DNA of 64,000 nt from Benincasa hispida (taxonomy: Eukaryota; Streptophyta; Magnoliopsida; Cucurbitales; Cucurbitaceae): positions 14,854,790 through 14,918,789 of the forward strand of contig NC_052357.1 of assembly GCF_009727055.1 (NCBI RefSeq). Reading direction: 5' to 3'. The notes beneath the pieces were generated by a model. It ran no database searches and had not been told where the DNA came from. It saw nothing but the letters and a program-made list of their open reading frames with translations. A program made the translations under genes and the position numbers. Of the stretch, positions 1 through 64,000 are shown in pieces (the first letter of the stretch is position 1; each line of letters begins with the position of its first letter).

Positions 1-156
1 TTGAATCTCGTCAATGCTCTTCATTGCTAACTCAAATCGATGGGTGAAGAAGAGATGTTGCTGAGAGACGAGTTCTTGCTGTTGGGCAAAGAGGCTTCTC
101 ATTTCAGCTAACTCAGCAACTATGAAGGTGGAGGATGGTTGTGCCTGCGAAGTCTT
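1..156 (-). pseudogene. Fragment of ORF downstream of the internal promoter
   Basis: On the minus strand an open frame runs from about 156 to the window edge. It includes the stretch VAELAEMRSLFAQQQELVSQ and ends at MKSIDEIQ, with a heptad-like, coiled-coil flavour. No ATG lies in this frame after the TATA box at 277-284: the nearest ATG, in TCTATGTTCTCAG, is in another frame, so a frameshift or a non-ATG start would be needed. It sits where element C has its lysine-rich ORF, but I see no clear sequence match between the two. I do not recognise the protein. It could be the start of a third-ORF protein of the element or a chance open frame. Confidence 0.3.
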
Positions 157-276
157 GGATCTGGAGAAGAAAAGGGTTCTGAGAACATAGAGCTTTTGGG
201 AGAAAAAAATAATCTGAGGGCAAAATGCTAGGGTTTTGAATTGCTGGTAAAGAATTTCCAACGAAGGGGAAAGGGC

Positions 277-284
277 TATTTATA
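277..284 (-). promoter_or_regulatory. TATA box of internal promoter
   Basis: On the minus strand TATAAATA follows GGCCCAACC, with a GGGCCCCA motif a little upstream. The same arrangement is at 5108-5115 and 17263-17270. GGCCCA/TGGGCC is the plant site II motif found upstream of many plant promoters. The position outside any LTR makes it an internal promoter candidate. Confidence 0.5.
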
Positions 285-641
285 GGTTGGGCCGTTGTGG
301 GGCCCAATGTGATTCGCGCGGAGACTGGCCTCGGGCAGCCCAATAAGCGCATCGTTCCACCTCTTGTATTTATGGAATTTTAAGAAAAAACGTCATTTCG
401 TCTGCCAAGCCATAAATGCTTGGGGATACGAATCAATTGGACTTCCTTCCGCGTTACCATACAAAATTTTCTTTAATATTTTATTCGAATGAACGCAAGA
501 TAAGATATAACGCATTGTGTTTACTAACGCAACTGTATTTTTGCAGAGGACGGGAAAAACTGCATACATCCCCGCAACACACCCCTTAAGCAACGCATTT
601 CTGGAGGATACCTCGACATAGTGCATTCGGCTAAGGATAGG

Positions 642-2430
642 TGATAACTTGTAGAAATACAAGTTATTTATGCCACCTTATCTAGATATTGTGGCCAAAA
701 GTGAGGAATTATGCACTAATTGTATGAAAAATAACTTAGTTTGAGAATAATTTCAAATGCTTGCATAAAAACCCACTAACGCCAAAAGATGGAGAATAAG
801 GCGAAAATTTACTCTGTTTTGCAGGAAGACCCAAGATACCACTTGCGCCTAAGGCTCGTGGGAACTTCATCAATGCATCTCTATCACCATTGCACCCATC
901 GAACATCATCGCTAAAACAATCATTGAAGAAACGGCGCAATGCGATAGTCAATCCTGATCTACATGTCAACCGCATGCGGTAATAAAAACAAACACTGCA
1001 TGCGAATCAATGATCGAGTGATGCAAATGAGCAACACAAGAACGGGAGATCAAGACACGTGTACAACTAATGGTTGTGCTGAATAGACGGTTCGATTGCA
1101 TAACAGAAGGAATAAAATCCCTCCATCTTCGAAATTTCCATAACAAAAACTGGGGACCACTTGGTCGGAGTCAAAGGAATTCTGCCTATAAATACCCCAA
1201 AGGATTCAATGAAAAATTATGCTATTCGATACTGGGCGAAGTGCTGCAAGATAAAAGAGAGAAAAAAAAGGCTTAGCTGAGTGCTACAAAGTAAGATCCA
1301 GGAAGAAGAAGAGATAAGGCCGAAAGGTACAATCTCAGATCCATCCTGTTAACATCCCCGAGCGAAGCTCTGTTCAAGGACCCTGCTACCGGAGGAGCCA
1401 GCCTGAGAGGGAAGCTCTTCTCACCATCAGTCCAACCACAACCGACAAGCAGATCTCCATCGATTGGTGACCAAGACATTGGCGCCTCATTGTCTCTGTT
1501 CTACCCTTTTCTACGTATTTCATGTTTCTTTCATCTTTCTGTTCATTCATCATGTATCAAACACTTAATAGAGATATTAGTTGTTTCAATCGTATTCATT
1601 ATTCATATTCTGTCTTTCACCGTTCACCCATTATTCACTTTCTCCACTATGTTTTCTTAATCCTTCGATAAGTACTATAAATAGCCAAGGACTTAATGTA
1701 AATTAAAGTTATGTAATACGTTTAGCTAAAGCATGCTGGACGGCATCTTCACCAGTGAGAGCAGAAGTGAAGATGTCATTCTGATCTATCGAGAGAAGGT
1801 CAGAAGAGTGCGTTAACTAAAGCGAGTAGTACTTCCAGACATGGAAGCAACCTTGCGTTTATTATGTTAGACTCTAGTTTCAACGCAAACATGCTGGAGA
1901 CTCAGCTCATCACCGAGAGGTGTATGCCATGAGAAGAACGGAACAGTATTTGTTTCTTTACTTTCATTAACAACTTGCGTTGATTTGTATACTTATCTTT
2001 CTTTTCTTTTCTCATCACAAGACTTGCCGACGCAATCCATGTCCTTGCATAGCCTTCACAGCTAGCCTTACTCTTAGCAACTTGTACACAAAACCTGTAT
2101 CGCATACATCTAGTTTAGGTTTACAGTATTTTTATCGCATTTTACTTTCCTTTTACTTTATGTAATTACTTTTGTATAACACCTCTTTACAAAGAATGGA
2201 AAAATCGGTCGCATAACATCATGAAATTACCACATTAACCGATACCGTATTTCCCCGCATTCGACCTTGGATCATACCGAGAAACTTGCGATGGAATTAC
2301 ACTTGGTTTCATCGTAAGGAAACTTATGACTCAGCAGGGCATACTACCTAATCCTAATGAATAACGCATAATCAGTAGTAGTATCGCATTGCATGAGCAT
2401 TGAATTTCACATATACACCCACGTGCAACA
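642..2430 (+). repeat. LTR family I, 5' LTR of element A
   Basis: It begins TGATAACTTGTAGAAATAC and ends GTGCAACA, six bases before a primer site. The same ~1.8-kb sequence recurs about ten times in the window. A TATAAATA box lies at 1187-1194, so U3 is about 540 bp and R/U5 about 1.2 kb. The first 26 bases form a hairpin with a GAAA loop. Near the 3' end are two further hairpins (H1 about 2269-2284 and H2 2285-2318). The boundaries agree with those of the solo copies that have target-site duplications. The LTR is followed by its own primer site and gag, so it is a 5' LTR. No matching 3' LTR is found before unrelated sequence begins near 5130. Confidence 0.85.
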
Positions 2431-2436
2431 AGTTTA

Positions 2437-2454
2437 TGGCGCCGTTGCCGGGGA
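2437..2454 (+). other. Primer binding site, tRNA-Asp type
   Basis: TGGCGCCGTTGCCGGGGA lies six bases after the LTR end. This 18-mer is the primer site typical of plant Athila/Tat gypsy elements, complementary to the 3' end of tRNA-Asp. Copies at 14869, 19861 and 24669 carry one or a few substitutions. Confidence 0.8.
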
Positions 2455-2556
2455 ATTACTGGTCAACGGTTTATTGTTTGAGTGATTTTTTTTGTTGTTT
2501 TGCAGGATAGATCTCATTGTACTAGCTGTTTAACGTGGGGAGCAGCCTGACGGTGT

Positions 2557-3970
2557 ATGAGTTTTGGTGCTGAACCAGAATTTATTGCGGATCCTGAGAT
2601 CGAGCGAACCTTCCATGCAAGGAATCGTCAGAACAGGAATCGGTGGAAGAGAGCGGCGATGGCGAATAAGAACAAGGCAATGCTTGAGAACCAAGGGATT
2701 GCACGATTGGCACAGGATCCTGTATTCTTGACAGCCAATCGTAATATCTCGATGAGGGACTACGTGGCGCCTAATTTGTATGACTTCTCGCCAAGCATCT
2801 CGAGGCCAACTGTTAAGGAGAATGCCAGATTTGAAATTAAGTCGGTCATGCTTCAAATGATCCAAAATGCAGGCTAGTTTAAGGGTTTGCAAGATGAAAA
2901 TCCCCACACCCACCTGACCAGCTCGTAGAGATGTGTGGCAACTTCTCCATCCCTAGCGTCATTCCTGAAAACATTAGGTTATATTTGTTCCCTTACACTT
3001 TGACGGACGAGGAAAAGAAATGGGCATATTCGCTAGAGTCTAACGATATCACATCATGGGGACAGTTGGTAGAAAGGTTTACGAAGAAGTTCTTCCCGTG
3101 TTGAACTTCAAGCAAAAGGAGAACAAGACCCTGAGCATCGCCTGGGTGCGATTCAAGAGATTGGTGAAAATTTGTCCGCATATCGGGATTCCCGATTGCG
3201 TCCTGATGGAACCTTCTATAACGGCCTGGATAGAGTAACGCAGGCTATTGCTGATGCCTCCGCTGCAGGAGGATTCATGGATAAGACCTACATCGAGGCC
3301 AAAGTCATCCTCGACCGTATCCCGCGGAACATGGATGACAGGATTGATGATGGGTATGGAAGAAGAGGAAATGATCGAAGGAAGAATGAAACAGCCATTG
3401 TCCCTGCCGAGACAGTGACTGCATTGGCCGCTCAAATGGCCACAGTTACCTCTATCCTCCAGACAATGGCCATGAATCAAGGAGCCATTGCCCCACAATC
3501 AGCGCAACTTGCTGCACTGGCTCAAGTGGCCGCAATTGGTTGTGTTAATTGTGGTGGGGCTCATAGGGCTAACAGTTCTCCATTGAACCTGCAGCAAGTT
3601 TGTGCCATCCAGAACAATCGCTTCAACAACACCTACAACCCAGGTTGGAGGAGTCATCCTAACTTTGGATGGGGTGGCAATCCTAACCAAGGTGGGCCGA
3701 TGAACCATCAGGGAGGCAACAGGGGCAATTTTCACCATCATCAAGGGCAATCAAGACCTCAAAACTAGCAACCCTCATCATCAACGTCGAATGCCTTGGG
3801 AGGATCCTTGGAGTCGTTACTGAAGCAGTATATGGAAAAAAATGATGTGGTGATGCAGGCTCAAGCATCCTCCATACAGAACTTAGAGATCCAGGTAGGC
3901 TAGTTGGCGTCAGAATTAAGAAGTCGTGCACCAGGGATGTTGCCCAGCAACTCAGAAGCCCCAGGATCTA
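2557..3970 (+). pseudogene. gag: Athila-like gag, broken (element A)
   Basis: Gag would form the retroelement capsid and bind its RNA. The N-terminal part (2557-2877) has the PEIERTF and APNLYDFS motifs. The capsid region follows, then an IGCVNCGGAH zinc-knuckle region and a Q/N/G-rich YNPGWRSHPNFGWGG tail. Compared with gag of element C it has an in-frame TAG near 2875, a missing base near 2926, a 31-base deletion near 3099 and another missing base near 3210. These add up to 33, so the frame is restored downstream. The last knuckle cysteine is serine here, which would abolish zinc binding. TAG codons follow near 3766 and 3901. No protease, RT or integrase follows. The clade call rests on gag style and primer site. 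Confidence 0.7.
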
Positions 3971-5107
3971 CTGGAAAAGAACAATGTCAATGAGGACATT
4001 GAGCAGGCAAGCTTGACCGCCTACGGTGATGTGGACTACGATCATTCAAAACGACGCATCCACAGAAAGACCTTGTTTTGGTTCTAGTACAGATTGATGA
4101 TGCTACGCCCATAGTGTAGACCTCGAGTTAGGCGGAAGGTTCATCAACTCTTTTTCCAAAAAAACTCTTCTTAGTGCATCGAAATTTCCTATTTGAGTTT
4201 AGCAGACTCGTTCACATTTAGCTACCATTCATTGCCAACCCAACCAATCGATGTGGAAGACTTCGCGGTGTGAATTCTTTGAAGGCAAGGGGCCTGATCG
4301 ACATTTTTGTTTACTTCATTCAAGTGGTTGGATGTTAGAGTGTCTGTACCTTCCAAAATTTGATGGAAGTTTATGAAACGTGAAATCACCCTCTATTACC
4401 CTTCAATCAACTTATTATTATTTTTGGAACTTTATATCTCTGCGTTAATCCTTTTAAGCATTTAGTATAGACCTTTTTGTCGTGGTAATTTAGTTTTTTT
4501 CGTTATTTTTAGCATTCAATTTATTCTCGCATTCAAGTTTCTTTTTGTAGTTAGTGTGTACATTGATGTTTGAATGATTGGGTTTGAAGAAATTAATTAT
4601 AAAAAGACAGAAAAGTGTAAGTAGAAATAAATGAAGTAATAAATGAGAGAGCAGAATTTTTAATGGACGCATCTTTATATTAGGAATGCTTTGCAATCAT
4701 CTGACTCAACTATACAGTTGATGGGTGTGTTGCGCTCACATATGACCTCAGCCCCCTTGGTCGATTGCACTATGTTGAGCTATCCTCCAGAAATGCGTCG
4801 ATTAAGGAGTGTGTTGCGGGGTCGTTTGCGTGGTTGCCCATCTTCAACAGAAATATAGTTGCATTAGTGGATATGATGCATTGTAATCAATCTTGAGTCC
4901 ATTCGAATAAAATATTAAAGAAAAAATATTGCCTGGTAAAGTAGAAAGAAGTCCAAACGATTCATATCCTCGAGCATTTAAAGCTTGACAGATGAAATGA
5001 CGTTTTTCTGAAAATTCCATAATTACGGGAGGTGGAACGACGCGCCTGATGGACTGCCTGAGGCCAGGCACCGCGTAAATCGCAATGGGCCCCCACTCGG
5101 CCCAACC
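3971..5107 (+). mobile_element. Non-coding 3' internal region of element A
   Basis: No supported gene. The stretch is collinear with 16450-17262 of element C: a T-rich part, the GTGTGTTGCG boxes near 4727 and 4810, and a GGCCCAACC promoter module. The match to element C stops just after the TATA box at 5108-5115, where CpG-rich LTR sequence of another family begins. Element A is therefore truncated or interrupted here. Confidence 0.6.
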
Positions 5108-5115
5108 TATAAATA
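5108..5115 (+). promoter_or_regulatory. TATA box of internal promoter (element A)
   Basis: TATAAATA follows CGGCCCAACC, as in the copies at 277-284 (minus) and 17263-17270. What would be its transcript start now reads into a foreign LTR fragment, so the promoter is cut off from its ORF. Confidence 0.5.
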
Positions 5116-5129
5116 AGACCATAGGCCTC

Positions 5130-5901
5130 TCGGTCTTGTGAGCGTGCGTTTGGCTTAGAGAATCGATGCATGGTCGCTCGAAATGCATGGCAATGCTCGA
5201 CGCATGCGTGCATGGGCACTCGACAGGTGCGTGCAACGCATGGGCGTGGCTGCTCGTCAGGCACGCGTAGCACGGCACACGCCTTCGACAATATACCCAG
5301 CACACGGGCGTGCCCGCTCGACGCATGGCCTAAGCGTCTGGCCGATGCTACTCTCCCTCTCAATGCTCTCGCTGATGTCGCTCTCAAGGATCTCGCTGGT
5401 GTCGCTCTCAATGATCTCGCTAGTTTCACTCTCAATGATCTCGCTGGTCTTGCTGCATGCGTTGTTTACTTCCTTGCCACTTCTACACGATTGCCCTTGC
5501 TCACCTATTAGCCAATTGCCTTTCAGTGCCTTGCACTTTTTGCCTTCTTCAGCCATATGTCTTCACCTCCAATGCATTTCACATAATTTTTCCAACGTTG
5601 ATGAGCGCACATTCCCGGTCGCATAGGCGCATAGGTGCGCGTCCTCCCTCAAAGCATAGGCATGAGCTTCCGGCGCATAAGTGCATCTCTATTGCATGGC
5701 TTGCATGCGTCCTTGCCGCATGGCCTGCGCGCATTAGCGCATGGCCTGTGCGTTGGGCCTCGACGCATGGCCTGTGTGCTTGGCGCATGGCCTGCGCACT
5801 TGGCCTCGACGCATGGCCAACGCTTTGGCATACTCCTTTGACGCATGCTAGCTTATTTTACCTTCTCTATTTAACTTTAGTTTTGGTGATAGGGTCTTAC
5901 A
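5130..5901 (-). repeat. Chromovirus-type LTR fragment (TGTAAGACCC family)
   Basis: On the minus strand it begins TGTAAGACCCTATCACC, matching the 3' LTR start at 41130 and the fragment ending at 28784. It is rich in CGACGCATGGCC-like words and holds a 24-bp tandem repeat at 5367-5460. The left boundary is approximate. It abuts RT coding sequence at 5902 without a recognisable primer site, so it is an insertion or recombination remnant. Confidence 0.6.
5367..5460 (+). repeat. 24-bp tandem repeat
   Basis: Units start at 5367, 5391, 5415 and 5439 (the last partial). The consensus is TCTCGCTGGTGTCGCTCTCA plus four bases, with a few substitutions per unit. It lies inside the CpG-rich LTR fragment. 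Confidence 0.8.
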
Positions 5902-8243
5902 GTTTGTGATAGTGTTCATAGACGGCATACTAGTATATTCTAGTAGTGCAGAGAAGCACAATGAACATCTGAGGATGGTGTTACAAATCCTAAGAGAAAA
6001 AGAGTTATATACCAAATTTAGTAAGTGTGATTTTTGGTTAAATCAAGTCATATTCCTTGGGCATATAGTTTCAGTTGACGGAGTCAGATTGATTCCCTAA
6101 AGATAGAAGCAATAGTTAATTGAGAACAACCTCTAAATGTAATCAAAGTACGCAATTTTCTAGGCTTAGCAGGTTATCATAGAAGATTCATGGAGGGCTT
6201 TTCTAAGATAGCTCTACCATTAACAAACCTAACCAGAAAAGATGCGAAGTTTGAGTGGTCGCCAAAATGCGAGCATAGTTTCCAAGTGCTGAAATAGAGG
6301 TTAGTGTCAGCACCAGTATTAACTCTACCTACACCAGATAAAGAGTTTGAGGTTTATTGTGATGCATCTCGACAAGGGTTAGGATGTGCACTGATGTAGG
6401 AGGGAAATGTAGTAGCTTATGCTTCTCGACAGTTAAAGAAGCATGAATATAACTATGCTACACACGACTTAGAGTTAGCAGCAGTTGTGTTAGCTCTAAA
6501 GTTGTGGAGACATCACCTATTTGGTGAGCAGTGTCATATATTTAAGGATCATAAAAGTCTATAGCATACCTTTGATCGGAAGGAGTTGAACTAGAGACAA
6601 AGAAGATGGCTCGAGTTGATCAAGGATTATGACTGTACCATTGACTATCACCCAGGTAAAGCAAATGTGGTAGCTGACACTTTAAGTCGAAAAACCAGAT
6701 CAGCTGGAGCTAGTATTAATTCAGTAACGAGTACACTGATTCATGAGTTGTATAATGCTAAGACGACATTATCAATCGATAAAACAGGAGGATTATTAGC
6801 TTCGTTTCAAGTGCTTCCTATGCTTATAGAAGATATTCTACGTGAGCAATTAAAGGATTCTGATTTTCAGAAGTTAGCTAAATAAGTAGATAAAGGATTG
6901 AGGACAGACTACCAATTAAGAGCTGATAAAGTACTATTAAAAGAAGGTAGGATATGTGTACCTAAGAATTTAGCACTTAAATGAGCTATTTTAGAGGAGG
7001 CACATAGTTCGGCCTATGCCATGCATCCAGGCAGTAGGAAGATGTACAGAACATTAAAGAGATCGTACTGGTGGCCTGGTATGAAAAGAGAAATAGCGAA
7101 GTATGTTGACCAATGCCTAATATGTCAACAAGTTAAACTAGAAAGACAGAGGCCAGCAGGATTACTTAATCCACTCCCAGTACCAGAATGAAAGTGGGAG
7201 AACATTACGTTGGATTTCCTGTTTGGATTACCTAAGACACCAGCAAGCTATGATGGTATATGGGTAATTGTGGATAGATTGACAAAAACAGCTAAGTTTT
7301 TACCTGTTAAGGTTACTTATACCCTGGACCAATTAGCTAAGTTGTATGTTGATCGAGTTGTGAGTCAGTTTGGAGCTCCAGTTTGAATAGTATCAGATCG
7401 AGACTCCAGATTTATATCAAAGTTTTGGCCTAGTTTACCAAAAGCTATGGGTATCAAGTTGTATTTCAGTACAGCTTTTCATCTGCAGATGGATGGCCAG
7501 TCTGAGCGGACAATTCAGACATTAGAGAACATGCTGAAGGCATGTGTATTGTAGTTTAAGGGTAGTTGGGATACGCATATGTCATTAATCGAATTTGTGT
7601 ATAACAACAGTTACCATTCGAGTATCGAAATGGCACTGTATGAGGCACTATAATGAAGGCCGTGTAGAACTTCGATATGTTGGAATGAAGTCGGTGAAAG
7701 GAAATTACTAGGTCCAGAACTTGTACAACAGACATCAGACAGTGTTAAGATTATAAGAGATAATCTTAAGTCAGCTCGAGATAGGCAAAAGAGTTACGCT
7801 AATAAGCGGAGAATAGAATTGGAGTTTAAAGTTGACGAAAAAGTATTTCTTATGTTATCTCCATGGAAATGAATACTCAGGTTTGGTAGGAAAGGGAAAT
7901 TAAGCCCGAGGTATATTGGACCCTATGAGATACTAGAAAGAGTTGGCCCAATGGCATATCGATTGGATTTACCTTTAGTCGCATTCATGATGTGTTTCAT
8001 GTGGCAATGCTTAGAAAGTATGTGCCAGATCCTACTCACGTATTGCCTAAGCAACTGGTACAGTTGAAAGAGAATTTGTCGTATGAAGAGGAACCAGTAT
8101 AAATCCTTGACAGAAAGGAACAGGTCTTAAGGAATAAGACAATCCCATGGGTAAAGGTACTATGGAGAAACCATAATACAGAAGAAGAAACATGGGAAGC
8201 CAAAGAGAAAATCAGAAACAAGTATCCGCAGTTGTTTAATTGA
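5902..8243 (+). pseudogene. pol: Tekay-type chromovirus pol, 5'-truncated and decayed
   Basis: This is the second half of a Ty3/gypsy polyprotein that would copy and integrate the element. In order: the RT palm after VFIDGILVYS (catalytic DD changed to DG); RNase H with CDASRQGLGCAL and [10 protein letters not shown]; the integrase zinc-binding part (HSSAYAMHPG, CLICQQ); the integrase core with LDFLFGLPKT, SDRDSRF and QSERTIQTLENML; then a C-terminal chromodomain (ILDRKEQVLR, VKVLWRNH, ETWEAKE). The chromodomain marks it as a chromovirus. A frameshift lies near 6094. Stop codons interrupt it near 6129, 6297, 6397, 6563, 6594, 6982, 7190, 7384, 7555, 7870 and 8101, mostly where CAG, CGA or TGG would be expected. 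Gag, protease and the start of RT are missing. It cannot make an active enzyme. Confidence 0.85.
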
Positions 8244-8280
8244 TGGACTTGTAATGAAATTTTGAGGACGAAATTTTTAT

Positions 8281-8294
8281 AAGGGGGAGGTAAT
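8281..8294 (+). other. Polypurine tract of the chromovirus
   Basis: AAGGGGGAGG follows GAGGACGAAATTTTT and directly precedes the LTR start TGTGAACCCC. The same layout is seen at about 41098-41129. The PPT primes plus-strand synthesis. Confidence 0.75.
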
Positions 8295-9085
8295 TGTGAA
8301 CCCCGAATCCTAATTTCTCTACTTAAATATGTCCCTATTGAAATTTGTGTGATAAATAGGTTGATATGGAACTTAGTATGGAATGGTAGAGAAAAGAGTA
8401 GAAAATGTGAAGAAAAGAGGAAAATGTGGAAGTTTGACTTTGGGGGAAAATTTGGAAAATTTGGCTAAGTATGAAAATGAGTGTAGTGATACGTGAAAGG
8501 GTGGTGTGATGCATTGGATGATTTGTTAGTGAAGGCATGTGGTTGAAGAAGGAAAAAGAGGGATGCAATTGGAAGGCACAAGGGTAGGCGAGGAAGGCAG
8601 GCCAGTGCGTCAAGCAGCCTCGGCCAGCGCCCAAGCCATGCGTCGAGCAGCCTCGGTCGGACGCCCAAGCCATGCGTCGAGTGGATACACCGTGTGCACT
8701 GTCAACTAGATGCGCTCGTGCATTGCGCACATTGCCAAACGGCCACGCCCCATGCATTGAGCGCCTCTGCCGAGCAAGCCGTGCGATGCATCGAGGTGCC
8801 CTGCCGTGTAGCCAAGCGCGCAGCCCATGCAGCCGTGCGAGCGATGGCCAACAAGCGCCATATGCCCATGCATCGAAGCAGCATGCCCATGTGCCTAAGC
8901 ACCCAGCCAAGCATCAAGGCGCTGCGCGCAGCCATGCGGCAAAGCATGCCAATGTGTTGAGCGGCCAAGCACACCCATGTGTCGAGCAACCAACCTATGC
9001 AGCATGCCTAAGCGTTGGTTGCTAGCACCATGCGCCCATGCCAAGCCAGCCGTGCTAGTGAGCCATACGTCAAGGGATGGATGGT
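8295..9085 (+). repeat. Chromovirus 3' LTR, left part
   Basis: It starts TGTGAACCCCGAATCC after the polypurine tract. From about 8590 to 9060 it is rich in CATGCGTCGAG, GCCCATGCA and CCAAGC words with high CpG content. Open frames in this stretch are by-products of that composition. A family I LTR interrupts it at 9086, and the same LTR resumes at 10906. Confidence 0.75.
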
Positions 9086-10900
9086 TGATAACTTGTAGAA
9101 ATACAAGTTATTTGTGCCACCTTATCTAGATATTGTGGCCAAAAGTAAGGAATTATGCGCTAGTTGTAGGGAAATTAACTTAGTTTGATTATAATTTCAA
9201 ATGCTTGCAATAAAATCAACTAACGCCAAAAGATGGAGAATATGGCAAAAATTTACTCTGTTTTGCAGGAAGACCAAAGACACCACTTGCGCCCAAGGCT
9301 CGTGAGAACTTCATCAACACATCTTTATCACCCTTGCGCCCCTCGAACATCATCACGTAGTCATTCATCGAAGAAACAGCGCAATGCGATGGTCGGTCCT
9401 GATCTACATGATAACCACATGCAGTTATAAAAGCAAACGCCGCATGCGAACCTATGATCGAGTGATGCAAATGAGCAATGCAAGATTGGGAGATCAAGAC
9501 ACGTTAACAACTAACGGTTGTGCACAATTGACGGTTTGATTTCATAACAGAAGGAATAAAATCCCTCCATCTTTGGAATTTCCATAACCAACAGTGGGGA
9601 CCACTTAGCCGGAGTCAAAGCTATTCTACCTATAAATACCTCAGAGGATTCAATGAGAAAATATGCTATTCGATCTGGGCGAAGTATTGCAAGATTAAAG
9701 AGAGAAAAAGGCTTAGCTGAGTGCTGCAAAGTAAGATCCGAGAAGAAGAAGAGATAAGGCCGAAAGGTGTAATCTCAATTCATCCTATCAATATCCCCTA
9801 GCGAAGCTCTGTTCAAGGTCCCTGCTACCGGAGGAGCCAGCCTCAGAGGGAAGCTCTCCCTACCATCATTCCAACCACAATCGGAAAGTAGATCTTCATC
9901 GATCGGTGACCAAGACATTGGTGCCTGATTGTCCTTCCTCTACCCTTTTCTACGTATTCCATGTTTCTTTCATCTTTCTGTTTGATCATCATGTATCAAA
10001 ATTTTAATAGAAATATTAGTAGTTTAGAACATATTCATTACTCATCTTCTGCCTTTCATCGTGCACTCGTTATTCACTTTTTCCACTATGTTTTATTAAT
10101 CTTTTGATAAGTACTATAAATATCCATAGACTTAATGTAAATTAAAGTTATGTAATATGTTTAGCTAAAGCATGCTAGACGGCATCTTCACCTGTGAGAG
10201 TAGAAGTGAAGATGTTATTCTGATCTATCGAGAGAAGGTAAGGAGAGTGCGTTAACTAAAGCGAGTAGTGCTCTAAGACATGGAAGCAACCTTACGTTCA
10301 TTACGTCGGACTCTAATTTCAACGCAGACATGCGGGAGACGCGGCCGATCACTGAAAGGTGTACGCCATGAGGAAAATGGAACAGTATTTGTATCTTTTC
10401 TTTCATTAAGAATTTGCGATAATGTGTACACTTATCTTTCTTTTCTTTTCTCACCACAAGAATTGTCACCGCAATCCATGTCCTTGCATAGCCTTCACAG
10501 CTAGTCCCACTCTTAGCATCTTGTACATAGAAACTGTATCGAATACATCTAGCTTAAGTTAATTGTATTTTCAACGCATTTTACTTTCCTTTTATTTTAT
10601 CCAATTACTTTTGTACAAAACACTTTATCAAAGTATTGTAAAACCAGTCGCATAACATCAAGAAATTACCGCATTAACCGGTACCATATTTCCCCGTGTT
10701 CGACATCGGATCACACCGAGAAACTTGCGATGGAATTATACTTGGTTTCATCGTAAGGAAACTTATGACACAGAAGGGCATACTACCTAATCTTAATAAA
10801 CATCGCATAATCAGTAGTAGTATCGCATTGCATGAGCATAGAATTTCAGATATGGCATATCTTTATGCCAACCTATTTATGGCAATTCTATACGTCAACA
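9086..10900 (+). repeat. Solo LTR, family I, with target duplication ATGGT
   Basis: It begins TGATAACTTG and ends CGTCAACA. ATGGT stands at 9081-9085 and again at 10901-10905, so this is a clean insertion later reduced to one LTR by LTR-LTR recombination. The TATA box is at 9631-9638. The 3' end differs from the LTR of element A, with about 45 bases of divergent sequence before CAACA. It splits the 3' LTR of the chromovirus and is therefore younger than it. Confidence 0.9.
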
Positions 10901-10905
10901 ATGGT

Positions 10906-11990
10906 CACCCTATGCGTTGGTGATAGATAGCTCCTTGCGATGGCTAAGTTGAGTTGTAATGCTAGTGAATTGGCTTGCTATGAGTTGAGTAGAGGCTATG
11001 CGTTGCTTATGGATTAGGCGTTGAACAACTAAGAGTTGGACGCATTCAAGGGTGAGGTCACTTAGAAAATGTCAGCAAAACCATGTGTCTTCATGAGAGG
11101 AAAGCCTTAAGCATTAAGACTTTAAGGTGGTGGCATCAGATTGGAGGCCCATGCGTTGTCAAGATGAGAAGAGGACACTTAGCTTGCGATGACCACAACA
11201 TTGTGTTGATAAGGTGAGGAGGAGACACTTGGCCATGCAGCCAAGTAGGTGGTGTCAACTCTAGAGGAGGTTTGGACGCCTATAAATAGAGCCCTGAGAC
11301 CTCATTTTTAGATAAAAAATTCAGAGATACCGTAAAAAGAGTGGAAAGGTGGAGCAAACCATGCGTTGGAGCCAAATCCATGCATTGGTCATAGTGGACG
11401 CATTGGATAGTGAAGTCTGAGGAGGACGCATCAACTTTGGATGAGGAGTTCTCCCAAGCTACTCATGCGTTTGAAATGATTCCAAAGCCAAAGTCTAGTT
11501 CTCAGGGTAGGGCTGCCGAAAGAAAATATCAAAGGGATCAGGCTGGAAACTGAGAAGAAGACAGAAGGGTCAGGCTATCAGAATGGTTTTGGGTCAGTCA
11601 TGAAGAATCTGTGATTTCGGCCAAAGCACAAGGTCTTCTGAACTCAAATTTTAAGGTAAGCTTCCTGAGACATTTTAGAATATGTTTGTAGAAGGAATTA
11701 TTTCAAAATAAGGTCCAGAACTATGAGTAATCTAAGCTGAAATTTAAATCTAGATTCTATGGGTGAAAAGAGAGCCCGAGGATCTACTAGAGTGAAAAGC
11801 TCCTAATAAATCAAGGTGAGTGGCTAAAATGTTTTGACTAAAACATTTTGCTTAAAATGTTTCATTACAACGTGTTATAGAAAGAATGTTTTAAAGAAGA
11901 ATATTCTCATGCCTACTAGTTTTACAAAGTGATTTCCAAGCAAACTATGAATTGTATTTTAAACGCATGCATGTGTGAGAAACAAACGCT
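10906..11990 (+). repeat. Chromovirus 3' LTR, right part
   Basis: This continues the LTR begun at 8295 after the solo LTR. A TATAAATA box is at 11281-11288, followed by GCGTTGG and GCATTGG words like those upstream. A short palindrome AAAATGTTTT-GACT-AAAACATTTT lies near 11828. The right boundary is not defined by a target duplication and is approximate. There is no gene. Confidence 0.5.
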
Positions 11991-12283
11991 TTGCTCTATC
12001 GCTCACCTGCGCTTTTAAAGTAAACGACCGTTTAACATTTACTATACGATCGTCTAGAAAAATCCAAACGATCATTTAGCTATTACCACATGATCATACA
12101 CCTTGACTAAGCGATGAAGCCTAAAGTACACGATCGCTTAGCTTTCTCCGCACAACACCCGCCCTCCACGATCGTCTAAGCAACTACGATGTCGCGAAGC
12201 ACCATCGCCTAAGTGATCGTTTAGCTAATGTCTTCGTATTGCATATGCATGATCGCATAGGTAGTAACAAAAATATAAAGCTT
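11990..12283. repeat. Cluster of CGATCGTYTAG words
   Basis: No gene. The self-complementary core CGATCG recurs many times, usually extended to CGATCGTCTAG or CGATCGTTTAG, here and again at about 12895-12980. It probably belongs to the copia-type LTR next to it. Confidence 0.5.
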
Positions 12284-12328
12284 GCGCTGATACCAATTGG
12301 AATATCAGAGAACCTGGCGCTGATACCA
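12284..12328 (-). other. Copia-type primer site, duplicated 33 bp apart
   Basis: On the minus strand TGGTATCAGCGC occurs at 12317-12328 and 12284-12295. It differs by one base from TGGTATCAGAGC, the initiator-tRNA-Met site used by plant copia elements. The 33-bp spacing shows a tandem duplication of this junction. Confidence 0.55.
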
Positions 12329-12330
12329 AT

Positions 12331-12987
12331 TGAAGGAAATCGGAAGCGAGATTTCCATGAGCAGCGGAACAAGACTATTCCAAATTACAATCATGAATCA
12401 ACAATACATTTATAGTCGACTTCACACAAACGGTTATGCAATTTATACAAAAATTACATCATGTAAAATACAAAGGAACAGAGAGTAAAACGCTACCAAC
12501 AAATACAGTAGCGTCTCTCTGCTCTGATACGCAACTCTGATCGAACAATAGGAATCATGAGCGCTCAATCTACATGACCACAACACCGCACGAACACAGC
12601 ATGAATACTTCATTCTCGTCCTCAACGATCTCCTCGGTCACGAACTCCTCTGCAACACGAACGGTCTCCATAGCACCACGAACGGCCTCCAGAAAACCTC
12701 GATGGTATCAAGTTGAGTCTGACAGCACCAACAAGGCAACCTTGGTATTCTCAGTGTGAGAATCCAGAGTCTGTTCGAACTTGGTGTAAGACAGACGAAC
12801 GGAGGAAACAGCGATCGCGTACATGACTAGGAAAGTGGGAGAAGGTGGAGACCTATCATATAGGTCGATGCCCAATCATTTAGATAAAGTTATGCGATCG
12901 TCTAGAAAAAGCTATGCGACCGTCTAGTCTATTATTTAGCTCGGTCTGTCGCTTACAGACACTACACGATCGTTTACCTTAGGCTAG
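12331..12987 (-). repeat. Probable copia LTR, minus strand, interrupted at 12988
   Basis: It lies directly upstream (minus strand) of the primer site and ends in CA on that strand, as an LTR should. Element C interrupts or truncates its far end. The short plus-strand open frame at 12574-12759 has no recognisable family and I do not call it a gene. Confidence 0.45.
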
Positions 12988-14862
12988 TGATAACTTGTAG
13001 AAATACAAGTTATTTATGCCACCTTATCTAGATATTGCGGCGAAAAGTGAGGAATTATGCATTGATTGTATGAAAATTAACTTAGTTTGATAATAATTTC
13101 AAATGCTTGCAATAAAATCCACTAACGCCAAAAGATAGAGAATACGACGAATATTTACTCTGTTTTCCAGGAAGATCAAAGTCACAACTTATGGCTAAGG
13201 CTCGTGAGAACTTCATCAACACGTATTTATCACCATTGTTCCCATAGAACGTCATTGCATAGACATTCATTGAAGAAATGGCGCAAGGCGATAGTCGATC
13301 CCGAACTACATGTCAACCGCATGCGGTAATAAAAAAAAACAAACACCACATGCGAACCAATGATCGAATGATGCAAATCAGAAACACAAGAATGGGAGAT
13401 CAAGACACGTGTACAACTAACGGATGTGCAAAATTGACGGTCTGATTGCAGAACAGAAGGAATAAAATCCCTCCATCTTTAGAATTTCCATAACCAAAAG
13501 TGGGGACCACTTGGCCGGAGTCAAAGGAACTTTCCCTATAAATACTCCAGAGGACTCAATGAAGAATTATGCTATTTGATACTGGGTGAAGTGCTACAAG
13601 ATAGAAGAGAGAAAAGGGCTTAGCCGAGTGCTATAAAGTAAGATCAGGGAAGAAGAAGAGATAAGGCCGAAAGGTGTAATCTCAGATCCAATTTGTTAAC
13701 ATCCCCGAGCGAAGCTCTGTTCAAGGACCCTACTATCGGAGGAGCCAGCCTGAGAGGGAAGCTCTCCCCATCATCATCCCAACAACAATCGGCAAGCAGA
13801 ACTCCATCGATCGGTGACCAAGACATTGGCGCCTGATTGTCTCTATTCTACCATTTTCTGCGTATTTCATGTTTCTTTCATCTTTTTGTTCATTCATCAT
13901 GTATCAAACATTTAATAGAAATATTAGTTGTTTCGATCATATTCACTATTCATATTTTGTCTTTCACCGTTCACCCATTATTCATTTTCTCCACTATGTT
14001 TCCTTAATCCTTCGATAAGTACTATAAATGTCCAAGGACTTAATGTAAATTAAAGTTATGTAATACGTTTAGCTAAAGCATGCTGGGCGGCATCTTCACC
14101 TATGAGAGCAGAAGTAAAGATGTCATTCTGATCTATCGAGAGAAGGTCAGAAGAGTGCGTTAACTAAAGTGAGTAGTACTTCTAGACATGGAAGCAACCT
14201 TGCGTTCATTACGTTAGATTCTAGTTTCAAATAAGACATGCGGGAGACATGGCCGATCACCGAGCAGTGTATGCCAAGAGACGAGCAGAACAGTATTTGT
14301 ATCTCTACTTGCATTAAGAACTTGCATTGATTTGTATACTTGTTTTTCTTTTCTTTTCTCATCACAAGACTTGCCGACCCAATCCACGTCCTTGCACAGC
14401 CTTCACAGCTAGCCCTACTCTTATCATCTTGTACATAGAACCTGTATCGCATACATCTAGTTTAGGCTTATAGCATTTTTATCGCATTTTACTTTCCTTT
14501 TATTTTTATGTAATTACTTTTGTACAACATCTTTATCAAAGTATTGAAAAACTGGTCGCATAACACCATGAAATTATCGTATTAACCGGTACCTTATTTT
14601 CCCTGTGTTCGACCTCGGATCACATCGAGAAACTTGCGATGGAATTATACTTGGTTTCATCGTAAGGAAACTTGTGACACAGCAGGGCATACTACCTAAT
14701 CTTAATAAACATCGCATAATCAGTAGTAGTATCGCATTGCATGAGCATTGAATTTCACATATACAACTCACATGCAACATGTTTATGACATATACACACC
14801 AACTAGTATTATATGCATCCATGGGTTGTATGATATAAGATAAGATAAATTTTATGCCAACA
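12988..14862 (+). repeat. LTR family I, 5' LTR of element C
   Basis: It starts TGATAACTTGTAGAAATAC and ends ATGCCAACA, followed by AGTTTA and a primer site. The TATA box is at 13537-13544. U5 hairpin H1 is at 14614-14629 and H2 at 14633-14666, with loop TTATACTTGG. Relative to the copy at 642 it has an extra ~70-base piece just before the end, containing a second GCAACATGTTTATG. The five bases before it are GCTAG. No matching duplicate was found because no 3' LTR of this element remains. Confidence 0.85.
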
Positions 14863-14868
14863 AGTTTA

Positions 14869-14886
14869 TGGTGCCGTTGCCGGGGA
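14869..14886 (+). other. Primer binding site (element C)
   Basis: TGGTGCCGTTGCCGGGGA, one base different from the tRNA-Asp type site of element A. Confidence 0.75.
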
Positions 14887-14986
14887 ATTTACTGGTCAAT
14901 GGTTTATTGTTTGAGTGATTTTTGGTGTTTTGCAGGACGGATCTCATTGTACTGGCTGTTTAACACAGGGAGCAGCCTGATGGTGT

Positions 14987-16453
14987 ATGAATTCTGGTGC
15001 TGAACCAAAATTTTTCGCAGACCCTGAGATCGAGCGAACCTTCCAAGCAAAGATACGTCAGAACAGAAATCAGCAGAAGAGAGCGGCGATGGCAAACAAC
15101 AACGAGGCAATACATGAGAACCAAGGGATTGCACAACTGGCACAGGATCCTGTATTCCTGGCAGCCGATCGCAACATCCCAATGAGGGACTATGCGGCGC
15201 CTAATTTGTATGACTTTTCATTGGGCATTTCAAGGCCAACTGTTGAAGAGAATGCCAGATTTGAAATTTAGCCGGTCATGCTTCAAATGAACCAAAATGA
15301 GGGCCAGTTTTAGGGTTTGCAAGGTGAAGATCCCCATGCCCACTTGACTAGCTTCGTAGAGATGTGTGGCAACTTCTCTATCCCTGGCGTCACTCCTGAA
15401 AACGTTTGGTTATATTTGTTCCCTTACACCTTGAGGGACAAGGCAAAGAAGTGGGCATATACACTGGAGCCCAACGAGATTACATCATCGAGCCAGTTGG
15501 TAGAAAGGTTTATGAAGAAGTTCTTCCCATCGGTCGTTAACGCAAGGAGACAGAAGGACGTGTTGAACTTTGAGCAAAAGGAGAATGAGATCCTGAGCAC
15601 CGCCTGGGTGCGATTCAGAAGATTAGTGAAAAATTGTCCGCATATTGGAATTCCCAATTGCGTCCTGATGGAAACCTTCTATAACAGCATGGACAAAGCA
15701 ATGCAGGTTGTTGTTGATGCCTCCGCTGTAGGAGGATTCATGGACAAGACCTATACTAAAGCTAAGGTCATCCTTGACCGCATCTCGCGGAACATGGACG
15801 ACTGGATCGATGATGGGTATGGAGGAAGAGGAAATGATCGAAGAAAGAATGAAACAGCCATTGTCCTTTTCGAGATAGTAACTGCATTGGCCGCCTAAAT
15901 GGCCACAACTACTTCCATCCTTCAGAAAATGGTCATGAATCAAGGAGCCATTGCCCCAAAATCAGCGCAACTCACTGCACCAGCAGTGGCCGCAATTGGT
16001 TGCGTTAACTGTGGAGAGGCTCATGGGGCTGACAGTTGTCCATTGAACCTGCAGCAGGTGTGTGCAATCCAGAACAATCCCTTCAGCAACACCTACAACC
16101 CAAGTTGGAGGAGTCATCCCAACTTTGGATGGGGTGGCAATCCTAATCAAGGGGAGCTGATGAACCATCAGGGAGGAAACTGGGGCAATTTTCACCAATA
16201 TCAAGGGCAACCAAGACCTCAAAACCAGCAACCCTCATCATCAATGTCGAATGCCTCCGGAGGATCCTTGGAGTCGCTTCTGAAGCAGTGTATGGACAAA
16301 AATGATGCGGTGATGCAAGCTCAAGCATCCTCTATACAGAACTTAGAGATCCAGGTGGGCCAGCTGGCGTCAGAATTAAGAAGTCGTGCACCAGGGACAC
16401 TGCCCAGCAACTCAGAAGCCCCGGGATCTAATGGAAAAGAACAATGTCAATGA
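14987..16453 (+). pseudogene. gag: Athila-like gag, nearly full length (element C)
   Basis: This is the best gag copy: one frame of 489 codons with three internal stops, TAG near 15269, TAG near 15314 and TAA near 15896. The N-terminal part carries PEIERTFQAK and NLYDFS. The capsid-like domain (about residues 111-260) has CGNFSIPGVTPENV, YLFPYTLRDKAKKW and FMKKFFPSVVNARRQ, the usual pattern of the plant retrotransposon gag family. A zinc knuckle of form CX2CX3HX4C sits at about residues 339-351. It is followed by a G/N/Q-rich RNA-binding-like stretch and the helical stretch QNLEIQVGQLASELRSRAPG. TAA in the third stop fits CAA changed by C-to-T. No protease or pol follows, so even when intact the element depended on enzymes made elsewhere. 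Confidence 0.8.
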
Positions 16454-17262
16454 AGACATTAACAGGTAAGCTTGAAGAGATGTGGACTGCGACCATTTAG
16501 AACGACACATCTTTTCGGTCCATATTTTGATCAACCCTCTTTTACCCTTCAATCAACTTATTAACTCTTTTGGAACATTATATCTCTACGTTAATTCTTT
16601 GAAGCATTTAATATAGACCTTGTTGTCGTTGCAATTTTATTCTTTCCATTATTTTTAGCATTCAATTTATTCTCGCATTTAAGTTTCTTGTTGGTAGTTA
16701 GTGTATACATTGATTTTTGAATGATTGGGTTTGAAGAAAATTAATTATAAAAAGACAAAAAAGTGTAGATAGAAATAAATGAAGTAATAAATGAGAGAGC
16801 ATAATTTTTAATGGACGCATCTTGTTATATTAAGAATGCATTGCAATCATCTGACTCAACTATAATAAGTTAAGGAGTGTGTTGCGCTCGCATATGACCT
16901 TTGCCCCACCTTGGTCAATTGCACTATGTTGAGGTATCCTCCAAAACTGCGTCGATTAAGGAGTGTGTTGTGGGGTCATATGCGTTGTTGCCCGTCTTCA
17001 ACAAAAATATAGTTTCGTTAGTGAATGTGATGCGTTGTAATCACTCTTGCGTCCATTCGAATAAAACATTAAAGAAAATTGTTAATTGGTAAAGTAGGGG
17101 AAGGAAGTCCAAACGATTCGTATCTCCAAGCATTTAAAGCTTGGTAGACGAAAGGACATCTTTCTAAAAATTCCATAATTATGGGAGGTGGAATGACGCG
17201 CTTGATAGACTGCCCGAGGCTAAGCGCCATGCAAATCGTATTGGGCCTCACATGGCCCAACC
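16454..17262 (+). mobile_element. Non-coding internal region of element C
   Basis: No supported gene. It is collinear with the tail of element A and, inverted, with 285-641. It holds a T-rich part, GTGTGTTGCG-type boxes near 16877 and 16963, and a promoter module that ends in GGCCCAACC. Confidence 0.6.
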
Positions 17263-17270
17263 TATAAATA
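17263..17270 (+). promoter_or_regulatory. TATA box of internal promoter (element C)
   Basis: TATAAATA follows CATGGCCCAACC. It lies about 130 bases upstream of the first ATG of the downstream ORF. The leader contains CAAAAACCCTAATTTTAG, an AAACCCTA-type motif common in plant 5' leaders. Confidence 0.55.
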
Positions 17271-17396
17271 GGATCACCCCTTCCATTTGATCTTCTTTAC
17301 CTTCACTCAAGAGAATTTAAGGAATTTTTCCTCTCAAACTCTCGGAACCCAAAAACCCTAATTTTAGAACTCCTTTCTTTCTTCAAAACGACTCTA

Positions 17397-18249
17397 ATGG
17401 TCGACCAAACTTCAACCCGTTCAACCTCACCTTCTGCCATTGAACAGGCAGCCATACGAGAGGCAACATTTTTGGCTGCCAGTCGCCAGCTGGCCGCCCA
17501 AGTTCTGCCCCACGACCCACCAGAAGATCCCGGAGACACACATGGCCCACAAGACCCACTGTCTTCTAAAAAGAAGGAAGCACCGAAAGTTTGCCAACTC
17601 CGGTCGTCTCAACTGAAAACGAAAGGAAGATAAGAGATGACAAGGAGGTTTTGGCAACATTTTGAAAACTTTGGAGCAAGGAGAAGGCTTTCCCGAGGTA
17701 GGGGTTGTAAACTAGCCACTGCCTACAGAGGAGGAGACGGTGGTTATGATGGACGAAGCCACCAAGGATGGAGTAGTGGTGGTGGAAGAAGTGGTGAAGG
17801 GAATGGTGGAGGGAGTGGTGGAAGAGGTGGTGAAGGCAGTAGAAGATGCGATCATGGAAGCAGTTGATGTTGAGATTGCAAAGGAAGCAGCAAGATAAGA
17901 GGTCATTGCGATGACAACTCCTAAAGTTGCAATGGAGGAAGTCGCCACGGACACATTGCCATAAGTAGCCCAGCTTGAGGAGATGAAGGCTACAGGTATG
18001 GAGGCAGCAACTGAAGTCGAGAAAGGAGAAAAGAAAAAGAAGAGGAAAAGGGAGCATAAGGAAGGGAAGGTAGAGTCTTCACATCATCGCAAGTCAAAGA
18101 AGAATAAAGAAAAGAAAAATGATAATGAAAATGAGAAAGCCAAGAAGAAGAGGAAGCTGAAAAGGAAGAAAAAAGAATGCACCGGAGAGAACGAAGGCGC
18201 CTTAAAGAAGAAGAAAAAGCAAAGAAGGTGGCAACAAGCCCTGTGAAGG
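17397..18249 (+). pseudogene. Lysine-rich ORF downstream of internal promoter, broken
   Basis: The first segment starts MVDQTSTRSTSPSAIEQAA and stays open for 78 codons. Two frameshifts (about 17585 and 17690) and stops near 17637, 17713, 17895 and 17962 interrupt the reading. The middle part is acidic and rich in EEVV repeats. The last part (17983-18249) is extremely lysine-rich (GEKKKKRKREHKEGK and similar), resembling nuclear-localisation or nucleic-acid-binding tails. I do not recognise a family. Its position behind gag and an internal promoter suggests an extra element-encoded protein. Composition-driven low complexity means the C-terminal part could be misleading. Confidence 0.4.
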
Positions 18250-18812
18250 ACGGAGAATTGACCTTCGTAAGGGATCAGGGGGAAAGAGTGTAACCAATGG
18301 AACCACTGCAACCTGAAGCAACGTAACCAGTTGCGACGGATGAAGGTGAAGAGACTGAAGGAACCACCCTGATGCAGCGTCGCAGGGAGAATGCGTCGTA
18401 AGGGTCTGACATCGACCCTCAAAGATTAATTTTGGCTTTGGAAGAGAAACAAAGAAAAAGAAAAGAGGAAGAAGAGAGAAAAGAAAAGATGGAGCGCTAC
18501 AAGCTCATAATCGTAGAAGGGGATAGGTGAAGAAGAATCAAATTTGAAGAAGAGTTTGAGAGAGAAGAGAAGGAAGTAGAAGAAGAAGAAAGGAGGAAGA
18601 GGATAGGATTTTGAAAGAAGAGAAGAATAGGAAGCGCGAGGCCAATAATCGGTGCTTGCATAAAAGCAAAGGTAAATGGCTCGCCGAGTGCGAGAGGGAG
18701 GAACAACAAAAGGAATGGGAAAAGAGAGAAAGATAAGCAGCCCATCTTGCACAAGTGCAAAGCAAAGACCTATAAGAAGGCAATAAGCCCGTAGCGGCCA
18801 AGAAGCGATCAG
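18250..18812 (+). mobile_element. Purine-rich remainder of element C
   Basis: No supported gene. It is GA-rich sequence (GAAGAAGAG-type runs from 18440 to 18740) that could encode glutamate/lysine-rich peptide in one frame and serine/phenylalanine-rich shadow frames on the other strand. It ends where element D begins, without a polypurine tract, so the 3' LTR of element C is lost. Confidence 0.45.
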
Positions 18813-19854
18813 TGATAACTTGTAGAAATACAAGTTATTTATGCCATCTTATCTAGGTATTGCGGCCATAAGTAAGGAATTATGCGTTAATTGTAGGAAA
18901 ATTAACTTAGTTTGATAATAATTTCAAATGCTTGCAATAAAATCCACTAATGCCAACAGATGGAGAATATGGCAAAAATTTACTCTGTTTTGCAGGAAAA
19001 CCAAAGTCACCACTTGCGTCCAAGGCTCATGAGAACTTCATCAATGCATCTTTATTACCATTGCGCCCATTAAACGTCATCATGCAAACATTCATTGAAG
19101 AAACGGCGTAATGCGATGGTCGATCCTGATCTACATGACAACCACATGCGGTTATAAAAGTAAACGCCACATGCGAATCTATGATCGAGTGATACAAATG
19201 AGCAATGCAAGAGTGGGAGATTCAGACGCGTGTATAGCTAACGGTTGTGCACAATCTATGATCCCTCTATCTTCTCATGGAAGTAACCTTGCGTTCATTA
19301 TGTTTAACTCTAGTTTCTACACAGACATGTGGGAAACGCGGTTGATCACTGAGAGGTGTATGCCATGAGAAGAACAGAGCAGTATTTGTCTCTTTACTTT
19401 CATTAAGAACTTGCGATGATTTGTATAATTGTCTTTCTTTTCTTTTCCCACCACAAGCCTTGCCACCGCAATCCATGTCCTTGCACAGACTTCACAGCTA
19501 GCCCAACTATTAGCATCTTGTACATTGCGCCTGTATCAAATACATCTAGTTTAGATTTACTGTATTTTTACTACTTTATTATACTTTCTTGTTATTCTAT
19601 TGCTTTTGTATATCACACAACTTAAAGAATTGAAAAACCGGTCACATAACATCATGGAAACACCACATTAAACCGGTATTGTATTTCCCTGTGTTCGACC
19701 TCAGATCATACCGAGAAAATTGCGATGGAATTACACTTGGTTTCATCGTAAGGAAACTTATGACAGAGCAGGGCGTACTACCTAATCATCATAAATATCG
19801 CATCATAAGTAGTAGTATCGCATTGCATATTATCGCATCAAAATTTGCGTTACA
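18813..19854 (+). repeat. LTR family I, 5' LTR of element D, internally deleted
   Basis: It starts TGATAACTTGTAGAAATAC and ends TTGCGTTACA. Near 19262-19277 it jumps from U3 directly to the U5 part that reads ATGGAAGTAACCTTGCG. About 0.7 kb including the TATA box is missing, so this copy lacks its own promoter. The flanking ends remain collinear with other copies. Confidence 0.8.
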
Positions 19855-19860
19855 AGTTTA

Positions 19861-19878
19861 TGGCATCATTGCCGGGGA
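19861..19878 (+). other. Primer binding site (element D)
   Basis: TGGCATCATTGCCGGGGA, a diverged tRNA-Asp type site. Element E has TGACACCGTTGCCGGGGA at 24669. Confidence 0.65.
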
Positions 19879-19977
19879 CTTACTGGTCAACGGTTTATTG
19901 TTTGAGTAGTTTTTGGTGTTGTGCAGGACAGATCTCTTTGTACTGATTGTTTATCGCGGAGAGCAGTCTGACGGCTT

Positions 19978-20245
19978 ATGAGTATTGAAGTGATCCAGAA
20001 ATTCTAAGTGGACCCAGAGATCAGGTGTATTTTTCGCGCAGGAGCACATCAGAACCAGAACATGTGCCGGAATTTCAAAACCTATGGTCGCGGAGAATGC
20101 AAGGGTTGAGAAGTGCAACGCATTCTCTATACCTGGTGTGACTTCATAAGAAATTAGATTGTATCTCTCCTCGTATACATTGTAGGGTAAGACTCGGAAA
20201 GGGGCAATGTCCCTAAGGACATTTGGGCAGGCAAGACTGGACCGC
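19978..20245 (+). pseudogene. Gag remnant of deletion-derivative element D
   Basis: Only about 90 codons of gag-like sequence remain. An N-terminal piece equivalent to PEIERTF is followed almost directly by VAENARVEKCNAFSIPGV and RLYLSSYTL, which match the capsid start of gag in element C. Several stops interrupt it (near 19990, 20148 and 20188). The zinc knuckle and the whole C-terminal half are gone. Element E carries the same reduced form at about 24785-25030, so the deletion predates both copies. Confidence 0.65.
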
Positions 20246-21487
20246 CTGCAGAGATGTGAATGGTGTTCATTCGAAGAAAGTCACATTCCGGTCCATATCT
20301 CACATCTATGTTTAATCGCTTTCTTTACAGCTTTCATTTATAGCTTTCTAAATTCCGTTATTTACTGCTTATTAGAATTAGACCTTAGTGCTTTCGAAGT
20401 TGCATATTTCCATTATGTCATTTCAATCCATAGAGTAGTGTTTGATACATGTTTTTGTGAGTAATAGATGAAGCACTCTTGTCAATTTAAGTTAGAATGG
20501 GAGGAAAATAAACCTTGAATCAATGAAAGAATTGGTGTAGTGAAGAAAAGGAAAAAGTGATATGCATAAAATACACTTAAATACATTGTGATGAGGGGTG
20601 TGTTGTGCATATATGCGTTCTTTGCCCCCACCTTAGTCGATTGCACTATGTTGAGGCATCCTCCAGAAATGCGTTGATTAAGGAGTGTGTTGCGGGGATG
20701 CATATGTGTTGCCCATCCTCAGGAAAAATGTATCTGCGTCTATTGGAAGCATATTAAGATTATGCTTCATACACTTGTTCAAATTCTTTATCTTGTAACT
20801 TAATATTTGACTCTTGTACAGGCCCTAAGAAACTAAGTTTGCGTTCATTTGTAATTATTTGCAAACTTCTTTAATCTTCAATACAATTCCAAGTACATAC
20901 TTACTTCCACTTTTTGCCTTAGCCTCTTTCTTTATCTCCCTTTAGTAATTTATGTTTTCTTTTTACTCTTGTATCTTTACGATCTTCATTGCGTTGCTAT
21001 GATGTATGATATGTGAAACTTAGTAAAATTTCTTATACTTAGTAAATTTTGACTAACACTTAGTTCACTCTTAGATTAGCAGTACTTTACCTTTTACCTT
21101 TCAAAGTCCTACTCAAACCTTCTTTTTGATATTTTCTTCTAAGTGTTTGTCTAGTCTATCCAAACAACGCAATGAGAACCTTGCTCATCTTTAAATTTGG
21201 GGGTGGGGAAGGTCTGAGCAGATGAATGCAAGATTATGTAGTGTTAAAAGAAAATGCGTCTGTTGTTAAGAATTTTTGATAAAAAAAAAAATATATGACA
21301 AACTCCACTATCAGTGCAAAGGATTTCAAAATATTGTTCCCAACCTGATAAGAGTTTAGTTGAGAAAGGAACTTGCTCGTAGTTGGATGTTCGTATGACA
21401 CCCGTAGGAACAAGCCAAAATGAAGGTAGGTTACCAGGAACAATGCAGCATAAAAAAAAATGAAAGAAGAAAAAAAAAACAAAACAG

Positions 21488-21548
<61 letters not shown>

Positions 21549-21990
21549 AACTCCTCTAAGTAACATGAAAATTGGCATACCATCGTAGTTGGATGTTCTC
21601 ATGAAACCTGTGGGAACAAGCCAAAACGAAGAGTGTAATCATGACCAACTGTCCCTAGATGAATAAATAACGTAGAAAAAAAAAAGAAAAAGAAAAAAAA
21701 CTTTTGTTCACAGCATATAGCTTTCTCAAGTTGTTTTGCCATGAAAAGTTAAACATTTGACTTTGAAAATTAGAAAAGTGTTTTCTAGCAGGGTTTTGTT
21801 ATGTAAAAGAATAAAGTAGGGCTTGCTAAGAGTTAGCAAGGATGGAAAGAATTTTCAAAGTTCGGGAATGTGCCTAAGGGTTGCATTCGGAGCAACCAAT
21901 ACTTTCACAAAAATATAGGGTAGGATTAGAGCATGATTTCTTTGGTAGAAGATATGCTTGAGGATAAACATATATCTAAATTTGGGGGTG
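20246..21990 (+). mobile_element. Non-coding internal region and PPT of element D
   Basis: No gene. In order: T-rich sequence; the GTGTGTTGCG boxes (about 20590-20705); a second T-rich part; a first PPT-like TTAAATTTGGGGGTGGGG near 21190; the duplicated hairpin boxes at 21383-21418 and 21589-21624; a poly-A tract; and the terminal ATATGCTTGAGG hairpin followed by AAATTTGGGGGTG just before the 3' LTR. It is collinear with 25031-26750 of element E. Confidence 0.7.
21488..21539 (+). repeat. Poly-A tract of about 50 bases
   Basis: An uninterrupted adenine run that creates phenylalanine-only frames on the other strand. Length is unreliable in short-read assemblies. Element E has shorter A/G-rich runs at the same place. 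Confidence 0.8.
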
Positions 21991-23667
21991 TGATAACTTG
22001 TAGAAGTACAAGTTATTTGTGCCACCTTATCTAGATATTGCGGCCAAAAGTGAAGGATTATGCGCTAACTGTATGAAAATTAACTTGGTTTGTTAATAAT
22101 TTCAAATGCTTGCAATAAATCCCACTACGCCAAAAGATGGAGAATATGGTGAAAATTGACTCTATTTTGCAGAAAAACCGAAGTCACCACTTACGTCCAA
22201 GGCTCGAGAAAACTTCATCGGCGCATCTCTATCACCATTGTGGCTATCGAATGTCAACGCATAAGACAATCACTGAAGAAATGCCGCAAAGTGATAATCG
22301 ATCCTGATTCTCATGATGACTGCATGCAGTAATAAAAATGAACACTACATGTAGACCAACGATCGAGTGATGCAAATGAGCAGCGAAAGTGCAGGAGATC
22401 ATGACACGTGTGCAGCTAATGGCTGTGCAAATTTGACGGTCTGATTGCATAACAGAAGGAATAAAATCCCTCCATCTTCGGAAATTCCATAACAAATGTG
22501 GGGACCACTTGGTCGGAGTCAAAGATGTTCACCTATAAATACCCCCATGGAATTCAGTGAAACGTATTGGGTCAAATTCCAGTGAAAGGGAATTTCAGTG
22601 ACAGGGGATTCCATTCAACTGGGTTCTATCCAATTACATGCTATTTGATGCTGGGCAAAGTGCTGCAAGATTAAAAAGAGAAGAGAGCTTAGCTGAGTGC
22701 TTCAAAGTTAGATCCGAAGAGAAGAAGAGATAAGGCTGAAAGGTGTAATCTCGGATCCTGTCAATCAACATCCTGGAGCGAAGCTCTGTTTAAGGATTCT
22801 GCTACCGGAAAGCCAGCCTGAGAGGGAAGCTCTTCCTATCATCCTTCCAACCACAAGCGGCAAGCAGATCTCCACCGATCAATGACCAAGACTTTGGCAC
22901 TGATCATCTCTACTCTACCTTTTCTTTGTACTCCACATCTTTCTCATCTATTTGTTCATTCATCATGTATCAAACGGTTGATAGAAATATTGGTTGTTTT
23001 GATTATTATCACATACTATATTCTGTCTTTCATCGTTCACCCATTATACACTGTCTTCATAATGTTTTCTTAATCCTTCGATGAGTGCTATAAACATCCT
23101 AGAACTTAATGTAAATTAAAGTTATGTAATACGTTTAGCTAAAGCATGTTGGACGACCTCTTCACCTGTGAGAGCAGAAGTGAAGATGTCATTCTGATCT
23201 ATCGAGAGAATGTCAGGAAAGTGCGTTAACTAAAGTGAGAAGTACTTCCAGACATGGAAGCAACCTTGCGTTCATTACGCTTAACTCTAGTTTCTACACA
23301 AACATGTCGGAAACGAGGCCGATCACTGAGAGGTGTACGCCATGAGAAGAACGGAGCAGTATTTGTCTCTTTACTTTCATTATGAACTTGCAATGATTTG
23401 TATACTTGTCTTTCTTTTCTTTTCCCACCACAAGCCTTGCCACCGCAATCCATGTCCTTGCACAGACTTCACAGCTAGCCCAACTCTTAGCATCTTGTAC
23501 ATCTGTCTCTTATACACATCTAGATGTGTATAAGAGACAGGAATTACACTTGGTTTCATCGTAACGAAACTTGTGACAGAGCAAGGCGTACTACCTAATC
23601 ATCATAAATATCGCATAATAAGTAGTAGTATCGCATTGCATATCATCACATCAAAATTTGCGTTACA
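21991..23667 (+). repeat. LTR family I, 3' LTR of element D
   Basis: It follows the polypurine tract, starts TGATAACTTGTAGAAG and ends TTGCGTTACA, the same end as the 5' LTR of element D. About 210 bases of U5 are replaced by the 38-bp adapter at 23503-23540. The missing part runs from after CATCTTGTACAT to just before GAATTACACTTGG and includes U5 hairpin H1 and half of H2. Confidence 0.8.
23503..23540. other. Nextera/Tn5 mate-pair junction adapter (artefact)
   Basis: CTGTCTCTTATACACATCT is followed at once by its exact reverse complement AGATGTGTATAAGAGACAG. The 19-bp unit is the Tn5 mosaic end, and the head-to-head 38-mer is the circularisation junction of Nextera mate-pair libraries. It is perfect over 38 bases and sits where homologous LTRs have about 210 bases of ordinary U5. 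It is library adapter left in the assembly and not plant DNA. Confidence 0.97.
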
Positions 23668-24662
23668 CTCTCCCCACCATCCTTCACACCACAACCGGCA
23701 AGCAGATCTTCATTGATCGGTGACCAAGACATTGGCGCCTGATTGTCCTTCTTCTACACTTCTCTACGTATTTCATGTTCCTTCTATCTTTCTGTTCATT
23801 CATCATGTATCAAACTCTTAATAGAAATATTAATAGTTGCGATAATATTCATTGTTCATCTTCTGTCTTTCACCGTGCACCTGTTATTCACCTTCTTCAC
23901 TATGTTTTCCTAAACTTTCGATAAGTACTATGAATATCTAAGGACTTAGTGTAAATTAAAGTTATGTAATACGTTTAGCTAAAGCATGCTAGACAACATC
24001 TTCACCTATGAGAGCAGAAGTGAAGATGTCATTCTGATCTATCGAGAGAAGGTCAGAAGAATGCGTTAACTAAAGCGAGTAGTACTTCCAAACATGGAAG
24101 CAACCTTGCGTTCATTACGTCAGACTCTAGTTTCAAAGCAGACATGCGTGAGATGCGGCCGATCATTGAAAGGTGTACGCCATGAGGAAAATGGAACAGT
24201 ATTTGTATCTTTATTTTCATTAAGAACTTGCAATAATTTGTACACTTATCTTTCTTTTCTTTTCTCACCACAAGACTTGTCACCGCAATCCATGTCCTTG
24301 CACAGCCTTCACAGCTAGCCTTACTCTTAGCATCTTGTACATGTAACTATATTGAATACATCTAGTTTAGGATTACTGTTTTTTTACTGCATTACTTTAC
24401 TTTTATTTTATGTAATTCCTTTTGTACACAACACTCTTCAAAGAATTGAAAAACCGGTCGCATAACATCATGAAAACACCGCATTAAAACGGTACCATAT
24501 TTCCCCGTGTTCGATCTCGGATCACACCGAGAAACTTGTGATGGAATTATACTTGGTTTCATCTTAATAAACATCGCATAATCAATAATAGTATCGCATT
24601 GCATGCATCGCATATCACCTCTATCAGTTAACCAAATTTATATATGCGTTAAAACTGCAACA
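23668..24662 (+). repeat. LTR family I, 5'-truncated LTR of element E
   Basis: It starts mid-LTR at CTCTCCCCACCATCC, equivalent to about 27575 in the full copy, and ends ACTGCAACA before a primer site. The whole U3 and TATA box are absent. It is joined directly to the end of the 3' LTR of element D, with no target duplication at the joint. Confidence 0.75.
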
Positions 24663-26750
24663 AGTTTATGACACCGTTGCCGGGGAATTTACTAGTCAAC
24701 GTTTACTGTTTGAGTAGTTTTTGGTGTTTTGCAGGATAAATCTCTTTGTATTGGCTGTTTATCGCGAAGAGTAGTCTGACGACTTGTAAGTACTAGAGTA
24801 ATCTAGAAATTCTAAGCGGACTCAGAGATCAAGTGCATTTTTTGCGCAGAAGCACATCAGAACCAGAACATGCGCTGAAATTTCGAAACCTATGGTCGTG
24901 GAGTATGCAAGGGTTGAGAAGTGCAATGCATTCCCCATACCTGGTGTGACTCCATAAGGAATTAGATTGTATATCTCCTCATACACATTGTGAGGTGAGA
25001 CCCGGAAATGGGCAATGTCCCTAAGGACATTTGGGCAGGAAAGACTGGACCACCTGCAGAGATGTGGATGGCATTCATTCAAAGAAAGTCACCTTCCGGT
25101 CCATATCTCACACCTATGTTTAATCGCTTTCTTTACCGCTTTTTGTTATTACTAGTATTAAGTTGAAATTATAAGGGATAGTTATTTCTGCTTTTGAAGT
25201 TGCATATTTCATTAATGTCATTTCAATTCATAAAGTAGGATTTGATACATGTTTTTGTGGGTAGTAGATAAAGCACTCTTGTCAATTTAAGTTAGAAAAG
25301 GAGGAAAATAAACCTTGAATTAATGAAAGAATTGGTGGAGTGAAGAAAAGAAAAAGTGATATGCATAAAATACACTCAAATACATTGTGATGAGGGGTGT
25401 GTTGCGCATATATGCGTTCTTTGACCCACCTTAGTCGATTGCACTATGTTGAGGCATCCTCCAGAAATGCATCGCCTAAGGAGTGTGTTGCGGGGATGCA
25501 TAGATGTTGCTCGTCCTCAGCAAAAATGTATCTGCGTCTATTGGAAGCATATTAAGATTATACTTCATACGCTTGTTCAAATTCTTTATCTTGTAACTTA
25601 ATATTTCTCTGACTCTTGTACAGGCTCTAAGAAACTAAGTTTGCGTTCATTTGTAATTATTTGCAAACTTCTTTAATTTTCAATACAATGCAAGTACATA
25701 GTCACTTCAACTTTTTGCCTTTGCCTCTTCCTTTATCTTCCTTTGTGAATCTATGCTTAATTTTACTCATATATTTTCACGTTCTTCATTGCGTTGCTAT
25801 GATGTATTATATGTGAAACTTAGAAATATTTCTTATACTTATTAGATTCTGACTAACACTTAGGTAACTCTTAGTTTAGTAGTACTTTACCTTTTACCTT
25901 TCAAGTCCTGCTCAAACCTTCTTTTTGAACTTTTGTTCTAAGTGTTTGACTAGTCTATCCAAACAACACAATGAGGACCTTGTTTATCTTTAAATTTGGG
26001 GGTGTGGAAGGTCTAAGCAGATGGATGCAAAAATATGTCGCGTTAAAAGAAAATGCGTTCTTTGTTTAGCATTTAAAAAAAAAAAGAGAAAAAAAAAAGA
26101 AAAATGATGATAAAAGTTACTTATTTTATGACAAACTCCAATGTCAGCGCAAGGGATTGCAAAATATTGTTCCCAACCTGATAAGAGTTTAGTTGTTAAA
26201 GAAGCCTGCTCGTAGTTGGATGTTCGTATGACACCCGTAGGAACAAGCCAAAACGAAGGTGGGTTACCAGGAACAACGCAACATATAAGAAAAAAAAAGA
26301 GAAAGAGAAAGAAAGTAAGGGACAACTCCTCTTAATAACATGAGTTAAGTTGAAACTGACACACCACCGTAGTTAGATGTTCGCATGAAACCCATAGGGA
26401 CAAGCCAAAACGAAGAGTGTAACCATGACCAACTAACCCTAAATGAATGAACGACGCAAATTTTTGCTCACAACATATAGCTATATCAAGTTGTTTTTCC
26501 ATGAAGAGATAAACACTCTACCTTGAAAACTAGAAAAGTGTCTTTGAGCAGGATTTTGTTAAGTAAAAGAATAAAGTAGGGCTTGTTAAGAGTTAGAAAG
26601 GATAGAAGGAAATGCGATGTTTCGAAATATGCCTAAGGGTTACATTCGGAGCAACCAATATTTTCGTAAAAATATAGGTTAAGATTTGAGCATGATTTCT
26701 TTAGTAGAAGATATGCTTGAGGACAAGCATATATCTAAATTTGGGGGGTG
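24663..26750 (+). mobile_element. Internal region of deletion-derivative element E
   Basis: Primer site at 24669-24686; reduced gag remnant (about 24785-25030) with the same deletion as in element D; GTGTGTTGCG boxes near 25395 and 25480; duplicated hairpin boxes at 26216-26251 and 26373-26408; terminal hairpin ATATGCTTG-AGGA-CAAGCATAT at 26711-26732; polypurine tract AAATTTGGGGGGTG at 26737-26750. No intact ORF. It is collinear with element D throughout. Confidence 0.75.
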
Positions 26751-28609
26751 TGATAACTTGTAGAAATACAAGTTATTTGTGCCACCTTGTCTAGATATTG
26801 CGGCCAACAGTAAGGAATTATGCGCTAATTGTAGGAAAATTAACTTAGTTTTATAATAATTTCAAATGCTTGCAATAAAATCCACTAACGCCAACAGATG
26901 GAGAATATGGCAAAAATTTACTCTGTTTTGCAGGAAGATCAGAGTCACCACTTACGCCCAAGGCTCGTGAGAACTTCATCAATGCATCTCTATCACACTT
27001 GCACCCATCAAGCGTCATCACGCAGACAATCATTGAAAAAACGGTGCAATGCGATGGTCGATCCTGAGCTACATGACAACCGCATACGGTTATAAAAGTA
27101 AATGCCACATGCGAATCAATGATCGAGTGATACAACGGAGCAACGCAAGATTGGGAGATCAAGACATGTGTACAAATAACAGTTGTGCAAAATTGACGTT
27201 CTGATTGCATAACAGAAGGAATAAAATTCCTCCATCTTTGGAATTTCCATAACCAACAGTGGGGACCACTTGGCCGGAGTCAAAGATGTTCACCTATAAA
27301 TACCGCCATGGAATTCAGTGAAAGGGGTTGGGTAAAATTCCAGTGAAAGGGGATTTCATTGAACTGGGTTCTATCCAGTCACATGCTACTCGATCTGGGT
27401 GAAGTGCTGCAGGATTAAAGAGAGAAAAATGGCTTAGCTGAGTGCTACAAAGTAAGATCCAGGAAGAAGAAGAGATAAGGCTGAAAGGTGTAATCTCAGA
27501 TCATCCTATCAATATCCCCGAGCGAAGCTCTGTTTAAGGACTCTGCTACCGGAGGAGCCAGCTTGAGACGGAAGCTCTCCCCACCATCCTTCCATCCACA
27601 ACCGGCAAGCAGATCTTCATCGATCGGTGACCAAGACATTGGCACCTGATTGTCCTTCTTCTACCCTTCTCTACGTATTTCATGTTCCTTTTATCTATCT
27701 GTTAATTCATCATGTATCAAACTCTTAATAGAAATATTAATAGTTGTGATAATATTCATTATTCATCTTCTATCTTTCAACGTGCACCCATTATTCACCT
27801 TCTTCACTATGTTTTTCTAAACTTTCGATAAGTACTATGAATATCTAAGGACTTAGTGTAAATTAAAGTTATGTAATACGTTTAGCTAAAGCATGCTGGA
27901 CGGCATCTTCACCTGTGAGAGTAGAAGTGAAGATGTCATTCTAATCTATCGAGAGAAGGTCAAGAGAATGCGTTAACTAAAGCGAGTAGTACTTCCACAC
28001 ATGGAAGCAACCTTGCATTCATTACATCAGACTCTAGTTTCAACTCAGACATGCGGGAGATGTAGCCGATCACTGAAAGGTGTATGCCATGAGGAAAACG
28101 GAACAATATTTGTATCTTTATTTTCATTAAGAACTTGCGATAATTTGTACACTTATCTTTCTTTTCTTTTCTCACCACAAGACTTATCGCCACAATCCAT
28201 GTCCTTGCACAGCCTTCACAGCTAGCCTTACTCTTAGCATCTTGTACATGTAACCTGTATCGAATACATCTAGTTTAGGATTACTGCTTTTTTACCGCAT
28301 TACTTTACTTTTATTTTATGTAATTACTTTTGTACACAACACTCTTCAAAGAATTGAAAAACCGGTCATATAACATCATGAAAACACCGCATTAAACCGG
28401 TATCATATTTCCCCATGTTCGACCTCGAATCACACCGAGAAACTTGTGGTGGAATTTACTTGGTTTCATAATAAGGAAACTTATGACACAATAGGGTATA
28501 CTACCTAATCTTAATAAACATCGCGTAATCAGTAGTAGTATCGAATTGCATGCATCGCATATCACCTCTATCAGTCAACCAAATTTATATATGCGTTAAA
28601 AGTGTAACA
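26751..28609 (+). repeat. LTR family I, 3' LTR of element E, full length
   Basis: 1,859 bp from TGATAACTTG to AGTGTAACA. The 5' hairpin ATAACTTGTA-GAAA-TACAAGTTAT is perfect at 26753-26776. TATAAATA is near 27294. It is followed by chromovirus-type LTR sequence of minus orientation. Confidence 0.85.
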
Positions 28610-28784
28610 GCGCCCCTGCTGCATGGCCTGCATGCGTTGGCGCATGGCCTATACGTTGGGCCTTGACGTATGGCCTGTGCGCTTGGCCTCGACGCATGGC
28701 TAGTGCCTTGGCATACTCCTTCGACGCATGCTAGCTTATTTTACCTTCTCTATTTAACTTTAGTTTTAGTGTTAGGGTCTTACA
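28610..28784 (-). repeat. Chromovirus-type LTR fragment (TGTAAGACCC family)
   Basis: Nearly identical to 5730-5901, including GACGCATGCTAGCTTATTTT and the terminal GGGTCTTACA. It is cut on its left by element E. Confidence 0.65.
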
Positions 28785-29433
28785 CTTCTCTTCCAAAGAG
28801 AAGTTGTGGCCACTATGTTCAAGCCCTAAAATCAGCCCTTAAGGGAGCAATCTCTCTATTTATCCCTGTTTCAGGAAAAGAGTGAATTCCATCTTGTGGA
28901 TTGAGTTCCCAGCTCCCAGATCAGACAAGTCCCCAAAAAGGTAGGCATGTTCAGTTGGCAAACTGGCCACTCTCACCCATACTAATCAAAGAACCGCCCT
29001 CAAAGATAGGAGTTCACAAAACACTCAGATTGAGGTCGTGTCACCTATGGTCGTTTAGGTGAGATGCAAATCTCTAGTATCAACGGCGTTATATACAAAG
29101 TTAGTCATCTCGTGGTTCAAGTCTTATACAAACTCTTTGTATAAGACACCCTCGCTTTACATCTTAACATGAATGGTTATGATCGACCATCTGTAGTAGT
29201 TTACAAAACTTATAAACCTCTACAAAGTGGCCGTATCCGTAGTGTCACCAGGATCAGGTATCTCACCTTAATCCTTATACTACAAACCAATTTAGGTTAT
29301 CACTTAAAGCATGATCCACTTGTATATCACATATACATGCTTAAGTTCACATAAGATAACCAAGGAGCTTTGTTTATTGGATATGAATAAATGCCAGAAT
29401 TAAATAACACTTATTTTATTCATTGGAAGCATA
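28785..29433 (-). repeat. Copia LTR fragment, minus strand
   Basis: The part from about 29106 to 29430 repeats at 30697-31006, including CAAGTCTTATACAAACTCTT and CATAAGATAACCAAGGAGC. It lacks the first ~60 bases of the LTR. A related LTR belongs to the copia element at 60262-64000. Confidence 0.6.
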
Positions 29434-30692
29434 TTGTAGAAGTACAAGTTATTTATGCCACCTTATCTAGATATTGCTGCCAAAAGTGTAGGATTATGTG
29501 CTAATTGTATGAAAATTAACTTAGTTTGTTAATAATTTCAAATGCTTGCAATAAATCCCACTAATGCCAAAAGATGGAGAATATGGCGAAAAGTGACTCT
29601 ATTTTGTAGAAAAACCGAAGTCATCACTTGCGTCCAAGGCTCGAGAGAACTTCATCACCGCATCTCTATCACCATTGCGCCTATCGAATGTCAACAGACA
29701 AAACAATCACTGAAGAAATGGCGCAAGGTGATAATCGATCCTGATTCTCATGACGACAGCATGTAGTAATAAAAATGGACACTACATGCGGACCAACGAT
29801 CGAGTGATGCAAATGAACAGTGCAATTGCAGGAGATCATGACACGTGTGCAGCTAACGGCTGTGCAAATTTGACGGTCTGATTGCATAACAGAAGGAATA
29901 AAATCCCTCCATCTTCAAAATTTCCATTACAAATGTGGGGACCACTTGGCCGGAGTCAAAGATGTTCACCTATAAATACCCCCATGGAATTCAATGAAAG
30001 GTATTGGGTAAAATTCCAGTGAAAGGGAATTTCAGTGACAGGGGATTCCATTGAACTAGGTTTTATCCAATCACATGCTATTTGGTGCTAAGAAAAGTGC
30101 TGCAAGATTAAAAAGAGAAGAGAGCTTAGCTAACTACTTCAAAGTTAGATCCAGGAAGAAAAGGAGATAAGGTCGAAAGGTGTAATCTCGAATCCTGTCA
30201 ATCAACATCCCCAAGCAAAGCTCTATTCAAGGATTCTGCTACTGGAGAGCCAGCCTGAGAGGGAAGCTCTTCCTATCATCCTTCCAACTACAAGCGACAA
30301 GCAGATCTCCACCGATCAGTGACCAAGACATTGGCACTGATCGTCTTTACTCTACCTTTTCTTTATATTCCATGTCTTTCTCATCTATTTGTTCATCATC
30401 ATGTATCAAACGGTTGATAGAAATATTAGTTGTTTTGATTATTATCACATACCATATTCTGTCTTTCATCGTTCACCCATTATACACTGTCTTCATAATG
30501 TTTTCTTAATCCTTCGATGAGTGTTATAAACATCCTAGAAATTCATGTAAATTAAAGTTATGTAATACGTTTAGCTAAAGCATGCTGGATGGCATCTTCA
30601 CCTGTGAGAGCAGAAGTGAAGATATCATTCTGATCTATCAAGAGAAGGTCAGGAGAGTGCGTTAACTAAAGCGAGAAGTACTTCCAGACATG
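29434..30692 (+). repeat. LTR family I fragment, truncated at both ends
   Basis: It starts inside the left arm of the terminal hairpin (TTGTAGAAGTACAAGTT) and ends mid-LTR at ACTTCCAGACATGG. The TATA box remains near 29971. It lies between two copies of the same copia LTR segment. Confidence 0.7.
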
Positions 30693-31064
30693 GTCCAAGT
30701 CTTATACAAACTCTTTGTATAGGACACCCTCGCTCCACATCTCGACATGAATGGTTAGGATTGACCATCTTTAGTAGTTTACAAAATTTACAAACCTCTA
30801 CAAAGCGGCTGTATCCGTAGTGTCGCCAGGATTAGGTATCCCACCTTAATCCTTATACTACAGACCAATTTAGGTTATCACTTAAGGCATGTTTCACTTG
30901 TATATCACATATACATGCTTAAGTTCACATAAGATAACCAAGGAGCTTTGATTATTGGATATGAATAAATGCCAGAATTAAATAACACTTATTTTATTCA
31001 TTGAACAATGTGTAACTTTACAAAACAACAAGACTCCGGGAGAATTAGGACACCAATCCCAACA
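30693..31064 (-). repeat. Copia LTR start, minus strand
   Basis: On the minus strand it starts TGTTGGGATTGGTGTCC, a common form of plant copia LTR start, and runs about 370 bases before it is cut. Confidence 0.65.
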
Positions 31065-31131
31065 AAAAATTCATTTGAAAACACCCCAGTTGAAAAAGTT
31101 TTTTTATGAAATAAATCATGCGATGCCCTGG

Positions 31132-31512
31132 TGATAACTTGTAGAAATACAAGTTATTTATACTATTTTATTTAGATTATGCGGAAAAAAGAAGGAAAAG
31201 TTGTGTCGACCGTATAGAAATTGGCTTAGAAATGCAAAAGCACACCCGCTAACCCCATTGCGATGGAAAAATGGAATGTCCAAGTCGTTGCTTTTCAGGA
31301 AACAGGTCAATGGATGCGACAATCGCTCCAAGACAAAAATGAACAACACATTCATACTACATGCGGTGGGCAATCGAGAAAGAAAAAGAACAACGCAATT
31401 CGTTCCCATTCCCGAAGAAATATGAGAAAATACAGTGAGAAAGATGAGACAAGACTAGAGCAAGCATTCGTTCCCATTCCCGAAGAAGAAGCTCTGTGCA
31501 AAATATTACTAA
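31132..31512 (+). repeat. LTR family II fragment
   Basis: It starts with the family I hairpin TGATAACTTGTAGAAATAC but then continues TTATACTATTTTATTTAG, as does the copy at 47460. It is cut after about 380 bases. The open frames here are not supported as genes. Confidence 0.65.
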
Positions 31513-31880
31513 TGCTTAATTTTATTGAATTTGGAAAATGGGTGATATGCGTGGGTGGAAATGAATTGTGCACTCAAGTTTCCTCAGTGGAATTCAAGTG
31601 TAAATTCCCCTAAGTTTCCTGGTAAGTCCAGGGTCGAACACAGGGATTTGTGAAAATAGTTTGCGTTGATAATTTTTAAGAAAACTTGCAGTAACCAGTA
31701 ACAAATAAAGTGTTGGGTTTATGTTGCGTTTATAAAAATGAAAATAACAAATGTGGCGGAGTTTAAAAAGAGTTGGTTAATGGGAAATGTGATGAATATG
31801 CGGTGAACGGGTTGAGAAGGGTTTCGGCTAACACTCCCTAGAATGCGTTCAAACCTTGTGATCATGCAACATGCATACAA
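31513..31880 (-). repeat. LTR family III fragment (U5 side)
   Basis: Closely similar to 52294-52640, from GCTTAATTTTATTGAAT through GGTTGAGAA. On the minus strand it holds the GTGTTCGACC box and the hairpins of U5. Confidence 0.6.
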
Positions 31881-33748
31881 TGGTAAATGTTGACTTGGTA
31901 TGAAAATGTGAATTGAATGATGGTGGAGAAAATGAATGGGAAGTGAATGGATGCGATACTACTTCTAAATATGCGTTATTAATGGATGCTCTCATAGTAT
32001 GCTTATGTGATGTCACAAGTTTCCTTACGTTGGAACCAAGTATAATTCCTCTGCAAGTTTCTCGGTGTGATCTGAGGTCGAACACAGGGATTGTTTGAAG
32101 TTATTGCACCATGTTTGTGATATATGCGACCAGGTTTTCAATCTTCTAAAAGGGTAATGTTGTACAAGTATTTAAAGTTGCGGTAAAGGAAAGTAAAGCA
32201 GTAAATATACGATGATAAAATAAAAATACAGTAAACCTAAGCTAGATGATACAAGATACAGGCTTCATGTTACAAGATGCTGGGGTCAAGGCTAGCTGCG
32301 AAGGTTATGCAAAGAACATGGAATGCGGCGGCAAGTCTTATGAACAAAATAGAAAGAAAAAGATAGGTAATATAAACAGCGCAAGTTCTCAATTTCGTTG
32401 AAGCCATATATACTGTTCCTCTTTTCTCTTGGCATACACCTGTCAGTGATCGGCTCACTCCCACATGTCTGTGGTGAGACAGAGACTAACGTAATGAATG
32501 CAAGGTTGCTTCCATGTCTGGAAGTACTACTCGCTTTAGTTAAGGCATTCTTCGGACCTTCTCTCGATAGATCAGAATGACATCTTCATTTCTACTCTCA
32601 CAGGTGAAGATGCCGTCTAGCATGCCTTAGCTAAACGCATTTTATATCTTTAACACAAATTAAATACTTGTTTAATTCATATTAGTTATCAGCGAATTAA
32701 GAAAACATCATGAAGAAAGTGACTAATGGGTGAACGGAAATAGACAGAGAATGGTATATGAAAGCTATCGAAACATTTAATATCTCTATTAAGCGTTTGA
32801 TACATGGTGTGAACGAAAGGATAAAGAGAAAATGGAATACAACGATGAAAGAGATAGAACAGATACAAACAAGCACCAATGTCTTGGCACCGATTCGATG
32901 GAGATCTACTTCCCAGATAGGATGCATTTGATGGTAGGAAGAGCTTCCCTCTCAGGCTTGCTCCACCGGTAGCAGAGATCTATGCACAGAACTTCCAATC
33001 GAGTGTTTGGCAGATCAGATCTGAGACTCACCTCTCGACATTGTCTCGTCTTCTTCCCAGATTTCTTCACTTAAGAACTCAGCTTAGCCTTTTCTCTCAA
33101 CAATTTTGCAGCAATTAACCTCGTATCAAGTAGTATATGACTGAACGAATTTCATGTCATCGAAATCCCATCCAATACGCTCAATGAATTCCATGGGGGT
33201 ATTTATAGGTGCAGGTCTTTGACTCCGGTCGTGTGGTCCCCACAATTTGTTATAGAAATTCTGAAGGTGGAGGAATAAATATTTCTTCTGTTATGCAATC
33301 AAACCGTCAATTCTACACAACTGTTAGTTGTACACACGTCACAATCCTCCACTTTTGCGTTGCTCAGCTGCATCTTTCGATCAGATGTTCACATGCGGTG
33401 CTGTTTTTATTACCATATGCGGTTGAAAGTCAGCTCTAGATCGACTATCGCATCATGCCGTCATTGTGGTAATCGTCTCTTCATTGTTGTTTAACGAGCG
33501 CAATGTGATAAAGATGCAGTGATCAGTTTCTCGTGAGCCGTGGGCGCAAGCAGTGACTTGGTTTCCTGCAAAACAGAGTAAAATTCGGCTCGTCTTCCAT
33601 CTTCATGATGTTAGTGGGTGTAATTATGATCATTTACAATTATTGTAATTCTAGGCTAATTTTCATACAATCGGTGCATATTCACTAACTTTTGGCCGCA
33701 ATATCTAGACAAGGTGGCATAAATAACTTGTATTTCTACAAGTTATCA
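31881..33748 (-). repeat. LTR family I, 3' LTR of minus-strand element
   Basis: On the minus strand it starts TGATAACTTGTAGAAATAC at 33748, directly after the polypurine tract of the internal region. TATAAATA lies near 33201-33208 (minus). Near 31991-32070 the U5 boxes are a mix of family I and II bases and the H2 stem is partly decayed. The distal boundary is approximate. Confidence 0.75.
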
Positions 33749-35480
33749 CACCCCTAAATTTAGATATATGCTTGTCCTCAAGCATATCTTCTACTCAGGC
33801 AATCATTCTCAATTCCTATCCTATATTTTTGCGACGATTGGTTGCTCCGAATGTTACACTTAGGCACATTACTTGACATCGCAATTTCCTTCTATCCTTA
33901 CTAATTCTTAGCAAGCCCTACTTTATTCTTCTATGTAACAAAATTCTGCTCAAAGATGATTTTCTAAGTTTTCAAAGTAGAATGTTTATCTCTTCGTTGT
34001 CAAAACAACTTGATGTATATATGCGGTGATCAAAACTTTGCGTCATTTATTTACGTAGAGACTGTTGATCCTGGTTACACTCTTCGTTTTGGCTGTCCCC
34101 ATGCATGTCATGCGAACATCCAACTACGATTGTGTGCCAATTCCAACTTTAACTCACGATATTCAGAGGAGTTGTCTCTTGCATCTTATTACTTTTTTTT
34201 TATTTGTGTGTCTTTTCATGTTGCGTTAATCTTGGAAACCCACCTTCGTTTTGGCTTGCTCCTACGGGTGTCATATGAACATCCAACTACGAGCAGGCTC
34301 CTTTCACAACTAAACTCTTATCAGGTTGGGAACGCATATGTTTCCCTTGCATTGACATTGGAGTTTTGCATAGACTTTTTTTTTCAAAAAATGAACGCAT
34401 TTTCTTAAATACTGCATATTCTTGATCTTATCTACTCAGACCTTCCCCACCCCCAAATTTAAAGATGAGCAAGGTCCTCATTGCGTTGTTTGGGTGGACT
34501 ATACAAACACTTAGAAGAAAATTTCAAAAAGAAGATTTGAGCAGAACTTTGAAAGATAAAAGGTAAAGTACTGCTAAACTAAGAATTAACTAAGTGTAAG
34601 GCAGAATTTACTAAGTATGGGAAATGTTTCTAAGTATAAACATATAATACATCATAGCAACGCAATGGAGAACACAAAAATAGAATATTAAAATTATCGC
34701 AAGTATTGACAAAGGATGATAAAGAAAAAGGTACAGGAAAAAAGAGGATCGAATATGTACTCATTGTATTGACTATTAACAAAGTATACAAGTATTTGCA
34801 AATGAACGCAATAAACAATATTTGTGTTGCGTGTATAAGAGTCAAAGAATTGAGTTATCTCGTTGAATTTGAGTCAGACGGGTGCACGATAAATAACAAC
34901 ACCGTGCTTCCATTTTCGTAAATGCACTTTTGCTAAGGACGGCCAACAACACATACATCCTCGTAACACACCCTTTAACCAACACCTTTCTGGAGGATAC
35001 CTCAACATAGTGCATTAAGCTAAGGACAGGCAAAGGACATAGACGCGGGCAACACACCCTTCAACGAAATGCATTTGAGTTAGGTGAACGCAAAGCATTC
35101 CTCATTGGTTTGAGATGCGTCAATTGTTGCCTTGAATATTGGTTTTTAATTTTTTATTATTTTTATTATCTACATTTTTTCATCAACGCAAGTGCTATAA
35201 CTTGAGGCAATAAATTTTCCTTTATTACTCAATCATCATCATTTAAAGATCAACGCACTAATTACATAAAAAGTCAAAGAATTAAAGACTAAACAGAATT
35301 AATTGCAAAGAAATACATGAGGAAATAAATTCATAAAGTCAAAATTGCATTAAATAGCACATAAAGTCAAAATGCATGAATTCAGAAAGACAGGAATTTA
35401 AGAAAGCATTAAACATAGTATTGAGATATGGACCGAAAATTGCATTGTCATGAGTGATCACAATCCACATCTCAGCAGGT
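33749..35480 (-). mobile_element. Non-coding internal region of minus-strand Athila-like element
   Basis: No gene. On the minus strand it ends with ATATGCTTG-AGGA-CAAGCATAT (33766-33787) and a TAAATTTAGGGGTG tract. Before these lie the duplicated hairpin boxes (about 34096-34131 and 34251-34286) and the GTGTGTTGCG boxes near 34955-35070. The order is identical to elements D and E. Confidence 0.7.
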
Positions 35481-36690
35481 GATCAAACTTACCTGCGCAA
35501 TGTCTTAAGGACATTGCTCCTTCCCTGTAGATCTCAGGGCTTCTGAATTGCTGGGCATTGTTCTCGGTGTTCAACTTCTTAGCTCAAAGGCCAACTGGCC
35601 TACTTGGATCTCCAGATTCCTTATTGAAGACGCTTGTGCTTGCATCACTGCATCGTTTTTATCCATATATTGTTTCAGTAGCATCTCTTACGTGCTTCCC
35701 GAGGTGTTAGATGATGATGGTTGTTGGTTGTGCGGTTTTGATTGCCCTTGATTGTGGTGAAAAGGAGGATTCCCTCTACTGCTCCCTTGATGGTTAACTG
35801 GCCCCTCAGGTTGAGATTGCCTCCCCAACCGAAGTTAGGATGGCTCCTCCAGCCCGGATTATAGGTATTGTTGAAGGGGTTGTTCTGGATAGCACAAACT
35901 TGCTGAAGGTTCAATGAGCACATGTCAGCTCCATGAGCCCCTCCACAATTAATACAACTGATTACGGGCACCTGAGCCAGTGCGGCGGGTTACGCTGATT
36001 GTAGAGAAATGGCTCCTTGGTTGATTGCCATTGACTAGAGGATCGAGGTCATCGTGGCCATCTGTGCGGCCAACGTGGTCATTGTCTCCGCAGGGACAAT
36101 GGCTATTTCATTTTTCCTTCTCTCGATGCCTCGGCCTCTATATCTATCGTCAATCTAGTCATCCATATTCTACGAGATGTGGATCGAGGATGACTTTAGC
36201 CTCTATGTATGTCTTATCCATAAAACCTCCTGCCGTGGAGGCATCAGTAATAGCCTACATTGCTCTGTTCAGGCCATTCTAAAATGTTTCCATCAAGACG
36301 CAATCGGGGATCCCGATATGTGGGCAATTTTTCACCAGTCTCCTAAATCGCACCCAGGCGGTGCTCAAGGTCTCATTCTCCTTCTGTTTAAAGTTCAACA
36401 CATCCTTTCATTGCCTTGCATTGATGGCAGGTGGGAAAAACTTCTTCATGAACCACTCAATCAGTTGCTCCCATGAAGTGATCACATTTGGCTCTAGTGA
36501 GTCAGCCAACCTCTTAGCCTCGTCCCTCAACGTGTAAGGGAACAGATACATTCTTATATTCTCTGGGGCCATGCCAGGTAAGGAAAAATTGCCGCACATT
36601 TCGACAAAGCTGGTCAGATGGGCATGTGGGTCTTCACCTTGCAGACCTCCGAACTGCCCGTGATCGAGCCATTGGGATTAGTTTTTATGC
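35481..36690 (-). pseudogene. gag: Athila-like gag, 5'-truncated (minus-strand element)
   Basis: The capsid part reads MCGNFSLPGMAPENIRMYLF, then YTLRDEAKRLADSLEPN and FMKKFFPPAINARQ. Further on come an ISCINCGGAHGADMC zinc knuckle (CX2CX3HX4C intact) and the NTYNPGWRSHPNFGWGG tail. Frameshifts and stops break it between 36405 and 35970 and again after 35820. The N-terminal part and the 5' LTR are missing: at about 36690 the sequence changes to a different element. A non-autonomous Athila-type copy. Confidence 0.7.
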
Positions 36691-36981
36691 TTCTGCATCA
36701 TGAGATTTAGAGTTCCTTTTATGTTTCACTTAGTGTTTAGTTTTGATGTTTGAAACTTATTGTTAAGAATTTTTTTTTCATATGTATTTATTAACCTTTA
36801 TGATTTATGGGTACCCTATTATTTTTTTAACATTTGCATTTAATAAAGGACTTTTGAACTCCCCTTATCTATTTAGCATTTATGTCATCATAAAGTAGTG
36901 TCGTTTTAAGTTCCATGCATGCATGTATTTTAGTAATGGCCTAAATTAAGTTCTAGGGGGTCGGGTCGTTATAGTGTGACA
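36690..36981 (+). repeat. LTR end of a gypsy chromovirus
   Basis: The last ~290 bases of an LTR ending GTCGTTATAGTGTGACA, followed three bases later by a primer site. The sequence does not match the end of the 3' LTR at 43260-43547, apart from the final GTGTGACA. The LTRs flanking this element are therefore not a matched pair. Confidence 0.5.
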
Positions 36982-36984
36982 GCT

Positions 36985-36996
36985 TGGTATCAGAGC
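36985..36996 (+). other. Primer binding site, initiator tRNA-Met type
   Basis: TGGTATCAGAGC, the standard site of plant chromoviruses and copia elements. Confidence 0.75.
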
Positions 36997-37453
36997 AAAG
37001 GTTTACGTAAAACCTGGGGAAAGGTTAAATATGAAAGTTGAGTCTAGCCTAGGCATAAATGGAATCTAGGAAAATAAATGAAAAAAAAGGGGGATAAGTT
37101 TAGAGCCACAACGGTCTCAGAAAAAGGCTTACTTAAGGTAGGGAAAGTGAAATAATAGAAGTTAGGATAAGTCAACACATAGAAAAGGATAGGTATGGTA
37201 AACTATATTAGGAAAACCTGAAATAAAATCAAAAGGAGGTTAGGGAAAAAGAAATAGTAGATGGACATAGGAAAACCTAGAAAAAAAGAGGAAGTGGAAA
37301 ATGACTAGTAAGTAATAACCTGAATAATGTCCACTGTAGGGAATGGATCTGAGCAGAAGAAATTGATGGGGGAACGACTCCAGAATGTAAGAAGAGGCCC
37401 CAAGGGATAACCCTGAGAAATCTGAAGATAGCGTAAATAATAACACTATTACT

Positions 37454-37654
37454 TTGAACAATATGAATCTAGTGGTATCCCGAGCTGATATGGGATGTCC
37501 ACAATGTGAGAAAAACCATGGTGGAATGTGTTTAAAGGGAACTAGAATCTGTTACGGGTGTGGCAAAGTAGCCCATATCCGCAAAAACTGTTACATTATC
37601 AAGAAAAAATCGAGAGAAATGCAAGCGAGATATCAATGGGAACTGACTGGTGGT
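37454..37654 (+). pseudogene. Gag zinc-knuckle fragment
   Basis: It reads GCPQCEKNHGGMCLKGTRIC then YGCGKVAHIRKNC, with a CX2CX4HX4C knuckle as in Tekay-type gag C-termini. Only the end of gag is present. It is interrupted by a solo LTR at 37655. Confidence 0.55.
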
Positions 37655-39454
37655 TGATAACTTGTAGAAATACAAGTTATTTATGCCACTTTATCTAGAT
37701 AATGCGGCCAAAAGTGAGTGATTATGCGCCAATTATATGAAAATTAACTTAGTTTGACAATAATTTCAAATGTTACAATAATTTCAAATGTTTGCAATAA
37801 AGCCCACTAACACCAAAAGATGGAGAATATGCCAAAATTTACTCTGTTTTGCAGGAAGACCCAAGTCACCACTTGCACCCAAGGCTCGTGAAAACTTCAT
37901 CAATGCATCTCTATCATAATTGCACCCATCAAGCAACTTCGCATGGACAAATACTGAAGAAACGGCACAATGCGATAGGCAATCCTGGTCTACATGTCGA
38001 CCGCATGCGGTAATAAAAACAAACACCGCATGCGAATCTATGATCGAAGGATGCAAATGAGCAACGCAAGAGTGGGAAATTGAGACACGTGTACAACTAA
38101 CGGTTGTGCAGAATTGACGGTTTGATTGCATAACAGAAGGAATAAAATCTCTCCATCTTCGGAATTTCCATAACAAAAAGTGGGGACCACTTGGCTGGAG
38201 TCAAAGGAGTTTTGCCTATAAATACCCCAGAGGATTTAGAGAAAAATATGTTATTTACTGGGCGAAGTGCTACAAACCTTTAGAGAGAAAAAAGGCTTAG
38301 CTGAGTGCTGTAAAGAAAGATCTAGGAAGAAGAAGAGATAAGGCCGAAAGGTGCAATCTCCGATCCAACCTGCAAAATCCCCGTGCGAAGCTCTATGGAA
38401 GCCACCTACTACTAGTAGAGCCAGCCTGAGAGGGAAGCTCTTCCCATCATCATCCCAACGACAACCGACAAGTAGATCTCCATTGATCAATGACCAAGAC
38501 ATTGGCACTTGATCGTCTCTACTCTACCTTTTCTACGTATTTCATGTTTTCTTCATATATCTATTCATTCATCATGTATCAGATATTTAATAGAAATATT
38601 AGTTGTTTCGATTATTGTCATCTGCCATATTTTGTCTTCCACCGTTCACCCATTATACGCTTTCTCCATTATGTTTTCTTATTCCTTCGATAAGTAATAT
38701 AAATATCCAAGAACTTAATGTAAAATAAAGTTATGAAGTACGTTTAGCTAAGGCATGCTAGAAGGCATCTTCACTTATAAGAGCAGAAGTGAAAATGTCA
38801 TTCTGATCTATCGAGAGAAGGTCAGGAGAGTGCGTTAACTAAAGCGAGTAGTACTTCCAGACATGGAAGCAACCTTGCGTTCATTACGTTAGACTCTGGT
38901 TTCACTGTAGACATGCAGGAGATGCGGCCGATCACTGAGAGGTGTACGCAAAGAGAAGAGCATAACAGTATTTGTATCTTTATTTTCCTTAAGAACTTGC
39001 GTTGATTTGTGTACTTATCTTTCTTTTCTTTTCTAATCACAAGACTTGCCAAGGCAATCCATGCCCTTGCACAACCTTCACAGCTAGCCCTACTCTTAGT
39101 ACCTTGTACATAGAACCTGTATCGCATACATCTAGCTTAAGTTTACAGTACTTTTATCGCATATTTACATTTCTTTTATTTTATGTAATTACTTTCTGTA
39201 CATCACTTTACCAAAATATTGTAAAAACCGGTCGCATAACACCATGAATATACCACAGTAACCGGTACCGTTTTTCCCCGTGTTCAACCTCGGATCACAC
39301 CGAGAAACTTGTGATGAAATTATACTTGGTTTCATTGTAAGTAAACTTGTGACACCGCAGGGCATACTACCTAGTTATAGTTATTATCGCATAATCAGCA
39401 GTAGTATCGCATTGCATGAGCATTGAATTTTACATATGCGTTAGACGTGCAATA
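37655..39454 (+). repeat. Solo LTR, family I, with target duplication GTGGT
   Basis: It starts TGATAACTTG and ends CGTGCAATA (CA mutated to TA). GTGGT stands at 37650-37654 and 39455-39459. 1,800 bp, with TATAAATA near 38217. It lies in the gag region of a chromovirus-like element. Confidence 0.9.
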
Positions 39455-39837
39455 GTGGTTCAAGCTCGGGAAGTAACAACGTGTTGCCTGAACTAACCAC
39501 AGACCAGGAGTAGGCCTGTGTAGGGAAGAAAGATATCCCTCGACAAATTGTGATAGAATTCGAAGAACAATCCACTTATGACTTTCATGATGGGGAATAT
39601 TATAAAATTCTGTATCTTCTGCAAAGAATTAGGGTATGTCCAGGAGCGGTGCATTTGGAGGAATGAAAGAATACAGCTGAACTTCGAGAAACTAGGACTA
39701 TCCAAAAATAAGTAAAAAGTTAAAAAAAAAAAGGAGGAAAAAAAACCCTGCTGATGTAAATAAGAATAACATGTAAATATAACTAATGTTCATAAATAAA
39801 ATCGTATGTTGATGACATGTGTTTAACCTATATATGA
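39455..39837 (+). mobile_element. Chromovirus-like sequence with a degenerate zinc-knuckle ORF
   Basis: A 42-codon frame at 39587-39715 contains CIFCKELGYVQERC, which fits CX2CX4HX4C except that the histidine is tyrosine (CAT to TAT). It looks like a piece of another gag. The rest shows no gene. Confidence 0.4.
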
Positions 39838-41021
39838 ATGATTGTAAACAAAATGTTGAGAAGTGGGAAACGTAGAACAGGGCAACCTTCTGAAAATGAG
39901 AATGAAAGTGCCTTGAGCCATCCAAAAGAAAAATCCAGAGAGGAGGAACAAATGGAAAAATTTACCCAAAGACTTCAGGCAAGCCTAGAAAATATACAAC
40001 CTGGTCCTGAAAAGAAATATGGGATAGAACAGTTAAAGATTTTGGGAGCCACAAACTTTGAAGGAACCAAAGATCCAGCAGACGTGGAAGCATGGATAAA
40101 CCAACTAGAAAAATGTTTTCAGGTGATGAGATGCCCTGAAAACTGTAAGGTAAGTCTTGTCACATTCTTACTGCAAAAATAGGCAGAAGATTGGTGTAAG
40201 CTACTGAAGAATAGAAGGGGCGAGCAGGAGGAGATATGTTGGGAAGAATTTTAAAAAACCTTTTTTGAAATATTTTATCCCCGATCATTCAAGGATATAA
40301 AGCAAGATGAATTCCTACAGCTCATGCAGGGGAACATAACTGTAGCGGAGTATGAATTAAAATATACGGAATTATCCAAGTATGCTTTAAACATAATAGT
40401 GGATGAGAAGGAATGCTGTCGGAGGTTTGAAACAGGATTGAAACAAGAAATTCAAACTCCTGTTACAGCAACCGTGGAATGGGGAGAGTTTTCAAAACTA
40501 ACAGAAGTTACAATGAGAGTAGAAAGAAGTTTAGCGGTGGAGGAAGTAGGACCGTTGAAAGAATCCTTAATGAGTCAGTGGCGGAAGGAAGAATCAAGAA
40601 ATTTTTCCCCCAGGATAGAAAGTAGAAGTGGGTGGAAAAGAAGGGGAGTCACAACACTAAAGCAGACCCTGAGCGGGAGAGCCAGATAAAAGAATCAATG
40701 ATGAGCGTTAACCAAAGACCAAGATGCCTGATTTGTAATAAATATCACGGGGGCAAATGTTGGGAGCAAACCCAAGAACGGCCACACAGATGTTTCAAAT
40801 GTGGCAGACCAGGACACTTTAAACGAGAATGCCCTCAATTGATGGATATTGGAAATGTACAACCATCAAACAACCCAGGAGAAAAATCAATGACAAATGA
40901 CGGAGGAAGAAGAGAGGAAACAGGGAAAATGACGTTGGAAAAGCTATATGGATTAACTCAAGAAAGAGAAGACAATATGTCAGTAGTCGGAAAAGGGAAA
41001 GAAAAAGTTTTAGAAGAATAG
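39838..41021 (+). pseudogene. gag: Gag of a gag-only chromovirus-like element
   Basis: It starts MIVNKMLRSGKRR. A charged region is followed by the retrotransposon gag domain (about 40020-40530), with FEGTKDPADVEAWINQLEK, FYPRSFKDIKQDEFLQL and MQGNITVAEYELKYTEL. Stops lie near 40180 (TAG) and 40252 (TAA). A frameshift near 40650 leads into the C-terminal frame with CLICNKYHGGKC and the true knuckle CFKCGRPGHFKREC (CX2CX4HX4C). It ends at 41019-41021. Only 108 bases separate this from the 3' LTR, so protease, RT, RNase H and integrase are absent: a non-autonomous, gag-only design. Confidence 0.75.
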
Positions 41022-41129
41022 AGTAAAAGTTGTGGTGTAATGAAACTGTAAATTATTAAATAAAAATCCTATTGTAAATTAAGTTTCGTTTAATTTCGAG
41101 GACGAAATTATTTTTAAGGGGGTGGTAAA
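41022..41129 (+). other. 3' leader and polypurine tract before the LTR
   Basis: TTTCGAGGACGAAATTATTT is followed by TTAAGGGGGTGGTAAA and then the LTR start. GAGGACGAAAT...AAGGGGG is the same 3' layout as in the chromovirus at 8260-8294. Confidence 0.7.
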
Positions 41130-43547
41130 TGTAAGACCCTAACACCAAAACTAAAGTTAAATAGAGAAGGAAAAACACCAAGTAGGAAGAAACCACTCCA
41201 ATTTCCCGAGGAAGAATAACCAAGGGACCAAACACTTAAGAAAGGCTTAAGGTATGGTGAACGCAAGAAGGAATAAGGGATGGAAGCAAGGAAGCTTGGG
41301 AAAATTTGCCTAAGGGTTTCATATCACCAAGAAAATGCATGTAGGAGCCATAAAGGCAAAATAAGCTAGCATGCGTCGAGGGAGCATGCCAAGGCGCCAG
41401 CCATGCATCAAGGGCAAGCGCACAAGCCAAGCGTCAAGGCCCAATGCATAGGCCATGCGTCGTGTGCGCAGGTCGTGCGGCGCGCACCTATGCATTGGAG
41501 CTTACGCTTATGCGTCCGGGGGAGAACGCGTGCCTATGCACCTATGTGACCGAGAGCGCACGCCTATGCGTCGATAGGGGATGCGCAGCCTACACGTTGA
41601 TGAGCGTCGATCCATGCGTCGAGCGAGCGAACCACCCTATGTGTTGCCGAGTGACCATGCGTCGATGCACTAGTCCAAACGCACGCCCAAGCGGCCGAGA
41701 GGGCCTATGCAGCTAAACCTACCATGCGACCAACCATGCAAACGCACCATGCATTGATGGTCCAGCACATGCGTTCACTAGGTCAAGCAAGCCATGCGTT
41801 GAAGAGCCACCCTATGCATTGGTGGAGATCACTTCATGCATTGGCCAAGGGGGAATTAATGGGGAATTTTAAGAGAGAAAGCCAAGAATTTCAAATAAAA
41901 GACTTAAACATTTGGGTAGAAAAATATGTGAAGTATTTAAAGAAGTGATGTGGCAAAAGGAGAATCACATAAAAACTAAGTAGGAGGTGACTAAGGGAGA
42001 TTTCATGTAATTTAAGCAAGCATGAGGTGGGTGAAGGAGATTTCATGCAGCTAAGGGGCTTTTGGCTAGCAAGCTAAGCAGGAAACAACACAAGGCTAGC
42101 CTAGGGGTAGACTTAGTAGACTTCATGTTGGCAGCCTTAGAGTTAGACAAATAGTAGATGTGTTGTCAACTTGGGGTGAACTTGAGATGGCTATAAATAG
42201 GGAACTTGGGCAAGGGAATTCATTCATACCAGCCTCAAAGTCATAAATTGAGAGCATTTTAGGGAGCCAAAATTAAATTATTAGGTGAAATTGAGAGAAA
42301 AAGGGGTTGCGTTGGTGAGTAAAAGCAGTCGGACGCCCAGCCTTGCACGTACGCAGCACTGCGTCTATCGCCCATTCTATGAGTCAGCCCACAGTGCCCG
42401 CGCACAGCCCCCAGCTCCAACACACAGCACCCGTACGCAGCGTCCAGCCCCAGCGCACACGCCCAACACGCAAGCGCACGTCTATACGACGCCCTACGCC
42501 CATTATGCCACTGCCCAACGGCAGCTGCCTATTCTTGAGCCAAAAAAAACATCTAAAGGACCAAACTTGATATTTTGGCAATTTCTAAGTGGGGTAAGCT
42601 AGTATTTTCAGTAAATGGTGATATTCTAGCTAAAGTTTAACATTTTGACTTACATAGCAAGTATTAACTAAGGAATTTCCATGTATATGGAGAAATTCAC
42701 AGGAGAGTAGTCAAAAGGGTGATTTTAGTGGAACACGTGCAGATGGTGAGTGTTTATTTAGCTCTATGCTTTGATATGTGAATAAATGCATATGTAAATG
42801 AAAAATACATGTTTTTGATGATATGATGATTGTCATGATACTGTTGTGAGTTTGCTATGGAAACTTAGATTATACCCTGATTACATAGTTAGCATGTTTA
42901 ACAAAAGGTGCTTGGCGGGAAAATAGTCGACCTCAGTCGGCGAGAAATAATAGTTGGTGACGACTGGTGGGTAATATAGTAAGCATGACTAGTGGGATAA
43001 AGAAATAGTCGATGTGCACATTGGCAGGAAGTGGGTCATAGGAGGTTTCCATAGGTGATTGTGATGACTGATAATATATATGCATGCATGGGACTAAAGA
43101 TTATTGATTGCATGAATATATCCATGATCATGCATAAGTTATACTAAGATTATTATCATGTGATTGATTTCCCTGAAATGATGATTTGCAAATTTATTTC
43201 TGTCTGAAAAGAACGACTCACTAGGCTTAGTAGCTCGCACTCTTCAAAATGTTTTCTTATATCCCCTCCCCCCCCCCGTAGCAAAGCGGAGCATTCAAAG
43301 TGGAGTCCACTACCCACCACCACTTCAGGATTTGGTAAACTCTCAGGGTACAACTCAGATCATGTAACAAAGAATAGAGAAAATTTTAACTATATCTATA
43401 GATGGATAGGTGGAATACTGTAAACCTATTAAAGTCTATAATAAATATGGGGGAATATTGAATATGAGTGTTGTCTTGAGATACTACTGGTTACCCTCAC
43501 GCTCCCTTCCCGGTCTTGAGGATTAAGGCTTGGGAGGGGGTGTGACA
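41130..43547 (+). repeat. Chromovirus-type 3' LTR (TGTAAGACCC family), full length
   Basis: About 2.4 kb, from TGTAAGACCCTAACACC to GGAGGGGGTGTGACA. The part at 41370-41860 is rich in CATGCGTCGA and GCCATGC words. The TATA box is at 42192-42199. A proline/threonine-rich open frame at 42285-42602 lies in the R/U5 region and is not supported as a gene. A run of C's is near 43267. Confidence 0.7.
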
Positions 43548-43553
43548 CATAAG

Positions 43554-43578
43554 TAACTTGTATTTCTACAAGTTATCA
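43554..43578 (-). repeat. Remnant of LTR family I: terminal hairpin only
   Basis: On the minus strand it reads TGATAACTTGTAGAAATAC then AAGTTA, the first 25 bases of family I and nothing more. On both sides sequence of other families follows. Confidence 0.7.
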
Positions 43579-44868
43579 GTAAACCACCTCTCGACGTGAA
43601 TGCCCCAGCTTCTAAGACTAGAACGCATGTGATAAATATGTGATAAGTCTACAGGGTTTACACATAAACCTCTATTCCTATATGTGCGATGACAACATGA
43701 CATTCACACAAATATGCGACCACATAATATCACTCATATTCCTAGGATGCATGCGATGCAAGTTGACAAACATAGCTTATTTCTAAGTCCGTATCTCTTG
43801 TTTATGCAAGCCTAATCTTGCTCTCTTGAGTCCAGATTCTAACCTAGCTCTCTCGAGACATTAGGTTCTTTCTCTAGATTCTCTCTCGAGTCTCTAAAGG
43901 GGTATTTTGCACAACATAAAACAAGATAGTCGCAAGCAATGAACTTTCTAGGTCATGTTAGCTTAGTTCCTCTCAACCCATTCAACTAGTTTAGCTACTC
44001 ATGTGTATTAGGAGAGTGAATAGATGTAGAATTAATACTTCCATTGTATATATATGGAGATGAAGTACAAATAACAATGCAAGTCTAATAAAGAGCCTGG
44101 AGCAATTTCTTGCCACCAGGCTTTACACTGTTTCTACTCGTACTCTAAAGATGTTCTCGCTCTCGCGAGGGTCAGCCCGCTCCCTGCTCTTACACCCCAA
44201 GGTTCTCTCTCCAGTTTCCCTGGACAATCTCCGGCGCCACCACTCTTCTTTGGCTCCGTCTTAAAATAAAGAAAAGAAAACTATGGACTAGGCGTGAACG
44301 TAATATGTACTGAAAGATGGCTAAACTAATCGACTGTTTAACCCCTTCTATGAAAAAGGCACTCAGTATTTATAGAGCATCCATGGTGAAAGGCGGCGTC
44401 TCTCTCCTAGTTGTACAGATGAACAACTTTAATTCCTGATTGACGTGTCGGATATTTATCGCCGATAAAGCTGAATGTACTTTGTGACCGTTATCGACTG
44501 TCAACTTAATTTGGATTCGACTGTCATCAACTTTCTATCCTATCACTATTAATCGTCCTTTCACCTGGCTGCGCTGATCAAGTTACGGTGATCCTTCTCC
44601 GGCAAATGTGTGTGAGCATAATCAACGCAAAGACTTGTGGTGAAGTTGCGCTCGACCGATGAATTCCTATGATCACAATCTTCGCATTGCGTTAATGCAT
44701 ATTCTGCACAAAAATACAAAAAATCACAGTTCTAATGCGTTGGACGTAAGCAATTGCAATATAATAGAATCTATGCTTAATGGACACAATTTAACATAAT
44801 TTATCAACGCAATCTAACATTGTTTAAGAACTTAGCACTATGATAACGTGCATTTCTGCCCATTATCA
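43579..44868 (-). repeat. LTR family III, minus strand, truncated
   Basis: On the minus strand it begins TGATAATGGGCAGAAATGCA and is collinear with 52680-53830. A TATTTATA (TATA box, minus) lies near 44367. The terminal arms TGATAATG/CGTTATCA form a hairpin with one G-T pair. The U5 end is missing. Confidence 0.7.
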
Positions 44869-46020
44869 ATCACTTCTACCTGGAAAACAAGATCGAGAGG
44901 GAAGTTTTCCACTCCATTCCTCCCACACGTCGGCAAGCAAATCTTCTCCAATCGGGATCCGTGTCAAGACATTGACACTCTTTCTGTATTTGTTATCATT
45001 TTCTATTCATCTACTGTGTTCATTTCTAATCTTCATTCATTATCTGTAACAAACGCTTATCTTTAGATTTCAATGTCATTTTCCCATTCATCATCATATC
45101 TTTGTTTTTTTCCATACATTCATCAACAATTTTTTTCATCATGTAACTAATCCCCCAGGGTAAAGGGGACGGATTAAGCGTGTAAGTTAATCCTTGTTGA
45201 AGAAATCGACTAAGTTTATCTAACGCATGCTCGACAGTATCTTCACCTGTGAGAGCAAAAGTGAAGATGTTATTCCGCCTCTCGAAAGAAGGTTGGAAGA
45301 ATGCATAACTAAAGTGTGAAGTATTTCCAGAGATGGAAACAACCTTGTGTTCACCACGTTCATCCCTGTTTCACCATAGACATATGGGAACGTGGCCGAT
45401 CACTGAAAGGTATAAGCCAAGGGAAAGCGAAACCTTAGTTACGTCCTCAACAAGATTGACGAACTTGCGATGTCCTTTCCCTCAACCCATTCTCTTTCTG
45501 ACTCATTTCACAAGACTTGCCACTGCATTCATCAGATACTTTTGCACATCTTCACAGCCAGTCCTCAACTTGTACATTTAATTGTTTATTCATTTATTTG
45601 TTACCGCATTTTACTTTATTACTGCACTTTATTTATCACCACATTTATTACCGCACTTTATTTTTCAGCGCATTTTACTTTATCGCACTTTATTTATCAT
45701 CGCACTTTACTTTATTATCGCATTTTACTGATTACCACATTTTACTTTTCTCAATAGATTCATTATTCTTTTGTTTTACTAGTCGCATATACCACATCAA
45801 TATCGCATTAATCACACAATCCTCGTGTTCGACCTCAGATCACTCTGAGAAACTTGCATTGGAATTATACTTGGTTCCAGCGCAAGAAAACTTGTGACAC
45901 GTGCTTACTACATGAGCGTATACTACGAAAGCATCTAAGCATCACCTCATACATCATTTAGAACGTAGTATCACATATTTTTATTATCATAAAGTGCATA
46001 CGTCATCAGCGATCTTAATA
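44869..46020 (+). repeat. LTR family II, 5'-truncated
   Basis: It starts mid-LTR at ATCACTTCTACCTGG, equivalent to about 48162 of the full copy, and is collinear with it to about GATCTTAATA. U5 hairpins are present (H2 at 45853-45886, loop TTATACTTGG). U3 is lost at the joint with family III. Confidence 0.65.
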
Positions 46021-47459
46021 AGTAGTTGACAACAAGACGATCATCATCGATAAACAACTTTCTCATCATTACAAGTTTTTGTCTTGACACGGATCCCGAT
46101 CGGAGACAATTTGCTTGCCGGCGTGTGGGAGGAATGGAGTGGAGAACTTCCCTCTCGAGCTTGTTTTCCAAGTAGAAGTGATCTTTTGCACAGAGCTTCT
46201 TCTTTGGGAATGTGAATGAATTGCTTGCTCCAAAGACACACCTTTCGATCTCGTCTCGTCTTTCTCCCCGAATTTTCTCTAAGTTGTCTCTTCAGACCAG
46301 CCTCCTTTCTTTGAATTTGATGTAGCTATTTATAGACCTTGGCACCTTCTGCATCAATGGTCCTTGTATTCTTCTTTACATACTTACAATTTTATGTTGC
46401 GATCATTAAAATTCTTTGTGTATTTAGATAAATTTTATACAACTGAGTAATCATTCTTTCCATATGTGTAGCCTCTTTACTTTTATCATCCTTTGTCAAT
46501 TTATTGCAGTAATTCTTTTCTTTTATTTTGCGTTGTTATTTGTGCTGCTATGATGAGTATAATGTGTAACCTTAGCGAAATTTCTTTGTACATTGCAATT
46601 TCTACCTAACAGTTAGACAATTCATCGCAATAGCTCTACTTTACCTTCTCTATTACAAGACTCTGCCCAAACCTTCTTTTCAAAATTTTGGCTAAATGTT
46701 TTGTCTTTTCTATCCAAAACAACACATGAGTACCTTGCACATCTCTAAATTTGGGGGTGGGGAAGGTCTGAGCAAATGCGATCAAGCGGATGCAATCATA
46801 TCAGGCAAATGCGATCATCTTCAAAAAAAAAAAGAAAGAAAAAAAACTCCGCTATCAGTGCAAGGGAAAATCCCAACCTGATAAGAGTTTAGTCATACAA
46901 GGAACCTGCTCATAGTTGGATGTTCGCATGACACCCGTGGGAGCGAGCCAAAATGAAGGTAGGTTACCAGGATCGATGCAATACAAAAAAGGAGAGAAAA
47001 TAAGAATAAAAGAGACAACTCCACTGACTAGCAAAAGTAAAACTTGGCTAAGGATCAAGAGTTGAAGTTGAGCTTGGTACACAACCGAAGTTGGATGCTC
47101 GCATGACACTCGTGGGAGCAAGCCAAAACGAAGGGTGTAACCATGATCAATGTTCTCTATAGGATGACACAAACCAAGCCACTGCATAAAAGGCGCACTT
47201 CGTTGTTATCACAAGAATAGGTAAAACATTCTTTTCAAAACGAGAAGAGAACTTTGGGCAGTGGTTTGTCTTAGATAAGAATAAAGTAGAGCATGTTGAA
47301 GAAATGTCAGAGGATAGAAGGAAATTGTAGGTTTGAGAAATTATGTAAAGGTGGAGCATTCGGAGTAGCCGGTCGACCCAAAGTTAGGATAGGGTTTAAG
47401 CTGAATTGCCTTAGTCGAGGATATGCTTGAGAACAAGCATATATCTAAATTTGGGGATG
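46021..47459 (+). mobile_element. Internal region of a family II element, with an inverted LTR piece
   Basis: No gag was found. From about 46076 to 46362 the sequence is an inverted middle piece of LTR II, with a TATTTATA box near 46331. The remainder matches the 3' internal regions of elements D and E: TCTAAATTTGGGGGTGGGG near 46745, duplicated hairpin boxes at 46916-46951 and 47091-47126, terminal hairpin at 47421-47442, then the AAATTTGGGGATG tract. Confidence 0.65.
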
Positions 47460-49295
47460 TGATAACTGGTAGAAATACAAGTTATTTATACTATTTTATT
47501 TAGATTATGCGAAAAAAAGAAGGAAAAGTTGCATCGACCGTATAGAAATTGGCTTAGAAACGCGAAAATTTTAAAGTGTCGTAAGCACACCCGCTAACCC
47601 CATTGTGATAGCAAAATAGAATGTCCAAGTCTTTGTTTTGCAGGAAACATGTCACCGCATGCGAAATCGCTCGAGAACAAAAATGAACAATGCATTCACA
47701 CTGCATGCGGTGGCCAAAGAACAATCCAATTGCAGCGCATGCGACAATCGATCATGGACGCAAACGATCAACGCATTTGCACCATATGCAGTAATCGATA
47801 AAAAGATCAACGCAAGTGCACCGCATGCTGCAATCGATCGTAGATGTAAAGAGCGACGCATTCGCAAGGACTTCTGACATTGTACAGCTTTTCTGTTGTA
47901 CGATTCTGAAAAATTGAATGTAGAGCAGAGCGGACATTTCCACCAAGCCATGGCCGAAAAAATCAACTTTTCAGAGCGGGACCACTGATGTAGAAGGTGC
48001 CAAGGTCTATAAATAGCTACATCAACTTCAAAGAAAGAAGGCTGGTCTGAAGAGATAACTTAGAGATAATCTGAGGAGAAAGACGAGACAAGACCGAAAG
48101 GTAAGTCTCTAGAGCAAGCAATTCATTCCCATTCCCGAAGAAGAAGCTCTGTGTAAAAGATCACTTCTACCTGGGAAACAAGCCCAAGAGGGAAGTTCTC
48201 CACTCCATTCCTCCCCCACGCTGGCAAGCAAATCATCTCCGATCGGGATCCGTGACAAGCTATTGACACTCTTTTTGTATTTGTTCTCATTTTCTATTCA
48301 TCTACTGTGTTCCTTTCTAATCTTCATTCATTATCTGTAACAAACCCTTATCTTTAGATTTCAATGTCATTATCGTATTCATCATCATATCTCTATTCTT
48401 CTCCATACATTCATCAACCATTTTCTTCATCATGTGTAGCTTATTCCCCAGGGTAAAGGGGAAGGATTAAGCTAGTAAGTTAATCCTTGTTGAAGAAATC
48501 GGCTAAGTTTAGCTAACGCATGCTCACGGCATCTTCACCTGTGAGAGCAGAAGTGAAGATGTTATTTCGCCTCTCGAAAGAAGTATGGAAGAATGCATTA
48601 ACTAAAGTGAGAAGTATTTCTAGAGATGGAAACAACCTTGTGTTTACCACATTCATCCCTGTTTCACCATAGACATATGGGAACGCGACCGATCGCTGAA
48701 AGGTGTAAGCCAAGGGAAAGTGGAACCTTAGTTACGCCCTCAACAAGACTGACGAACTTGCGATATCCTTTCCCTCAACCCATTCTCTTTCTGATTCATT
48801 TCACAAGACTTGCCACCGCATTCATTAGATACTTTTGCACATCTTCACAGCCAGTCCTCAACTTGTATATTTAATTGTTATTCATTTATTTGTTACCGCA
48901 TTTTACTTTATTACCGCACTTTATTTATCACCGCATTTTATTACTGCACTTTATTTATCACCGCATTTTACTTTATCGCACTTTACTTTACTATCACAAT
49001 TTACTGATTATCGCATTTTACTCTTCTCAACCAATTCATTATTCTTTTGTTTTACTGGTCGCATATACCACATCAGTATCGCATTAATCACACAATCCCC
49101 ATGTTCGGCCTCAGATCACTCTGAGAAACTTGCGTTGGGATTATACTTGGTTCCAACGCAAGAAAACTTGTGACACGTGCTTACTACACGAGTGCATACT
49201 CAAAAGCATCTAAGCATCACCGCATACATCATTTAGAACGTAGTATCACATATTTTCAATATAGCAAAGCACATATGTTGTCAGCGATCATAACA
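47460..49295 (+). repeat. LTR family II, full length 3' LTR
   Basis: It starts TGATAACTGGTAGAAATAC after the polypurine tract. TATAAATA is near 48010. Repeats of CCGCATTTTACTTTATTA lie at about 48895-49020. U5 hairpins are H1 at 49110-49125 and H2 at 49129-49162. The end at GATCATAACA is inferred from the family I pattern (CAACA then AGTTTA). Confidence 0.7.
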
Positions 49296-49551
49296 AGTCA
49301 TTGACCAAGATGATCATTGACAATACAATTTTCCCATTACACCTGGAAACAAGTAAAGTCTTTTTTAAGGTTAAACTTGCGGTCCCTAAATTTTATAAAT
49401 ATTTTAAGAAGAGACCGGGATAGGAATTAAGTGGTACATAATATTTGAATAAGGCACCTCGAGAAATCGAGGAAAGAAAAAGGCGGCAGACTTTCTAGAG
49501 AAAATCTTTAGTTTATGCTTGAGAACAAGCATTGTTTTAAATTTGGGGGTA
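49296..49551 (+). mobile_element. 3' end of a family III element
   Basis: No gene. It ends with the hairpin TGCTTG-AGAA-CAAGCA (49516-49531) and the tract AAATTTGGGGGTA before the LTR. Everything upstream of this in the family III element is missing. Confidence 0.6.
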
Positions 49552-51208
49552 TGATAACGGGCAAAAATGCATGATATTACAACATTAAGATATAAAACAA
49601 TGTGGGAATGCGACAGTTAAAACATGCAAAATCATGTCCAAAAGCATTAAGTTGAGAACATTGTGATCACATGTGCCCATTGCATTAAAATAGCTAAATT
49701 ACGTATTTTGTGCAGGAAAATGCGTTGATGCAAGGCAGAATTGCGATCCAAGGAATTTAGCGTTCGAGCGCATTAGAAGATTGTGATCGCAAAGCTATGC
49801 GATCGTATGCGTTCGCGAAAATCTGCTCAAGTAGGTGGCCACATAAAGCCAGTGCATCAAGGTGAAAGCTTAATAAATTATGATGGGACAGAAAGCTGAC
49901 GACGGTCGAATCCAAATTTAGTTGACAAGCTGTTAACGATACACTGTAGCAAGTACAATTAACTTTTCGGTGACCATTAATCGGGCGTCAGATAGAGATT
50001 TAATGACATCTCATCACTGCAATCATTTGAGAGAAAAGCTCTTCACCCTGAAGCTCTATAAATACTGAAGGCCACCATCGATAAAGGAGCTTAGCCATAT
50101 AGAGAGTTCGCCATACAGAAGATAGTTAGCCATTGTTCATAGTTTTCATATATCTAGAAGGCAGAGGCCAATGAAGGGAGAAGAGGCCGAAAGATCGTCC
50201 TGGTTAGCTCGGAAGAGTGTTGGGAAGTGTTGAGAATAGAGAAAGGTCGACTCTTGCGGAAGCAAGAACAATCTTTTGGGCATAGTAGAGAAAAACCCAG
50301 TATAAAAGCCTTGGGCAACAAGACATTGCTACTAGGCTCTCTAACTCTATTTTCCATTATCATTCTGTACTCTAATCTTATTTATAAATGGAATTTGCAT
50401 CTCTACATCTGTTCACTCTCTTTACATTAGGCATGAGTAACTAAACTGTTGAATGGTTTGAGAAGCACTTAGCTAGCAGAACCTGAGATCTTCATTTTAT
50501 GCGATCATCTTGTATGATGTATGCATCATTTGTCCTTTAGAGATGCTCAGGAGGGTGGTCTAAGGATAATATCTAGGCTTAGGAGAGCCAGATCAGAATC
50601 TATCCTTGGGAGAGTCAGATTAGAATGGCATAAGCAAGAGATAGAGACTTAGGAATAAGATCTGTTTGCTATTAACGCATCACATGTACCCTAGAGATAG
50701 GATATAATAGTATGGGTCACCTTGTATGTGTGTGCATCATTCATCATCGCATAGACAAGAAGTAGAGACTTAGGAATAAGTGTTATTGACATCATTGCAT
50801 ACATCGCATGCATCCTAGAAATAGGAGCTATGGCATCTGCATTGGAAGATGAGCTGCTGTTGTGTGTTAGCTTGAATGCAATCTCATGAAGCGCTAGCTA
50901 AATCCCTTCTCAACTCGTTCCCCACATACTCATTGTAACTTTCGCTGTATTAACTCTTTTCTCAATTTCGCCGCATAGAACTTATACCATAAACAAACAT
51001 ACCAACCAACTCATTGTTTTATTCGTCACCATAAAGAAATCTGAAATCACCATCGCATACTGTCTTCATAGTCCTTGTGTTCGACCTTGGGCTTACCAGG
51101 CAACCTAGTAGGATTTATACTTGGATCTTACTAGGAAAACTTGTATGCACAATGCATACACCACCATCGTATTATACACCATTAATTCATCATATTCACA
51201 ACACATCA
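49552..51208 (+). repeat. LTR family III, 3' LTR
   Basis: It starts TGATAACGGGCAAAAATGCA. A TATAAATA box lies near 50058. U5 has H1 at 51085-51100 and H2 at 51104-51135, with loop TTATACTTGG. The end near CACATCA is approximate. Confidence 0.7.
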
Positions 51209-52290
51209 GGATCTCACCCTCTCATTGGCCTGAGAGGGACTCGGTTTTGTTGATTGGATCATAGAACAATTGTTCATTAAGAGATCAGTGGGGACTTAAG
51301 GAACAAGAGGTAATTTCGAGGGTAAAATAGAGATTTGACCTTACTCAGCCGTTATTACGAACAACCTGTGAAGGGTTGACTTACTAATCATGGTTATATC
51401 GAGTGGACATAATATATCTACAGTGAGGGGAGTTCAACTATGGGCTTTAGTTGAGTGACCCATTAGTTAACGAATAGGGGTTAGATCGGTCTAATGAGTT
51501 TAGCTGATTAATCTCGGATCGTTGGAGCCCATGATTTGTAGGTCTATAAGGTCCCCCTACTAGCTTAGAAATGGATTAGCTCTAGAATAGCGTGATAAGT
51601 TAATTTGAAACGTTCAAATTAAAATCAAACAGAATTGGTGAATATATATTTAAATACGATTTAAATATATGAAGATGGATTTGTGTAAAAATTAATTTAA
51701 TATTGATATTAAATTAATTAGAATAATTGTTTAAATAATTATTTATTAATTTTATTAGAAAATTAGTTTATGAAATTAATTTGTAAAATTAATAAATTTT
51801 GATTTTAGAAATAAAATATGTTTTTAAAGTCAATTTTGGATTTTGGAAATAGAAAATTGCACAAAATGAAAAATTAGATTTTCCACCTTCATCTTCAACT
51901 TGCTCACTAGGAACCCACCACCTTCAAGCTTCAATAACTCCAAGCATGAGCTGCATCCCATGCAGCAAATCTCTTTGCACGATAGTCTGTAATATATTGA
52001 AGAGATTGGAATGAAGTTGAGGTGAATGAACTGATAGGATTTTAGCTGAAAATTCTTGAAGAAGAAGGTGTCCTTCATTAGGTTGGTTCAGTGAACATTC
52101 TCTCAATTCCCTTTCATTCCAACTTATTTTAAGTCCCACAGCTTAATCTAGAGCACCAAGAGAATAGTAGGGAAGATCTTGTGGTGATCTACACAAGGAT
52201 TTGGAGGATTTTGCAGCTAGAAATCAAGATTTCAATGGTTCTTCAAAGGTATGTCTTGAAACCCATTAAATTCTGTTTTAGCATATTTTC
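51209..52290 (+). repeat. Copia LTR, plus strand, 5'-truncated, left part
   Basis: It shares words with the copia LTR at 61200-61990 in inverted form (AATCTCGGATCGTTGGAGCC, TTGTTCATTAGAGGATCAGTG-like). It is AT-rich with no gene. A solo LTR of family III interrupts it at 52291. Confidence 0.6.
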
Positions 52291-53830
52291 TGGTGCTTAA
52301 TTTTATTGAATGTGGAAAATAGATGATATGCGTGGGTGGAAATGTGTTATGCACTCAAGTTTCCTTAGCAGAATTCAAATGTAAATTCCCCTGAGTTTCC
52401 TAGTAAGTCTAAGGTCGAACACAGGGACTTGTAAAAATAGTTGCGTTGATGATTTTTGTGAAAACTTGCGGTAATCGGTAACAAATAAAATGATGTTGAG
52501 GTTGTTGTTTACGATGATAAAGAAATAAACAAATGCGGTGAAGTTCGAAAAGAGTTGATAAACGGGCAATGTGATGAGTATGCGGTGAACGGGTTGAGAA
52601 AGGTTTTAGCTAACATTTCCTAAGATGATGACATGTTATGCAATCATGCTACACACACGAATATTGATGAACGCATCGTTCAACGCAGAACACCAACACT
52701 CCTATTTCTAGGATGCATGCGACGTGCGTGCATAAGTGCCACAATTGACCACATACAATCATACCTATTATCACCTAGGGTACATGCATTGAATGAATAA
52801 CAATGCCCTTGCTCATGCAATTCTATTCTAACTCTCTCAAGCCTAGATGCTAATCCGACTTCTCTTAATTCTGCCTCGAACTATTCTCTCATCAAGTATA
52901 GCTAAAGGGTGAATGAGGTCATACATGCGACAAGGGAATAACAATACTCTTGTTCATGTGATTCTGTTCTGACTCTTTCGAGTCTAGACGCTAATCTGAC
53001 TTCTCTTAATTCTACCTCTATGCTACTCTTTCAAGTATAGCTACAGGATGAATGAGGTCATACATGAGACAAAGTGATCGCACAAAATGTACATCTTAGG
53101 TCGTGCTAGCTAAGTTCTTCTCAACCCATTCGACTGGTTTAGCTACTCATGCATACTAAGAGAGTGAAGAGATGTAGAAATAAAACTTCCATTGTTTAAA
53201 TATAAGTATGAAGTACAAGACAATAATGCAAGACAGAATAAAGAGCCTGGTAGCAATCTCTTGCTTCTAGGCTTTTACACTGTTTCCACTCTGGTTCAAA
53301 AGATAGTTTTGCTCTCATAAGATTCGGCCCGCTCTCCGCTCTTACACCTCAAGGGTCTCTCCCGAGTTGCCCTGAGCAATCGTTGGCGTTTTTCCTCTTT
53401 GCTTACTCCACCTTAAAAAATAAATAAAAGAAAACTATGGACAAGGCGTAAATTAATATGTGCTAAAAGATGGCTGAACCCCTTCTCTAAAGAATGCACG
53501 CGGTATTTATAGGGCATCAAAGGTGAAGGGCAGCTTCTCTCTCCTGATTGATGGGATAGTTTTAATTCCTGATTGATGCACCGGATAGTTGTCACCGATA
53601 AAGTTGGATGCACTCAACCAATGAATTCCTACTATCGCACTCTTTGCATTGCGTTAATGCATATTCTGCACAAAAAATAAAAAAATCACAGTTCTCGTGC
53701 GTTGGACACATGCGACCGCAATCTAATAGAATTTATGCTTAATGGACACAATTTAGCATATTTTATCAATGTAATCCAACATTGTTTACGAACTTGAAAC
53801 TATGATAACGTGCATTTTTGCCCGTTATCA
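52291..53830 (-). repeat. Solo LTR, family III, with target duplication TTTTC
   Basis: On the minus strand it runs from TGATAACGGGCAAAAATGCA to AATTAAGCACCA. TTTTC stands at 52286-52290 and 53831-53835. 1,540 bp. The arms TGATAACG/CGTTATCA are perfect. TATA box (minus) near 53504. It splits a copia LTR. Confidence 0.88.
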
Positions 53831-53835
53831 TTTTC

Positions 53836-53911
53836 TTTTTTGCCAAAATTAATCAAGTAGAGTGCTTATGGATCCTGATGTCTTCCGCTGCATGCTGGTA
53901 CCTCTCCAACA
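53836..53911 (+). repeat. Copia LTR, right part
   Basis: GGATCCTGATGTCTTCCGCT and CTCTCCAACA are the U5 end style of plant copia LTRs. It resumes the LTR interrupted at 52291. No primer site follows. Confidence 0.5.
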
Positions 53912-54913
53912 TCATGTTCATTAGCAGGTGGCAATCAAGAGTTTTTTTATCCATTTACAACATTTTATTTCTTTACTAAACTCTATATTACAGTTTTACT
54001 TTTCATCTCTCATACATGAATTTTATGGCCTTATCTAGTTGCATTGCTTCTTCTTCTTTTTCTCTCTCTTAAGCATATGGAGTCCACGATAACCTCTACC
54101 TCTAACCTGGCAGTCTAAGTTCTCAGAAAGAGAAATAAGTTGAATCATTATGTAAATACAGTTCTGTTGAGTGAAGATTATTGTTTGAATATTGTTGGAA
54201 GTGCATTTCTTTGAAGAGGTGCAGCTATAGTAGTTGTTTATGGTTAAGTTCATTTCTTTCGTTATTTATAAATTGCTTATATTAACGAAACTTATATTTG
54301 TTTGTTATACACTCTCATATGACATCACTAACATGAGTACAGGGAGGTTCTGGATAGAGAGCATAACAAATTCATCCACAGAATAGAGAAAAGAATAGTA
54401 AGTTTTGCATTCATTCCTTTTGGTAATTTTGCATAAATATAGTTTCCATACTTCATATAATTTCTTTTAGTATGATTTATTTATTTTTAAATTATTCTTG
54501 ATTTTATATATTTAAACAACCATGTCTTCTTTGCAGATTTTTTGGGATAGTAGTGACACTCTAAAGTAGATAACCAGCTCTCTCCATCTTTAGTTAATTT
54601 TTTGTATTTGTTGAAAGGTAAGTTGTATATACAAAAGAAACTAAGATTTTATTTTGGGAATTTTTTATACATAACCAGCCAACTACTGCTTTGTAAGTAT
54701 AAATTTTGTTATTCTCTTTGGGAGCTAACTATTATTTGTACTTTGTGAGTAAGACTTAGATTTAAATTTTTGTGTTTGTTGAGATCTTAATATATAAAAG
54801 CAATTCTTGTTTGTGGATAAATGATTATAATGTCGTTTTTAACTTTTTGGCTGACATTAAAAATGGATTCGACAACGAAATTTAAGAAACAGACAACAAT
54901 TGAAAAGAAACGG
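53912..54913. other. AT-rich sequence without recognised feature
   Basis: I see no gene, LTR end or structured repeat that I can support. It is T-rich on the plus strand, with short stop-rich frames. Confidence 0.5.
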
Positions 54914-55196
54914 ACACAGATTCTAGGCTTCAATGTTGGTTTAAAACCGATGTTAAAGGGCTTTAATGTCGGTTGACAATCGACATTAGAGATAATGTTA
55001 TAAAAGGTCTTTACTTTCGGTTGTCTTCAATGTCAATTTTAAACCGACATTGAAGAGGGTAGTTTAAAATCGACATTGAAGACAATTGACATTAAAGACC
55101 TTTTATAACACTATCTTTAATGTCGATTGTCAACCGACATTAAAGCCTTTTAATGTGGGTTTTAAACTGACATTAAAGCCCAGAATTCTTGTAGTG
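54914..55196. mobile_element. Long-palindrome MITE with CACTA-like end
   Basis: The right end on the minus strand reads CACTACAAGAATTCTGGG, the typical terminus of plant CACTA-type elements. The two halves are near-perfect inverted copies of each other: CTTTAATGTCGGTTGACAAT on the left matches the inverted right arm, as does GTTATAAAAGGTCTTTA. The left terminus is eroded (CACAGATTCTAGGC). No coding capacity. It folds into one hairpin of about 120 bp per arm. Confidence 0.7.
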
Positions 55197-55264
55197 GTTG
55201 TCACATACTATTGGGGAGACCATGGCAATATGACACTCGAACCTTGCACAAGGGGAGAGAAAAT

Positions 55265-56668
55265 ACTTATGAATTCCATTTGATGGGCAAGAAAGTGGTG
55301 TTACTCGCATTGAAAAAAAAAAACGAGTAAATTCAAAGAAGGAAGGTGACAATCATCTATTCACCACAATAAGTGGGAAAAAAGCTTATGAAGGAAATGG
55401 AGGCCGGTGTGTTAGGCTTGTTGTTGCTGAAAAGTCCAATGACATGCAAGATGGTGAAATCCATTTTGAGAAACAAAAATTATTTGATGAGGTCCCACAA
55501 TTGAAAGAAGAATATAAGGGGACCACCACTATGAAACATTTAACATCACATTGATTTAATTCTGGAAGCGACATTACCACATTTGCCTCACTAAAAGATG
55601 AGTCTCAAGGAGTATGAAATCGTTCAACAACATATTGAGGATTTGCTAAAAAAAAGGGGCATATTCAACTGAGTATGAGCCTGTGTGGAATGCCAACCCT
55701 TCTTACTCTTAAAAGAGATGGTAGCTGAAGGATCTGCGTAGATAGTAGAGCCATCAATTGAATCACTGTGAAATACCGCTTTTCAATCCCTCGAATAAGT
55801 GATCTACTTGATCAACTTAAAGGAGCATTGATCTTTCTAAAGTAGACTTAAAGAGTGCATACCACTAAATACGTATAAGACGGGAAAATGAGAGGAAAAC
55901 GGCCTTCAAGACTAATGAATGATTCTTTGAATGGCTAGTTATGCCATTTGGATTATCAAATGCTTCAAGCACCTTCATGAGACTTATGAATCAAGTACTT
56001 CATCCTTTCCTCAACAAATTTATCATTGTGTATTTTCATGATATTTTGGTATATAGAGGGAACTTTGAGGAGCATTTACAGCACCTTCAAAGCTTATTTC
56101 AAGCCTTGACAGCAAAGAAGTTATACATAAATCACAAGAAATATCTTTTTCTTGTGAAGGAGATTGCATTCCTTCGCTTTCTAATTGGCCAAAATCAAAT
56201 CAAAGTTGATACAAAGAAGATTGAAGCAATCACTCGTTGACGTACTCCATCAATAGTGAAAGTCATCCAAGCTTTCCTTGGCTTGGCATCATTTTATAGG
56301 AAGTTTATTAAAGACGTCAACTTGTTGACAACACCAATAACTGATTGTTTGAAGAAAGGAAGTTTTATATTGGGTGAAAAGAAAAAAACCAGCTTCAATG
56401 GTATTAAAAAAAAAAAAAAAAACTAAGCACCAGCCCAATTTTGAAGTTTCCAGATTTTTCAGCTCCATTCGAAGTAGCAGTTGACGCATGTGGTATGGGT
56501 ATTGGTGGTGTCTGGTCTCAGCAAGGCCATCCAATAGAATATTTAAGTGAGAAGCTCAGAACCTCGAGGCAAATGTGGAGTACTTATGAACGAGAGTTAT
56601 ATGCTCTTGTTCGAGCATTAAAACAGTGGGAGCATTACTTACTATATAAGGATTTCCTTTTGTTGTAA
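55265..56668 (+). pseudogene. pol: Ty3/gypsy RT and RNase H, decayed
   Basis: It opens with a poorly preserved stretch (about 55265-55560), then KGHIQLSMSLCGMP, the RICVDSRAIN motif and YRFSIPRISDLLDQLKGA of RT. These are followed by [20 protein letters not shown] and the catalytic box, which reads YFHDILVY instead of YFDDI. The RT connection (AFLGLASFYRKF) and the RNase H start (FEVAVDACGMGIGGV, YEREL YALVRALK) follow. Stops near 55553, 55617, 55725 and 56238, a poly-A insertion near 56404 and frameshifts break it. No integrase or LTR is left. The style fits a Reina-like chromovirus, but without a chromodomain the clade is not certain. Confidence 0.75.
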
Positions 56669-58160
56669 CGACTCAACTTTCTAGACATACCATTATTGGG
56701 TTTTATGTCCTAAAACTTGTGGTTTGTGAACAAGTAAATTTGTTCTTGATGGAACCATTGAAGGTCTTGAGTAGAAACATGATCGGACCCAAAAACCAAA
56801 ATTTACAGAAAAATTAATTTTACAGAGAAACAAACAGAATTGTTATGCAATTAACGTAAAAATATAGCATGCTCAATAATTAAGAAGAGAATAGGAAAGA
56901 GGATACTTACCCTTGAAGAATGTTTTCTTCACGCATCCTCTTCTTTGTAAAAACACGAACTTGAAGACCTTAATTTTCAAATAGCTACCACCAAAATGGT
57001 TTTCCCTGTATTCACTAGGATGAGAGTCTATGAGTGTGTGGGCTCTGGCTATTTTGTGAGTGAAAGAATTAATTAAGAGAGGAAGAAGAACGAGTAATAG
57101 AGAGAGCTTGGAAAAAATTACAGAACTATTCTGTAACCCAATCCTTGGATGAAGAAGATGATCAACTAATTCAATACCCTATTCCCAATAACATAGTAAA
57201 GAGAAAAAGGGGGAGGGTGTTACAACTCCCTCCCTAAAGATACTTTTCGAAAAATTAAAATAATAAATAAATAAATTGATATATATTTATATAATAACTA
57301 CTTTATCATATAATATTTATATAATAAGTACTTTATCAAATCCTTGCTCCTCACCACGAAATCAACCTCCAAATGTTCAGTAGACCACCAAGAGTTGCTT
57401 GTCTACTATCTTCTAATATGGATTAAGAGGTGGAATCTCAAATTGAGGTCAATTTGTTAAGGGATGAGGAGGATTATTAGAGAGAATATTAGAATTTAAG
57501 CAAGAACTAGAACCACTACCTTGCCCACGAAATTCTCAGTTTATTTAACCATGAAGAACATGTAAGTCCTTTAGCTTCAACTCATTGACACCTCAAGGAG
57601 CTAAAGTTTAATAGATTAGGTGTTTGGCTTGGAGAAAACCTTGAGGAAAATTCCATTAAAATCTTTAATAAACTTTAATCAAACTTGAATGCTTGTAACA
57701 AATCTATCTAATTCACCTTTCCATGTAAGTTCCCAAATAGGGATGTTATGTCTCCATCAAGTTAAATACCCTAGCCTAGACAAAATCAGCCTCAGACAAA
57801 AGGTCCCTTATAGATATATTTGTTACAATATTTAATTTTTTAATTAAGATTGATTTAATCCTATTAAATCAATTAAAAGATTAAACTTAAATTTTGAATC
57901 TCATTAGAAAAGTGATCTTAGGTATATTTGAATCATGGTTTAAAACAATTTTAAAATATGATTATAACCTAAGGTTTGTATCCAACTCTGAATTATTGAT
58001 TTTAAATTCTAATTTCATTTTGTTGTAACAGTTATAAACAAATGAAATAACTTAAAACCATACATTGCATGCTTTGACATACTTTAGTAAATTATAACAT
58101 TTATAAGTTAACATAAAGTAGTGTCATGCTTCATGCAATTTCATTTCATTACTAACATAT
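56669..58160. repeat. AT-rich LTR remnants
   Basis: TTGGGTTTTATGTCCTAAAA at 56697 looks like a copia LTR start, but only ~50 bases fit. The part at 56930-57130 resembles 59285-59500 (shared CACCACCA and GTGTGGGCTCTGG), so both derive from one LTR family. The rest holds nothing I can name. Confidence 0.4.
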
Positions 58161-58395
58161 ATAACATTTATATAATAAAGTAATGAAACATACAATAGCA
58201 TACATCCATACATACATTGAACCATATATTATAACAATTATAATATAAATAATACATGGATATGCTATTAATGCATGCATGCGTATATTATAACTTTTAT
58301 ACTATATGATGCATGGGCATGCTACATTAATTAAATAATGCATATACATATATTATAACATTTATAATATAAATGATGCATGAAATTAAATGCAT
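58160..58395. repeat. Imperfect AT-rich tandem repeat, unit about 65 bp
   Basis: About three units around TATTATAACATTTATAATAT and ATGCATGGGCATGCTA. Units differ at many positions. Confidence 0.5.
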
Positions 58396-60261
58396 AACCT
58401 ATGGTGGGATTTTATTCTATATGACACACAATATAACATATAAAAAGGAATAAAACACAACACATATATATTTAAAATGGTAGTTAATAGACCGGGATTG
58501 GGCACCTATTAAAAAACAAAGGCTAACTGTTACAAAATAAAAGCCATCCGATTCAAAACAGGTGGACCGGGCCTTGAACCGCTCAAACCAGACCAGGAAT
58601 AGAACCCAAGCAGCTCGAACCAGAGAACCCACGAATCGAATCGAACCGGACCGACAGACCACGAACCATGCGTGAATCGGAGCAAAACTGCGCGAAATAT
58701 CCATCTTGAAGCGTCGCGACATTACGAAGTATTTTTTCATCTGCCGCATCGCAACGTCACAACATTCGGGCACAGCGTCGCAATGCTACTGTACAATCGC
58801 CACTGTACAATTTTGAACTCCTCTTTTTTTCCCTCAAATTCTTCAGAAATCAGTCGGAATAACCACGAACAATTCTCATATGAATTTTCGGACTCTAAAC
58901 AAAATTATGCCCAAAAAGCATGGGCCTTTACAACACCATATTTGTAAAAGAAACCAATAATTCTATATGCCCAATCCCGAAACTTCCATTAATAAAACCA
59001 CATTCAAAATAAAACATCATATGAATTACAGAATGCAGAAACTAAAACCCCACCAAAAATGTAAAATTAATTCAAAAAATTGGAAATTTGGGAACAAAAT
59101 CTAGCTTTGATACCAACTAAATTGAACCAAGATGAGGGGATCCTTGAGCAGAAGCAAATCTTCCCAAATTCCATTTTTATAGAAGTCATAATTTTATAGA
59201 GATAGAAAAACAATTATGCATTTAATACATAATTTTCAACATGCTTAAACCAAAGAAACTATAAGAGAAAAATGAGAATAGGAGGCTTACCTTGAAGAAT
59301 AAAAAATCTTCACGTTTCCTCTTCTCTGTGAAAAACACGTATAATTTGTAAAGCCAATTGTGCACCACCAATAGGAAACCTCAACATTCTCAGGCAGAGA
59401 ACCCAGGAAGTGTGGGCTCTGGTTATTTTGGATTTTATGAGGGAATGGAATTGACTGAGAGAAGAGAGGAGAAGGATTGTAATTTCTCTTAAACAAAATC
59501 ACAGAAAATAATCTACTATCTTCTGACTTCTATTTCTTTTTGCAGGAAGAAGAAGACTCAAACCACTCCACCATTTACACGATTAGGAGATAAGATTCAA
59601 CCACCCCACATGATCATTCTGGCTTTCTAGTATGAGTAATTAGTCCCATTAAGCACTGGAGGTCTGTTAGACCTTTTCTGATTGGTTCCATTGCAAACAC
59701 ACAACAATAGTATAACGGTAGAACCCACTCTAAATACTAATTGAAACAATGTACAAGCAGTCAAAGTAAAAGGAACATTGATGGACATAATAATGCTAAT
59801 AAGTAGACCAACACAGAGATAACCAAAGAGGGAAATAACACACAATATGTTAACTTAGTTCGGTATAACTTTACCTGCATCTACGGGGCTCAAGGCCCAA
59901 TGGAAAAGAAGCAATAATATTCAAAAGTTTACAAGAAGGATTACTTATCTGATAGAGCTACTATTATGTAATACAGTAAACCTTAGATAAGCATTTTGTT
60001 TAGACTCCCCCTAAACTTGATGTCACCTATCTCAAGATCTTCTCATGACTCAGGCTCCCTCTGAGTTCGAAAATTTTAGCTTATTCGATCTTGCACGTTT
60101 AGGCTCCCCCTAAACTCAATGCTTCTTTTCAAGAATCATACACACACTATGTAAATCCAGCAGCGCTTCATTCTTATTCTTTCTGCAACAGCCGCACAAG
60201 AAGAGCAATGTCTATCACCAAAAAACCTACATTCAATCTGTTTAATACTTCCTTTTATGAC
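58396..60261 (-). repeat. Fragments of further minus-strand LTR elements
   Basis: A primer-site-like GCTTTGATACCA (minus TGGTATCAAAGC) is at 59104-59115, with LTR-like sequence above it (59118 to about 59600). The part at 58640-58800 has GCGTCGCGACATT and GCGTCGCAATGCT words. At 59850-60150, GTTCGGTATAACTTTACCTG and two CTCCCCCTAAACT boxes suggest yet another element. No ORF is convincing. Boundaries are not resolved. Confidence 0.35.
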
Positions 60262-62014
60262 TGATGGAACACTAGACATATGCAGCAGAATTAGGATCTA
60301 ATTACACTCTAATTGCTCTTAAATTAAAGGAAATAAGCATGCATCATGAAGGGAAAAACAGTGAATTAAAAGTGTAGGATGCTACCTTTGAAGCTCCCGA
60401 AAACTAATTTTCCTCATTGAATCTCGACCCAAACTCTTTCGGACCACCACTAGAGTTGACCTACTATCCTTTGGACACAGAACCGAGTTGTGGGACCTGG
60501 TGGATGAAGAATACCGAGAGAGAGAAAAGAGATGAAAAATAAGATGGAATTTGGGTAGGTTTGGGTTTTTCTCTTTTTTTCAAAGTTGTGATTTTTCCAG
60601 CCCAAATATGAAAACCGATTTCCAAAATTGCAAAAACTCTTTTCATTCAACATGAAAGCCCAATTTATAGAAAAATCCATGCAACAATTGCATGAACTAC
60701 ATGCATAAAAAATCTAACACCTATATTCCACTATCTTAGTGGGCTTAATGTCTCCACTATAAGCCAACACCTAGCCCACTATTTTGTTAGTGGAATTATC
60801 CGACAAAAGTTTGGATTTTCCCACTAACTATAGTCAAAGGGCAAAATAGTTATTTGGTCAAAGTCAAACTTTATCAAAAAGTCAACATTTTGACTTTTTA
60901 TGATTTTTCTCGTGTTGACTAATTTTGACCTCCCGAGCATGAATCCGCATTCATTTTCTCGAAATTCAAATCAAATTTGAATATAAGGTCGGTCAAAGTT
61001 TGATTTTTCAAAGTCAAAAGTCAACTTTTTGACTTTTTACATCTTTGACCATTTCTATTATTTCCGAGCTTCTAAATATGAACATATTCATATTCTTGAT
61101 ATTTAAATCACATTTAAATATTAAAGCTGTATTTCTAAGCTAAAAAACCCGACCACTATATCATATATACTTGTCGATTTCTCTCTCTCTACCTAATTCG
61201 AACAATTCGAATTATTCTATCATACTGTTATAAGTTTATTCCATATGAGCTAGTACCTAATGGACCTATAGATCATGGGCTCCAACGATCCGAGATTAGC
61301 TAGCTAAACTCTTTAGACGGAGCTAATCAACATTCGTTAACTAACGGATCATTCCACTAAAGTCCCATAGTTGCATTCCCCTCACTATAGATATATTTGT
61401 ATCCATTTGATATAACCATGATTAGTAACTTAATCCTTCACAAGTTGTTCGTAATTTCGGCTGGGTCATAAAAATCATTTTACCCCCAAGACTACATCTT
61501 GTTCCTTAAGTTGCACTGATCCTCTAATGAACAATTGGTTTTAAGGTCCAACCTATAAACCGAATCCCTTTCGAGCCAAGGAGAGGGTGGGGCCCCTTGT
61601 TCAAGACCTGGATTTAGTATTAAAGGGAACAACCTATCTACTGTCCCTATAATGGGTAGGAGTGAATTTCGTCTTGCACCCTATGTTCTCAGCTATCCAC
61701 CCTATCTTACCCCTGAAATGGGAGGCTTATTGGGCTAGTGATATTGAGCTGCCCTCACCTATGTAGATCTAAGGATAATTATGAGTGAACATGTGTTCAT
61801 AGTTAGCTCAGGATTAAGATTAAGTTACCTAGGTCATCAATTAACAAATAGTCAGTTTTATACATAAAACGGTATTTAGAACGTAAAAAGTGACTATTTC
61901 ATGGTTCAGTCTTATGTAAACTCTTTACATAGGATGCCCCCACTCACATATCTCTATATGAACGATTCAGGATCACATTGTTTGTATTAGCTACAAAGTG
62001 GGCCGCATCCATAG
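60262..62014 (-). repeat. 3' LTR of the copia element, minus strand
   Basis: It lies downstream (minus strand) of copia RNase H. Its start is in or at the assembly gap, just after AATGGGAGAATTTT, the usual place of the polypurine tract. The end on the minus strand is GTGTTCCATCA near 60262. It contains repeated GTCAAAGTCAA / TTGACTTTTT words at 60830-61050, and shares AATCTCGGATCGTTGGAGCC with 51209-52290 in inverted form. Confidence 0.6.
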
Positions 62015-62439
62015 NNNNNNNNNNNNNNNNNNNNNNNNNNNNNNNNNNNNNNNNNNNNNNNNNNNNNNNNNNNNNNNNNNNNNNNNNNNNNNNNNNNNNN
62101 NNNNNNNNNNNNNNNNNNNNNNNNNNNNNNNNNNNNNNNNNNNNNNNNNNNNNNNNNNNNNNNNNNNNNNNNNNNNNNNNNNNNNNNNNNNNNNNNNNNN
62201 NNNNNNNNNNNNNNNNNNNNNNNNNNNNNNNNNNNNNNNNNNNNNNNNNNNNNNNNNNNNNNNNNNNNNNNNNNNNNNNNNNNNNNNNNNNNNNNNNNNN
62301 NNNNNNNNNNNNNNNNNNNNNNNNNNNNNNNNNNNNNNNNNNNNNNNNNNNNNNNNNNNNNNNNNNNNNNNNNNNNNNNNNNNNNNNNNNNNNNNNNNNN
62401 NNNNNNNNNNNNNNNNNNNNNNNNNNNNNNNNNNNNNNN
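62015..62439. other. Assembly gap (425 N)
   Basis: Unknown bases inside the 3' LTR of the copia element. Open frames crossing it are meaningless. Confidence 0.99.
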
Positions 62440-62465
62440 CCAAAAATTCTCCCATTTGTCCTAGT

Positions 62466-64000
62466 TTACAAACTTCGTAGACCTAGACTCTGTAGGTGAC
62501 CTTCAAACACTTTAGCCGTGAGGGCCTTTGTAAAAGGATCAGCAATGTTTTGCTCAGAAGATATCTGGGTCACTACAACGTCTCCACGATGTACAATCTC
62601 TCGGATCAGATGGTATTTGCACTCAATATGCTTGTCGCGCTTGTGGCTTCTTGGTTCTCTTGAGTTTGCAACTGCACCACTATTATGACAATATAGGGTG
62701 ATAGGCAGATGCATATTTGGAACGACTTCCAAATCTGTCAAGAATTTTCTCAACCATACTACTTCCTTTGCTGCTTCACAAGCAGCTACGTATTCAGCTT
62801 CCATTGTGGAGTTCGCAATACAGTTTTGCTTCATAGTTCTCCATACTACTGCTCCTCCGTTAAGAGTGAACACTGATTCAGATGTAGTCTTTCTAGCATC
62901 TTTATCGATTTGAAAATCAGAGTCAGTGTATCCAGTAAGGATCAAATCCTTAGTACCATACATGAGCTTGTAGTTCCTCGTTCTCCTAAGATATTTGAGG
63001 ATATTTTTAACCGCAGTCCAATGATCATATCCAGGATTGGACTGATACCTATTGACTTCCCTACTGCGTAGCATATGTCAGGTTTAGTATATAATATTGC
63101 ATACATCAGGCTCCCTATTGCGGAAGCATAGGGAATGCGTCTCATATCCTCAACCTCTTGAGGTGTCTTAGGACATAGATCCTTCGACAAATGAATTCCA
63201 TATCTGTAAGATAATAGACCTCTTTTTGAATTCTGCATCTTATACTTAGACAACATTTTATCTATATAAGTTGCTTGAGACATGGCTAGTGTTCTGTTCT
63301 TGCGATTCTGAATAATCTGAATCCCAAGAACATACTGCGCATTTCCTAAATCTTTCATTTGGAACTGCGTTGCTAGCCATTTCTTGATGTCAGTTAGGTA
63401 ACCTACTTCATTCCCAATGAGTAGAATATCATCAACATATAAAATTAAGAACGCTATAGTAGAATTGACGATCTTCTTGTAAACACAAGGCTCGTCAATA
63501 TTCTGTTCAAAGCCATAAGATTTTATCGCAGTATCAAATCTTATATTCCAAGAACTAGAAGCTTGTTTCAACCCATAAATGGATTTTTGAAGCTTACAAA
63601 CCTTTTGTTCTTGACCTTGTGCAATAAACCCCTCGGTTGAGCCATATAGATACTCTCCTCAAGATCATCGTTTAGAAAGGCGGTCTTGACATCCATCTAC
63701 CAAATTTCATAGTCATAAAAGGTTTCAATGGATAAGAGTATTCTAATCGACTTCAGCATGGCAACGGGAGAGAAAGTTTCTTCATAGTCCACTCCCTCTA
63801 TCTGGGTAGAACCCTTTGCCACAAGTCGAGCCTTAAAAGTCTGTACTTTACCGGCTTGGTCTCGTTTTCTCTTGTAGATCCACTTGCAACCAATTGGTTT
63901 TACATCATTTGGTTGATCTACAAGTTTCCAAATAGAATTGAAGTACATAGACTCCATTTCGAGGTCCATGGCTTTGACCCACTGATCACAGTCCACATCT
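62466..64000 (-). pseudogene. pol: Ty1/copia pol: RT and RNase H, 5' part beyond the window
   Basis: On the minus strand the RT begins with WVKAMDLEMESMYFNSIWKL, KWIYKRKRDQAGKVQTFKAR and GVDYEETFSPVAMLKSIRIL. It continues MDVKTAFLND, YGLKQAS-like sequence and the catalytic box LILYVDDILLIG, then GSLMYAILYTKPDICYAVG. RNase H shows LTGYTDSDF, STMEAEYVAACEAAKEVVWL and LYCHNSGAVANSREPRSHK, where the usual CDN is CHN, so a likely catalytic aspartate is lost. A TAG near 63697 (for CAG), a frameshift near 63640 and another near 63070 break it. Integrase, protease and gag would lie beyond 64000. The relatively light damage suggests a younger insertion than the gypsy pol copies here. Confidence 0.85.

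Follow-up and report, generated by a model that had tools for sequence, protein, structure and literature searches.

The interrupted putative LTR and its surroundings

The window, i.e., the whole stretch of 64,000 bases that was analysed, is cucurbit-like plant DNA that contains many pieces of LTR retrotransposons. A retrotransposon gag piece at 15314–15898 matched Benincasa hispida in 10 of 12 cases, with the top three matches at 68–72%, while a reverse transcriptase piece at 62942–63658 (Pfam RVT_2) has a best match of 86% and finds its best-ranked named relatives in Cucumis melo at 76–82%. A run of 425 N at 62015–62439, which is an assembly gap and adjoins a copia-type reverse transcriptase piece, shows that the window belongs to a gapped scaffold.

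The repeat under study runs on the plus strand from TGATAAC at 21991 to TTACA at 23667 and is interpreted here as an LTR. Its left part (21991–23502) follows other LTR copies colinearly as far as a 38-base linker at 23503–23540, and its right end (23541–23667) resumes 202–205 bases further along in six of these copies. In one of the six, termed c19, the same LTR end is followed by what we take to be a primer-binding region. Immediately after TTACA at 23667, the linker-bearing LTR directly abuts the mid-portion of a further LTR copy (the sequence from 23668 on resembles that from 22830 on at 83%), and no left half matching this partial LTR was identified. The junction at 23667–23668 may reflect a nested insertion, LTRs in tandem or a further join made during assembly.

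The number of bases missing at the linker was counted in register from alignments to the six LTR copies in the window that align on both sides of it, all of which are paralogues rather than the orthologous allele. Between the flanks, 202 bases lie in c19 and c28, 204 in c10 and c2, and 205 in c14 and c39; the values for c2, c39 and c28 were corrected by hand from raw differences of 205, 206 and 208, respectively, because the ends of their local alignments are displaced by a few bases. One more copy, the seventh, lies near 32.0–32.3 kb; it is inverted and diverged and has about 219 bases between the flanks (222 raw). Bases are likewise present there in the unit that follows from 23668, which has a deletion of its own just past the resumption point, and the linker site is not covered by other partial copies (e.g., near 30.7, 45.2 and 48.5 kb). 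The sequence around the linker is thus disturbed relative to the six copies, and the loss is close to the figure of about 210 replaced bases given by an earlier reading made from the sequence only (hereafter the sequence-only reading). Comparison among the copies suggests that the missing LTR bases, about 200, do exist at this place in the real chromosome.

The 38-base palindrome and its recurrence elsewhere

A motif search resolves the linker into two 19-base halves, at 23503–23521 on the minus strand and at 23522–23540 on the plus strand, each of which is an exact copy of the mosaic end, the end motif of Tn5 and IS50. Standing head to head, the two halves form a perfect 38-base palindrome, which equals its own reverse complement and to which no strand is assigned. 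No other perfect palindrome in the window exceeds 14 bases. When up to 3 mismatches were allowed, the only match to the 38-mer in the 64,000-base window was 23503–23540 itself, with 0 mismatches, and the only matches to the 19-mer were the two linker halves, one per strand. This agrees with the earlier claim that 38 of 38 bases match a 19-bp mosaic end joined to its exact reverse complement. Other library sequences, namely a TruSeq 13-mer and two Nextera read-primer sequences, gave 0 matches on both strands of the window.

That such a palindrome arose by chance within the LTR is practically inconceivable, and the counts refute it. From base composition, the 38-mer is expected about 3e-18 times per window; it occurred in 0 of 100 dinucleotide shuffles of the window; and there is no second window match, so that the 38-mer is missing from the other LTR copies there.

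An exact, palindromic double mosaic end is the make-up of a mate-pair circularisation linker, and the 38 bases at 23503–23540 are presumably identical, letter by letter, to the Nextera mate-pair junction adapter. A full-text search with the 38 letters led to one paper, PMC7357533, which prints the identical letters as a biotin-labelled "ring adapter" that circularises fragments of about 4 kb in the making of a mate-pair library. The annotation of 23503–23540 as a linker, and hence as an artefact, is based on the sequence match, the perfect palindrome and these printed letters.

The exact 38-mer was found in at least 120 bacterial stretches of a genome collection, and the matches listed comprise 19 organisms by title, including two Enterococcus, two Streptomyces, Scytonema, Collinsella, Ideonella and Pseudomonas. 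It was also found in 7 stretches on 6 contigs of IMG/VR, of which 4 contigs share one metagenome, and in 5 of 72,556 plasmid records; no exact match was found in the phage collection or in the E. coli genome collection. Recurrence in unrelated assemblies is what a library contaminant should show. The single 19-mer mosaic end was found in at least 120 stretches of IMG/VR (L128–L247), where 125 of the 127 matches listed lie within 90 bases of an end of the fetched stretch, a pattern to be expected from adapter read-through, although at some loci the contig itself extends beyond that end. Several bacterial assemblies (L041, L044, L057, L061, L075 and others) carry the 38-mer repeatedly, some with 2–4 linkers per 8 kb stretch, and some of these show duplicated flanks.

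A second alternative is a real chromosomal insertion with two mosaic ends, either of a transposon or of engineered DNA, accompanied by a local deletion. In that case the plant chromosome itself would carry the 38-mer and lack about 200 LTR bases, as the scar of introduced mosaic-end DNA, and mosaic ends are indeed the ends recognised by engineered Tn5 transposase. Tn5 insertion makes 9-bp target duplications. However, exact repeats of 4–12 bases are absent next to the linker, and a comparison of its two 9-base flanks shows 5 mismatches in 9 positions. In addition, the two mosaic ends abut with nothing between them, and the same 38-mer occurs in other assemblies. We therefore consider a real insertion highly improbable, and a natural transposon end, which the sequence-only reading had already dismissed, is rejected for the lack of both a target duplication and a transposon body.

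Because of the exact match, the printed linker in PMC7357533, the recurrence in other assemblies and the missing target duplication, it is almost certain that the 38-mer at 23503–23540 is an untrimmed mate-pair circularisation linker and a laboratory artefact, by whichever route it entered the assembly. A mate-pair linker left in an assembly is very probably what is seen here, i.e., a known artefact rather than biology.

Origin of the flanks and route into the assembly

The left flank (23354–23502) is nearest to c19 at 97.3%, with the next best copy at 91.3%, and the right flank (23541–23641) is likewise nearest to c19 at 96.0%, with the next best copy at 91.1%. Since both are nearest to the same copy, the two flanks probably belong to a single interrupted LTR. 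c19 lies upstream of the linker-bearing LTR, and the stretch at 19.9–22.0 kb between the two may represent the interior of a single element. However, c19 resembles the linker-bearing LTR less closely at 18812–19251, with only 80% against the corresponding part; the upstream 1.26 kb of the linker-bearing LTR finds a better match, at 92.5%, in the copy at 29434–30693. The shared nearest copy thus holds only near the linker, and a closely related second copy is a possible source of one flank. As to the structure of these copies, c19 (18812–19854) lacks about 820 internal bases, with its first 440 bases 80% like the linker-bearing LTR and the rest about 94–97%, and the copy at 29434–30693 stops no more than 5 bases from where c19 resumes.

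We consider the joining of two contig ends over the 38-mer to be the likeliest route, and a probable one, with the assembly step itself deduced from its outcome. The linker of a mate-pair library, made with Nextera or with another protocol that uses the same linker, would have been left untrimmed in the reads that went into assembly or gap closing. The left contig would then have been extended through the LTR by reads running into the linker, and the right contig by reads meeting it from the opposite side. Given a perfect palindrome, the two contig ends would seem to overlap and would be joined, and about 200 real LTR bases from a repetitive stretch would be exchanged for 38 synthetic ones.

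The same artefact could also have arisen if one chimeric mate-pair read bridged the contigs whole, a reading that we regard as rather unlikely, although it holds a minor share of the near-certainty given to the artefact. Such a read would consist of the end of a fragment, the linker and the start of the same fragment, two sites that are kilobases apart in the genome, and the flanks would come from different LTRs, e.g., the 3′ and 5′ LTRs of one element. Within the window, the sequence most similar to the right flank does lie upstream (19728–19854), 3.8 kb before the end of the left flank, which is the order given by a circularised fragment. However, over 127 bases this sequence is only 95.3% identical to the right flank and so differs from the DNA that was assembled here; a chimera from the fragment 19728–23502 of the window locus, which would require 100%, is therefore not supported. 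Moreover, because the flanks are colinear with the same nearest LTR copy, a second locus is unnecessary and the joining of contig ends fits at least as well as a single chimeric read. The sequence-only reading had described the site as a chimera of a mate-pair read and not a real deletion; the exact linker and its recurrence elsewhere uphold the artefact, whereas one mate-pair read is only a possible cause: the flanks are colinear and share a nearest copy, and no identical source was found among the window copies.

Signatures of both routes were sought at 147 linker sites in 120 bacterial loci, taken from among the matches listed, many of which come from few assemblies and are not independent. 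An exact duplication of 17–158 bases abuts the linker on both sides at 18 of the 147 sites, compared with 8 of 20,000 random cuts in the same loci (a control made without N), and this is the trace that a palindromic linker would leave after fusing two contig ends whose sequences overlap. The majority, namely the other 129 sites, lack this trace, with no duplication of at least 12 bases next to the linker, and N occurs within 300 bases at 53 of the 147. For the recurrence of flanks, 123 sites were testable (3 were dropped for short flanks and 21 for N). The first 40 bases of the right flank are found again upstream in the locus at 27 of these, several of them 1.6–4.1 kb away, and the last 40 bases of the left flank are found again downstream at 25, many of the recurrences in either direction being the same abutting duplications. 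The upstream recurrences at 1.6–4.1 kb are as single-read chimeras would give and to that extent favour a single read. Both routes thus seem to occur among the bacterial sites. One plasmid record offers a smaller version of the situation in the window: its two 400-base flanks align colinearly, at more than 99%, to a close relative in which a few dozen bases separate them.

Relation to known linkers and transposons

The matter is one of quality control only. Studies of the LTR family or of indels in this region should mask 23503–23540, and the apparent "deletion" of about 200 bases at the linker should be treated as unassembled sequence. That this contaminant can find its way into public collections is clear from the exact 38-mer in deposited bacterial, viral and plasmid sequences. 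It need not be a harmless insertion either, since its flanks can be altered as well, as the duplications at 18 of the 147 bacterial sites show.

Two mate-pair protocols and one family of transposons are relevant for comparison. First, the Nextera mate-pair junction adapter shares 38 of 38 bases with the window 38-mer and presumably shows no sequence difference from it, and the window copy sits inside assembled sequence; a Nextera origin of the library is, however, an assumption. Second, the Tn5 and IS50 transposon ends have in common with the linker the 19-base mosaic end motif; unlike such a transposon, the window site has no transposon body and no target duplication, and its two ends abut. 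For the Nextera protocol itself, PMC6298255 describes mate-pair tagmentation with biotinylated junction adapters and circularisation, followed by adapter trimming with NxTrim, including of reads with the adapter mid-read. Third, the ring adapter in PMC7357533 has the same 38 letters but is used with DNA that is sheared and ligated rather than tagmented, so that the sequence alone cannot separate it from Nextera. Of the claim that the site is a Nextera mate-pair junction, the mate-pair linker left in the assembly is therefore retained, whereas the attribution to Nextera in particular gives way to either of two protocols that share one linker.
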